Under the pieces are notes generated by a model, which saw only the letters and a program-made list of their open reading frames with translations, did not search any database and was not told where the DNA came from. Shown here one piece after another: positions 1-64,000 of a DNA stretch of 64,000 nucleotides. The first letter of the stretch is position 1. Each line of letters starts with the position of its first letter. Position numbers and translations under genes: made by a program. This DNA comes from Rhizopus arrhizus (Eukaryota; Mucoromycota; Mucoromycetes; Mucorales; Rhizopodaceae), in the NCBI GenBank assembly GCA_024220505.1, contig JAKZZE010000017.1:930001-994000 (forward strand), written 5' to 3'.

Positions 1-480
1 TTTTTTTTTTTCTGCGTGATTCACATTCCACAAACAATGAACACTGATTTCGAGATGAGCGAATCAAACCTTCAGCATGATGAAAAGCAGGCAATTGAGA
101 TCTACATTAGTATGATGTCTATAATGAAGTTAATGAGAAACTGAGACACCCAATATCGAAGAAGATACATTCAGCTCTAAGAATGAAGAAGCTCGAGATG
201 AAAAGAAATATATACAATCTAGTATAGAAGAGTTCGCAAAAAAGCTCGCCAGTAACAGTACCAATTTGAAGAAGAAGGCTACTAGGTACAGAAAATTCAT
301 TAAAGCACAAACAATAGAATTTATTGAGCTGGTAACTGAAATAATCTCGGTAAAAGAAGCAGATTTACGTACTGGTATCGTTTCAAGAACGGCATATTGT
401 TTTAGAAATCAATGGATGGAGAGGATCTTTTTTTGCAGAAAAGAAAAAGAAGGGATGTGTTGGCGGAACTCTTTCTGACT
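1..480 (+). pseudogene. Tc1/mariner-like transposase N-terminal relic
   Basis: Only fragments are open. Around 266-478 the frame reads a helix-turn-helix-like stretch (FIELVTEIISVKEADLRTGI then a second helix SRTAYCFRNQW). This is the layout of the DNA-binding N-terminus of the Tc1/mariner transposases seen elsewhere in this window. Upstream sequence from about 40 is A-rich and rich in Glu/Lys codons but broken by stops. No DDE catalytic part follows. The link to the transposases at 54 and 58 kb is inferred from the HTH pattern, not from shared sequence. The window edge cuts the left side. Confidence 0.4.
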
Positions 481-2149
481 TGAAATATGAGCATACAACA
501 TTCTTAATCAAGATCATTTATGAGTTTGCGACCACGTATATGAACAACTTGCATTTAAAGCATGTATTCAATATGCAATTCATATTTCATGCTGTATTTT
601 TTTTTTTCCTATAATTATCTAGCTGACAGTTAATAGCTGCTAATAAGAGGATAGTAACCATGATGGAATTCAACAAATTTTTAAATTGTATTATAAATAT
701 TTATTGGTTATTTATATAGCCAATTTATCTGCAACTTCTATAAAGGTCTATTTTTATGTCTAGACCTTACTGTGGAGCCCTATAGCCTCTTAAAGTTTAC
801 TATTATCCCTAGATTATGCTTCAGAAAAGAGGGAGTTTACATTACTACTCTTTATTTACGTAACAAATACTATAATGAAAGTGAAAATTAACCAACTACA
901 TACTAAAAGGATAATAATAACGTATATTTGCCTTCATATTCCAGTAAATTTGATAGAGCCAGACAAAACCTCTAGCTTGTATTCCATGTTGGATTTTATC
1001 AACAACGAATCTTCCAACCAAAACACATAAATAGGGTCATTGAGCTCAAACTGAAGGTTCTAGAATTTTAGGTTGATGAGTAAAAATTAAGGTCAGGCGA
1101 AAAAAATATGCATCGTATCAGCAGCATGCACAAAAAATACTTTAGCGCAGCGAAATGTTTCCATACTAGATGCACCGTCTTTGATATCTAGTTTTATTGA
1201 ATGAAAATTAAAGCTATAAAAAATTTAAGTATAACTCATAACGTTAATCGGCACACAATCAATAAAGTGCTATTAACATTACTCTAAAAACACCTAAAAG
1301 GTACATTACCATCTCATCATTACCTTCGGCCGCTGGAACATCTCTTATAGCTTTCTTATATTTCTTAATGTCGCTCTATGGCATGTATTACCAAATTAGA
1401 GACGATAAAATTTATTATGTATACCACAAACAGTGCTTACACTATCAATGAATTTGTTTATTTATGGAATGTATACTGTAGGGAGATGGAAACTTTTTTG
1501 CCCATGAATTTTTACCTTCCTTGCAGATTTTTTTTGCCCAACTTTGGATGGGAGGAAATTTCCCTACCATATCTAATCATCCCATGAGATTCGGAGCTAT
1601 AACAATAGATAATGTAAACTTTTTGAGCATTGCTTCCTAACGTAACAGAAGCATTTAAAAATAACCAAGTGTTTATCTGAACGGATGGAGCTCTTCATTA
1701 TTAGCGAGGAAATTTGACCTAGTCTTTCCCGACGCTAACAATCTATAAAAAGTCAAATATTAGTAACAGTTTAGTGGATTTCTACAGTTTCTCATACTTT
1801 ACATTTACTTCTTTCTTTCTTCTTTTTTATGGGAAATATATAGGATTTTCACTCTAAGTCTAGGTATCAAATTTTGCGCAAGCCTGTATTTTATACTATA
1901 AAATAAAATTGTGATATGCAAATTTCTAGCCAATTTTTTATATGATATCAATTGTAGCACGTTGTTATGACCAATGATAGTATTATTGAAAGTATTACCG
2001 TAAACATTTATAAAGCAAGTGATGTTTATTCTTCTTTTTTCTTTAGGCTCAAAGACGACAATTTTTATTTCAGTCTTGCTTGGCTATAGATGATAATTTA
2101 ATGTTACATGCCGTGCACTTTCAAATATAAAAAATTAAATCTGTATAAT
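481..2149. other. Gene-poor AT-rich intergenic stretch
   Basis: No recognisable gene, RNA or repeat family was found. Short open frames (for example 1378-1587) have no family resemblance and atypical composition for a fungal protein. Confidence 0.5.
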
Positions 2150-2470
2150 CTCGTTTCATTTCTCAAAGGAGCAGCATAATCTTTTACCTCATCTGGGGCT
2201 GCTTCCAAAGTATTGATCTAGTCAAGTTCGCTAGTATAATCCTGTAAAAAAAATATTATAATTCTTGACCTTGTTAAGACAGCTGTGGGCTGAACAAAAG
2301 TAATTAATAAAAAAGCACTACTTAGCGGGGCGAGTACCAAAAAGGACTTTTGAACCTTCGACAAGTAATTTTATCTTAAAATCTTGGTATTCACGGTTAA
2401 TTGACATGGTAACTTGTGAAGGAGCAACAAAAAAGTAAACGTCTTTAAATACCTTCCACTTTTGAGAAAT
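2150..2470 (-). pseudogene. Unrecognised two-exon coding relic
   Basis: Read on the minus strand from about 2460 there is a protein-like stretch (VFKDVYFFVAPSQVTM, then INREYQDFKIKLLVEGS and LFGTRP). It is followed by an intron-like segment ending TTTTTTTTACAG near 2244. A second protein-like stretch comes next (INTLEAAPDEVKDYAAPL). The second part has an in-frame stop just before INTLEA and the frames do not join cleanly, so it reads as a decayed gene fragment. The family was not recognised. The rest of the gap to 3030 holds an A27-type run near 2588-2614 and nothing else identifiable. Confidence 0.25.
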
Positions 2471-3030
2471 CATAAACTAAGTTTGTCCATAAATGACCAA
2501 TTTGTGTGAGATAGCATTATCATTTATATATTTATTTAAGTTTTATGTCATGTCGTTCAGCAACTCAGGGCTTTTCTTGTATTTTTCAAAAAAAAAAAAA
2601 AAAAAAAAAAAAACTTGCTGAAAATACAATACCATCTCTTAATCTAACTTTATTCTAGGCTTTAACAAATATGAGAGTTCTGTTCATCAGAAAGTAGCCG
2701 TCATATTCTTTGTATCATGCACATAAAGAGCATACGGAATCAAAGATAAAAAAGATATTACATGAATATCAGCACATGCTCCGAGGTTTTGTAGATCAGC
2801 GTTATAAAAAGTACTTGCGCTTTTGCAACTTTTTTATTTTACTACCATTACAAACATGTCGATTTAGAGACCAAAGAAAAATTATATTGAAGCATCCAGG
2901 AATAATTCAGTGACAAGTACAAGTTAATGGAGCCCTTTATCATAAAACGGCAAATAATTTCATAGCTAGCTTTTTCTTTTTTATATTTATTAACATTTGA
3001 TCTACACAAAAATAATCCTAAAATAACGAC

Positions 3031-3950
3031 CTAGGAACTGGTGTCTACAATTACAAACTTCTTGGTATGCTTTGCAGTTTGCTCGTTTGTGCTAGGCTTA
3101 GGTAAAGTAAAGTCTGCTTGCTCACGTTCAATAGCACGCTTTTCAAGGTCCTTGTAAGGCATGGTGTTAAGTACTTTAGCTGCATCCTTTGGTCCAAAAG
3201 TAGCATCTTCTTTTAATGTCTTAAACTTTGGTTTGCCAATGTTAGGGAAAACGTCGGCTAAGGGTTCCTTTAATAACTCGATTGTTTTATCTACACCCAT
3301 AAGTTGTTCCATGCCCTTTGCGAATTTCTTTTGTAAAGCAACGCCCTATTATTTATCTTTCATCAGTATTTTAGTAAATGAATTAAAGCATATTCCATAC
3401 ATTCATTTCCATTTCTTTCTCGGTCGACTTCAACTTCAAAATAGCTTCTACACGTTTTAAAGAAATGCCGAATTTTGTTGCAAGCTTTCTTACAGTCCAA
3501 TTTTCAGAATCGGAAACAAAAGCTTCGTATATTTCTTGTTTGGTGGCATCAGAAAGAGGTGGTCTAGGTTGAAACAATGGATTGTTAGGGAAAGGCTATC
3601 GAAGTTGCATAAGTATCAGAGGCAAAATTAAAAAAAGTAAATGAAAAACCTACAGTTGCTGCAAGATAATTTGTTGTACCCTTTGAAGGACGACTGAATT
3701 TATGACCGGTTTCTTTCATCCACTCATGGAATCTACGGCGTCTTCTAGAAAGCTTAATGGGTTCAACCTCTTCAGCAGGTTCGGCAACATCAGCTTCAGG
3801 GGTCTTTGGTGTCTCTTCCTCGTTAAAGCGTTGAGCTGAAAAGGAGAAAAATCTCTGGTTGTGTAAAAAGTTAAATCCAGCTGCTGTTGAATAAACACTG
3901 TGCCCTTTAAGAAGTGGTTTAGCTGTAATGCACAATCGAGTAGCTTGCAT
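3031..3950 (-). CDS. Mitochondrial small-subunit ribosomal protein mS45 (Bot1p/MRPS35-like)
   Basis: The gene has three exons, about 3950-3654, 3595-3401 and 3345-3031. They join in frame (99+65+105 codons) to a protein of about 268 residues. The N-terminus is basic and Ser/Ala rich, like a mitochondrial presequence. The core carries the family signature NPLFQPRPPLSDATKQEIYE, a helix-turn-helix-like KLATKFGISLKRVEAILKLK, and KKFAKGMEQLMGV after the second intron. These match the eukaryotic mitochondrial regulator/Bot1 family, now known as mitoribosomal protein mS45. Introns are 58 and 54 nt with GT..AG ends. It would act in the matrix as part of the mitochondrial 37S/28S ribosomal subunit. 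Family assignment is by recognised motif; the exact gene name is left open. Confidence 0.82.
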
Positions 3951-4198
3951 GTTGATTTTAAAGAAACAAATGTGCCCTTGTCAATGAGCCTGTGATATAA
4001 AATATCTGAAAAGCCGCAAAATTTATGTTACTTGCTTTCTTAGTGGCTGTCCTCCGAGTAGAATCTTTTTCAGCAATTCCGGTCCGGAAGCTTTCAAACA
4101 ATTTCATACTTGATCACATCAGCTTCCTTCTCGGGGCCAAAACATATGTACAAGAGCCCAATGAAAAAATATAGAAAACAAGTTCCTATACAGATACA

Positions 4199-4883
4199 GA
4201 GATAATTCGTATTATCAAAGAAAAGCTTTGCTATATTGCTCTTGATTTTGAAAAAGAACGTTTATCCCAGAGCAATTAAAAGCATTTTATGCTACCTGAC
4301 GGAAAAAATATAGCCATAGGCGCTGAAAGGTACTATAAACAGAGCAAAAATACTAAATGTAATTCTGACCTTAAATGATGCCACTTTGAAGTTTTATAGT
4401 TCCTGAATCTTTATTTCAGCCCAGTATACTTGGTTATGGTATGAATGGCTTAGATAATAATATATGGCTCTCATTTAAGAGATGCAGTTCAGATATTCAA
4501 AAGGACTTTTGCGCGAATATCGTTTTGGTATACTTCTCAGTAAAAAAAAATATGTTTTACCATTTTATTTATTTCTTTTGCTAGAGCGGAGGGTCAACTA
4601 TGATTGATGGTATAGAGGAGCGACTAAGGAAAGAGCTCTCTATACTTCTGCCTTCACCTTTAAAAAGCAATGTGATAGCTCCATCCAACAGACAGTACTC
4701 AGCTTGGATTGGTGGGTCTATCTTAGCATCGTTATCTACATCTCATGATATGTGTGTGTCAAAAGAGGTAAGTAAAACAGGAGATAGGAATTATTAGAAA
4801 TAAATTCGTATGATATTGTTTTTTTATAGGAGTACGATGAATTTGGAGAAAACATTATTAAAAAGTTTACCTGGGCAAAATAA
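4199..4883 (+). pseudogene. Divergent actin-like pseudogene (C-terminal part)
   Basis: Translation shows consecutive actin landmarks in order: IIKEKLCYIALDFEKE, then LPDGKNIAIGAERY, then QPSILGYGMNGLD, then DIQKDFCANIVL. After an intron come [14 protein letters not shown] and [14 protein letters not shown], and after another intron EEYDEFGEN. A TAA stop interrupts the frame between LDFEKE and the LPDG motif (about 4279). The usual basic KCF ending is replaced by TWAK-stop. The ATP-binding N-terminal half is not recognisable upstream. Two introns with good GT..AG ends (about 4531-4584 and 4768-4830) are kept, so this is not a retro-copy. It is most likely a decayed actin or actin-related gene. 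A living Arp gene would require the stop to be a sequencing error. Confidence 0.75.
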
Positions 4884-4970
4884 TTTGGTCAGTTTTGCTG
4901 AGTTTTTAATGTTTTTCAATTGTCAACAAGGGGGGATATGTTTAGTTGTTGCTCTTTCTTCACATATATA

Positions 4971-5105
4971 ATGAACCCCGAAAAAAAGAATCCCCCTTGC
5001 GACTATGTTCCATTGAAAGAATGTCTTGCAAAAAACAATAATGACCGTTCAAAATGTCTTAAAGAATGGGAAGAGTTTCAGCGCGCTTGTCGAGAGAGAA
5101 AGTAA
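4971..5105 (+). CDS. Mini cysteine-rich CHCH-like protein (44 aa)
   Basis: The first ATG in a good position is 4971, just after a TATATA stretch, giving a 44-residue protein. An upstream ATG at 4938 in the same frame would add 11 residues. Four cysteines lie in the pattern CX7C-X10-CX10C (CDYVPLKEC ... NDRSKC ... FQRAC) with a charged C-terminus. This resembles the coiled-coil-helix-coiled-coil-helix proteins of the mitochondrial intermembrane space, including the CX10C spacing of COA6/Cox12-type cytochrome oxidase factors. The first spacing is shorter than usual. It lies 87 nt after the actin-like pseudogene on the same strand. Function is inferred from the cysteine pattern only. The gene could carry an unseen upstream exon. 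Confidence 0.5.
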   Translation: MNPEKKNPPCDYVPLKECLAKNNNDRSKCLKEWEEFQRACRERK

Positions 5106-5403
5106 AAAACAAAAGCAGCAAAAAAAAAGAAACTTGTGCTTATGATTCTTTTTGATTTCGCTCATTTAGACAACTAATAAATGATCAAAATGAATGTGAA
5201 GCCTGTAAGAGTTAAAGACGGTTTCAAATTCGAGGAAAATCGAAGAAAACAGTAATAAATTCTAATTGCTACGGCTGATATATAAAAACAATTTATGCGA
5301 CTAACTGTATATTCAGTTTACTGTTTACGTTTGTTTGTGCTTTTATTCTATTTAAAAAAAGGGATCATATAAAAATATGCTCTTCTTTATATATGCAAAT
5401 ATG

Positions 5404-6339
5404 TTATAGTTGAAGAGAAAAATAGTTTGGCATGGCTTTCCAAACAGTTTCTGGATTAATCCAATACACAAAACTACTTTTAATTCTCTTTTTTTCTTCA
5501 GGTTCATCATTGAAAAAGCGTTCCAATCCTTTTTCTTGTCGCATAAAGAGCATGTCTGTATATCTCAATCTTGTTGCTGGACAAAAATCGTTTTTACCAT
5601 CACCAATATATGCAACCTTTTTCAATGGACCATATTTTTTTAATAACATATCCAGCTCTTTTCCTTTACAAATGTTTACAGAGCAAGGATTAGTACAATT
5701 GTGCTGTGGATCAGATGCTAAAATATAACGCTGAACACGCAGTCTGCCTTTTTCATCAATGTAAGCAGGATTAGTGATTACTTGAGTTACACAATCTCGG
5801 ACATCGTATGCCTAAGTTGGATTAATAGAAATGTTTGGAAAATAAAAATAACTTACTGTCAAGATGGTTTCAATATAAAATGTGTTGGCATCCGACAATA
5901 AAATAACTGGAATTTCTTTCGATTTCAAATCCATTAATACATTACGCATTTCTTGAGACTAATATCTTCTTTAGCAAACTATAGCTTGACATCCTTTTAT
6001 CTCTTACAAATGGAATTGTCTTCAAGTTTTGAGCGATATCATTTATAGCAATTCCATCATCTTGAAGCTTACAAAGAGCATAATCCCTAAATATAATAAC
6101 ATAAAATTTATATTCAATTGTATTCTATTATGTTTTTACATCAAATCAGTCCACTGCATCGAATTTTCATTTCGTTTCACTTCAAGCCATAATTCAGGTG
6201 ATAGGTTATAAATTGTCCAATAATCACTGTCTTGTTCAATAAGGGACCTCAATACATCTTTCAGTATTGACATGTATCACTTGTACTCTTTTTATTATTT
6301 TTACCAGTCAAAGTCAAACACAGCGATACCTAAATTCAT
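5404..6339 (-). CDS. PHOSPHO-family HAD phosphatase
   Basis: The first exon (6339-6305) ends within the HAD motif-I FDFDW and continues after a 57-nt intron (6304-6248) as SLIEQDSD. Together these give the DXDX(T/S) nucleophile region of PHOSPHO1/PHOSPHO2-type phosphatases. The last exon contains VAYIGDGKNDFCPATRL, the family's HAD motif IV (GDGxNDxCPA), after RYILASDPQHNCTNPC. At least two more introns lie between (around 6070-6130 and 5810-5860). Known members hydrolyse phosphoethanolamine/phosphocholine or pyridoxal 5'-phosphate in the cytosol; which substrate applies here cannot be read from sequence. The C-terminus is complete at TAA 5406-5404. Confidence 0.85.
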
Positions 6340-6649
6340 AATAAGCTTTTGTTTTGAAACAAACAAAAGAAAAAAGAAAGTGAATGATTCTTTTTCTTTT
6401 TATAGATAGTAATGTTTGAATGTCAGACGTTATTTCGCTTCTCGCCCAATCAATATGATTTTATTGTGCTTGCATAAAAAAGTATTTTTACAACAAGAGC
6501 GTGAATCACCTGAAAATAAAAATATTTGGCTGATAAATTCCGACAGAAACGTGAAGTCAAATAAGTTTCGGATTTGTCAACCCTCTAATGGTGGAAAGGC
6601 GAGGAAATGCAATATTTTGGAATTTTTTTTGTTTATTTTTATTTATAAA

Positions 6650-6947
6650 ATATAATAAGAGTCACACGTCTGAGATCGGCGTGAACCAAAGGAAGCAGAG
6701 TGTAAGCGATTAAACAAGCTAGTCAAGGTCGAGTCTGCCCCTTTTAAGGGTGGCAAACTATGACACAGTACTAGTGACCAGTTGTTTATCGATAAAAGGA
6801 AAGTCTTCAACAGTAAATCTCCAATAGGTACGCCAGATAACGGAGAGCACATAGCAGCTAAGAGTTCAGAGGATAGTGTTGTCAACAAAAGAAAACCGCT
6901 GAAAAGACCAGAGGAATGAGCATATATCATCTTGAGTGAAAGTGAGC
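6650..6947 (-). mobile_element. LINE (non-LTR retrotransposon) 3'-end fragment
   Basis: On the minus strand the sequence matches the 3' end of the LINE at about 53.83-54.15 kb. Shared features are the string CTCACTTTCACTC, the reading FSGFLLLTTLSS, SGVPI(G/E)DLLL, and the terminal stretch CGTGTGACTC(C/T)TATTATATTTTATAAATA followed by an A-rich tail (T-rich on the plus strand at 6610-6650). It is a strongly 5'-truncated copy of about 300 bp. No clear target-site duplication was seen. Confidence 0.8.
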
Positions 6948-7645
6948 ATTTCTATTTCACAAAGTAACAACTTGAAATTGGTTTGTCTTTTTTTTTTCTT
7001 CATTTGTCGTTTTTTATGGTTCAATGATTTATGAAGATAATAAAGGTGGGATGACTTAAATTTTTGTAGCCTAACAATGCGCACTAGAATAATATGCCCA
7101 GGAAGAAACATCCAACATCCCAAGAATTTTTTTTAAAAATTTAATTCTCGAAATTAACTTTCTAAATCCTATTATTTATAATTACGGTAATAACATAGCA
7201 ATTCTGAGAGCATATCTGATGGTTTATCTTCACAAATTATATTAACATATGAATTATATGAATGTAACAGCAAAAAGGAGGCTTCTTCAAGCTACGTATG
7301 GTGTATCTTTGGATTCAGGAAATGAAAGACAAAGATAAGTATTAATTTGATTACGAGCCTTAAAGAAGAAAGATCTCTCACCTTTGCATGTTGGACACTT
7401 CCGGTCGTGTTTCGTAAGACTCTCACTGTACGAATCGTCTCTTTTTGCTACCTATCTTCTTGGAGTATACTTTATGCTTGGGAGGAATTCTTGACTTCAT
7501 GTTTATATATTTTGCTTATTGTCTATATTTGCTAACGTTTTCATCTTTCATAGCATTCAATATCGTTTAAAAACTTTTTGATGATTTACGCGCATAGGTT
7601 GAAGCTCGTCAACTACTGCAATAAGGAATTGTAGCTATTTGTAGT

Positions 7646-7692
<47 letters not shown>

Positions 7693-8507
7693 CAATTATA
7701 ACAAACAGTAATGTCAATCTGTATACTTCAACATTATTTTTACAAATGTTCAATTTGAAACGAATTATCCGACTGCCACCTTCTTCCTCCTTATGCTTTC
7801 TCAATTGTGTGATTTAGCAACAATAAAGGCTAAAATAAAGGAAGATTTTTTGAACTACTTTCATTACTTAACGTTGTAAAGCTAATAAAATATATAAAGA
7901 AAACAGCTTTGGGACCAAATACGATCCTTTTTTTTTTTATAAATAAAGATTATAAAATTGAGATTGTATAAAAAATGAAATAAAATCAAAAGTAAGTTAC
8001 GTCAAAGTGAAGTACAATCAAAAATAAAAGGATAAGATGGATATTTATATGATTATGTTTTTCTATTTTTGAATTTCTTTGTTTACACCAGCTGCGTTAC
8101 AGTATTTTTGCTGTTACTGAATTCTTCTTTCCAAAAAGTAGTTAACTCCTTCAACATAATCTCTTTGATTATTTTTTTCATCGCAAAAATTGAATGTTTT
8201 GTTCAAATTATCGATCATCTTGACATTTGTTCATTCATGAATCAAACAGGAGCTTAATACCTTGCCAATATCAGCGGAATTAGCTTGATAAAATAAAGCT
8301 AGAAAATTTTAGTGAAACAATTGCTACTTGATAAGCTTTCTTTTAACTTATTTGAACATAGGCTTAATCATATTTACAGTTAAAAGTGTAAGGTTTTTGA
8401 AAGAGAAAATGAGGTTTTAATATCTACTGAATGGATTTTCATGTGCATATAAGTCTTACAGCAAGAAATACATTTTTTTTAATTAGAAATTATTTTAAAT
8501 TGTAGCA
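6948..8507. other. AT-rich intergenic stretch with a 44-bp poly(T) run
   Basis: No gene was recognised. A run of 44 T residues occupies about 7647-7690 and makes a spurious lysine-rich ORF on the other strand. The last part is presumably the fimbrin 3' region. Confidence 0.5.
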
Positions 8508-10776
8508 TTAATGATGTATTCCTTTATCAACTTGCATTAAACTACCAATAAATGTCAAGTTCTAAGTATGAAAAGAAGTTAGCCTATTTTCCCTATTTAA
8601 TTTGTTTATTTTTACCATCTTGGGACGAACTTCAACGATGTCTTCTGGTACAAGGAAAATAGTTGCTCCCACTTTACGAGCAATAGAGATAGCAAGCTTT
8701 GCATTATTGAAAGCATCTTCTTCAGTTCTTCCACTGGTCACCATACTGTAATCTACATAACCTGGTTTCATACCATTGAGTACATCCAAAAAGAAAACAC
8801 CTGTGCTAAGGGAAGGATCCTTGAAGGATGTCATCTTGCTCTGTTTGCCCCCACGCTGTACTGTTTCGTTAGCCCAGCGAACGAGATCTTGGTCAGAGAC
8901 AGATCTTCCATTCTTGTTGAGTGATTGAAGCGTGTGTACAACATTTTCACGCATCAATTGCCATACGAGACCCAATGTCAAAGTCTTTTGTCCATCAACA
9001 ATATCAGAGCCTTGAATACCAACAAGAGAGAAACGGAGTTCTTGTCCGAGGTGGACAGCATAGTTACAGTTTTCGATTTGCTTGAATCGAGAGAGAGGCT
9101 GCTTACGACTAGCAGCACGCCAGTTGACAACACCAGGAACGACCTTTTCGAATGCTTGTAATAAAACGACACCGTCTTGTAAATCTTCAAACAAGTTATA
9201 GACACCAGGCTCGACGTTTAAACTGTTGAGCCAAAGGGTAAACATACGAGATTCACGTTCGAATTCAGCATCAAATTCTTCAATCTCAGGAGCTTCTTCT
9301 TCTGATAAGGGATCCAAGCCAGGATGTGTGTTGAATAAATGGGCAACAAAAGCCAAGTTAAGTTTTGGATTACCAGCCACCAAAGCCGTAGGGGTCAAAT
9401 ATTTACGGCATTCAATCCTTTCGGCATTATCCAAAATCATTTCTGCTCTCTTTAACAAATCGCGTTCTTGAAGTGGAGCACGAGAGCATGACTCGGGCTT
9501 GAGTTGATTTAATAAAATTGTGTAATTTTCACCGTCAGCAACATCCTTGGAAAAGTTAGAGACTCTAACATAAAAAGCGTTAACATATAAGCCTTTTATT
9601 TACAAACATGCTCGCTTTACCTTCGTTCCCAACCAGCAGCCTTCAAATGATAGTTGAACCATCTAAGCAAGATTTGATCTGGAGGCAATTTCAAAAAATC
9701 ATCAAGTGTTTCATCTTGTTCCAAAAGTCGATATAATTCAGGGTGTTGTTTAATATCAATCTTACTCAACAGACCACGTTTAATGATTTGCCAAATCAAA
9801 CCAAGAATCAAATGCTCGCGGCCTTCAATAATATCAGTTGAGCCAATGTTAACTACTGAGCAACCAATAGCTTTTGCTGAGTTAATCACAATATTATTAT
9901 TTTCAACCATTTGGAAGCTGTTCAATTTGGATTTCACGTTCAGTACACGCTCATCAATTGTATCTGGCACAGCGTCATTGATAAGTTTACAAAGGATAAG
10001 ACCATCTACACGCATTGGACGGTTAGTTCACATATATTTTTACTAAAGTATTTTCGCACCTTTGCATTCATCAAAGATTTGCATCGTGTTTGTTGGAATA
10101 GGTACTCTGCTTCCAACATGAATATCACCGGTCAAAACACCGTTAATGTGTCTTGTGAATTCAGTACGTTCATCTTCATTGATGGTGTGTGTAACATTAG
10201 CATTAGTTCCGTGGACCTTGATTTTGTTTTGATGAACATCAAATGCACCCTTATTGCGTCCTTCTTTTAATTTTGCTGCAAGCTATAACAACGAGATTGC
10301 CAAGAAAAACAAAATAAAAAGTAAGTATTAAAGGTATAAAAAAAGAGAAGAAAAGAAAATCTTGGCATAACCCCCCCCCCTCTTTTTTTCTCTTATATTT
10401 GTTTTCTCGGCAATAAAATCACTCCTTTAAACGCGTCTTTTAAGTGTATTCATGCTCTATAATACATTACCTCGATAAATTCCTCTACGTCAATTTTACC
10501 GACTGTATTGGTACTGACATCCTTTAACGTAGCTCTAATCTCATCATAGTTATCACTGTAGCCAGTGTCCTTACAAGCTTTTCGAATTTCATTATGATCG
10601 AGATAACCATCTTGGTCCAAGTCAATCTCACTGTTATTTCATATTTAATTTTATTACAACGAAACATGTCTATTTTTCTTTTTTTTTTCTTACTTGAACT
10701 GGTCTATCAAGTTATTTATATCGTTTACTTGTAACTGTGGATATTTACGTTGAAGAGTAAAAGCGTTTACAACCAT
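8508..10776 (-). CDS. SAC6: Fimbrin/plastin (Sac6-type actin-bundling protein)
   Basis: The protein starts MVVNAFTLQRKYP (ATG 10776-10774), followed by an EF-hand region (about 10660-10490: DLDQDGYLDHNEIRKA). Four calponin-homology (CH) domains in two tandem actin-binding units follow, making a protein of roughly 600+ residues, the usual fimbrin size. Diagnostic parts include RVPIPTNTMQIFDECK, MRVDGLILCKLINDAVPDTI, IIEGREHLILGLIWQIIKR, GIQGSDIVDGQKTLTLGLVW and EDIVEVRPKM. The last intron is 8615-8562. The final exon (8561-8508) reads NLTFIGSLMQVDKG, completing the fourth CH domain. Introns also interrupt the EF-hand and first CH region. Fimbrin cross-links actin filaments in patches and at sites of polar growth and endocytosis; calcium may modulate it through the EF-hand. 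Confidence 0.95.
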
Positions 10777-10949
10777 TTTTTCACGTAGATAAAGTAGTGG
10801 TAAAGTAAAAAAAGAAAAAAGGAAAAATAGGTTTCAAGGATGGGGAAATGGTGTTTAATAGAAGAGGGGCGGCAAGCTAAATTCAAATAATGACGTACAA
10901 AAGATAGTTACACCAACTCATTTCATTTCTGTCTTCCTTTTTTTCTTTA

Positions 10950-11916
10950 ATGAGCCAGAATCCTTTTGAAGATGCATCCAGTAATCCCTGGTCAGATGGT
11001 AGGCCAAATTATGGGAACGCATATGATAATGCCCCTCCTGCACTTCCACCAAGAATCAAGGAAACACCAACTTTAGTTCCTAGCTCACCTTATAGAGCAC
11101 AGCCTTCACCTTATGAAACACAGCATATGCCTTCACCTTCTGCTTATCAACAGCCTTCTTGGCAACAGCAAGAATCAAATAAGGTGCTTCAGGAACCTGC
11201 ATATAGTAATACGAACGCTTATCAATACTCTAATACGCCTTATGGAAGTAGCTCCCCTACAGTAGCAGCCAGTGCTTATTCCCCTCAACCAACACATACC
11301 GAAAATAATACCACGCTTAATAATGATTATAATACTAAACCAGAATCCGTGGCTACTCCCGCCAAAACAACACCCTCCAAATTGAGAGTACTATTTAGAA
11401 TTATACTATTTATATTTGCTGTTGGGCACTTGGGCTTTGCAGCAGGAGCCTCACCTGTAAGCTTTTAATTGGAATTAACATAGCTAAAAACTTATCCTGT
11501 TTTGATTAGTACTCTGGGAAACCTATTCCATTTGATAGTAGTACATGCTTTTACTTCCTTTTTGCAGTGGTAAAGAATACATGGACATTTATTACTTAAA
11601 ACAAAGCATTTCTTTATAGGCTGTTATGTCAATTATTTACTCTGGATTTCACGTTTTTCTTTATCTGTTTAGAAGATTTGGAAGTGTTGATAAAATGAAG
11701 CGATTCATCTTAATTTTATGTGATTTATTTATGGCAGCCTTATGGGGTATTGGCATTATTGTCGAAATAATGCAATATCGTTGCTCTCCAGGCGGACACA
11801 ATCACTGGTGTGATTTTTACAATACTTCCATCTTTTTTGGTTTTGTTTCCTTTATTTTGTATGTTGTCCTAGTTGGTTGGGATATTGTTGGTGGCTGCAA
11901 AGCAAGAAAGAAGTAA
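10950..11916 (+). CDS. Four-pass membrane protein with proline-rich N-terminus (MARVEL-like topology)
   Basis: Three exons: 10950-11455, about 11509-11566 and about 11621-11916. The second exon supplies YSGKPIPFDSST and the start of TM2. The first 145 residues are hydrophilic, rich in Pro, Gln, Ser and Tyr, and include an NPF tripeptide at residues 5-7 of the kind bound by EH-domain endocytic adaptors. Four hydrophobic helices follow: VLFRIILFIFAVGHLGFAA; CFYFLFA joined to VMSIIYSGFHVF; FILILCDLFMAALWGIGIIV; and FFGFVSFILYVVLVGWDIV. The spacing and a Cys-containing loop before TM4 resemble MARVEL-type proteins of fungal plasma-membrane domains. The C-terminus is short and basic (CKARKK). The MARVEL label is topology-based inference; the family was not matched directly. 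Confidence 0.7.
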
Positions 11917-12030
11917 TATAGAAAAAATTATAGATAAGCCTCTAGATTCTACAAATCAATTATATTTTATAAAAGACAAATGATTAAATTAATAGAAAGT
12001 TGCATATACACAAAAAGGAATAAAATTGAT

Positions 12031-13878
12031 TTAGCTTTTGGTAGAATTATAAAAATTAAGTACATTTCTACTAATTTTCCAAAAAAACTCCTTCACTCCT
12101 ATAACAATGCCATGCCCTGTAGGACCATTGACAGCTTGAAGAAAAGGCATTCCTCTAAGCACAATATAAGCATAATCTACAGCTCTATCAAAGTCTCCAG
12201 GATTATCAGGAATTAGAGCAGCAAATGGCTGGGCTTCATTATTATAGCTCGCTAAAGCCTGAGCGATCATTGGCTTAATGTCTATTTCAGGTGCAATTCT
12301 ACCATTCTCCATTGATATATTGTGCATCCTAAGCATATCTCGTACCAAGGTGCCTAACCGAGGCACGATCTGATCCCAGGCAACATCCTCTTCAAGCATA
12401 TCCACCAAGTCATCAATACGGCCGTTAGTGGCTACAGGATTGACTAGACGTTTTGTAACTTCAAGAATCATTTCCTCAAATTGTTCTCTAAACTTGCGAA
12501 TTTGAAGTACCTTGACCATCAAAGGTTGCTTGTACATGCCAGGAAACGTTCTGTAGTCACCTGTAATCATAGAATCTAAATTAGATACACTAAATCCTAA
12601 TGTCGAATCCAAATCTGCTGAAATATAAATGTAATTGTCAGCATCAGGATCTTTGAAGAGATAGAAGTTATGGGCATTGTTCAAGTAGCCATCAAAGTAA
12701 GCATTAAGTACCTCAAGTACCATAGCACGAAGATAAGTGTCCATGTTGATCTTTGAATTCCAAATATCAACTATATTCTTATCTTCTACAGGGGCATCTG
12801 CAATAAACCTGGTGAGTTTCTGAAGTGGAGCAAAATCGCCTTTTTTGCCCGCCTTCAATTCATACTGTCCATCGCCATAGGCAGTTAAATTTTTCATGTA
12901 TCCCAAATCAGAATCATGATGGGTTGAAGAGCGACCGTTGGCCTGATAGACATTACCACCATCATAGTCTTCATCACCATCTCCAAATTCGAGGGCTGTC
13001 CAAGGATCTTGGAAGGTTTCAATCAATCCAAAGAGACCGATCTCTTTGTCATTCAGGAAAACACGACAATAAGAGAATTCAGTAGAAGGAAGGCCAAGAG
13101 ATTTGATCATGTCATAGGCAAGTTGTTCACGCATGTAAGATGGATCATTAGCTAAAGATCTTAGCTTGATGCGCTTAAACCCGTATATCCTTTTATGTTT
13201 TTTCAATTTAATATTATAAGAAACTTTGGGCATCCACCGAGATTCATGACCAGCAATAGAAACTTCTACATTACGATAGAAAAGACTGTCAGTCAAAGAA
13301 ACATAGGACATGCTAGCAGTAATTTCAGTATTTTCAAAGTAGTTATTATGCATATTATCCAGATCTTGCTGATTAGCGATCAAGTGAATAGTAGGGATTT
13401 CGCCTTCTTTATGCAGTTTGGTAGGGATTCGTCTGATGATCGGTAATGGCTCATAGACTTGAGGAAATGGTGTGATCTGTTTCTTGTTCCATGTTCGATT
13501 AAAATATTCATTTACAGTGTCAGTTATTTCTGGTGGCCGATAAAATTCCTCAGCTGTGACATGGTGATTTTCTACATTGATCTTAACATATCTGTAGCTA
13601 TGTCGAGCTATGGGTGCTTTGCCGCTGTATAGTATGGTACTTGGTTGATCAAGTTGAAGGATGTGGACAGCGTTATCAATTTCAACCCCCATGAGCTGAG
13701 AGTCATTCAACAGGGCAATGACACTGTAAGTGATTTCTTCAACGAGATGTTTTCCTTCTACATTTACAAAAGCAGTAACAAGAACGAGGGCTGAGGGTAC
13801 GCAAGTTAATATATGAAAGCGTTTTGCTTTGTATAAAAGTGAAACATACTTACAAATAGAAAGCCAATTGATCAACAT
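12031..13878 (-). CDS. CotH-family spore-coat/surface protein (CotH kinase domain)
   Basis: A short first exon (13878-13854) joins after a 63-nt intron (13853-13791). The mature reading then starts with a short hydrophobic leader that looks like a secretion signal; read without splicing, this leader is lost. The body of about 590 residues shows the CotH-kinase layout: an N-terminal beta-rich region with glycosylation-type NRT and NDS sites, then YGFKRIKLRSLANDPSYMRE (lysine/arginine and DPSYMRE helix), then the MVLEVLNAYFDGYLNN segment, then ISADLDSTLGF (the acidic metal-binding motif). In Mucorales this family includes spore-coat and host-cell-binding surface proteins; not every member is an invasin. 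No hydrophobic C-terminal GPI-anchor signal is visible, so this copy may be secreted or otherwise attached. Paralogue number cannot be told from the window. Confidence 0.88.
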   Translation of the reverse strand: MLINWLSICKYVSLLYKAKRFHILTCVPSALVLVTAFVNVEGKHLVEEITYSVIALLNDSQLMGVEIDNAVHILQLDQPSTILYSGKAPIARHSYRYVKINVENHHVTAEEFYRPPEITDTVNEYFNRTWNKKQITPFPQVYEPLPIIRRIPTKLHKEGEIPTIHLIANQQDLDNMHNNYFENTEITASMSYVSLTDSLFYRNVEVSIAGHESRWMPKVSYNIKLKKHKRIYGFKRIKLRSLANDPSYMREQLAYDMIKSLGLPSTEFSYCRVFLNDKEIGLFGLIETFQDPWTALEFGDGDEDYDGGNVYQANGRSSTHHDSDLGYMKNLTAYGDGQYELKAGKKGDFAPLQKLTRFIADAPVEDKNIVDIWNSKINMDTYLRAMVLEVLNAYFDGYLNNAHNFYLFKDPDADNYIYISADLDSTLGFSVSNLDSMITGDYRTFPGMYKQPLMVKVLQIRKFREQFEEMILEVTKRLVNPVATNGRIDDLVDMLEEDVAWDQIVPRLGTLVRDMLRMHNISMENGRIAPEIDIKPMIAQALASYNNEAQPFAALIPDNPGDFDRAVDYAYIVLRGMPFLQAVNGPTGHGIVIGVKEFFWKISRNVLNFYNSTKS

Positions 13879-14838
13879 TGTTTTTCTGTAAAATGCAAAG
13901 AAAAGATTTTACATTTATTTATACATTTTTTAGGGGTTGCGTGTTTCAATGTAATAAAAATTTTAAAACTATCCAAATTTACTCAATTAAACTAAATTAG
14001 AAAAAAAAAAAGGGGGAGATTCCTGTCAATATATCAACATTCTGCCTCCAATCGTATAGACTTTTTTTTATTAAATTATTTTATATTCCTCGTCAAAATG
14101 AATAAATTATAAAGCACGAAATAGCATGGCACATATCTATTTATCAATTTATCAATTTGGTGGGTGATACTAAAGAAAATGTAAGAAAAACTAACAAAAA
14201 AAAAAGTATTCACAAACTTGGTGACCATACAGTTACAGTGATCAAGTAGCAAAAAATAACACATATTAAGAGCAGAAACTATTACCATAAGAAGTTGAAT
14301 CAATAGAAATAGTCTTTATAGATCGCTCTCTAAAAGCACAGAAAATTAATTTCTGCATAAAATAGACTAGTCTACTGTAAAATATTTCTTGCTTGAGCTG
14401 TTTCCTCAAAGTTCTATTCAAGCAATAACGAATAGTGAAAAGGTAGCTACAGAATTACGATAGATTTTGAATATGCGGTAAGCAATGCAAAATAATGAAA
14501 GGATAAAGTCTAATCAAGAGAGGCCAAGTTAGTGACCTGTAAAAGTCCAACAGCTTATAGAATATCTTAAAAGAATTGCTAGAATGGAGAGTGTTTAATC
14601 AAACATAAAATATCAACGGGGTTATCTGATACCAAAAATAGTGCAATCGATGGCACTACAGTTTTAAATTACAGACGATCGTTGAAATGGTCTAGTGCAA
14701 AATAGAAAAGGAGGGAACTATATCTCTGAAGAAGAGTAAGGTGCACACTTTCGGAGGAAAGAAGAGAAGATCTATAAGAAGCGTATAATAACAACCTACA
14801 CATAGTTTGAGAAAGAGTCTATAAAGCAATAACGAAGA
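13879..14838. other. Intergenic stretch between the CotH-family gene and the inverted repeat
   Basis: AT-rich, with several poly(A)/poly(T) tracts and no recognised gene. It holds the CotH-family promoter side and ends where the inverted-repeat left arm begins. Confidence 0.5.
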
Positions 14839-16250
14839 AAAGAAAAAGCATCACTACTTTCTCTAAGCTACTATTCTTTACTAATCTTTTGCTGCTATAA
14901 GAAAGACTCTTAATGGATAATTAATAATAACAATAGCAGTAATAACAATAATAATAGCAGTAATAATAACAATAATAATAATAACAATAATAATAATAAC
15001 AATAATAATAATAACAATAATAATCAAAGAAGACCAAAAAGGATTATAAACACAAAAAAGCCATTACATAGTAAATGGCTATCTTTTATTGTTTGAATAA
15101 GAGAAAGGAGAGTGAAAAAAAAAAAAAAGTGTAGTCATCACTCAGTTAGTTTTCCTTGTATTCAATTACAAAGAGATCGGAAGGATATGGGTTGGTTCTG
15201 TTGTTGTTCACACACAGCTTGCATCCGTCAAAGGTATTGTCGGCATGTGGACCAAAGCTATATCCAGGACCACTTTGCTTGATGTAGATGATCTTCTTAC
15301 TAGCGTCATAGGTCCATTGATACTTTTCATTGTGTTCATTTGCCTTTTGAACCAAGGTCTTGTGGTTGGAAGTGTTGGGATCCCTATCGATGTAGCCAAT
15401 AATTTTGCCGGTCTGAACATTGACTATTTGCTCCTTTTCATCATAGTACCAGACCTGCTTACTTTCCCAGTCATTGTCAACCTTCTTCTTCAATACAATG
15501 TAGGCATCGACGTCCATGCTGTTGTTTTCAACATCAACAACTAAACCACTTTGGTCGTGCTTCAAGTAAAAGTGCTTGTTCTTTTCCATGTTTAATATCT
15601 AATTAAGGTAGAGAAAGAAAGAAATAATGATAATGATGATGATAATAAGAATAATAAAAAAGAGATCGGTAAGTAAAGAGCTTTATTTTCCCTCCTTTCT
15701 TTTTCTTTTTTCTTTTTCTTGTTCAGTTTATTATACCAGAAACGTACAGATGAGATTTGAGAGTAAAGAAGCATGTTCGCACAAGATACTTGAGGGTTTA
15801 TATAGTTTTTCTTTTTTCTTTTTCTTTTTTCATTTTTTCCTTTTTTCCATGAACGGACCAAACAGTATGATGATTGTCGTATTGTTTGTGTCATATAAAC
15901 ATTTTAAGAGTTTATAAACAATTCACATATGTAAACCATACATTAACTAAATAGATGTTATTAATAGCAAAAAGAGTACCCTGATCAAACTTAAAGGCTT
16001 GATCTGACAAGAAAAGGAAAGGGCTTGTTATGCGATCTAAACGCTTACCCTTTACAGTCAAAATACTCAAGTAACAAATCTATGACAAGCATTCATATAC
16101 AAACTATTCAATATTTCCTCATCGTATACATGAATATATATATAGAGTATACGGCACTCTCTAAAGAGAAATAATATCTAACAGTAATAGCAACAATGAA
16201 AGATGATAATAATACACAAAGCACATAGCTTTCCCCTATGAGATAATGCC
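14839..16250. repeat. Left arm of a 1.4-kb inverted repeat
   Basis: The reverse complement of this segment matches the right arm (about 18300/18376-19787) almost base for base. The match covers the downstream TAA/CAA microsatellite, the whole lectin coding region, its 5' leader and promoter, and about 650 bp upstream. The outer edge is near the string AAAGTAGTGATGC; the inner edge is near CCCCTATGAGATAATGCC. Differences seen are a handful of single bases, small A-run changes and one indel of about 70 bp at the inner edge. The spacer of about 2.1 kb is not repeated. Confidence 0.93.
15146..15589 (-). CDS. Ricin-B-like beta-trefoil lectin, copy 1
   Basis: A single exon encodes 147 residues with no signal peptide or membrane segment, so the protein is probably cytosolic. 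The length equals one beta-trefoil. Repeated elements of R-type lectin folds are visible: HFYLKHDQSGLVVDV, a first aromatic motif KQVWYYD, a second motif KYQWTYD (compare QxW), and a final FVIEYKE strand. No enzymatic toxin domain is attached; this is only the carbohydrate-binding type of domain. A TATATAAA box lies at 15804-15797, about 210 bp before the ATG. The 3' side has AATAAA and a small hairpin (AGCCATT/AATGGCT stem). It differs from copy 2 by one amino acid (His86 here, Tyr86 there). The role is unknown; related fungal lectins are storage or defence proteins. Confidence 0.75.
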   Translation of the reverse strand: MEKNKHFYLKHDQSGLVVDVENNSMDVDAYIVLKKKVDNDWESKQVWYYDEKEQIVNVQTGKIIGYIDRDPNTSNHKTLVQKANEHNEKYQWTYDASKKIIYIKQSGPGYSFGPHADNTFDGCKLCVNNNRTNPYPSDLFVIEYKEN

Positions 16251-17034
16251 AAAAAAAAAAAAGAAAAAGAGTGCATTGTATGAATCATAACCATAAAAAC
16301 TATGATTAATATAATTTGATATTACTCTTTGCCTTTAAATTTTCGTACAGAATCACTTATAAAGATTAGATGTTTATGCAATGACCTTTACTAGGAATGA
16401 ATATTTCTGGATATAAATGAAAAGTGGCTAAAGAGACTGAACACATCAGCTCCAGTTAGTTTAAAATTTACTGATAGTCTTTTTTATGCTTTTATGTATT
16501 AAGGTTATGGGACTGAGTCTTTACAAAACTATAACAAGATACAAACTAGACTGAATCATGCTGGACCCTATTATTAGTCTTAAAAATGGCATAGTATACA
16601 TGATTTGTTTTGATAGGTGACCACATTTTTACACAATTTGAAGTTTTTTACGATACAACTAATAAAATTTCTCATTCATTTTGTCGCTTTCCATAGTTAG
16701 CAAAAAATGTTTCATCAACTAAGAATCTTGAGTATATTGAATACCTTGATGATTCTCTTATATTAAATAATTTCATTGTTATTTTTAACATATAAGGGAT
16801 TAATGTTCAAGTTATTATTTTTTTAAAACAATAAATCAAGTTTATTTTCGCAATAAGCATGTCTTTATCTCAGTCTACAGCATGTACAGCCAAGACAATG
16901 GTTACTATGGTCGATCACATATGATGAGTATGTTGTCAGTTATTGATATCCAATGGTAGCAGAAAGCGTTATATATAAATGCTTCTGGTTTGCGTTTAGA
17001 TTTTCTTGTGTTAAATATCATTGGAATTGAAACT
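16251..17034. other. Inverted-repeat spacer, left part
   Basis: Unique AT-rich sequence with no repeat partner and no recognised gene until the promoter at about 16950. Confidence 0.5.
16950..16980 (+). promoter_or_regulatory. CCAAT plus TATA promoter elements of the small ORF
   Basis: A CCAATGG element (16950-16956) is followed 14 bp later by TATATATAAAT (16970-16980). The ATG of the downstream small ORF lies 55 bp after the TATA box, so the expected transcription start would give a leader of about 25-30 nt. Confidence 0.45.
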
Positions 17035-17109
17035 ATGGGTCTACCTGTCTATAAGCCAAGATCTCCTCCTCCTCGTCCTCCTCGTCCCTATAGTCCACCG
17101 TCATCTTAG
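17035..17109 (+). CDS. 24-residue proline/arginine-rich micro-ORF in the repeat spacer
   Basis: ATG 17035 to TAG 17109 with no intron. Eleven of 24 residues are proline, with PRSPPPRPPRP in the middle and a Tyr-Ser-Pro-Pro end. Such a stretch resembles SH3 or WW-domain ligands. The gene has a CCAAT/TATA-type upstream region and an AATAAA at about 17195, 85 bp after the stop, so it looks like a complete tiny transcription unit. No signal peptide is present. No known family was recognised. It could be chance, since random AT-rich DNA rarely but sometimes gives such frames. Confidence 0.4.
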   Translation: MGLPVYKPRSPPPRPPRPYSPPSS

Positions 17110-18299
17110 CTAGATAAGTTTCAGCTTGTTAGACAATCAACGAATAGTCTGTTAATGTATTTTATATTTTAATGTACTATTATTGTTATTTGTTAATAAA
17201 GATATTTGAGCTATAAATAACAGCTAAATAAGAATAAGTGAAAGAAAAAGATAGTATAAGCTAAACAAGTTATGCTTAAGCTTCGTATACAAGCATAAAG
17301 GATTTTATACAATACTAAAAAGATATATAATTGGTGGCACTTCCGGCATTAGTAGATGTTACAACTATGCTTAAAACGTTCGTGTCAGTAAATACAAAAA
17401 CTTATACAAATTAAATATTTTTCAACTAGCTTGCTTCTAAATAAAAATATGCTTAATAGTTCCAAGAAAGAATAACAATACATGTGCTGCAATCACAGCT
17501 TTGCAAGATGAAAAACTCGATTTAATTTTTAAAATAATAGGCAGTACAAAAATATATTCGACCTAATAATGTATGATCCAGCAACGAAATGCAGAATTAC
17601 ATAAGAAATAGTACAGAAAATCAAGAAATACAAATAACTTGTTGACGTGTAAAAAGATGAATAACACTGCTTCATAATTATGGAAAAGAGTTTTGGTTTA
17701 CAAATGAAATTTGATTAAGATACAAAATCAATGGTTTCATTTAAGAGTACTCCATGTAATAGGCTCGAATAATACTAATGAACATCTCACAACATTTGTT
17801 TATTATCGCACTCATAGTAACTAAAGTTTTATTAGTTTTTAGCCTTGCCGCTTGTGTAGGTAGCTGTTATGTTTTTATTTATGTATACATGCTTTTCTTA
17901 TGAATATTTCCCACATTACTTATAAGCTTTATGCAAGTACCATCTATTTCAAATCAATACGTTAGTAAATACTCTTTGAATTGTAGCTAGTCGTAAGTTA
18001 CAATTAAAATCGATTTATGGAGCTTATAATTCAGGTCATTCAGATTTTAAAGCTTAATCATACATGATTTCTGTTTATAATGATCGATAGTTAAACAATT
18101 TTTCATCTCTTCAAGAACACAAAATTGCTAGAGTACTTGTTCCATGTCCTTGACGTATGGTAAGATACATTCATGTGAGGAAATAACATGGTATTACTAA
18201 ACATTCAGACGTAAAATATTATGCAGCTTTATATTACACAAAACGTAAATAAACGCCATTCTTATATACTTCCTCATTGGTCTTTACTGCCTTTTTTTT
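17110..18299. other. Inverted-repeat spacer, right part
   Basis: AT-rich, with no recognised gene, RNA or repeat. It contains a polyadenylation-type AATAAA at about 17195. Confidence 0.5.
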
Positions 18300-18816
18300 G
18301 GCATTATCTTATCAAATAAGCGATAAAGCCATGTGTAGATAAGATTATAAAATAACGTCAAGTATATCATTGATATATCTTATAGGGGAAAGCTATGTGC
18401 TTTGTGTATTATTATCATCTTTCATTGTTGCTATTACTGTTAGATATTATTTCTCTTTAGAGAGTGCCGTATACTCTATATATATATTCATGTATACGAT
18501 GAGGAAATATTGAATAGTTTGTATATGAATGCTTGTCATAGATTTGTTACTTGAGTATTTTGACTGTAAAGGGTAAGCGTTTAGATCGCATAACAAGCCC
18601 TTTCCTTTTCTTGTCAGATCAAGCCTTTAAGTTTGATCAGGGTACTCTTTTTGCTATTAATAACATCTATTTAGTTAATGTATGGTTTACATATGTGAAT
18701 TGTTTATAAACTCTTAAAATGTTTATATGACACAAACAATACGACAATCATCATACTGTTTGGTCCGTTCATGGAAAAAAGGAAAAAATGAAAAAAGAAA
18801 AAGAAAAAAGAAAAAC

Positions 18817-18824
18817 TATATAAA
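18817..18824 (+). promoter_or_regulatory. TATA box of lectin copy 2
   Basis: TATATAAA, mirrored exactly at 15804-15797 in the left arm. It is followed by a leader of about 200 nt with A/G-rich tracts before the ATG at 19032. Confidence 0.5.
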
Positions 18825-19031
18825 CCCTCAAGTATCTTGTGCGAACATGCTTCTTTACTCTCAAATCTCATCTGTACGTTTCTGGTATAATAAACTGAAC
18901 AAGAAAAAGAAAAAGAAAAAGAAAGGAGGGAAAATAAAGCTCTTTTACTTACCGATCTCTTTTTTATTATTCTTATTATCATCATCATTATCATTATTTC
19001 TTTCTTTCTCTACCTTAATTAGATATTAAAC

Positions 19032-19475
19032 ATGGAAAAGAACAAGCACTTTTACTTGAAGCACGACCAAAGTGGTTTAGTTGTTGATGTTGAAAACAAC
19101 AGCATGGACGTCGATGCCTACATTGTATTGAAGAAGAAGGTTGACAATGACTGGGAAAGTAAGCAGGTCTGGTACTATGATGAAAAGGAGCAAATAGTCA
19201 ATGTTCAGACCGGCAAAATTATTGGCTACATCGATAGGGATCCCAACACTTCCAACCACAAGACCTTGGTTCAAAAGGCAAATGAATACAATGAAAAGTA
19301 TCAATGGACCTATGACGCTAGTAAGAAGATCATCTACATCAAGCAAAGTGGTCCTGGATATAGCTTTGGTCCACATGCCGACAATACCTTTGACGGATGC
19401 AAGCTGTGTGTGAACAACAACAGAACCAACCCATATCCTTCCGATCTCTTTGTAATTGAATACAAGGAAAACTAA
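19032..19475 (+). CDS. Ricin-B-like beta-trefoil lectin, copy 2
   Basis: 147-residue intronless copy of the lectin at 15146-15589, in opposite orientation. One coding base difference was found by eye, changing His86 to Tyr (CAC to TAC). The same two aromatic QxW-like motifs are present. The two genes are transcribed away from each other with matched promoters and 3' ends. The near identity extends through non-coding sequence, so it reflects recent duplication or ongoing gene conversion, not protein-level selection alone. Confidence 0.75.
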   Translation: MEKNKHFYLKHDQSGLVVDVENNSMDVDAYIVLKKKVDNDWESKQVWYYDEKEQIVNVQTGKIIGYIDRDPNTSNHKTLVQKANEYNEKYQWTYDASKKIIYIKQSGPGYSFGPHADNTFDGCKLCVNNNRTNPYPSDLFVIEYKEN

Positions 19476-19530
19476 CTGAGTGATGACTACACTTTTTTTT
19501 TTTTTTCACTCTCCTTTCTCTTATTCAAAC

Positions 19531-19562
19531 AATAAAAGATAGCCATTTACTATGTAATGGCT
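19531..19562 (+). terminator. Polyadenylation signal and small hairpin after lectin copy 2
   Basis: AATAAA at 19531 is followed by a perfect 7-bp stem (AGCCATT/AATGGCT, 8-nt loop, 19541-19562) and a T-run. The same structure lies in mirror image at about 15060-15095 after copy 1. Confidence 0.45.
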
Positions 19563-19787
19563 TTTTTGTGTTTATAATCCTTTTTGGTCTTCTTTGATTA
19601 TTATTGTTATTATTATTATTGTTATTATTATTATTGTTATTATTATTATTGTTATTATTACTGCTATTATTATTGTTATTACTGCTATTGTTATTATTAA
19701 TTATCCATTAAGAGTCTTTCTTATAGCAGCAAAAGATTAGTAAAGAATAGTAGCTTAGAGAAAGTAGTGATGCCTTTTCTTTCTTTG

Positions 19788-20666
19788 GTGTATGCATTTG
19801 TTAGTTAACTTTCTAACGTTGATTTTTTCTAAAGATTGCAATTAAGGAAGGGATATAGTACAAGAGCTGAGTAAAGTTTTAATAAATATAACATTTATTT
19901 CTCGAAATAGCATTCAAGTGTACAATTAATCTATCATGGTTGCATCTCATTTACATGCACCGTTAAACAGAAATTCAAAGCACTCCAGTAGCTAGTACAT
20001 AGCAACTCAGATGACCTACCATAATTATTAATGCATGTCATGAGTGTTACCCAGCCTGTTAAAAGTGAGAGAAACTTTAATATTGTCTCTCTTTAAAAAA
20101 ATTGAAAGAGTAACAGTCTTTTCTCTCTCTCTCTCTCAGAATGAAGACAGCATTTATCAATTGATCCTTAGCCATGACTTTGTTCTTTGACATACTTTGT
20201 CCAGTATCATTCTATTAGCTTGAAAAAGCGAGGAAAAAATGACATTGAAGACGTTTTTTGTACTATTTTACTTTTAAAAACAAAACATCTTAAGCTTATC
20301 TTCTATTTTTGTTCCGATAATATATTCTTTTGATGTTTCCCCCACACACACTTTCTCTCAGTTGTTAAGTGCAATTATGTATTTTTAAACCTCTATGACA
20401 TTAATACATGAGGTAAAATAATTGCTCAAGCTGTTTGTTTGGGAGAAGAGCATTGAAAAAAATAGTCAGAGATTTAGAATATGAAATTAAACTACTTTCT
20501 TTGCCCACATGGTCAGTCATAACCTTCATTTGTGATACTAACCTGACCTTTATAATAAAGTTGAATTCTTCATGTCCCTTCTGAATAAGACTGTAGGCTA
20601 ATATGGATCAAAAAATTACGTCAATTTTTTTAGTTAACTTCCGCTGTTACCCGGGTATAATGAGCC
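19788..20666. other. Intergenic stretch upstream of the E2 gene
   Basis: Contains a CT-rich microsatellite (about 20121-20138) and no recognised gene. Confidence 0.5.
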
Positions 20667-20723
20667 ATGAAATTAAAAATATTTTTTTCTTCACTTGTAA
20701 ACCCCCTTCTCCTCTTCTTTACT

Positions 20724-22444
20724 ATGCAATATTCCCGCGCTACTTTTAGACTGCCTCGTGCCCTTGCATCAAAAAGCATCGCAGTAAATGTTGTGCGCAA
20801 CATTTCTCAAGTTAGAAACTTTCATGTTCAAGTTCCTGCATCTTTATATACTGTTGGTTATGACCGTTTAAAGTAAGATGTCAAAAAGTTAAGCAGAAGA
20901 AAAAGAAAAAACTAATCTTGACTATTATTAGACAAAATAATACTGTTTCAAGTGGCTTTTTTAAAAACCAAATAAGAACTTACGGTAGGACATTATTTAT
21001 TTTCCAAAGAAACAGTAAGCTAATCAACCTTTTTTTTTGTAGCTGACAAAGTGGTGCAGGTTCCCCAAATGGCCGAGTCCATCTCGGAAGGAACTCTCAA
21101 GCAATGGGTTAAGAGTAAGTATTAAGCATCAAATTATTAGAAAGAGCGAGAGAGAGTATGGCAGATATTTGTTTATCTTACCACAAAAAATTAGGCGTTG
21201 GTGATTTTGTGCATCAAGATGAAGAAGTGGCTACTATTGAAACAGATAAGATTGATGTTACTGTCAATTCTCCTGCTTCCGGTACCATTGTTGAAGTCTA
21301 TGCCAATGAAGAAGATAATGTTTCTGTTGGTGCCGACTTTTTCAAATTAGAGCTCGGTGATGCACCCAAGGAAGGTTTGTGTAGAAATGAATATGTCATT
21401 TGATATCAAATGATATTAAGATCAGCTTTATCATTATAGGTGCTGCTGCTCCCAAGAAGGAAGAGCCCAAGAAGGAAGAGCCCAAGAAGGAAGAGCCTAA
21501 GAAGGAGGAACCTAAAAAGGAAGAGCCCAAGAAGGAAGAGGTAAAGAGGGAAGAAACTCCTAAAGCTGCTGCTCCTAAGCCTGCTGCTGAATCGTCCAAG
21601 ACCGAGAAGGTTTACGGCAGCCGTAGCGAAACTCGTGTCAAGATGAATCGTATGCGTCTTAGAATCGCCGAACGTTTGAAGCAATCTCAAGATACCGCTG
21701 CTTCATTGACTACCTTTAATGAAATTGACATGACCAACTTGATGAGCCTTCGTGCTGATTATAAGGATGCTGTTTTAAAGAAGCATGGTGTCAAGTTTGG
21801 TTTCATGTCTGCTTTCGTCAAGGCCGCTGCTGTTGCCTTGGAAGAAATCCCTGCTGTCAATGCCTCCATTGATGGAAACGAAATTGTCTATCATGACTTT
21901 GTTGATATGAGTGTCGCTGTTTCTACTCCTAAAGGTTTAGTCACTCCTGTCTTGAGAAACGTGGAAGAAATGGGTTATCTCGATATTGAAAGAGGTATCG
22001 CTGAACTCGGTAAAAAGGTATGTATAAAGAGACTTTTATGGAATTGAGGTTTATAAAAGCGTTCTTTCTAATTCTTGTATTCATTAGGCCCGTGATAATA
22101 AGATTACTATTGAAGATATGGCTGGTGGTACCTTTACTGTTTCCAATGGTGGTATCTTTGGCTCATTAATGGGTACTCCTATTATCAACTTGCCTCAAAC
22201 TGCCATTTTAGGTATGCATGGCATTAAGGAAAGACCTATCGCTGTCAATGGACAAGTAAGCATAAAATCCTGAGATATATAACCACGTTGCTAATTTTTT
22301 TTCTTGCAGGTCGAAATCCGTCCTATGATGTATATCGCTCTTACTTATGATCACAGACTTGTTGATGGCCGTGAAGCTGTTACATTCTTAGTTAGAATTA
22401 AGGAGCTTGTCGAAGATCCTAGAAGACTTCTTTTAAATATTTAA
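20724..22444 (+). CDS. KGD2: Dihydrolipoamide succinyltransferase (E2 of 2-oxoglutarate dehydrogenase)
   Basis: Transfers the succinyl group to CoA in the mitochondrial 2-oxoglutarate dehydrogenase complex of the TCA cycle. The start is taken at ATG 20724, which opens a basic, Ser/Arg-rich presequence; an in-frame ATG at 20667 would add 19 hydrophobic residues. Exon 2 reads [16 protein letters not shown]. Exon 3 carries the lipoyl domain with the lipoylated lysine in [13 protein letters not shown] linker follows with a six-fold PKKEE tandem repeat (21451-21540). Next come the E1/E3-binding/catalytic core ([47 protein letters not shown]) and the active-site [11 protein letters not shown]. There are at least five introns, the last ending at the TTGCAG before 22310. 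The first intron donor was chosen as GTTATG near 20860 to keep the frame. The protein lacks the separate peripheral-subunit-binding domain, as usual for this E2. Confidence 0.95.
21451..21540 (+). repeat. Six-fold 15-bp tandem repeat in the E2 linker
   Basis: Units of CCCAAGAAGGAAGAG and close variants encode PKKEE six times. The run lies between the lipoyl and catalytic domains, where flexible charged or Pro-rich linkers are normal. Confidence 0.85.
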
Positions 22445-22631
22445 GAAACTTTTGATTATCAACAATTTTGAAACTGCATTTATAGCATATTCATAAACAG
22501 TACCAAATAAAGCTGAATGCTTGTATAATAGAAACAGATACAAAATATAATCTCGTGTTTATCAAATTTGTATAAAGATCGGAAGCTTTTATTTTAAGAT
22601 AAAAGCAGCATTGTTCAAATAACGGTGTGTG

Positions 22632-24334
22632 TTAACACTTCATATTTGTCCATACATTCCAGCTAGAATCATTTAAAGAAGGGATTTCGCCTTGATTCCA
22701 CCATTTCGCCTTGTACAACTTATCATTGTAGACCACTTGACTACCACCGGTATAAGCTGTTGAAGCATCCCAAGTGGGAACATTGGCACATCCACCAGAA
22801 GAAGTAGAAGAAGCACTGTTTGTTGTCATATCAGCTGTAGTTGTGTTAGTTGCACCAGTAGCTGTACCAGTAGGGGTACCAATAGAAGTTTTAGTAGGAT
22901 TCTTGTCAAGAATTGAAGCTATAACACTAAGAAGTTCACCATTATCTTCATCGACGCTCCAAGCAAAGAGACCAGCAAGCCCTTGATCAGCAGCATATTG
23001 AACTTTTACTTTAAGAGAAACAGGATCATCGTAAGATATATATTGTTTGTTTGTTGGATTGTATAACCAAGGAGTCTGTGTATGATCATCAAAGTTACGG
23101 ATCCAAGGAGAGGCAGCAGTTGTAGGTGAGGTAAGGATGCCTTGGGAACGAAGATAAGCCCATCTCCAAACACCAGAAGCAGATTGAGAGTCAGAGGAAC
23201 AATAGGCATCTTGCCACGGGCCATCAAGCTGGTCACCAAGGGGAGCATTAGGAGAAACTGCAGGGTTATATTGCGTTTTAGGTGCACTGTCAACAGAAAG
23301 AGTTTGAGCGCGACCGTAGAAAGGAATACCTCCAGCAAGCTTTTTGTAAGGTACACCAGCAGCGTTCCATGACTGAATGCCTTCAACAAAGCCAGCACCA
23401 TATCCCCACCCAGGCGTATTATGAAAAGGAGCATTGGGACCGCTTGTACTATTCCAAGCGCCATTAACATCAAAAGTCATGACATGAAAACGGTCAACGT
23501 ATGGAACAAATCCAGAAGCGTCAGTGACAGGAGTAGCACCGCCAAAAGGAGTGATATGAACAGCCATCGTAAGTTCTTTATAGTTATTAGGAAAGTTACT
23601 ATCCAAAGCAGATCGAAGCTCTTTAACGAGAGTATTAAGATTCTGGACATCGTTATCATTTACAGCATTACAACCTGCTCCTTTAGCAGTTGGATACCTG
23701 TTTTAAATGAGTCAGGTAATGATAAACTCTATTTATTTTTATATTACTTACTCCCAATCGATATCAACACCATCAGTATTGTATTGCTTAATAAAATTAA
23801 TGTTCCAGTCAATCCAAGCCTGACGATTAGTTTGTGAAGCAGCCATTGTTGAAAATTGAGTAGAGCCAGACCAACCACCGACACTAACCAAAACTTTAGT
23901 TCCTGCAGCATGAGCCAATGAAATAAGTTTGGGGAAGCCATAAGCAACATAGGCTAATAAATTTTGTTTAGAAACCAGTAAATTCCTTTTCTCTTTTACT
24001 TTATTAGTTTGATGCTTACAATCAAAAACACCAGAGTCAGACCATGTAGGAGAAGAAGCAGTATTTTGAATAGCAAATGCGTAGTAAATGTGAGTATATT
24101 TTGAGAAGTCAATCTTAGATGGTGTGTAGCGACCATAAAGCCAGTTAGGAAAGTAACTAAAAGATAAAAGTTTAATCAAGTAATCTTACCAAAGCCGTAT
24201 TAACCAAGTTACCCTACAACAACTTTATCAGATGAAATATCACGCCCTTGAAGTTTAGAAACAGGTGAGGCTTGAGATACAGAACTGAGAAGGTAAAGAC
24301 CAACAGCATAAGATACAAGAGAGACAATCTTCAT
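22632..24334 (-). CDS. Secreted GH18 chitinase with C-terminal chitin-binding module
   Basis: Hydrolyses beta-1,4 chitin. The first exon (from ATG 24334) encodes a signal peptide (MKIVSLVSYAVGLYLLSSVS) and ends VVVG. A GT..AG intron near 24212-24156 joins it to YFPNWLYGRYTP. The GH18 barrel shows KVLVSVGGWSGS (strand 3 motif) and DGVDIDWE with the catalytic glutamate, just before a second intron at about 23752-23700. It continues with MTFDVNG and GLAGLFAWSVDED. A Thr/Ser-rich linker precedes a CBM5/12-type module (WDASTAYTGGSQVVYNDKLY ... KWWNQGEIP) ending at Cys. About 530 residues in all, fitting secreted class V fungal chitinases. A probable role is wall remodelling or nutrition. Confidence 0.94.
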
Positions 24335-25939
24335 AATGAATATTCTTGCTAGAAAGTAAAGAAAAATGAAAAAAAGAATCTTACTCTTTTCTATCTTTTT
24401 ATAATTTTCCTTTTTCTTCTTCAATAATTAATACTCGTAAAAAAACCTTTTTTTTTTTTTTTTTTTGGAGATTTCAGGGACCAGCAGGAATCAATGAGTA
24501 AGTTATTCGTGTAACAAATTTTGACGTGACTTCATGCATAACAATAGAACACCAATCAGCCTATAAACAATACAATCAAAATACTATAAACAGTTAACAG
24601 TAATTAGAATTTTCAGATAAATCTAAAAAGATAACAAAAAGACACACACGCACAAAAAAAACGTCCTTTTTTCATTTTAAATTTCCAGTTTATCGTTTTG
24701 TCTCAAAATAAAGATCTATACAATGAAGAATAAAGAGCAAAAAATAAAAAGAAATAGTGTCATCAACCTGCATTCAATATTCAATGCAAAAAAATGAAGG
24801 TAACTCTTAAATGTTCAACAGAAATGATTCACAATCACATTACGCTGTTACATAAACATACAATTGACTTTTTTGACTTTTCCTTTAATTAATTATGTCA
24901 CTTTTTTTTCTTTTTTTTTTTGCTTCACTAAAGTGCAGCATTTATGACTATAATGTCCAAATTTAGTATTTTGCTATCCTATCTTTTCTTAGTTTGAAGT
25001 ATCTTTGACGAATTTTTTTATAAAAAAAAAGAAAGAAGCGCAAACAAAACAAATTTCTACTTAGATTCAATAGAAAAAAAAGAATGCTAGCATTCTCGGT
25101 TGGTGCAATTAAGCTCAACTAACAAGATTGCAATCCTTACTTTTAGCTCAAATCGCTTTTGTATGTTCTTGAATGGAACCTTTGGATATTTGACTGTGTG
25201 AAAGAATTCCAGAATGTGAATTACACAAGGACCCTTTAGTGCCACACAAACTATCATTAAAGTTTATGCTAAATAAACGACAGGCTAATGTATTTTCAGA
25301 TAACGTTTAATCAACACATTTCATTTACATGCTTGACATACCCATTTGATAAGAGCGTTTCAAAGGACTTACTGTTAGAGTATGGATAGACAGCTTTTAC
25401 AGACGATGTTTCAGGTTATCACAATCGTGAAAAGCTCATGTTGATTCTTAATACGTAATTGAAGGCTCTTTCTATGGGCTTACGCAATTTCTATTTACAA
25501 CCAAAAATTCCCATAATTCTATAGCTTGTGGAATATGATTCATTGCACGTCTTTATTGAAGGATGAAAATAAGCAAAGGAAATTCAGACATGTTGTAAAA
25601 TACATGCAGTTCCTGAGGAATACAGACAATAATAAGCAAAAAATAAATAAGAAATGCAACTCATACATCTGATCTAAGGACACATTCAACACTCTATTGA
25701 AAGTGAGACTATAACAAGATTCACAGAAAAGGTAAATAGATTCAACATAAAAGCATACTTATAGCTGTTTAACTAATATTAACCAAAAACACTAACACTT
25801 TTATTTTTATATCAGTTGTTATACATGAAATCGTTTAATTCTCATCTTTTCTTTGTTTCCCTTTCCAGCTTTGTATTGTGTGGTAGATACTGTTTAAGTT
25901 TTTAAAGTAATTCAATTATGCAAAATGCGCAATGTTGTT
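24335..25939. other. AT-rich intergenic stretch
   Basis: Poly(A)/(T) tracts flank the chitinase promoter side, which includes a CCAAT at about 24552. No gene was recognised in about 1.6 kb. Confidence 0.5.
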
Positions 25940-26251
25940 TTATTGATTATTAACTTTTTGTTTTTTTACGTTTTGATTTTCTAATGCTTCAGGTCTACTT
26001 TCAATTTCAAGCGCTTCTTCTCCATCTTCTTCTCCGTCTTCTTCTTCAAATGAGTTTTGCTCGTTTGCTTCAGAAATTGGTGTTGAGGATGTACTTTTTT
26101 CTTTTTCCAAGACTTGTGTTAAAAATTCATTGATTTGGTCTTTTAATGTCAATATTGGATCAGTTAAGTGCTCTATGGCTGTTGAATCTAAAGGAACTTC
26201 GATAATTTTGTTGCAACTAGGAGTTGAGTATGTCGCCTTGATGCTTGACAT
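25940..26251 (-). CDS. Small acidic protein, probable KEOPS/EKC subunit Gon7-like
   Basis: A 103-residue single-exon protein. The N-terminal part reads IKATYSTPS and LTDPILTLKDQINEFLTQVL. The second half is disordered and very acidic (EEEDGEEDGEEALEIE) with a basic KKQK tail. This length, an N-terminal ATYSSP-like strand, a single helix with INEFLT and a disordered acidic end resemble Gon7, the small subunit of the KEOPS complex that makes the tRNA t6A modification. The match is by pattern only and is moderate; another small coiled protein is possible. Confidence 0.5.
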   Translation of the reverse strand: MSSIKATYSTPSCNKIIEVPLDSTAIEHLTDPILTLKDQINEFLTQVLEKEKSTSSTPISEANEQNSFEEEDGEEDGEEALEIESRPEALENQNVKKQKVNNQ

Positions 26252-26446
26252 TGTGTAAAAAAGTTGTAAAAAAAAAAAAGGAAAAAATTTAGCACACTGA
26301 AAATCATTTTTTCTTTAAATTGTATTGGCTCACTCTTAAGCGTGAATAGCAAATAACTTTAAATGACGGAATGTCTGATGCCCTAAAACTGACATGCACA
26401 TCTTTTTTGGGATACGATGTGCTAAAAACGAAAGAGTGAAGCATAT

Positions 26447-27303
26447 TTATTTACGAATATATTCAACGCGTTTCCACCAATTTAATAAGATATCATCATC
26501 AAATACATCCAACACATAGGCTTGAAATAATTCAGGTTTAAGTTTTTCCAAGAAATTCAGATGGGCTGCAAGTACAACATCAGCCCAGCCAGCTAGAAAG
26601 CAAATAATTTATAAGCAAAGCACGGAAGATATCACAGATTTTTTTTGTCTTACCTTGATTTCCGGTTACAAAAGGATAGCTCTTGAGTACCTCATGAATG
26701 GGCTCCAAGCCTTTCTTCAAATCAGGTGCGTGATCCTCGGGTTGACCAGCAAGCTTTTCTAAGGACATATTAAAGTAGCCTTCTCTAGTTTCACGGAATG
26801 ACTGCTTGAAAGGACCACACGCATTGCCAACAGTCAAAACAACCATTTTAAAGATAGGAAACGCGATATTTTTTTCACATTGGCTCTGGAAAAATTTGTG
26901 AATACCTTGGTTACCGTGAAATGCGCTTGGACTATCAGGAAAAGCTTCTTCGAGATAATTAACAATTTCCCAAGAATCTTGGATAACCTTTTGGGTTTCT
27001 TTATCTTCAATAATAGGAACTGTGGGTCTAGCGCCTGTCTTACTAATAAAATGTTAATAAAAAATCATAACAACATGCATCTACGTACGTCTTGGATGGT
27101 ATGACCTTTGCAACTTCATTAAAAGTGAGCCACTCAGTATCATAAGGAATATTCTAATAACGAAAAGGATTTAGATGATGTAATAAAAACCAAGTAACTT
27201 TTACCTTTAAATTTAATGCGAATCTTGTTTTGCAAGTATTACGAGACCAATATACCTTACCAAGATCTTCAAGTTCTAAGTCATAATAGGTGATTCTTGA
27301 CAT
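26447..27303 (-). CDS. Glutathione S-transferase-like protein (fungal etherase-like type)
   Basis: Starts MSRITYYDLELEDLG (27303) and reads, over several short introns, RFALNLK, IPYDTEWLTFNEVAKVIPS, GARPTVPIIEDKE (the cis-proline VP of the thioredoxin fold), VIQDSWEIVNYLEEAFPDS (the glutathione-contacting E/D-S region). An all-alpha C-terminal domain with FVTGNQG then WADVVLAAHLEFLEKL completes it. The layout fits GST N- and C-terminal domains of the fungal etherase-like GSTs, about 240-250 residues. The N-terminal catalytic Ser/Cys is not obvious. Likely role: conjugation or detoxification in the cytosol. Substrate unknown. Confidence 0.8.
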
Positions 27304-27557
27304 TCTTTTATATTTATTATTTTTATTACAAAAATAAAAAGAAATATTATAAAAAGTACTTCATTTATAGGATTATCAGGAAAAAAAAAGTTTATTAGCG
27401 TTTCCCAAAGTAATTGTTACTCAAATGACAAGTATTTGGAGACAGATTGCTAAGCAAAAAAAAGTTTTACTAAAGAACAGAAAACTTGATAGTTTTATTA
27501 TAAAAGTACACATTTTTTTTGTATAAACTTAATTTAGTGACAAATGGAATACAAAGG

Positions 27558-30244
27558 TTATTCTTCATTGAGTTTTTGTCGCTGCAAATGAATTGACTTC
27601 GTAACATCCTTTAGATTATTCCCTGCTTCTTGTATCATATTGCTTAATTCATTTATATGCTTATCTAGTCTATCCTTTGTTGATTTAGATAAATATAAAT
27701 CTTCATCCCACACGTCTTCTTTTCCTTCTAGTTTTTCGGTTGTATGACGAGATACCTTTTTTAAGGAGGCATCATCAGGGTCAAGGCGATTGAGTAATTC
27801 CCAGAGCGCTTTTTCTTCTTTTGTGTCATAGATACGTTTTTCAGAAGTATTGGGTTGTTTAATGAATTGTGTTGACTTTTGTGCTGGTATAAGTTGACAT
27901 AACTCACCAAGTTGCTGCTCTATAAAAGACATTTTTCTAGCAATAAAAATATTGATGATCACCATCAAGATTAAACAGAGTAAAGCAAAATGACTTAAAT
28001 TGGCTGATTGAACATTATCAATGAATCTATTCAATAGGCTTTGCATGAAATTATGAGAAATGGGTTGTGTTGGATTTTCTTTGTTCTCTTGAACATTAGA
28101 TTTATGCGTTCTACGGCCTCTGTGCTTTCGCTTTTTCTTTTTCTCATCTCCAGATCCGCCAAACTCAGATTGATGCTCTTTAAAGTAAACATGAAGAGCA
28201 GCATCCAGCTCTTTGTAATATGTCTGCTGTCCGTCTATGCTTGCTTTTTCAATCGTTGCTATGGGTACAGTATTGGCAAACTATATACGCAGATACTTTG
28301 TTTTATAGCTTACATTTTAACCAGGAGGATTTTGTAAACTCTACAGCTACTGAAACCAAAACTCTAACTTTTTGTTTGCCAGCCCAAGTAAAGCATGTAC
28401 GGGTTTTGCAACTAAATGCCGAGCCAGAAGGTACATCAGGTGTATTGGTAGTATTCAGTACTGTGACATATTCATCAAAATCTTCATGTATTACTTCTTG
28501 AGTCAGATAACATTTTGTAGATTTTGGACCAAGTGAATTATTTAAAGGCTTAATATAAGATAATTCTCTCATACTTTTTACTTCTCCTTCTCCTTTTTTC
28601 CATTCTCCCATTGTAAACTCTGCAATTAAAGTATAAGAAAAAGCATGATTTTTTTATAGTTTCACTGTACCTGTGCTCTTTTGGTTATCGATCAAGAAAG
28701 TCTCGAGAAATTCATCATGAAATAGTAGTTTGTATATCCTTTCAATTGTACCATTATATGTGGTATCAAGGACAACATTTGGATAATGATTTTCACATTT
28801 ACAGCTTGTCTTTTCGTGCTTTTGAGTAAATACTTCTCCATCTGACCTCTTTTGACCATTTTCAATTCCTTTTTGTGATTTCTCATTTACTTTATTTGAT
28901 TGAACAGTTGGTTGAGGAGTCTCAACAACATCTCTTTGGTTTGATTTTTCACTTGTTTTTATATCTCGTATTGTGCCATTGACAGCCACTATTTTTTTTT
29001 TTAAAAAAAAATAAAGGTCAATTCAAGATATTATGATAGACTATGGCTTTCATTTTATGTACCTTGTTTATCGTCTGCTTCCTCTTCTGATGATCCTTCT
29101 TCAGTATCATAATCTGAATCATTATCTTCCTCGTCTGATAATTCATCATCACTAGGGGAATGAATACTGCATTCTTTAGGTGGGAAAAGATCAGGTCTAC
29201 AATTGTGCCAAATCTCTACTATAAGGTCATAAGCTTGATCTCTAGATAAAAATGATGCAAAAAAATACTATAGAATACGCTTCAATCAAATGGCTCTGTA
29301 ATCCAAGTTAGTATTTTATATTACCTTTGCATTGTCAGTAGATATTTGAATTGCATTTGGAATAAAATAAGCTGTTGCTTTCTTTTCAATGTTTGTAATA
29401 TCAGCAAAAGCAATAACGAGCTAATATAAAACTTGGGTTTAGCCAAAATAATACATCAATACAATATTTTGTTACATTTGTAATCCAGCCAAATATATTT
29501 GCATTAAAACATAGATGATTCTCGGATACGTAAATACGCCCTTGTAATAAAATTTCTTTTTGTAAGGCACAGCCATAATCTGTTTACAGCATTAATGCAT
29601 TGTATGACAAATTGATATTCTTTACCTTCTATTAATGAATCATCTTCTGGTACACTTCGAAATAATGCGTGAAAATCCTGATTTCTTTTGACGTTGGCTA
29701 AATCGTATGTGCTTGTACTGCTGGGAGCAGTGTTTGAATGATTGCCGTCAATAGAGCTTTTATCAGTGTTGCTATTTTCAGAACTTTGAGGATGCTTAAT
29801 CTTTTGGGCCAGTGTCGAAGAGACCTTTTGAATGGTTGGGTTTTCTTTGATCTCATTTATTAAGCTCGATGTCAAACTTGAAGCTCGAGACCGAGATTTC
29901 TTTTTGGAGCCGGATTCCAATAAGCTTAAGGCTGAACTGTTGCTCACTGCCGTTTTAGGCTCAGCTTTGAAAGAGGAATCGACAGTGTGGACTTGTGAAT
30001 TTCCCGAAGATGGTCGACTGTTGTCTTCTTTAAGGAATTCATCCTTTTGATCAAATGAAGTCTCAACTGGCGTTGGTTCCATTATTTCAACAGGTGGTAT
30101 TCGAGGTGAGCCTTCTGAGTTTCTTCTAATATTTGCAGGCCGAGCAAGACTAAGGTCTAATGCAGGTGGTCGGACACCTGATACTGTATTCGAATGTAAC
30201 CTCCTCTTGGCAGCAGAAGCATCATTGACTTGTAAGGTATCCAT
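27558..30244 (-). CDS. GRAM-VASt membrane-contact sterol-transfer protein (Lam/Aster family)
   Basis: The N-terminal 170 residues are disordered and Ser/Pro rich. A GRAM domain follows (FHALFRSVPEDDSLIEDYGCALQ, GRIYVSENHLCFNANIFGW, then TNIEKKATAYFIPNAIQI), split by introns at about 29480-29430 and 29330-29260. An acidic linker leads to a VASt (StART-like) domain (IERIYKLLFHDEFLETFL, REISY-type segment at RELSYIKPLNN, VPSGSAFSCKTRTCFTW). A Lys/Arg-rich stretch precedes one membrane helix (FALLCLILMVIINIFIA) and a C-terminal coiled region. This is the order of yeast Lam/Ltc and animal GRAMD1 proteins. They sit in the ER at plasma-membrane or mitochondrial contacts and move sterol. Roughly 750 residues; at least five introns. 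Confidence 0.92.
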
Positions 30245-30374
30245 CGTTCAAAATAAAATAAAATAAAAATAAAATAAAAAAAGAAAAAAGAAAAACAAAA
30301 ATAATAATTTATTGGCAAATTAATTTTTAAAGAGCGATACAAGAAATTCAGCATGAAATTTTTCTTTTAAGAGA

Positions 30375-31010
30375 TTACTTCAGATTTATCTCATCTATTA
30401 CTTTTTTTAATATCTCTACTGGTGCTGTTGTGAACAGTGTAGAAGGATAAATGCGGCTACCCCAATTTGGATGCAGCAATATATGACAGCATCCAACATT
30501 TTGTACATCGAACCTTTTCGATAGTATGCTTGTTCCTTGTACGTCAGGATATGGGCTTGGTCCCGGATCACTAAATATCTAATATTGGATCATTTAATAC
30601 CCTCATTCTTATAAACACATTTTATTTACTGGAAATCCTGAAGCTGGGTCCATTATATCTGCCCACATGCCAATCGATCTTATTCTTTTTACAATATGTT
30701 GGCCCCAGTCGACAAACTTTAAAAGATGAGTTACTATGTGTCCTTCTATTATTTCAATCTTTGTTACCAATTCAAGCTTTATATCTCTTTCATCATTTAC
30801 TTCTTTCGATACTCCCACCATATCGTGTTCACATTTCTGTATCACGACTATAACTAGCAATTGCTTTTTTTGCTTTGTGCTTAAATGTGGAAATATAGAA
30901 TCGAAATCTCTCAAAAATCTTGGAGTTGGCTTGTAAACTGAATATTCAAAAATAGAATCATTGTAATCAAATAGGATTGGTTGTATTAGACAATTTGCTG
31001 TTCTGTTCAT
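30375..31010 (-). CDS. MMADHC/CblD-like cobalamin trafficking protein
   Basis: Two exons, 31010-30630 and 30578-30375, joined across a 51-nt intron, give about 194 residues. The C-terminal half matches the family: RIRSIGMWADIMDPASGFP, then IFSDPGPSPYPDVQGT, then the diagnostic FDVQNVGCCHILLHPNWGSR followed by IYPSTLFTTAP. In animals MMADHC (cblD) binds MMACHC and passes cobalamin to cytosolic methionine synthase or mitochondrial methylmalonyl-CoA mutase; its C-terminal domain is a nitroreductase-like fold. The N-terminal presequence of the animal protein is not seen, and the protein starts MNRTANCLIQP. Presence suggests vitamin B12 use, unlike yeasts. No partner gene lies nearby. Confidence 0.88.
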
Positions 31011-31362
31011 CTGATTTTAACATTAAAAAAGAAGAAAAAATTAAACTTGCGTTTCTTGAAAACATTTTTAATAATAAAAAAAATATTAAAAGAAAATGAC
31101 ATCTCAGAGTAACTATTAGATTAAATGAAAAAAAAAAAGAAAAGGAATGAAGAATAAGAAAAACACAAGAAAAAAGCTTTTTGCAGAGATATTTAGAAAT
31201 CCATCAATCAACTTTAGTATCATGTCCAACCCATGACTCCGCTCCTATACAGTAAGAGTTTCGCGTTACTTGTAAATTTTTTTTCTTCAACCTTTTTCTT
31301 TTGCGTTGACGTCAAAAAGTTACAGCTATTACTTGAGTTTACAAGAAAGGCCAACATAAACA
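31011..31362. promoter_or_regulatory. Divergent intergenic region between MMADHC-like gene and NUP192
   Basis: A 350-bp gap shared by the two divergent 5' ends. It contains A-rich tracts and a TGACGTCA-like core (TTGACGTCAAAA at about 31306) near the NUP192 side. No clear TATA box was seen. Confidence 0.4.
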
Positions 31363-34300
31363 ATGCAATCGACAAAGGCAGCCGAACTACGTACATTGCT
31401 TAATGGAATTTGTGACGCAAGACGAGCCCCTTCCCAAGCTGCCATACGTTTGGAACATATTTTACAAGATCATAAACAAACTTTAATTAAATTATTGGAC
31501 AATTTACCCAAAAATGTTGAGCATAGATCAGTTATTCAAAATGGTACATTCCTTGAGTCTCATTATGTATTCATTACTAATTAAATAACATAGGCAAGAC
31601 TTTTATTAATAGTGAAGAATATAAAGTAAACAAGGAATTTACAAAAGAAGTTATATTTCTCTCCGATCAGCTCGATTTAGAAGAGTATGAAAGTTCAAGA
31701 CTGCTATTAGAAGGAACGCGCCAAGCACACACAACCCTTTCCCCAGCCATTGATACTGCTGTTTATTTATATCATGCTGAAAGAGGTTACATTTTAGCTA
31801 TTTTGAATACTATTTTTGAATGTATCAAAGACGATCTAGTGGATAAACACATTCGTAGCGTATTTCTGGATTACATGATTGATATCTGTTTGAAAAGCAA
31901 TAAAGGGTTTGTTAGCAAAATTTTAAAATCTCTCAACGACTTGAATACAAACATAAAGTCTATCAGTAAAAATGCTTCTCAACCACAACCTTTACAGCAG
32001 CAACAACAGCAACAACAGCAACAACAGCAGCAACAGCAGCAACAGCAGCAACAAGTAGCTGAAGTAACTAAATTCAGAGAGGATACTATCGTTTTACGCA
32101 TCGACCAGCTAAAAGAAGAGAGAATCTCTCTTGTACAAATTCTTTACCATGTCGCATCTCTCTTCTGGTTGCCAGAAGCAGACTTACTGACTCTTATTAA
32201 TTTGATCCAAACAACCAATTTACTGGATTCTGCATCACCTTATTTGCTTACTACGCTGCTGGCCGCTATTTCTCCTCGTTGGATGGAGCCTAATCAGGTT
32301 CACTATGGAATAGATATTACTGCTCAAGACGATACGATGAAGAAAATCCATAATGCTATCACAACAAATGAGTATAAAGTGGAAGGTGTGAAGGGCGTTG
32401 TATTGCTTCAATGGGCCCTCTTTAATGTCAAAAAATCAAGCATAAGCGACCGCAGCACAAGCACATTCAAGCTAGGAGATCAGGCAGCAACGTCACTTGT
32501 TAAGAAAGGCATTGAACTGGATGCCTTTGGGTTTTTGAATGAATATCTTTTACACTTTAAACAAAAGGACGGAAACATGAGACCCAATACCAATCGAGTG
32601 AAGGAAAGCTCTGAGTCAATCATGGTGATTAATGGGCTGACAGTAGATCCAAATGACTATACGAAATTCCATGCCGATATTACAAATGATTTTCAACCTA
32701 TAGTAGAGCATGAGCTGGAGCTCTTGACAGATATTTTTATTTTGAAGATGTCCTCATTATTACATCAATTGAAGACTGATGAAGAAGACGTAATATACCA
32801 AGTGGGTTATCCAATTGAAGTCAATTCTAGTTACACCAAAGACGATAGCAAAAGTGGACATTTAGAGGCATTTTTGATTTTACTTGCGACAATCTACAGA
32901 AACCGTCTTAATGCAGGCAGCAAATTTTGGACACGGGAAAATGGTCTGTTTGCGTTTGTCAAGTGGTTATTTGATATTAAGGTAGTTGGAACAATCCGAG
33001 CCGCTTTTGATGTCTTGGGTTCCATTTCTACAGGTGACCAATGTGCCTCCCATGCATACGATGTTTTATCTATGGGAATTGTACAAACTGACATAAGCAA
33101 CAGTCATTTATTTTCTTGGGGTAAGCTCTTTGCTACTCTGCAATTTTATTCCGAGGCAATACATAAAACACTGCCTGGAGATGAATGCCCTTCAATCCCA
33201 CAAACAGAGGAAGAAGTATTATGCAAATTGATATACCTCTGCCAGCAAGTCGTGCAGTATTCTTCAACAGCAAGAGCTGCCATTTGGAATAGTGCTTCAC
33301 TTAACGCTCATGTGTCTATCATCAATATGATTAGCTGTCCAACATCTGTAAGCTTACGTGTGCACCTTTATAATCTTCTTGCTGCTTTCTGCTCTTCTTG
33401 GGGAGGAGGTGTTAATGGTGTTGGTAGAACTATCTCCCTTCAAGTTTGGAATAGCTTAGAAGGATCTGATTTCATTTCAGCAAGTAAGAAGATTACAAAT
33501 GCTGGTTTGGATCCTGTTAAAGATACAGCAAAAGAAACCCTTCTTAATAGTTTATTGAATCCCTCAGCTCTTACTAAACCTGCTCAGGTTGCGAATGCCC
33601 AAATCAGCCCAACGTCACGCATTTTATTACCTGATCAAACTTCTGGCTTCCTAACGCAATTTGACTCTGAAAAAAATAGCAAGTCCTATACAAAAACTCT
33701 CGCTTTGTTAAAATTAATGGCATCTCTCATCCACAAGCAAAGCGAGAAAGATGCACTTATATCTGGCTTCTCTGCATTTGAGCAGTCTATCCCACCTTAC
33801 CTAGGGTGCGAATATCGCTCACCTGGTGCTTCGCCCTATCTTTCTTTGGTGATTGATCATGTTTTCTTAAATCTGAACAATTTACAATATTCAAACCCTG
33901 ATGGTAAATGGCAACTCGCTGATGCTTGCTTAAAAGTGATAGAGAACAGCATTATGTCATTCAATTTGGAGGCACTTTGTGATCGTGTCAACCATTTGAT
34001 AAAGAAGACCTCTAGTATAACAGTCAATACGAGCGGTTTTATGAACTTTTTACAAAATGCTAACGTCACAGAGTTAAAGCAATTCCAGTCTTTGGATATG
34101 AGTGAATCGCTATTACCATTTGTTACACATCCTGGTTTTGATATCATGGTGCGCATTCTTTCGGGTGGTTCTCTTATTGCTGAAATATTCAAGGTCATTG
34201 GTCTAGGTAGAGAGGAGACAGCAAAAGTCGCTAAAGCAAAGAAGAAGAAAAGCTTCTATCTTCAAAGATCGCTCACTCGATGTTTGCGCATTTTACGAAA

Positions 34301-36320
34301 GGCTATGGCTACTCAAAATGTATTTGTGAACGTGTTCATACCCCAGTTGGATCTTTGCTCTGAAAAATTACCTGCCGGAGAGTTCAAGCTCTGCGATTGT
34401 GTCTTTCCACAAGTGCCCTCCGTCTTGACATCAGTAGGAAAACTGATGTTGTTTAATACACAAGTTATTACGCAAATAGCTCTTTTGGTTAACTCTGATG
34501 ATCACGAGGAATTGTGTGCGTTGAGTGTTGCCATATTAAGTGCTTTATCTTTGGAACCTGAAGCTAATCTTGATAATGCATGCTTCCCAAATCATGTCAA
34601 TTTGCCTATGGGTGGTATTGGCACTCAGCTTCCCAGCATTTTATTTGCGAGCAGTGAAGCCACTTCTATCATCCTTGGGTTCAGCGAGCGCTTAGAAATC
34701 GAAAGCACAGAAAGCATCACTTATGACAATTATAAATATGATATTAATACAATCCCATTCTGGCTTGCGGAAAAGACATTAGGATATGACTACAGCTATG
34801 AAGACGAAAGTGTTTTTGAACTTTTGCACAGCTCACTTTCAATACGTACCGCTATCTTGGATTTATTACTTATATGTATGCAAAAAGACAGACCATCCCC
34901 TACTTTAGCCGAATTTTTACTTGGATTTGATGTATTGGAAATTGCCTCCAAAGGCTCACAATACAGGTCTATCCCTGCATCATACGAACAACGCCCACAG
35001 CTGACCTGTATGTTTTCGATTTTGAATATGTTACGTGCTAGTAATGTTCAAGAATCGAAGAAAGATGGGGGTGTTTTCACTATTCAAGTACATCCTTTAT
35101 TGACTGAAAAGTGTTATCGTTTACTTTACTACCTTTGCTCTAAAGAATCTACTTCAACTGCTACGTTGTATTACTTGCGTACAAATGGAGACGACTTTTT
35201 GATTAATCAACTTCAAGCCATTTCACCTAGAATAGATAGCCACTTGATTGAATTGGAGCCGTGTTTTTCAGGCATCGTCAAATGTATGACAAAAGGTGAT
35301 GTTCCAACAGACTTTTTCACATTAAAATCTACTCTGGATCAACATACTTGGTTATTTAAATTAATCACATTGGAACTCCATACACGTAAAACGGCAGGCA
35401 CTACACCTTTGTTAAATCTACTTTATGGCTATACACATTCTCCTTCTAATTCCGCACTCGACCCAGAAAGTCAATTAAGCGAACAGATGCGTTCAATGCA
35501 TCTTCAAATGAATTCTGATTATCAGCAACCCAATTGGAACTTATTGGAAATCATCAATTCTTTAGAGCTCACCTGGGTAGACAATCAGCTCAATCCAAAC
35601 TTGTCAAATATTGCATATTTCAAGCACTTTGATTCCAAGAATTTTGAAATTGAAGACCCAATCAGCCAATGTAAATTATATGATATTCGAAATGTTTACA
35701 AGTTTCTTCGTTATTCACAAAAGCTGATGGCTTCAACAATGTCTGAAGAAGAGATTAAGACAGCAGAAGAAGAAATGGGAAGGATTTTGCAATCGTTGAT
35801 GGCTAAAAATAGAGACCGTCAGATTGCATTCAGCCGCCTGCGCTGTCTCCAGGCATGGAAGCAAATGGTTGAAATTACATTGTTTGATTGTTTGGATGTA
35901 TTTTCTTTTGATATACGTGAAAAGATTACCTACGATTTGCTTTCTATGATATGGACCAAGTTGGAGGAAGAAAACTATCAAGCCAAAGATATATTAAAGA
36001 GCTTGAGCGAACTTATCCTTTCTATATTGGCAAGATTGAAGAAAGACCAAAATTCATCTGATAATGCTCAATATGATTTACCTATTGAGAAACTTCGACA
36101 AACATTTATTGGTATTGTACAATTCATGTGTAAAAATTCAATTACAGTTGATATTCGCAATAATCTACACACCGCACTTGTTATTTTTATGCAGTATGCC
36201 TCTCGTTTTAATAAGAATGCTTCATTGAAATTGATTGACAGTATTGATAATGAATCACAACAAAAGCTGCTGAATATTATTAGCAAAATAACTTCAGATA
36301 CGGCAATTTGCTCATCATGA
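31363..36320 (+). CDS. NUP192: Inner-ring nucleoporin Nup192/Nup205
   Basis: Two exons, 31363-31543 and 31594-36320, give about 1635 residues, the family size. The start ATG is followed by AELRTLLNGICDARRAPSQA. After the 50-nt intron comes EVIFLSDQLDLEEYESSRLLLEG, the conserved N-terminal Nup192 signature. The rest is an all-helical solenoid. A polyglutamine run of about 22 residues (about 31992-32054, CAG/CAA codons) interrupts the N-terminal domain in a probable loop. Nup192 is a scaffold of the nuclear-pore inner ring, binding Nup53 and Nic96. The single early intron and the very long second exon are notable for this gene-dense block. Confidence 0.93.
31996..32054 (+). repeat. CAG/CAA polyglutamine tract in NUP192
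   Basis: A run of CAG and CAA codons, interrupted irregularly, encodes roughly 20 consecutive glutamines. The mixed codons would make it more stable than a pure CAG run. Confidence 0.85.
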
Positions 36321-36629
36321 AAAGAAAATGCTGTGTTGGGTAGCATTGTGGAATACAAACTGAAATAAATAACAAATATAAAATAAAAAGTATACAGAAT
36401 TTGATTTATACCTTTGCTTATAGAATTAAAACTTTTTATAAACTAAATATAAAATAGATCGATGTGTTGAAACTCGCAATAAGCTAACATTCATTAACCG
36501 GTGTATCTTACAAAAATATGTAAATTTCAAAGCCACAAGAAATGAATTCTCTCTGTATCACGGTACAGGAGTCCTTCGCTTTTTTTTTATTTTGTGCATA
36601 TACATGTGAATAGTAGCAAATTAGGGCAT

Positions 36630-37247
36630 ATGTCATCATTAGGAGAATCAGCATACAAACTTGCCAAAGAAGCAAAACGTACAGCCGATTTATTAGTTTC
36701 ACCATATAACGACGAACTGGTTCAGACGCTATGCAGGGAAATTCGTCTGCTTCATGGGAAAGCAAAAACAACTGTTGAGCGTATGAACACCAGCCCCAAC
36801 CCAGAAGTCCTTCGAGATCCCAGCAAAATATCTCAAGTAATGCTGTATCATTTAGCAATCAAAAGGAACAAGCGCGTTTTATTCGCTTATCACCGACAAC
36901 GCATCAATAAATTGAAAGAAATATATTGGGATGTAGGCCTACAATCAGACCACCAAAGGGAGATTGCGACAAGCTTGGGAACTACGGAGCACAAATTCCT
37001 TGAAGACTATATTGAACTAGTTAATACATACAAACAAGCTTTTCTAGACCTTGATTTGGGCGGTAATGGCGGTGTAGGTCTAGATCCTCCTAAAGATTTA
37101 TTTATCGAAGTTCGTGTACTTCGCGATGCGGGTGAGATCAGTACAGAATATGGCATCCTCAATTTAGTTAAAGGAAATCAGTTACACGTGCGTAGAACAG
37201 ATGTAGAATCGTTAATTAGAGCTGGATATTTACAACATGTCAAATAA
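36630..37247 (+). CDS. PSF1: GINS complex subunit Psf1
   Basis: A 205-residue intronless protein. The ATG at 36630 (MSSLGESAYKLAKEAKR) fits the family start; the same frame stays open upstream only from a GTG. Family features: LRDPSKISQVMLYHLAIKRNKRVLFAYHRQRINKLKEIYWD in the helical A domain, FLEDYIELVNTYKQAFLDLDLG, then the small B domain PPKDLFIEVRVLRDAGEI ... GNQLHVRRTDVESLIRAGYL. Psf1 with Sld5, Psf2 and Psf3 forms GINS, part of the CMG helicase. It lies 310 bp after NUP192 on the same strand and converges on the complex I gene with 68 bp between the stop codons. Confidence 0.95.
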   Translation: MSSLGESAYKLAKEAKRTADLLVSPYNDELVQTLCREIRLLHGKAKTTVERMNTSPNPEVLRDPSKISQVMLYHLAIKRNKRVLFAYHRQRINKLKEIYWDVGLQSDHQREIATSLGTTEHKFLEDYIELVNTYKQAFLDLDLGGNGGVGLDPPKDLFIEVRVLRDAGEISTEYGILNLVKGNQLHVRRTDVESLIRAGYLQHVK

Positions 37248-37315
37248 ATTAAAAGAAAATGTATTAAAAAACGTAATCTTCATAAATACATTTTTTTATT
37301 GTTTAGAAAGCAAAA

Positions 37316-37896
37316 TTATGCCTCTTCTGTCAACTTGTTTTGCTTAAAGAAGGACTTTGAGTGTTCTTTCTTTTCTTCTCTAGTTTTGTTGGCAAATTGT
37401 CCCTTCAATTGTCCTGAAGCTTCATATGTATACATGGTACCTCCAATGGCTGCACAACCAAGAGCCATTTTTCCAAAAGAATGAGCTATTAATTATAGAC
37501 TATCAGTAAATCCAAAATCTCTTGAAGAAATAGTATGTGGCTTAATATTATATGTCCTTACTTCTAACACCAGCTAAGAAACCAGCTGCACAACCACCAA
37601 TTGCTGCGTTAATGGCATCATCTTCTTTACGAATGTCCTTTGCTACACATTCACCGATAGTAAAGATACCACCCATAGCAGCTAAAAAATGCAATTAGTA
37701 AATTCTAATTAAATGCTCATTTTACAAGAATTTTACCGAAAAAAGCAATGGTTCCACCGGTTCTGGTAATAACACCTCGAGCACCTGTGTGATGCTTTTG
37801 AATGGTGTTTTGCATGGCGGATACAACAAGACCAATACCACCAGAAACAGCAGCAGTCTTTCCTGAGTCTAAGAGACAATCTTTAGATGCAGTCAT
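37316..37896 (-). CDS. Tim17-family complex I accessory subunit (NDUFA11/B14.7-like)
   Basis: Three exons separated by two short introns (around 37690-37740 and 37490-37560) encode about 155 residues. Tim17/22/23 signatures appear: AAVSGGIGLVVSAMQNTI, GARGVITRTGGTIAFFA, GGIFTIGECVAKDIRKEDD, NAAIGGCAAGFLAGV, LGCAAIGGTMYTYEASG. The combination of four glycine-rich helices with this order and the short Lys-rich tail fits NDUFA11 (fungal 21.3-kDa) in the inner mitochondrial membrane. A Tim17-type import protein is a less likely alternative. Confidence 0.82.
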
Positions 37897-38119
37897 TATG
37901 TAAAGAGTGGGGTTTAATTTGAAGAATTGTAAGATTGTCTTCTTGTTGAGGACGCCAAAAAAAAAACTTTAACTGTGGACCCCTTCAAAACATGTCGGAC
38001 ATTTAATCAAAAAAACGCTGTCTACGTCACTTATTAAGTTGATTTCTGAGAGGCGCAGGACAAACAGCAAAAAAAAAAAAAAAAGCTTTCTTTTTCTTTA
38101 ATACAATTGAATAAAAAAA

Positions 38120-41100
38120 ATGTCTGACGGTACGGATCAAAAATTCTTTCACTTAAAAATAGCAAATGAATTAATTTGTTTGAAAATAGACGTTGAGAAA
38201 GAAATTAAAGCTGCACAAGCAAAACGTAAAATGATTACTGAAGAAGACATTAGTCAAGCAGTTCTTCACAATGAGAAACATGCAAGTATGGCTGGTGTCT
38301 CATACGATACAGATTTTTACACAACCGATAAATACGAAGGATATACAACATCGTTACCTATTAATGATGACGATGAAAACGAAGACGAGCTTTATCAAGA
38401 AACCAATCGTCGATTAAACTCATACACAGCATCTAAAGAATTTTTAAGCGAGGCGGTGGAAGGAGCTGACTCTCACGATCCTTTTGCTGATTCCATGAGA
38501 GCACGTACTATAGCTGGAAGGCAAAATGAGTATCAACAACGAAGATTCAACCGTATGTTGTCACCCAGCCGTAAAGATGCCTTTGGGGAAGGAGGAGATG
38601 GTGAATCGCGATCGTATTCTGAAGTAGCTCGTGAAGCTGAACTCGAAAAGGAAGAACAAAGAGTACTTGCAATCATTGCCCAAAAGAAAAAGCAAGAAGC
38701 GGAAACTGGAGTAAAAGCTGAAGTTTCATCAGAAGCACCTAAAAAGAAGAGAAGATGGGATATGGCCACACCTGTTCAACAACCAGATGCCACACCTATC
38801 GTTAGTAGCTCAAAGCGTTCTCGTTGGGATGCAACACCTGCTAGACCCAATGATCTTGATGCAACACCCGTACGTAAATCAGAATGGGATGATGTTGAAG
38901 CTACACCACGCGGAACGACAAAACGCTCAAGATGGGATGCAACACCCGTCGCTGCCAATGTGAATATTGCTGCAACACCCGTAGGCAGTATGGGAATGAT
39001 GACACCGACACCAAGCCAAATGTATTTGACTCCTGAAGCTTCCAATGCACTGCGTTGGGAGCGAGAATTGGATGTTCGCAACCGTCCTTTATCTGATGAA
39101 GAATTGGATGCTATGTTTCCCACAACTGGCTATAAAATCTTGGAACCACCTGCTGGATATGAGCCTATTCGTACACCTGCTCGTAAATTGACAGCAACGC
39201 CTACACCTATGGGCGATAATGGATTTATCATGCAAGATGAAGTGCGAGCTCCTGTTGCTGCTGATCTTCCTCAAGAAATTCCTGGTGTAGGTACTCTTCC
39301 TTTTTTTAAGGAAGAAGATATGCAACACTTTGGTAAGCTTTTGGATGATAAAGATGAAGGCATCATGTCTGTTGAAGAGTTGAAGGAAAGAAAGATTATG
39401 CGTTTACTGCTAAAGATTAAGAATGGTACACCCCCTATGCGTAAAGGTGCTCTCCGTCATATTACTGATAAGGCTCGCGACTTCGGGCCTGGTCCACTTT
39501 TTAACCAGATTCTACCATTGCTGATGTCCCCTACCTTAGAGGACCAAGAGCGTCACTTGTTGGTCAAGGTTATTGACCGTATTTTGTATAAACTGGATGA
39601 CTTAGTTCGACCTTTTGTTCACAAGATCTTGGTTGTTATTGAACCTCTTTTGATTGATGAAGATTACTATGCACGTGTGGAAGGTCGTGAAATTATTTCA
39701 AATTTATCAAAGGCTGCTGGCCTTCCTACCATGATTACCACTATGCGTCCAGATATTGACCACGCTGATGAATATGTACGTAACACAACTGCTCGTGCGT
39801 TCTCTGTTGTTGCTTCTGCACTTGGTATTCCTGCACTGCTGCCTTTTTTAAAGGCTGTTTGTAGATCTAAAAAATCATGGCAAGCCCGTCATACTGGTAT
39901 TAAAATTGTCCAACAGACAGCCATATTAATGGGTTGTGCTGTCTTGCCTCACCTCAAAAACTTGGTTGAAGCCATTGGACACGGTTTAGAAGATGAACAA
40001 CAAAAGGTTCGTACGATCACTGCTTTGGCTATTGCTGCCTTGGCTGAAGCTGCCGCTCCTTACGGTATTGAATCCTTTGATTCAGTGCTTAAGCCCCTTT
40101 GGACTGGTATTCGTAAACATCGTGGTAAAGGTTTGGCCGCCTTCTTGAAAGCTATTGGCTATATCATTCCTTTGATGGATGATGAATATGCAAATTATTA
40201 TACCAAGGAAGTTATGGTTATTTTGATCCGTGAATTTCAATCTCCTGACGAAGAAATGAAGAAGATTGTTTTGAAGGTTGTGAAGCAATGTGCTGCTACA
40301 GATGGTGTGATGCCAAGCTACATTAAGGAAGAAATCTTGCCTGAATTTTTCAGACACTTCTGGGTTCGACGTATGGCACTTGATCGTCGTAACTATAAAC
40401 AAGTTGTTGAAACTACAGTTGAATTGGCCAACAAAGTGGGTGTTTCTGAAATTGCGACTCGTATTGTCAATGATTTGAAGGATGAAAGCGAACCTTATCG
40501 TAAAATGGTCATGGAAACTATTGAGAAAGTAGTTGCTAATTTGGGTGCTGCTGATATTGATCCTCGTTTAGAAGAGTTATTGATTGATGGTATTCTTTAT
40601 GCATTCCAGGAACAAACTGTAGAAGATGTGATCATGTTGAATGGTTTTGGTACCGTCGTAAATGCTCTTGGTATGCGTATCAAACCCTATCTCCAACAAA
40701 TTTGTTATACTATTTTATGGCGTTTGAATAATAAATCGGCTAAGGTACGTCAACAAGCCGCTGATTTGATTTCTCGCATTGCTGTTGTGATGAAGAGCTG
40801 TGGTGAAGAAAAGTTGATGAGCCAACTCGGGCAGATTCTTTATGAATACCTTGGTGAAGAATATCCTGAAGTATTAGGTTCTATTCTTGGTGCATTAAAG
40901 AGTATTGTCAATGTGATTGGTATGGCAAGTATGACACCTCCTATTAAAGATCTTTTGCCTCGTCTTACACCCATCTTGCGTAATCGACATGAAAAGGTGC
41001 AAGAAAACTGTATTGATCTTGTAGGTCGTATTGCTGATCGTGGTGCAGAATATGTATCTGCTCGTGAATGGATGCGTGTCTGTTTTGAGCTCCTTGATCT

Positions 41101-41874
41101 TTTAAAAGCGCACAAGAAAGGCATTCGTCGTGCATCTGTAAATACATTTGGTTATATTGCAAAGGCCATTGGCCCTCAAGATGTATTGGCTACGTTGTTA
41201 AATAACTTGAAAGTGCAGGAACGTCAAAACCGTGTGTGTACAACTGTTGCAATTGCTATCGTAGCCGAAACTTGTGCACCATTTACTGTTTTGCCTGCAT
41301 TGATGAATGAATACCGAGTACCTGAACTTAACGTTCAAAATGGTGTTTTGAAATCTTTGTCATTCATTTTTGAATATATAGGAGAAATGGGTAAAGATTA
41401 CATAAACGCTGTGGCGCCCCTTTTAGAAGATGCTTTAATGGATCGTGATCTTGTACACAGACAAACTGCATGTACTACGATCAAACATATGGCATTAGGA
41501 GTTATTGGTTTAGGATGTGAGGAGCCACTTCGTCATTTGCTCAACTATATTTGGCCTAATATTTTTGAAACAAGGTAAAAACAAATACTATTAGCTCATA
41601 CATAAAATTATTAACATCAATTATTAGTCCACATGTAATTAACGCTGTTATGGAATCGATAGAAGGACTTCGCGTTGCGCTTGGTCCCGCTACCATTTTA
41701 CAATACACATTACAGGGTTTATTCCATCCTGCCCGAAAAGTGCGTGAAGTTTACTGGAAGATTTATAACACACTGTATATTGGTAGTCAAGATGCCTTAG
41801 TGCCTTATTACCCTCGTTTGGAAAATGATGAGCGCAACTCTTACCAACGAACTGAATTGGACTACGTTCTCTAA
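38120..41874 (+). CDS. SF3B1: U2 snRNP splicing factor SF3B1 (Prp10/SAP155)
   Basis: About 1213 residues if a 60-nt first intron (38130-38189) is removed. That intron keeps the frame open, so unspliced reading adds 20 odd residues. Removal gives [17 protein letters not shown], closer to other family starts. The N-terminal part has repeated RWDATP/SRWDATP motifs, the U2AF-ligand (ULM) type tryptophan motifs, then [20 protein letters not shown]. The C-terminal part is the HEAT-repeat superhelix from about residue 430 ([17 protein letters not shown] ... [18 protein letters not shown]). The last intron is 41575-41627, before [16 protein letters not shown]. It binds the branch-point region in the U2 snRNP. 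Confidence 0.96.
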
Positions 41875-42622
41875 ACAGATAGCTGCTAAATGGTGTCCAT
41901 TTTTTTTATATATGAAATAAAAACCATACATTTGTGATTGCATTTACATACACTGTTTTCAAAAGCAGTTAGGCATTTCTCTACTTTCCAAGTTGTATTG
42001 TATACTTTGCTACCTGTATAGAATGGTCATCTGCATAATATCTACTCTCAAACTTTTTTTAAAAGAAATTCTCCATGGTCAACCATTAGTAAAAACAGAT
42101 GGTTACTTTAATCGAAAAGGCATACTAATAGAATATGCCAAGTCGAGTTTTTCTTCCAGCAAGTGATTCTCTTTTTTAAACAGCCAGAAGATCGCGCGAA
42201 TTTGAAGTTAAAATACTATGCTGCGCTACAAAATCAATTATTTTATATGATCAATTTGGCCAAATCAGTTTTGAAACCGTTAATTTTGGTTCTTAGAACG
42301 GGTAATTGCCCCTTTTTAATACAGTTCATTTTTTTCGCAAGTTTGGTAACATTTGGAAATAGTATATTTAAACATTTTCCTTTCATTTTACACTTGATCA
42401 TAAAGGGATTGTATTTTCTTTTTACAAAACGACATCTACAAAACATTATGCACCTACTGTGGTCATGCAAAATAAAATAAGTAAAATAAGCAAACTTGAG
42501 CATTTCGTCATAAATAATAAATATGGAATAACGCTGTCCAATATATAATTTTTATTCTTTTCTTTTGTATGTATGAATGTATGTGCGTGTAAAATCCAAA
42601 AAGTGGTAAAAGGTGGATCTGT
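41875..42622. other. Intergenic 3'-3' gap between SF3B1 and NDUFS2
   Basis: The two genes converge. About 750 bp without a recognised gene; the short open frames here have no family likeness. Confidence 0.5.
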
Positions 42623-44113
42623 TTATCGGTCAACTTCACCAAACACAATATCCTATAATATTAAAATTTAAATAAAGCAAATACAAAGCTAAAGTAAAGG
42701 TTCAGACTTACCATAGTACCAATGATAGTAACCATATCAGGAAGTAAGTGGTTACGAGACATGAAATCAGATCCTTGAAGATGTGTGAAACCAGGAGCTC
42801 TGATCTTACATCTGTAAGGTCTGTTAGAACCATCAGACACTAAGTAGACGCCAAATTCACCCTTTGGAGCTTCAATGACAGTATAAGTATCACCGGCAGG
42901 AACAGAGAAACCTTCAGAGTATAACTTGAAGTGGTGAATCAAAGCTTCCATGTTTTCCTTCATGGCAGCACGAGGAGGAGGGGTCACCTTCCAGTCATCT
43001 GTCTTGATGACACCCTCGGGCATTTTGTTGACACATTGGTTGATGATACGAAGAGATTGACGCATTTCTTCCATACGACAAAGGTAACGATCATAACAAT
43101 CACCATTTTGTCCAACGGGAACATCAAATTCAACTTGATCGTAGGCATCGTAGGGTGCAACCTTACGGATATCCCATTTGATACCAGAACCACGAACAAG
43201 GACACCAGAGAAACTCCAGTCCTGGGCTTCTTGTGCAGTGACGACACCTACATCACGAGTACGAACCTGCCAAATACGATTAGCAGATAAGAGTTCTTCA
43301 ACTTCGTCAATACGATCACCAAATTGCGCAGACCAATCATGGATATCTTCCAAAAGACCATGTGGGATATCCAAGGCAACACCACCGGGACGAACGTAAG
43401 CAGCATGCATACGAGCACCAGAGACACGTTCATAGAATTCCATCAATTTTTCACGTTCTTCAAACATCCACAAGAAGGGAGTTAAAGCACCTACATCCAT
43501 AGCGTGTGTCATGACAGCCATGATATGGTTCAAGATACGAGTGATTTCACCAAACATGGTACGAATATATTTGGCACGTTCGGGTACTTCAATATTCAAA
43601 AGCTTTTCAACGGCTAATGAATAAGCTTGTTCATTAGTCATCATTGAAACATAGTCGAGACGATCAAAATAAGGCAAAGCTTGGAGATATGTCTTATATT
43701 CAATCAACTTTTCAGTACCACGATGCAATAAACCGATATGAGGATCGGCACGAACAATTTCTTCACCGTTTAATTCGAGAATAAGACGAAGCACACCGTG
43801 TGCAGCTGGATGTTGAGGTCCAAAGTTGACAGTGAAGTTACGTAATCGACTTTCTTCTTCATCATGAGCAGCTAAAAAAAAAGGTAAATGTCAAGTGTTG
43901 AATGCGCATTACCAAGAACCTACATCCAAATGATTTGTCTTCAGTAATGGTAGTGCGTTGGAAGTCAAAAGTTTCTTCAGCGTTAGTTTTGGCAGCGGTT
44001 GCCATTGTACGTAAAGGCTTGTAATTCTTTAATTGCATTGTAGGTCGAAGGAAAGCTCTGTTAGGAGCTGCATTGACAAGTTTGCGTGCCCACATTCTGG
44101 TAGCGAATGACAT
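42623..44113 (-). CDS. NDUFS2: Mitochondrial complex I 49-kDa subunit NDUFS2
   Basis: Three exons (44113-43924, 43871-42712, 42652-42623) give 459 residues, matching the family length. The first exon is an Arg/Ala-rich mitochondrial presequence. Core motifs: [83 protein letters not shown] segment ([15 protein letters not shown]), and the tiny last exon DIVFGEVDR. It lies in the peripheral arm beside cluster N2 and lines the ubiquinone pocket. Without the last intron removed, the protein would read a wrong hydrophobic end. Confidence 0.97.
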
Positions 44114-46717
44114 TTTTGCTTATGCGTTCTAACAAGAGTGGGGAGTTGTTGTGTTGACTAAATGTCTTGTTGGTTAGTTATTGATGGAGTAAATCTACAA
44201 ATGATAATTACCCTTTTTGTGAAAAAAGCTGTGCAGTTTTACATACTTTCAAAGCACCAGGGCAAAATTTTATTTTAATGCCCGTCTTGTCAGTTCAAAA
44301 AGTATCTTACTCCGGGCAACACTTAAGTCACCACCAAGATGATGACGTAATATCGGCAGGCAAAATGAAGGACTAAGGCCTTCACTACAAGCGGGTGTCT
44401 TTTCAAAAGATGTCTTGGATGCTGTACACTATTTCCAGAAATCAAAGTCGCATTTTATATTTATAATACAATTTATATGCAATTGCGACAAGTCACGGCG
44501 ACTTTAATTTCTGGAAAGTGTATATACAGTAATTTTAGAGCAATATTGAGCAATATTGAGCAACATTTGCATGTCTTTTCCGAACTCGTTAATTTCATAT
44601 TTAGCAGTAATTCGTGTTTTATGATTTTGCATTTACCAACCTCTGACCATTCATAGCTGGATTTGGTCTACACTGCTTCAACTGCTAAATGACAACGAAA
44701 CAATGTTTAATAGATGACAATGATATTTTCTAATGTTCCTTATCTGGTAATTTATGGTCTGGGCATTGAGAAATATGCATAATGTCTGCTTCTCGGTTAA
44801 GCAATGAATAACCTATTTCTTTTTTCATGCTATCTTTCGCTTCAATGTAGAAAAAAATTAAGTTCATGTCAAATATTTGCTTGTAGTAAAAAATCACATG
44901 TGGCTATAGACTTGATTTTCTTGCTTGTATACGTTTTCTAGTCCTCTTTAGCAATTTGAATAATGCTCGTCTTATATATTTTACTGGTATCACGAATGGT
45001 TTTTTTGCTAAATCTCTTTATATTCTTTACATGTATAATAAAGCAGTAATATCTCAATCTAGCTTGGTGCAGGCTTTATAATATTTAAACTTATAGAAAT
45101 TGTTATATATCTCTTTTTAATTTGGACAAGCCTGCCTTTCCATATACAACGACTATCCTTTCATTCAAATTGAAATTTTCTCATTGAATATGTTATCTAT
45201 TCCATTGTGTCGTACTTTTCTTCCTGTTTTACTACTGGAGCTATGTACAAGCTTGAATAATGCTCCAGCCGTAGTCTTTTGCAAAACCATACTGCAGATG
45301 AGCTCAGACGTGCTCTTCTATTACTATACCAACAGCCTCATATTCCACAATGATTATATACTTTGCTAAAGTCAAACAATTCACAAAACATTAACTCTAG
45401 AGAATAAATAAGTTCCCGTGTAGTTTCCAAGTTTGTCATGTAAATCAAACAGTCTTTCGATACAGGCTTTGATCGATAGGGGCGAAAGAAATTGGGATTT
45501 GCGGTGTTGTATACTTCCTGAGCTTCTACTACATGCTCTTGCTATAGGCTATGTTTTATAGTTCGAGCAAACCTGCATCTGATTCTATCAAATGTGATCA
45601 TTATATCTAATAAATTAATAGCCCATTATATATATTTTGCACTTACTAATTTGGTAGAATGTGTCTTAGCCTTGTGTTTATTGTTTAACCCATTGGGTGG
45701 AGCGTTGATCATTACAAATATATCTCGAGGACTAAATTATGTCAGATAGCATTATCAATAAGCAATATTTAGAACATGAATACATGGACCAATGCTGACA
45801 GTTCCTCCTATATCACAGATTCTTATGGGTTCTCCATACAAAATATACAATTTTTTTCAGCTCAATAAACTAATAAAGATCGATGGTATCTTTTTTTCTT
45901 TATCATCTTTAGGTGTTATCCCTATTATAACAAGTCATCATATAAGTCGCCATACAAGCTATGGTTTGGAGCATTTTTAGATACCAAAACGATTATCCCT
46001 AAAAATCATCGAAACCATATGATAATCAATTTTTAATCTACAGTCCCACTAGCTACTACATATAATACAGCCTATGGTATTGAATAGTAAGGCATGTAGA
46101 AACTTCAGTGTTGATGTACTACTGTTACGTATGAACCATTTCTTTGTACATAATTTAAGTCAAAAACACTTTCTAGATTTTTCCTTTAAAAATGTGATTA
46201 CAATGCAGATCCATAAAGTCTGTACACTAAATAATTTTAGTCTCTCTCTTTAAAGATCAACTTAAGTACAATATTCATTAGAAAAGTACGATCTGAGCTT
46301 AATCTTTGTAAGTTGATGCCATCTTTATCAATTTGACATCGAGTTGATGTTTGGCGGTAATTTACAAAGATTCTTTTTAGCAAATCATAAATGCGCTCAT
46401 ATCTACTTAATGAAATGTGAAGCGCACATAATAAAGATTATTATTAGTACCAGATGGTTGTAGTACCATACAAACTACATTATGCTAAAAAAAAATTAAG
46501 GCAACGCACATATAAGCACCATGTACTACTGATATTCATCTTTAATTTTACTTTAGTTTGTTTTTATTAAATACACGATATAAATATATTACAAAGGAAA
46601 GTCCATCGGTTTTTAGTAAAGGAAAAATAAAATAAAAAACGAAAGAGAAGAAAAAGTGCATTTTAAATAGATTAAAAAGTGCTTGTTCATTGAACGTATC
46701 TCTTCTTTGCAAAATGC
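44114..46717. other. 2.6-kb gene-free AT-rich stretch
   Basis: No gene, tRNA or 5S rRNA was recognised. It contains one MITE-like palindrome (separate entry) and a small direct repeat (GAGCAATATT twice, about 44537-44556). Short frames such as 45184-45369 have no family resemblance. Confidence 0.5.
44427..44523. mobile_element. MITE-like element with about 25-bp imperfect terminal inverted repeats
   Basis: The left end reads CACTATTTCCAGAAATCAAAGTCGC. The reverse complement of the right end reads CACTTTCCAGAAATTAAAGTCGC. The two are near identical apart from one indel and one substitution. About 45 bp of AT-rich spacer lies between. Both ends abut TA dinucleotides, the target preference of Tc1/mariner transposases. 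No coding capacity. Confidence 0.55.
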
Positions 46718-49255
46718 TTACTCTTCTTCTTCTTCTTCTTCTTCCAGACCAGCAAGCTCCTCCTCATAATCGTCCTCATTGCTTTGTTTATGAATCAATG
46801 GCTTGATAAGACGATCAAAATAAGGATGTTCACCTTGAGGATTGGAGCGTTTCACTTGCTCAAAATAGTGAACGTAAACATTACCATCCTTTCGGCCCAA
46901 TGGACTGTTGATTGCATAGTCTGATAAATTGAAGGAGTCAACCAAGGGAATAGCTTGATCACGAACTTGTCTACAAAGATCATTCACGCTCATGCGGACA
47001 AATTCAATTTGCGCAGGAGTAAAATACTCGTATTGCAAAAAGGCGCCAGCATTTTCTTCAATCGTATAAAGGCCGTATAAAAGACAAACTGTTTTTAAGA
47101 CAGTATAAAGGTTACCAGAAAGCTTTCTAACTGCATCAGCAAAACGGTTAAAAAGATAATTAAATGAGTGAAGCTTGGCAGCATAAAGACGTGATTGTGC
47201 TAAGATGATATTCAGTTTGAGTCTTTAAGATGATCTTAGTAACTTACAGCATTGTTCATAAGCATCATCGACATTCAAGCCTCTTTTGAGACACTCTTCA
47301 AATTCAGAACCAGCATTCCTCACAACGTGTGCACAAACAACTTGCCAGCCTTCAGCAATCACCTCAAAGCTCAAGATGTCATCAAGATTTGAAAACTTAC
47401 AACGTCTACCAATAAGGTTATGAAGATTGTTCAAGTACCCAACACCAGGTGATAATTTTTTGCCCTTAAGAGCCTCTCGGTAGCTACTGATGAGATAACG
47501 TCCCAATTGTAGTGTCAAAATAGTATTATCACCTTCCCAAGTACATTGAACAGCAAAGTCTTGGTACATGGAAGCCAGTCCAATATATGCTGAATAACCA
47601 TGACCACCGCAAGCCTGTCTACAAGCTTCGATAGTAGATAAACAATTCCAGGTACAGAAGGCTTTTAGCCCGGCGCTAGTAGAGTGAGTCTCCTTAAGCA
47701 TTTCTATGACTTCATCCAGATCCTTATCGCCTTCTTTCGCACTATCTAATCTTGACATCATATAATTATACATTGCAGTCATCTCGGTGCCAGTGAATAA
47801 CATTGCAAAAGTTTGTGCCAACAAAGGCATTAATCTACGCTGGTGAATGGGATAATCTAATAACTTGGTTTCAACACCATTTGCATTGGAAGAAGCAAAT
47901 TGGCGACGGACTGCGGCATAACGAATAGCAATAGTAAGGGCTTTCTTGGATACATGGCCACTGTCTGCTACCATAGTAACTCTTCCTTGAAGTAAAGCGC
48001 CGTACGTCTTTTACAGGAAATCGTATTAGTTTAGCTGCATTTATTAAGTAATATTATTCTTATCACTTTACCAACTGTTGTAATTTAGGTTCTTTTACAT
48101 CGCCTGTTCTAGATACTTTAGTGTGCTTCTGAAGCATATAGCCTCTGGGAATGCGAACATGTGTAAATTGGATCCAGCCATTATCAATACCATCTCTTCC
48201 CATTTTTTTGCCAATATCACCAATATTAATACCTGGTAACAAGTTGTAAGTCTTTGGATCTCTTAAAGGTACAACAAAGCATTTGGTGCCATATCTTTTT
48301 CCTTTGACAACCAATTGTGCAAACACAGCAGCATGAGTAGCAGAATGAGCCGCACCACCAATCCACCACTACATTCGTAATATAAATTTAAGATAAATTG
48401 AAATAGAAAGCAAGTATCTAATTTACCTTTGTAGCAGTAAGTGTAGGTGTATGAATCACGAATTGATCGGATGCCTCATCAAATGTTGCAGTTGTTTCAA
48501 GGCCAGGGACATTTGATCCATGGCCTAGCTCAGTCATTGCAAAGCATCCAATGAATTTATCCAATGATAATGCGCCTTTTTCAAACCAATAACCCAACTG
48601 ACCAGAGGTAGCATTGCTTTGTAATGCACCGACAAACAAACCATCTACGAAAGAAACGAATTAAAACTTTATGAACCGACATGATCATATACTAACAATG
48701 GACCCCAAATCTAGTCCAGAAGCCTGGATCAATGAGACTAACAATTTCCATACGTTTTTTGAATTGATCAACAGATTCATTTTGTAAATGATGAAGCATA
48801 CTACGAAACTAGAGGGTTTTATAAAACTTTAAGTGATAAATTCTTGAGTACATTTATACATGAGCTTACCTTTTCCATTGTGCGTTCACGTATTTCAAAT
48901 TTTGAAAGGTCGTACACATCATCCATTTTAAAAAGGGGGTCCCTTTCTAGCTCCTGCATGACTTTTTCTTTCAACTAAAAACAATAGAGTCATTTAACTA
49001 TTAAATCTCATTTTTTATACTTACAAGAGTAATATTCTCTCCACCATCTAGTAAATATGTCAAGCTACGGATATCAAAAGCTGCTTTTGCCCTCTCCTCG
49101 TTCATACTAATAACAGGACTAGAAATAATGAATACTATACGTGAATTTAAGCTATTAAATAAGTTCACATAAACATACTCTATAGCATTTCTATATTCTT
49201 GTTCTGGTGAGATATGCTGTTTTACAGCTTCAAGTCTTCTTTGTGAGTTTGACAT
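46718..49255 (-). CDS. Peroxisomal acyl-CoA oxidase
   Basis: Catalyses the first step of peroxisomal beta-oxidation, giving a trans-2-enoyl-CoA and hydrogen peroxide. Starts [19 protein letters not shown] at 49255. About eight exons total roughly 660-680 residues. Family marks: [26 protein letters not shown] (FAD/substrate loop), [105 protein letters not shown]. The active-site Glu is in the EGDNT segment. The C-terminal end is a run of nine glutamates, not an SKL-type PTS1. Some fungal acyl-CoA oxidases are imported without PTS1, so peroxisomal location is inferred. Neighbours are unrelated. Confidence 0.93.
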
Positions 49256-49689
49256 ATCTTTAAACAAAAAAAAAAGAAAAAAAAGTGTGCAAAATAATTA
49301 CTTTATATGTTGAGCGGAATTTGATTCTTTGAACATTTTATTTTTTATGCATTTTTTTCTTAAAAAAGTTCATTTAAAAACATGCAGTTATTGAATCATA
49401 AAAGAAAACGATTTATTAACTTTATAAGGATTGCCTGTTTTCAGCTACTGCTGTTTATTAATAAGATTTGAAAATAGAGAATGAGTAAATGTATGTTATA
49501 GTTCCGTAGTTCTTTCATAAGCACAAATGTTCTATATTTGGCAAATATAAAGGTCTGTGAGATTATGAGTATCACATGAATGTAATATTATGTAAAAGGA
49601 AATAACCTAAAGAAAGAAATTACACCTTTTGCCAAAATGATATCGCAAGAAAAGGAATTAAAGTGTCGCACTTTTAATGAAACAGTGGG
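49256..49689. other. Intergenic stretch upstream of the acyl-CoA oxidase gene
   Basis: AT-rich, no recognised gene. Presumed promoter side of the oxidase on its right flank, followed by the first LINE remnant. Confidence 0.45.
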
Positions 49690-50860
49690 ATGAGCTTTCC
49701 ATGAAAATCTATCATGGCCTATCCTTGGACTCTAATCACAAATTAATTTCAACACCATTCTAAGTTACTACTCCTGTTACTCGACTCTATAGACATCCTC
49801 GACTCACATGATATCTTGACAAACTCAAAAACCCTGATAAACGTAACGTTTACTTGGGCCACTTTCAAGATCCTTCCTCGTCGCCGCTATATTATGACAG
49901 CACACATCCTTCCCAAATTAACCTGCAAACTGCAAGTGCAACCATTCAGAGGTTTAACATCGAACTTTGTCAGGCATTATACACTTCATTAGATGAGAGC
50001 TGCCGCCAATTCACAAGACCTAAGGATCCTATGCATGGTCTTTGGATTAAAGAAATGCAAGCCACACTTGATCATTGAGAACTTTTCTACAGAAAGTGGC
50101 GTAAAGCACATGGCCTCAATAAACTTCACTACTGATTACAACAACAGGAAGCGCGAGCTGCCGCACGTCGATTAATTACCCAACAATGTCGAGTAACTTA
50201 GAGTACCTTCTGTAAGCAAATGGCATCTAGAGAATGCAATAACGCATATCCAAGATCAGCCATATTCACAAAAATCGAACGCTGAAGCCAGCTTTCTCCT
50301 CTCCCGAAGACCCACAATAAGCATCTAATACTGTGGCAACTCACTTGGAGGCTATATTCTCGGGTGATCATATTAGGGAAGTTCAATCTTACGACATTAA
50401 TATACTTGCTTTACCTTTTACATTAGACTGTCACATCGCTACTGACGGCATAGCTTCTGCTATTCGTTCCTTGTCTACCAAGAAGGCTCCTGGTGTAGAC
50501 CATTCGCGTATTGAAATGTTATAATGTATACAGCACTCACTGATACCGATTCTTCTCCTTCTATTCCGAATATGTTGGTCCTAGTCTTATGTTCCATAGC
50601 CTTGACATATTGCTGAAGTCGTTTCCATATACAAGAAAGGTTCAACATCTTATCCAGGTGATTGCCGCTTCATTATTCCGGCCACTGTTTTTAGAAAAAT
50701 CCTGAGACGTTGTATTCAAAATACTTTACAAACCGAAGGATAGCCAATGAATATCACACAAGGAGATTTCTGTGAGTCCCATGGTGCTCTGGACCAGGTA
50801 TTCTGCCTCTCTGAGATATGCCAGACCTCATGTTCACAATACCGTATCACTCCGGTCTTA
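49690..50860 (+). mobile_element. Decayed LINE fragment 1 (end of endonuclease and N-terminal RT)
   Basis: Several frames in sequence show LINE ORF2 parts: an SDHKL-like endonuclease end (LSLDSNHKLIS, about 49724), a helical linker (50400-50520 region) ending STKKAPGVDHSRIEML, and RT pieces (SYPGDYRFIIPATVFRKILRR, SHGALDQVFCLSEICQT). Numerous stops and frame changes show it is dead. It ends near the string RITPVL (about 50858), before the palm/YADD motif. It is a separate copy from the LINE at 52.4 kb, which has its own target-site duplication. Confidence 0.75.
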
Positions 50861-50949
50861 GGTCACCCAAACTTTTTATTTGAACAGTGCCTGTTTATAT
50901 CACATACAGTGCGGAAATTGTATTCTACAACAAATATACCATCTTAGAA

Positions 50950-50985
50950 TCTATATAAAGAGCTATACACCTTATATAAAATCAG
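50950..50985 (+). promoter_or_regulatory. Two TATA-like boxes before the plus-strand small gene
   Basis: CTATATAAAG at 50951 and TTATATAAAA at 50972 lie about 90-115 bp before the ATG at 51068, consistent with a short leader. Confidence 0.35.
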
Positions 50986-51067
50986 TCATTTTATTTAAGC
51001 ATTATTACATCTGAATAAATACAGTTCTAAAAAAAAGCGTCATCTTCAAATTCCAACACTGTTGAAC

Positions 51068-51310
51068 ATGCTTGATATCACATTAAAAGCTATCAAATAT
51101 GAGCATAACACTAGACCTAGGTGTTTTATTTTTTGCCATCCCGCGAAAAATACTGAAGAAAATGTTAAAAAATATATGGAAGAAATAAAAAAGTTAGATG
51201 ATGCAGAAATCTGTTATAACATAGATCCAAAACAGCCAGTTATTGTAACTAAAGAAAGGATTCGTAAACTGCCTAATTCCTACCATTTATATCCAGCCAT
51301 ATTGGACTAA
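51068..51310 (+). CDS. Small protein of unknown family, paralogue A
   Basis: 80 residues from ATG 51068, no intron, no signal peptide or membrane helix. It starts MLDITLK. The body is CFIFCHPAKNTEENVKKYMEE then EICYNIDP and ends LYPAILD. It aligns by eye with the C-terminal half of the minus-strand protein at 51953-52336 (shared ENV-x-KY, EICYN and Y-x6-LD) and both start ML(D)ITLK. Polyadenylation-type AATAAA signals follow (51517, 51543). Function unknown. It lies between two LINE copies. Confidence 0.5.
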   Translation: MLDITLKAIKYEHNTRPRCFIFCHPAKNTEENVKKYMEEIKKLDDAEICYNIDPKQPVIVTKERIRKLPNSYHLYPAILD

Positions 51311-51952
51311 ATACCACTAAAATGGTGTACCACTTGACGAAGAAAGTTTGGGCCTGAACTAAGTCCATATCCTCAATATTTTTGATAACTCAATGAAATT
51401 GAAAACTCAACAAAATTCACAATTCGAAAAATCTAAAAACAAACAAAAACATATAAATATCAACAATTTATCAAGCATTACCATTATTTATTATCTTACC
51501 TTACCTAAATAAACCTCTTTTGAGACAAAGTAATTTTATTTTATAAATAAAAAGAACTAATAAACCCTTGAATCATATTCTTCATTGCAATCTCTTTTTT
51601 ATTTTATTTTTCAACTTTTTATTTTACTTTTATTCAATTCAGACTGATCTACTTAACAAGATCTGGTGGTCATTCTACCATGGTAAATTTCATCCATCAC
51701 AAAAAGATTTCTTTTTCTAGCCCCATGATTTTTATCTTCTATGGCATTTAAAAATTTTAACTTGTTGCTCGAACACCAACGAGTAAATGCAAGTGAAGTT
51801 TTGTTAATAAGCACCGTTGAATTTTCCTTCACCAGTTCAAAGATATCCTTTATACTAGTTAATTTTTTTGATATATTTCTGGATTGCCAAAGTCATCCAG
51901 AGAATAAACATTGTTTACAAACTAGATTACTTGACATTCTGTCACTTAGTTA

Positions 51953-52336
51953 AAAAGTTTTAGTTTTGCGTAAACCACGCTTAGTCTCTTTTTTAAGCTT
52001 ACCAAGTTCAGATTTCTTGCGCTTAAAACTTGTTTCTTTTTTTTCGTCAACTACATCCAAATACTTACGGTAGGTAAGTGTATTTCCTAACATACGTTGT
52101 TTCATTATAAGGACGAGTTCATATTCGTTGGTATTATAGCAAATTTCATAGTTTCGAGATTCAAGTATATTTCTGTATTTGGTGACGTTTTCAAGTGTAT
52201 ATTCTACGTAATAAAACATACATATAGCTTGGTTTTTACAATATTCATAGGAACAACTAATAAATAAAAAAGACGAGAAGAGGTCTTCCAAAGACGAGAG
52301 TAATGAAGGCAAGCGGTGTTTCAACGTGATCAACAT
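51953..52336 (-). CDS. Small protein of unknown family, paralogue B
   Basis: From ATG 52336, 127 residues. It starts MLITLKHRLP, has an Ser/Leu/Phe-rich middle, then the block CMFYYVEYTLENVTKYRNIL, EICYNTNEYELVLIMKQRM and TYRKYLDVVDEKK, and a very basic tail (KRKKSELGKLKKETKRGLRK) that could enter the nucleus or bind nucleic acid. It is the divergent paralogue of 51068-51310 (about 30 percent identical by eye over 60 residues). The two genes point tail to tail with 640 bp between. A LINE has inserted 42 bp upstream of this ATG, so the promoter is probably cut off. The Ser/Leu-rich middle could be a retained intron. Confidence 0.5.
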
Positions 52337-52362
52337 ACAGTTTTTTTTTGTATAAAGATAAG

Positions 52363-54172
52363 ACAAATGGAAGGCTATCCAATACCATGCACCTTTCCTT
52401 AAAGTTACTTGCCTATGCGGATGATGTATGTATCCTGTTGCATTCCACAGATGATTACTGTCGCCTACGCATCATTTAGACCGCTATGGGTCTGTATCTA
52501 ATGCTAAGGTTAATATCCACAAGACTAAAGCATTTTCTTTGGACGGACGCTCCTACCCAGAGTGAATTGCTTTTCTAGCAGCACAAGGTATTTCCAAATG
52601 GCACGATCATTCGTCACCTAGTCCACTTCGATATCTTGGCTTTCTCTTGATTCAGTCTTTTCATCAACGTCGTTATCTAGAACAACAGTTGTTACAGTAA
52701 AATCTCAATGTGCTATCTACTCTCAACGTAGACTTTCTATTAAAGGACGCGTTACCATAATGAATGCATTAATACTTTCTAAACTGTGGTATGTTCTGCG
52801 GATGGTTCATTTGCCGACAACCTTCTTTCGACGGTTCAATTCTGTGATTTATCAGTTTGTCTGGCATAACTGCAAACCTAAGATCAAGTACACGCAGTTG
52901 TGTTTAGATCCAAAGCTAGGTGAGTTAGGTCTTTTGGATCCACAAATTCAACGACACAACCTACAGATACGCTGGCTATGTCAATTCCTAGAAGACAGCC
53001 ACCCTCAGTCTTGTAGTCAACCTATATTGCTAGATCACATACGTCGTTTCCATTTAGGAAATACTGGAATAAGACTGGCTCTCTTTTTCCCTCTTTTGCG
53101 ATTACATCCTGCTGTCCACTCCAATAACTTTATGCAAAACATATATGAGGCGGTTGATTCTTTCGGATATGCAGGTACACAACAGACAAAGTGTACTCCT
53201 GCCACACTTCTCCGCTTGCCCCTATCTGCTATATTCGCTATGATTCCTACTGATTATTGGATCACTCGATCACGACACAAAAAACTCAAGGTGTCTCAAT
53301 TTTTTATGTATGATCACCACTTTGGATGTATACGACCTTTGTTGTCATCTGACCAGCCTTCCTCTCTTCATCTGGTTTCCAATTTAAGCCGAGATATCCA
53401 TAATCGTACCATCAAGCTAAATCAGCTTATCTGGCCTCATATATTGAATCAAAATCAACCATTGGATGAAGTAAATGATTCAGCGTTCATCGATGCCTTC
53501 TGTTCACAGCCCCAATGGATCAATTACAAACCTAAACCATTTCGGTTGTCTCTCATACAGCGTTTTCTACCATCATCGGCAATGTCACAAATACCAACTT
53601 CCAAGTGGTCACTTTTTTGGAAAATGCCTGTTTCGCCTGAAAGCCGGTCTTTATGGTATCGTCTATTCCATCGTAAACTCTATAGCCAATCACTTCTTTC
53701 AAGATTTGATAATGGTTTGACCTCTTTACAATGTAAATTTTGTTCTGCTAATACTGAAGACTTACAACACCTCTTCATGCGCTGTCCCAGGAAATGGAGA
53801 GTATGGCTGGATGCTTTCGACTTCTTTAGTCCACACCTCACTTTCACTCGAGATGATGTATGCTCAATCCTCTGATCTTTTCAGCGGTTTTCTTTTGTTG
53901 ACAACATTATCCTCTGGACTTTCAGCTGCTGTGTGCTTTCCATTGTCTGGCGTGCCCATTGAAGATTTGTTATTGACCGCTTTCCTTTTACCAATAAACA
54001 GTTGATCATTCGTGCTATGTCGCAGTTTGCCACCCTCAAAAGAGGCAGACTCGACCTTGATTAGCATGTTTCATCGCTTAAACTCTGTTTCTCTTGGTTC
54101 ACATCGTTCAGACGTGTGACTCCTATTATATTTTATAAATAAAAATAAAAGAAAAAAACAAATGGAAGGCTA
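52363..54172 (+). mobile_element. 5'-truncated LINE with 15-bp target-site duplication
   Basis: The string ACAAATGGAAGGCTA occurs at 52363-52377 and again at 54158-54172, bracketing the element; this is a target-site duplication. The body starts inside the RT domain just before the YADD motif (LKLLAYADDVCILLHSTDD, about 52395). It continues to a zinc-knuckle RT-associated (zf-RVT) region with CKFC ... LQHLFMRCPRKW near 53735-53800. It ends with TATTATATTTTATAAATA and an A-rich tail at about 54125-54157. The frame is broken by stops, but 52760-53875 stays open. The truncated RT cannot be functional. Confidence 0.85.
52760..53875 (+). pseudogene. LINE ORF2 C-terminal part (371 codons open)
   Basis: Longest open frame of the truncated LINE. 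It starts after the RT palm and includes thumb/connection-like MNALILSKLWYVLRMVHLP, IYQFVWHNCKPKIKY, and the C-terminal reverse-transcriptase zinc-binding domain (WSLFWKMPVSPESRSLWYRLFHRK; CKFCSANTEDLQHLFMRCPRKWRVWLDAF). It is a shadow of a full element, not an independent gene. Confidence 0.75.
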
Positions 54173-54211
54173 CTAATTTTTTTTTAATAATTTATCCCAA
54201 AAATTATTCCA

Positions 54212-54600
54212 CAGGTGTACAAAAACTTTCTGAGACCCAATTGGCCTCTTTTTTTAGGCCCTTTTGATCGTTTTGGTAAAATGTTATTTAAATCTAAATG
54301 GGGATTCTGTTTTGACATTTTTCACACTGATTAACTGAACGTTGAATAATGCTTTGAAGGTGAACAATTGGCACTGCTTTACTGGCTTCAATTATTCTAA
54401 TAGTCAGGGTCTCTACGTCACTAAGTTTACCCCGCTTCACTTTTGCCTTAATGATGGCCCAAAATTGTTCGATTGGATTTAGTTCGGGCGAGTAAGGAGG
54501 AAGATACACTGGAGTGTAGCCTCGTTTCATGATTATGAGGTCAATCATTTCAGGAACATGGATTGGCGCACTGTCCATAATGATAAAATACCCTTTCATT
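54212..54600 (-). mobile_element. Tc1/mariner 3' half with terminal inverted repeat (left copy)
   Basis: On the minus strand, the DDE_3 part of a transposase: KGYFIIMDSAPIHVPEMIDL, RGYTPVYLPPYSPELNPIEQF (catalytic D and E motifs), then KRGKLSDVETLTIRIIEASKAVP and a C-terminal ending CEKCQNRIPI. Beyond the stop lies a probable terminal end (CAGGTGTACAAAAACTTTCTGAG on the plus strand at 54212). The 5' half of the gene is missing; sequence upstream of KGYF (up to 54737) is open but unrelated. Confidence 0.85.
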
Positions 54601-54749
54601 TCTGGGGAAATTAATGGATAGCTCTGTTCGTGATTTTTGAAGTGACTTTCTTCAGTAGAAGCGTATCTGCTGCTTGGATAAATTGTCTCTTTATTGACTA
54701 TTACACAAAGTCCATATATATCAGAATCAACAATCATATGCTATATACT

Positions 54750-55261
54750 ATTTACTTTTATTAATACAGTTAGCGAGTATATGGTGATGTCTTCCTCGTT
54801 ATATTATTTAAACATTAGAATAGCAGATATATATCTATAGCATAGATCAATACGTAGAGAAATTGAATAAAAAACAATCATAAAAATGTATTTATTGGTT
54901 ATATTGAAGTATGAAACAGTTATTCGCTTATACTTTGCTCTTAAATGTCTTTATTAAAAAAAAAAGGAATAAATTCACATGCTTATTTTATTTTATTTTT
55001 TTTAAAATACAATATAATTGTCAGTGATAATATTATTTACTCAAGAAGATACTGGGGAAGGGGTGGGACCTTGTTATTATTATTGGTTGGAGGGATCCAT
55101 GTCGACCGTCGTTCCATGATTGTATCGTTGGGTTTTTTGGATCCATGGTTTTTTTGATTGTTAATGTTTATTAAACTCAAAGCGGATCTCTATATATTTA
55201 TAAGTACTTTTCTTTATACATATTAATTCATCTTACTCTAAAGGTTTGTAACAAATTCAAT
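54750..55261. other. AT-rich gap between the Tc1 half and the decayed gene
   Basis: No gene, repeat or RNA was recognised. Confidence 0.4.
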
Positions 55262-56340
55262 GCATGTCGAAAATTGGAAATATCAATTCCATTTTTCACC
55301 AAGGAGCACCTTCCTTCTTCAGTTCCAACGTACAAACCATTTGCTACGAGTACAATATTGCTTTCGGGCCTATCATTATAAAATTAGGGTTATTTGGATG
55401 TATGATTTTATTTTCATTTTATATACCAGTAAATTGTAGGCATGGGACCATCGCGTCTTCTTTATTAATGCCCTCGAACACCAATCGATCAATCACGCAT
55501 TTGTTTTCAATAAAAAGTTTGGTACGATCTGAAGTGATTTTACCGATTGATGCATCTGCTCTGGCCATCTCCACGTTTGTGGTGTCTACCTCTTTTAGGT
55601 TTTTTCTAGCACTAAACCGGTCATACACTGCTCGAACGTCAACTTTGAATCCTCTGGATTCCGAAACATCCGACGAATCCCCAACACTTTCGCCCCTATA
55701 TTGTACAGTTTATTTTAATAACAATAAAACTACTAAAAAAGATTTTACTTTTATAAGGATGCCCTTACCATTTGAGCCTGATTTTTTCCTCATCTCGCAT
55801 CGTACTTTCGAGTATGGGCCCCCACACCTTCACAGCGAAATCACCTTCGGTGATATCTAAATCTTTACGAAATACTTTCTTTTTGAATTGGAGAATCTTG
55901 AGGCTATTTATTATATTAGTATAACTATTGGTTAGTTGACGACATGCAATCGCACTTACTATTCGGAATAGACGTCGTAGATCGTAGATTCAAAGCCTTT
56001 TGCTGAGCTTTCTTTTTTATTGGCGTAGGCTCTTGTGGAACTGAGATCGATCTTTGCTTTCTTTATAAAAGCAGGTATTAGGTACTTTTGCAATAACGTC
56101 AAATATTATGTGTTCGCCTAATATTACCTTTTCAATGTCACTGACATCAACAATGTCTTCAAAGATGTCAATGGATATGAGGGAGGGGGGATATGTCTCT
56201 TGTAAAATATTAAACGCATTACTTCCCAATAGGTCTTTGTGGGGGAGTTCTTGTTGGAGAGATCGAGTATGCCATTTGCCTCAAGGCTAAGTATAAAATA
56301 CATTTTAGTACTGGCTACATACATAATATACATCATAGTA
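55262..56340 (-). pseudogene. Decayed multi-exon gene of unknown (possibly Mucorales-restricted) family
   Basis: Minus-strand exons with kept GT..AG junctions read DIFEDIVDVSDIEKVILGE (about 56190-56110), then a block with a stop (near 56020), IYDVYSE (about 55985), LKILQFKKKVFRKDLDITEG (about 55905-55850), then VKVWGPILESTMRDEEKIR. After an intron (about 55769-55698) come SVGDSSDVSESRGFKVDVR, VYDRFSARKNLKEVDTTNVE and ASIGKITSDRTKLFIENKCV. The 3' exon has two in-frame stops. A 267-nt ORF upstream (56808-57074) may be its first exon. The repeated spacing of 60-90 nt introns and the protein-like parts argue for a once-real gene. The family is not recognised; a lineage-specific family is inference. 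Confidence 0.5.
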
Positions 56341-56807
56341 TTTACGCGACGATATTTTTATCATTATCATTAAGAGTCTTACAGTTATCATAGGTTTTTA
56401 AGCAAGCTCTTTTGATAGTGGTTGTCATGTTTTGACATGTCAATAAGATACAGTATTATCATTCTGAACCAAATCTTTACAAATGAGTTTGAATAAGACT
56501 AGTTCCTGATAATTATCACTGCCCTAAACAGCCAAGTTTCACTTTCATCTCAACAGTTGATTATTAACATCAGTTTATAAAATACTCTTAATGTCAAATC
56601 ATATCGGTCGTAACTACCTTTTGTCATCTAATCTCAGGTCTTGCTTAACTAATATAAATAGCCTTGAAATCTTTCTTTAATAAAAGTATTGGACTTTAGA
56701 ACTATTGTTCGGTCTCGTTAATTCTTCTTTATCCTATTTTTAATACTTAAAACACTTCGGTGGTGGCTATAGATAAAGGACAATTTGGGATTATAACATC
56801 ATCATCC

Positions 56808-57074
56808 TCAACAAACTACTAGGTTATTAGTTGAAAGTTTACTTGTCTCTTTTGTGTTTGAACTATATCGTTTTAGCAAAATCAAAAGCCTTAGTTTGGT
56901 GTCTGCCTTGGTTGCGGAGGGTCTGAGCTTCTTTATATTCTCTTTTAGCAACTCAGTTGATGTATTTAATAAAGTCGATTGAATCTCATCGACCGATTGG
57001 CTGACTTGGTCGTTTACGTCGACATTAGCATCATCTTCTTCTATCGAGCGACTTCGTTTTCTTGTTTTAGCCAT
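56808..57074 (-). CDS. Hypothetical basic/acidic protein, possible 5' exon of the decayed gene
   Basis: From ATG 57074, 88 codons. It starts with a basic patch (KTRKRSRS), then acidic (EEDDANVDVND) and a helical, lysine-rich part (LKENIKKLRPSATKADTKLR, LLILLKRYSSN). A palindrome lies about 107 bp upstream. It is on the same strand and 470 bp upstream of the decayed gene and may belong to it through introns that cannot be defined. No family was recognised. Confidence 0.4.
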   Translation of the reverse strand: MAKTRKRSRSIEEDDANVDVNDQVSQSVDEIQSTLLNTSTELLKENIKKLRPSATKADTKLRLLILLKRYSSNTKETSKLSTNNLVVC

Positions 57075-57180
57075 AATGAACACCTTAAATAAGTAATAAA
57101 AAAAATAAAGAAAAAAGACAAAGAAAAAAAAAAGAAGAACAATAGCATGAATGCAAGCGTGACTACGAGTCTAGTATTTT

Positions 57181-57240
57181 ACCTGATTTACACGCTTAAA
57201 AAATATTACACGAGTGATATTTTAAGTGTGTAATCCAGGT
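57181..57240. repeat. 60-bp imperfect palindrome
   Basis: The left end ACCTGATTTACACGCTTAAA and the reverse complement of the right end, ACCTGGATTACACACTTAAA, match with few differences. They are followed inward by A/T-rich stem bases and a small central loop. It would fold as a long hairpin. It lies upstream of the hypothetical gene at 57074 and could be a solo element end, an MITE or a regulatory palindrome. Confidence 0.55.
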
Positions 57241-58189
57241 TATTTCCAGGTTTTTTTCTAGAGTAGGCTATTTTATACTTTTCAGTTTTTTGAGTTTTAT
57301 TAGCAGATGTACTATGGAAAAAATATTTATGAGACATGAGAGGATACTCTCGGATTGTAAAAATTTGCTGATACTATTTACACATTATTTTAAATAGGTT
57401 TTGGAATAAAAAAAAATACAATGAAGAAAATAAGAATTTCTGTAAAAGGAGTACCCTTTACAATGCAACAATTCTATTTTAAAAGCCCTATTTTACGGCT
57501 GTGTAAGAAAATCGGAGACTCCTAGTATTAAAACTTCGCGGTCTGGACTGTTATGTCACACTTAAACTATTATTTTTCTTTAGTTTTTTATGTCTATCCT
57601 GTTTCCATAGACAAATGCCTTTTTTAAAACTAATTGATCACCCTTTTCGGATTTGACTGTACCGGTGATCGATAGGGCGTCCAGGGTATTTAGGACGGTT
57701 TAGTTATAAATGTGTATAAAGGGTAACGGCATGATGGTTATCTGTATGCTTTTAGAGTCTAGCTTTGCAAATTATCTGTAGTTATAGAACCGGTCAAATA
57801 ATTGAATCTTGTCTCATGTTATAGTAACCAAGATTGGCTACAATACAATCATAATATTAGTACTCCATAATATCTTTACTTTCTTTGTACTTTAATAAAT
57901 ATATGCTGTTACTACTCAATTCAATACCACTTTTTATTTACTTTATAATTCCATATTTGTTTTGAAAGTATTAGTCTTTTTATCGTAGAGAAATTTTTTA
58001 TTGTTTTCTTGCTATTTTTATTAACTATCAAGTCAAAAAATATAAAATAAAGTGCGAGATACGCTATCATCATATAACACCGTTTCAAAAATAGACTTAT
58101 CCATGCCTTTTTCCATGTTCATTGTATTTTTTAAAAATTAGTCCAAAGTAGGTGAAAAATCGAATTAAACCTCTAGAAAAAATCAAGTA
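57241..58189. other. AT-rich stretch before the right Tc1 half
   Basis: No gene recognised. Confidence 0.45.
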
Positions 58190-58921
58190 AATAGTGTCCA
58201 AGACCGGGCGGATTGGGTTGAAAAGTGGGTTGAAAACGGCATGGATTATCTTAATAACTGTGTATTTGTGCATGAGTCAGGATTTGACATCAACATGCGT
58301 CGTAGTCGAGGTTGGTCACCATGCGGTTCACAGGCAACCACAACAACCTCTTCCACAAAAGCTACTTCACATAACGTTCTTGATGCAATTTCGGCAGCTG
58401 GTTTTGTTGTGAAGCTGAGAGAGTCTAGAAATATCAAGAGAAGGAAAGTAATAGGGGCTACAAAAAGAAAGGCACCCGAAGATCAATTGTCTGTTCCTAA
58501 GGGTACTACAGGCGAACACTATCTTCAGTTCATAAACGATACAATGGATATCGTGGATGAGTTCCCAAAAATTAAAGGGTATTTTATCATTATGGACAGT
58601 GCGCCAATCCATGTTCCTGAAATGATTGACCTCATAATCATGAAACGAGGCTACACTCCAGTGTATCTTCCTCCTTACTCGCCCGAACTAAATCCAATCG
58701 AACAATTTTGGGCCATCATTAAGGCAAAAGTGAAGCGGGGTAAACTTAGTGACGTAGAGACCCTGACTATTAGAATAATTGAAGCCAGTAAAGCAGTGCC
58801 AATTGTTCACCTTCAAAACATTATTCAACATTCAGTTAATCAGTGTGAAAAATGTCGACCAATTGGGTCTCATACAAATGGCCAATCGAAGTCCAATAAA
58901 ATTTTAAAATCCGGCCAATGA
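58190..58921 (+). mobile_element. Tc1/mariner transposase fragment (right copy, C-terminal two thirds)
   Basis: Open for 226 codons from 58241: NNCVFVHESGFDINMRRSRGW (first catalytic D), then KRRKVIGATKRKAPED, then KGYFIIMDSAPIHVPEMIDL (second D) and PPYSPELNPIEQFWAII (third, D/E). The last about 290 nt match the left copy at 54.3-54.6 kb almost base for base, in opposite orientation. After ...CEKC the right copy has lost about 65 bp compared with the left and then joins the terminal-end sequence CCAATTGGGTCTCA. The N-terminal helix-turn-helix part is missing, so it is non-autonomous. Confidence 0.85.
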
Positions 58922-59939
58922 CTTCAAATATGTTTTTTTGTTAAAAAAAAAAAAGAATGTATATAATCTATTCCAAATTTGGAACTTTTCCCTAAGCTAT
59001 CACTTGTGGATCTAAGCTCTTTAGAATTGAGAAATACAGAATTAACTACAAATTTTCAAGTTTTTATGGTATCTTGCCTCATATAATATTACAAATTTTT
59101 TTTTAAAAAAAGGACATCGTATTGTGCCTTTATAAAACGTAGTGAATGCCTTAGATTCATTATTTTAACAAAAGAAAAAGATGCTTGGAAAATAAGCATT
59201 CAATGTATCAGTCATCCTTAATTTACGCTAATTCTTAAGAAAAACATTAAATTTATGGGATATATTAACCAAAATGATTTAAACAAACAGATTATATCCA
59301 AACGTCTCTGATTCGTAACCAAGCCAACTTGCTTTATGCTTATTTTAAATAAAGCTTTTTTTTAGCATAGTCTTGTACTATTGCATGAATTGATGGGATA
59401 TATAACACTTGTTGTGCGTCTTGCTCATTGATTGTCACTCCCATAATTAATAGTTGTTTACATTTTGTTAATTGTTAGATGACGTAGAGATAACAACATT
59501 ACATTTATCCGTAAATATGGTTTATGGAGCCAGACAACTGTAACAATTAATGAAAAAATCATGTATAACACTTGTTCAAGTATAAGCTAAATTGATTTAA
59601 GGGCTCTGTGAGTATTTCAAAACGTTTTACAAACCACAGCAACTAAACTTCAAAGATCTTCGTGATTCAGACAATTTAAACACAGATAAAAGCAATATCT
59701 TCGTTTCTATTGTCTCTAGGCAAGTAGTAAGAAGTATAAATTTATTATATTGTTTACTTTATTTTTTAACTAATTTATTGATAAGCATCATTGTAAATGC
59801 GCTTCTTTTCAATAGTGTTGGAAGAAAGACCAATGCTGAAAGAGAGGAGAATCAAGCCTAATATCTTACCCATCACGTGAGCTGATTGGCTTTGTGTAAG
59901 CAACAGTACTTTTTTTTTTTCCCTTATGTTTCTTTTAAC
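58922..59939. other. Intergenic stretch upstream of the Mga2-like gene
   Basis: AT-rich, no gene recognised. The last 60 bp before the ATG have a T-run and a CACGTGA core at about 59874. Confidence 0.45.
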
Positions 59940-62094
59940 ATGTCTAAAAACAAGTCAAATACAGAATCATCCGCCTTATCAGCTGATGAAACAGGGAACC
60001 TTTCTGAGAATATGACGGACGATGGCTCACATATACAACAGCAAGACAAAAACTTTATAGAAGATGCCTCTTTGATCGATCATTCACTTCTCTACAATCT
60101 TGATCAAATTCCACATGATTCTGAATTATTCTATTCACAACAACAGCAATTTGAAAATCAACTTTTGAAGCAACAGATTGCAACAGATGTTTCTCTGGAT
60201 AATAGCTCACAGCTTTCTGGTTCAATAAGAGCCAGTGTGGGATCGTTTGAACAAAGTACAGCATCTATTGGGGAGCAACAACCCTCTATTTGGTCTGGCC
60301 TGAACAATGTAAGTTTCTCCTCTTCTGCGCCAACTAAAGAGTTTGTTATGCTTATTGACCCCATATATAGTTTATCTCTAATGTCACACATAATAATCTA
60401 CTTCCAACGTTTCCTAATATCGCACGGAGCTTTTCGGAATACCTTGCAAATCATCCAGTACCTTTCTTGAGCTCTTCGTAAGCGAGAAAAAAACGTTTTA
60501 TATTTTCTTTTAAGAAACTTACACTTGAAATAGCAGTAACGATCAAAATCATGTGTCTTCTTCCTCCTCTTTCAACCAGATTTTACATTCAAATATATCA
60601 AATGAAAGGTACAGTACTTATTTTTTTTTGTTCTTAACACATACAGAATTTGACGTGTAAAGGGAGGGATTAGTTTACAGATTAGGGTACTAGGTGTACC
60701 ACAAACCGGTGCAAAGTCAAGAGTAGAGACACAAATTAAACTATGCATACAGCTAGTAACAGAGGAAGGAGAGAAGGCTCAATGGTGGTCGCATTTAAAA
60801 TTACCTCAGCATATGGTGACAAAAGAAAAACCAAAAAAAGTATTATTACGGGACCAACATCAATTATCTACGGTACCTGAAAAGATGTTATTCTTGCAGG
60901 CAAAGGTTTTGTGTGCTAGTGACCCTTCAAAAAAAGTAACTACATGTGCAAGCTGTATTCAAAGAGAGGTATTATAATAATATGCTCGCAATTCTTTAGG
61001 CTTTATTCTAAATCACGTACAATCATATAGAAAAAGAGGGTGCAGAGAAGGAAAGAAAATAAATCGCAAAATGAAAGAGATAATAAATTGGAAGATGATG
61101 AGGCTTATGAAGAAAAAATATTGCTCTTCAACTGTTCTGATACAGTTGATTTCAGTGCAGGCAATACTATTTTACCAACCCGTATTACATGTTACTGTAG
61201 ACATCATAATGAAAAAATAGGATTTTGGTAACGAAAATAAATACGTATGTAACGCGTAAGTCTAACAAAATTCCAAATATAAAAAGTATATATTTTCAAC
61301 TACTAGATCACACTGGCAAAAATGTTGCAGAAGGAATATCTCCACCCATCATGATTACTGATGATCACAAAGCAAAAACAGGAACAAAAAGACGTCGCGT
61401 AGACAATGATAGCATATCAAAGCCACTTCTGCCTCAGAATTGGATGAGATCTTTGCCTTTTACAAATGATCATACAAATTCACCATCAGCATCATCATCA
61501 GCATCAACTTCAGCATATCCAACATTTCCTTTATCATTCGGCACTTTATTTTCTTCTACCTCAAGCATCAGCATAAAAAGCGAAGAGAAGACTTTACAGG
61601 ACCCTTTACAGCAACAGCAGCAACAATCTACCACACCACCTGTGATGAAACGTTTGATTCCGAATGAGGCACCTACAAGCGGTGGTATTGAAGTGACTAT
61701 TTTAGGCACAGACTTTAGACCGGGTATGACGGTGATGTTTGGTAGCATGCCAGCTACCAATATACAGTATTGGTCACCCAATACAATCATATGCACATTA
61801 CCGCCTGCTAAACAAGCTGGCGCGGTGGTTGTATCCTTTAAAGACTCGCCTACTACAAGAAAGGATGATGTTTTAATATTCACTTATTTGACAGAATCTG
61901 ATCGAGCCCTGATGGAATTAGCATTACAAGTGATAGGCATGAAAATGACTGGTGTTGTAGAGGATGCAAGAAAAATTGCTATGCGAATTGTTCAAGGAAA
62001 CAGTGGTGGGAGCAGTAATATCATTGGAAATAGTCAAGCTCAAAGACGTGAAGATAACCAGACGCAGCGCGGATCGTTTTCTGAAAAACCATAA
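59940..62094 (+). CDS. Mga2/Spt23-like IPT/TIG-domain transcription factor lacking ankyrin and membrane parts
   Basis: Multi-exon, at least five introns. The N-terminal about 150 residues are acidic and Gln/Ser rich (likely activation). A conserved block follows: LRVLGVPQTGAKSRVETQIKLC, WWSHLKLPQHMVTKEK, CASDPSKKVTTCASCIQRE, and RITCYCRHHNEKIGF then IYFQLLDHTG. This is the Mga2/Spt23 N-terminal DNA-binding-type region with TIG. The IPT/TIG domain (61650-61890) reads RLIPNEAPTSGGIEVTILGTDFRPG then FKDSPTTRKDDVLIFTY. The protein stops after a short helix (ALQVIGMKMTGVVEDARKIAMRI). In yeast Mga2/Spt23 the ankyrin repeats and a C-terminal ER membrane helix follow. Their absence would make this a soluble nuclear form not controlled by membrane release. 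Confidence 0.85.
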
Positions 62095-62171
62095 TAAAGC
62101 ACTATAGTCTCATTATTGTTATTGTATACAAAAATGTTTTTTAGAAGCATATATAAAGTAATTCTGATTTA

Positions 62172-63948
62172 TTAAGAATTCATAATTTCTCTATACTTTT
62201 TCTGATCCTCAAGCATGGCCAGGAACACTTTATAACGGCGTTCATTTAGTTTCTTTACTTCCTTATCATCATTTGGTAAAACTGTTGAACCAGATCTACC
62301 TAAACGAACCATGATTTCCCATAAGTCAGATGAAATTAAACCAGATGCCCTCACACCTAGAAAGGCAGCTCCAATTACTACTGCACCCTCAATGGACTCT
62401 GGCATGATAAGCCTGCATTGTGTGACATTTGCAATGATTTGCACAAATAAAGAGCTCTTGCAGAGGCCACCCGATATACACAGCGTGTCGATAGTATAGC
62501 CTTCTTTGTTGAGGGTCTCAATGATGTGTCTTGTCTGACAGGCAATCGCCTGGAGTGTAGCAAGATAGCGGAGGGCCAGATCATCTATACTTTGGTCCAA
62601 GGAAACTCCAACAATTGTTCCTCTCAAGGTAGGATCAGCCAAAGGGGAACGATTACCATGGAAATCGGGGTAGATGTGTAAATGTCTTGTTAAATCTTCA
62701 AGATGTTTCAGTTGACGCTGTGATTGGAGCATCTTGAGATGATCTGTCAAAAATGAGTAAATGTCAGTATTGCTAGCTAGCTCGCGTGCTTGATTGATGG
62801 CCGGATGTGTATTTAACATAAAGTCGATCAATTGCCCGGTAGATGATTGTCCACCCTCTGCATGCCACATATCAGGGACCATGACAGAACGGTAAGGACC
62901 CCAGATACCAGGTACAAAGATAGGATTTGGGGACATGGTAATATGACAACTGGATGTACCGCAGATCACTGCAAGTCGACTAGGCCCTTGAGCTTTTAAG
63001 CTTTGATCGAGTTGATTAAGCAATTCGCTTCTCTCTTTATCACCCGATGTGGCACCCAGAGTAGCCAAGGCACCAGCATATGCATCAATGATAGCTGAAC
63101 CTACCGGTGTACCCTCCAACAATCCTAAATCTCGAGCAGCCTCTGCATTAAGCCCGTGTCCGATTTGATCACCCGCTTGAGCAAGCTGATCAGATGTAGT
63201 CGCCCCCAAACGATGAAATCCTTCATCAATCAAGGATTCTAATCCAATGGCCTTAAAAAAACTAGGCTCCCATCCTTGTCCAACGAGTTTAGGCAAATAT
63301 GAGCATTTACAAGTGAGCGAGCACGTTGAACGCGTTGTTTCACCCGTAGCCTTGTAAGTCAAAAAATCGGGCAAATCCATCAAGTGTCCAATTGCATCCC
63401 ATTTGGATGAAGGCATGTTTTCCTTAAGCCACAATGTCTTTGGTATCTCCATTTCGGGACTGATTGTATTGCCTACATAGCGAAGAACTGGGTGATGCGT
63501 TGCATTGATACGATTCGCTTGATCAATAGCACGATGGTCAGCCCATAGGATCACGTTTCTCGAGTTTTCTTCAAATTGAGAAGTAAGGTCAACAGACATG
63601 GGTTGACCTTGTTTATCGAGAACGACGAGTGAGCAGGTTGCGTCAAAACCGATCCCCTTTATGTTTTCAGGTGAAAGATTACTTATTTGCATAATGTTGC
63701 AAACACATTTCGTGACACTAGCCCAGATGTTTTCTGAAGATTGCTCGTAAAAGTCATGCTTAGGATTATAAGTGATAATAGGCTGAATGTCAATGCATAA
63801 AAGCTTTCCTTGGCTATCAATAACAGCTGCGCGTACGGAGCTTATGAAGGCTTTTATTAATAAATTTTGTTTTCTACATGTATATTGAATTTAGTCCCTT
63901 TTACCCAGTTCCTACATCTACTCCAATAAAGTAATCATCTTTTGACAT
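62172..63948 (-). CDS. FGGY-family carbohydrate kinase (D-ribulokinase-like)
   Basis: Two exons (63948-63905 and 63840-62172) give 570 residues. The first exon MSKDDYFIGVDVGTG carries the FGGY phosphate-1 loop, completed after the intron by SVRAAVIDSQGK. Other family parts: IKGIGFDATCSLVVLD, NVILWADHRAIDQANRIN, LMDLPDFLTYKATGE, PVGSAIIDAYAGALATLG, LAVICGTSSCHITMSPNP, then CISGGLCKSSLFVQIIANVTQ (the adenosine site) and EGAVVIGAAFLG. It is closest to the ribulokinase/FGGY-domain protein subgroup (yeast YDR109C, human FGGY). It is convergent with the Mga2-like gene, 77 bp between the stops. Phosphorylates a sugar or polyol; D-ribulose is the likely substrate by family only. Confidence 0.9.
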
Positions 63949-64000
63949 TTAAAGTGATACTTTTGATTAGTTAGTAAAAATACGAAAAATGCAGGGAAGT
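63949..64000. promoter_or_regulatory. Start of the FGGY kinase upstream region
   Basis: 52 bp of upstream sequence, no distinct motif visible before the window edge. Confidence 0.25.

Follow-up and report, generated by a model that had tools for sequence, protein, structure and literature searches.

Mirror-image lectin genes in Rhizopus arrhizus: a probable inverted duplication among several near-identical head-to-head paralog pairs

Background

Mirror-image paralog pairs homogenised by gene conversion are already classic in Drosophila, where passages of a review describe the palindromic pairs Hsp70Aa/Hsp70Ab and Amy-p/Amy-d as kept alike by ectopic gene conversion and suggest that the orientation itself may minimise copy-number change (PMC3924832). 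According to the same passages, homogenisation in the melanogaster amylase pairs concerns coding sequence only, and in D. kikkawai Amy3/Amy4 the non-coding sequence is alike as well, through conversion or duplication (PMC3924832). Among fungi, three near-identical pairs of secreted aspartic protease genes are reported from R. oryzae 99-880 as "tandem duplicates", in passages that mention neither inverted orientation nor conversion for these pairs (PMC2699053), and an excerpt on Ashbya describes FLO5 homologs as a tandem inverted duplicate, arranged convergently with internally repetitive sequence in between (PMC3737163). Inverted arms kept alike by conversion, as we propose below, also feature in sex-chromosome palindromes described from willow. 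Arm-to-arm gene conversion is likewise a property of the human Y palindromes, and sex-chromosome palindromes differ from the Rhizopus pair in lying in non-recombining regions and in having larger arms.

Here we analyse a 64,000-nt stretch of Rhizopus arrhizus DNA (the window), from a genome of the R. arrhizus/delemar complex, that carries two lectin genes, A and B, head to head. Like the Drosophila Hsp70 and Amy pairs, these are linked protein-coding paralogs in mirror-image orientation, but of other genes in another kingdom, and their upstream and 3' sequences are alike too, unlike those of the melanogaster amylase pairs; with Ashbya they share that both are fungal paralog pairs in inverted arrangement. 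We consider it probable that B arose from A by inverted duplication, that the pair belongs to a set homogenised by gene conversion, and that the arrangement has a dosage effect.

Results

A BLASTN comparison places two inverted arms at 14839-16245 and 18376-19782 with 99.6% identity, and a repeat search with ungapped extension independently found the same pair (14823-16245 and 18376-19798, 98%, 2130 nt apart). These results bear out the first-pass annotation, which had described 1.4-kb near-identical inverted arms, a mirrored microsatellite and an unrepeated 2.1-kb spacer (Table 1). In a global arm-against-arm alignment of 1408 columns we count three substitutions, two of them at most 10 nt from arm ends and one interior, and two 1-nt indels; chance cannot produce arms of such length and identity. 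The microsatellite is identical between the arms and exceeds the version in a third copy (C, below) by 51 nt. The promoter and the 3' hairpin are also parts of the near-identical arms. Past the inner arm ends about 17 further nucleotides align, beyond a 72-nt segment absent from A; they close the inner edge of arm A, where an A-specific substitution sits at 16240 in the three-way alignment, and end in a poly-A tract (poly-T in gene orientation). Arm B has polypyrimidine tracts at both ends.

Table 1 Features of the mirror-image lectin locus (window positions) and neighbouring paralogs elsewhere in the genome
Feature	Location	Strand or orientation	Basis or remark
CotH-type gene downstream of lectin A	12031-13878	-	PF08757, 129 bits
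Arm A: upstream region, lectin gene and 3' region; original copy	14839-16245	-	BLASTN; flanks on both sides common to copy C
TAA/TAACAA-type microsatellite	14922-15024 (mirror 19597-19699)		inside arms; alignments
Lectin gene A, 147 aa, His86	15146-15589	-	ORF; Pfam PF00652, 28.2 bits, E 2.5e-6
Arm A inner edge: 72-nt deletion relative to B and C	16240-16262		three-way alignments
Spacer	16263-18291		2.13 kb between BLASTN arms
Arm B: inverted copy, including the 72 nt lost by A	18292-19782	+	BLASTN, alignments
Lectin gene B, 147 aa, Tyr86	19032-19475	+	ORF; PF00652, 26.4 bits
CotH neighbours	C1	convergent	outside tally
Deacetylase neighbours	C20	convergent	outside tally
Deacetylase neighbours	C1	divergent	outside tally
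GH28 neighbours	C4	direct	outside tally
Asp neighbours	C41	direct	outside tally
P450 neighbours	C25	direct	outside tally
P450 neighbours	C34	mixed	outside tally

A genome search with the spacer, which skips simple repeats and very common words, matched the spacer itself only, except at its two ends, where 138 and 84 nt correspond to copy C; positions 16263-16396 are still homologous to that copy, and the search found no further genomic copy of the remainder. The spacer holds no ORF of at least 80 aa. The micro-ORF from which a small locus had been suggested does exist (24 aa, at 17035), but nothing that we found supports its status as a gene.

As had been read from both ORFs, the two lectins differ solely at residue 86, and polarisation with copy C makes Tyr86 a change specific to B. 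Their PF00652 scores lie below the 29-bit curated cut-off; four lectin paralogs at C18 reach 28.9-30.6 bits in the PF00652/PF14200 test, and all 12 members of the lectin alignment (A1) match both families at E <= 0.01. Repeated QxW motifs are typical of ricin-B-type lectins, and lectins A, B and C each have a single one, at residue 45. An AlphaFold model built with 12 sequences has a mean pLDDT of 38.2, unusable for the beta-trefoil fold. A and B are putative small ricin-B-type lectins with no evident signal peptide. Protein searches returned 6 and 11 relatives, the named ones being from R. arrhizus, R. microsporus and Basidiobolus, and the lectin protein had no match in the plasmid collection.

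Copy C lies 60 kb away (C9:884060-888552) and has flanks on both sides in common with A only: homology between window positions 11962-16396 and C9:888552-884060 continues past both arm ends, and B, whose homology ends sharply, is without it. Because C has the flanks of A alone, we take A as the original and B as an inverted copy about 2 kb upstream; comparison with C shows that A, rather than B, sits in the ancestral context. The 72 nt kept in B and C were lost from A later. The three-way alignment has 44 variable sites; 38 set A and B against C, three group B with C and three group A with C, the linked copies thus being more alike than either is to the outgroup copy; given the 38 differences from both, conversion across 60 kb is therefore occasional at most. 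Within the CotH gene, A and C are 87-90% identical over the 5' part, with a sharp drop at window position 13365 to about 60-82%, a break matched in 0 of 500 permutations and indicative of a mosaic history.

Elsewhere in the genome, the head-to-head inverted design recurs. Including A/B, seven such paralog pairs were measured, with identities of 96.9-99.9% (two lectin, three aspartic protease, one polygalacturonase and one deacetylase pair). Pairs were picked for DNA measurement by near-equal bit scores, a rule fixed after the first family searches and before the remaining ones; subtilase and GH18 searches yielded no near-identical neighbours, and 9 of 237 MFS candidates were scored. The three equal-scoring aspartic protease pairs, all head-to-head inverted, recall the three described in the R. 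oryzae 99-880 passages. In the C16 pair all 11 substitutions fall outside columns 60-1396 of 1500, and in the C24 pair, measured up to the end of a sequence stretch that stops short of the arm's outer end, all 26 fall outside columns 172-2376 of 3711. This leaves 1.3-2.2 kb of arm interior free of substitutions, with changes towards the arm ends; runs as long arose in 0 of 20,000 random placements. Indels do occur within the substitution-free tracts (one of 1 nt each in C16 and C24, two small ones each in C9, C40 and C3). The interiors of the divergent C16 copies Y and Z match each other, and relative to a third copy, X, each departs at identical positions; at C18 the inner arms are 99.9% alike vs. 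98.8, 90.3 and 93.1% for outer arm pairs. On these alignments, gene conversion is clear at C16 and C24 and likely at C18. Edge substitutions up to 20 nt from an arm end (C3, C18, C37 and two of the three in C9) may be chance alignment extension.

In the window and a further 60 kb, made up of a 20-kb block and four 10-kb blocks picked non-randomly for lectin matches, one other repeat pair of at least 200 nt at no less than 88% identity was found, and it is transposase-like.

The ten measured gene pairs of at least 95% identity whose members lie within 30 kb comprise eight divergent and two direct pairs and no convergent one; the tally leaves out neighbours with bit scores more than 1 apart and DNA unmeasured (Table 1). 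That all near-identical neighbours are divergent is ruled out by the two direct pairs, P450 genes at C28:71803 and 95491 (24 kb apart, 99.5% over 1488 nt compared) and lectin regions at C18:542846 and 562500 (96.2% over 1199 nt).

Discussion

In the history that we favour, lectin A would belong to an older lectin-CotH segment whose second version is copy C, and an inverted copy of the gene, complete with its upstream and 3' regions, would have been inserted some 2 kb upstream of it, so that the two stand head to head. This pair would be one of a set in which gene conversion from one inverted copy to the other keeps the arms alike, and the outcome would be two near-identical, fully equipped genes and a higher dosage of a cytosolic lectin. 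A and B probably stay alike since one copy repairs the other; we infer conversion at this pair, and paired genes likely raise lectin dosage. Recent duplication or ongoing gene conversion had been offered as the cause on first inspection: duplication, from A to B, stands on the strength of copy C, and conversion is well supported at C16 and C24 but unproven at A/B. Mirror-image pairs of this Drosophila-like design occur in one early-diverging fungal genome not only at the two lectin loci but at five others, which carry protease, polygalacturonase or deacetylase genes.

With only three substitutions, a recent duplication without conversion explains A/B equally well. Such a plain inverted duplication, in which near-identity is simply youth, is possible though somewhat unlikely in our estimate, and it overlaps with the history favoured above, so that the two likelihoods are not additive; three substitutions per 1408 columns, the sharp end of homology in B and the few private changes in either copy all agree with it, but youth would then have to be assumed for several unrelated pairs of like architecture, and the C16 and C24 arms look older at their ends than within. 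An assembly or polishing artefact would be either a false inverted copy or a pair of true copies made identical by misplaced reads, and misplaced short reads could also leave arms that match inside and differ at the ends. We judge such an artefact quite unlikely because A and B have different flanks as well as private changes in each copy; moreover, the spacer was found once, the arms differ by 72 nt and by one coding change, and near-identical aspartic protease pairs, likewise three, appear in the R. oryzae 99-880 passages, from the same strain or another (PMC2699053).

A mobile element, or cargo of one, would suit the 1.5-kb unit, a discrete copy whose sharp ends both lie at polypyrimidine tracts, but is highly improbable: the junctions have, by eye, no terminal inverted repeats or clear target duplication, those of six pairs share no evident motif, and A and C are homologous beyond the unit. 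There is equally little chance that the locus acts through RNAi or hairpin formation, its arms giving double-stranded RNA or a cruciform. The arms are long and near-identical enough, RNAi is present in Mucorales and knockdown by RNAi is reported in R. delemar, but A and B are transcribed outward, and their mRNAs therefore have the same sense and do not overlap. The overlapping antisense RNA suggested by the first-pass annotation finds no support in this, and since the nearest ORFs of at least 100 aa past the arms (12031-13878 on the minus strand, 21643-22047 on the plus strand) also point away, it would need another transcript through the unit. Cruciform extrusion, proposed likewise, seems unlikely with a 2.1-kb spacer.

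Returning to inverted duplication with conversion, one may ask why divergent pairs prevail. We suggest that direct pairs may be lost to deletion and that RNAi may act against convergent ones. The fuller proposal, which we regard as doubtful, is that orientation filters young duplicates, direct pairs being lost through recombination, convergent pairs silenced or counter-selected through double-stranded RNA and RNAi, and divergent pairs kept identical, upstream regions included, through conversion. If true, identical head-to-head pairs would be a genome-wide gene-dosage architecture of RNAi-proficient Mucorales, and a genome-wide divergent bias would tie duplicate orientation to RNAi.

As to the proteins, A and B, as putative small ricin-B-type lectins, would be related to fungal cytoplasmic defence lectins, which include beta-trefoil ones such as CNL, at family level only. 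Mucoricin of R. delemar, described as a 17-kDa protein similar to ricin-B-type lectins, comes from the same genus complex and is of similar size and likeness (PMC9227437). The two five-residue mucoricin motifs given there (PMC9227437) are absent from all 13 lectin sequences checked, A and B included, in a comparison of motifs rather than of the whole mucoricin sequence that left out the C11, C25 and broken C18 copies. A Mucorales origin of the window is supported by a kinase at 62172-63692 with 99% identity to a protein of Rhizopus delemar.

Head-to-head gene pairs across the genome

The two arms of the lectin locus (window positions 14839-16245 and 18376-19782) are separated by only 3 substitutions and two 1-nt indels over 1408 alignment columns, and their lectins, copies A and B, differ at residue 86 alone, bearing out both the inverted duplication and the single-residue difference reported in the first-pass annotation. 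The inverted duplication at this locus is genuine; its kind is already known and its mechanism ordinary. The micro-ORF placed in its spacer is present (17035-17109; 24-codon, proline-rich), but is without support as a gene. The genome comprises 50.26 Mb in 41 contigs (designated by C and a number, with the window at C9:930001-994000). A kinase at window 62172-63692 shares 99% identity with a Rhizopus delemar protein and 84% with an R. microsporus one, which places the organism in the R. arrhizus/delemar complex.

To judge whether the lectin locus is special, we searched for nine Pfam families across the genome. Neighbouring genes with equal or near-equal bit scores proved mostly to be head-to-head inverted pairs, seven of which were measured, and the lectin pair is one member of this genomic set of near-identical pairs. 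In all seven, 0.5-1.5 kb of arm separates the inner end from the coding part, which in the five non-lectin pairs denotes the Pfam-profile-matched stretch rather than an annotated gene. Among exceptions with near-equal scores, two C28 P450 genes (71513-73000 and 95201-96688; 99.5% identity) lie in direct orientation 24 kb apart, a counterexample to any rule that near-identical neighbours are all divergent, and on C16 deacetylase copy X, the third there, lies direct to copy Z and convergent to copy Y, at 90.7 and 93.5%.

Head-to-head inverted pairs and lectin copies in the genome
Feature	Location	Arm length (nt)	Identity (%)	Spacer (nt)
Lectin pair	C9	1407	99.6	2130
Lectin pair	C18	3196	99.9	4563
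Polygalacturonase pair	C40	1592	99.7	1988
Aspartic protease pair	C3	2588	99.8	2906
Aspartic protease pair	C37	1751	99.7	6472
Aspartic protease pair	C24	at least 3711	98.6	8862
Deacetylase pair	C16	1500	96.9	1511
Lectin copy A	C9, window 15146-15589 (-)
Lectin copy B	C9, window 19032-19475 (+)
Lectin copy C	C9:884939-885382
Lectin copy	C11
Four closely related lectin paralogs	C18
Lectin relative with stops	C18
Weak lectin relative	C25

The window also holds an inverted 293-nt repeat (54314-54606 and 58564-58856; 98.6%) within two ORFs resembling DDE transposase by eye, and an inverted 324-nt repeat (6623-6946 and 53837-54158; 85% identity) whose second copy extends over the end of an ORF resembling, again by eye, a reverse-transcriptase fragment.

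In the open-licence literature searched (Rhizopus inverted repeats, palindromes and gene conversion; fungal inverted duplicate pairs; young duplicates and orientation), we found no description of a set of near-identical head-to-head pairs in a Rhizopus genome, and no paper on the pattern in Mucorales among the matches listed, as judged by title and start of abstract. The available passages of PMC2699053, on near-identical tandem duplicates among the secreted aspartic protease genes of Rhizopus oryzae, make no mention of these genes' inversion or of conversion between them. In the portions available, PMC3924832 describes palindromic gene pairs of Drosophila, PMC3737163 a convergent inverted pair in Ashbya, and PMC4133162 tandem duplicates in Lichtheimia, with a main text that lacks the word orientation.

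Evidence for gene conversion between arms

The first-pass annotation had offered recent duplication or ongoing gene conversion as the likely cause of the arms' likeness. Substitutions are unevenly spread along the arms, and their distribution gives good evidence for arm-to-arm conversion at C16 and C24 and makes it likely at C18; at the C9 lectin pair itself, as at C3, C37 and C40, we only infer it. At C16, 4 substitutions fall before column 60 and 7 after column 1396, leaving columns 60-1396 free of them (with a 1-nt indel at 1364). At C24, over the stretch covered, which stops short of the outer arm end, 10 substitutions fall before column 172 and 16 after column 2376; the substitution-free tract at 172-2376 (with a 1-nt indel at 203) spans the profile-matched coding part together with 1.2 kb of upstream sequence. 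None of 20000 random placements produced runs of such length. At C16:200260-209850, which carries deacetylase copies X (+), Y (-) and Z (+), the divergent Y and Z have an interior free of substitutions, and the same sites distinguish X from both.

At C18, none of the 4 substitutions is more than 17 nt from an end. The second lectin pair sits in a large interrupted palindrome (C18:548185-579488) whose identity is 99.9% near the centre and lower in the outer arms, at 98.8, 90.3 and 93.1%; each arm is interrupted by long unmatched stretches that contain ORFs, of which two look retrotransposon-like by eye. Substitutions at C3 and C37 are confined to 13 nt or less from an end and could reflect alignment extension, C40 has none, and these three pairs each carry one or two small indels. 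Of the 3 substitutions in the C9 lectin pair, one is interior and two lie at the edges.

Order and state of the lectin copies

Copy A and copy C, a third copy about 60 kb from the pair, are homologous beyond both arm ends (window 11962-16396 corresponding to C9:888552-884060), the neighbouring CotH gene included; homology of B with the others is confined to the arm plus 72 nt missing from A. In the shared core of a three-way alignment (1366 gap-free columns), 38 sites join A and B against C, 3 join B and C against A, and 3 join A and C against B. Three of these six minority sites are at the very start of the alignment, within its opening 3 nt, and may not be homologous. Only B carries the change to Tyr86; A alone has lost the 72 nt and has two substitutions of its own close to the arm ends. 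Together, the shared A/C flanks, the site pattern and the private changes indicate that B was copied from A, later than the A/C duplication. Polypyrimidine tracts lie at both ends of B.

Profiled in 150-column steps, A and C share 93.8-100% identity in the vicinity of the lectin; the two steps that separate the lectin and CotH genes give 85.8 and 93.2%, the CotH 5' part gives 87-90%, and the sequence past window 13365 about 60-82%. This break is sharp and falls inside a single CotH reading frame; across it, differences rise from 14.8% to 45.7% at third positions and from 9.5% to 24.4% at first and second positions, and it was matched in none of 500 permutations. We read it as a probable recombination or conversion boundary rather than a change of constraint alone. 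The CotH copy near C (C9:886632-888482) has two in-frame stops in the stretch matching the N-terminus of its A-side counterpart. Copy C itself may be decaying, since 6 of its 7 coding differences from A change amino acids, one replacing a nearly invariant Trp.

Lectin family and function

The lectin has ten matches in the genome: A, B, C, one on C11 and six others on C18 and C25. Protein searches placed the nearest proteins outside this genome at 95% and 88% identity over full length, with further relatives in R. arrhizus (64%, full length; 92%, a fragment with 54% coverage), R. microsporus (41% at 80% coverage) and Basidiobolus (53% at 62% coverage). A and B score slightly below the Pfam ricin-B cut-off, the four C18 paralogs around or above it (28.9-30.6 bits), and the best PDB match is weak (E 0.0034). 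None of the 13 lectin sequences checked has the two mucoricin motifs quoted in the available text of PMC9227437. By eye, no signal peptide is apparent, and a small lectin of this sort resembles mushroom cytoplasmic defence lectins, a resemblance rather than a test. Because both A and B keep their upstream sequence, 3' sequence and open frame, the pair likely comprises two active lectin genes.
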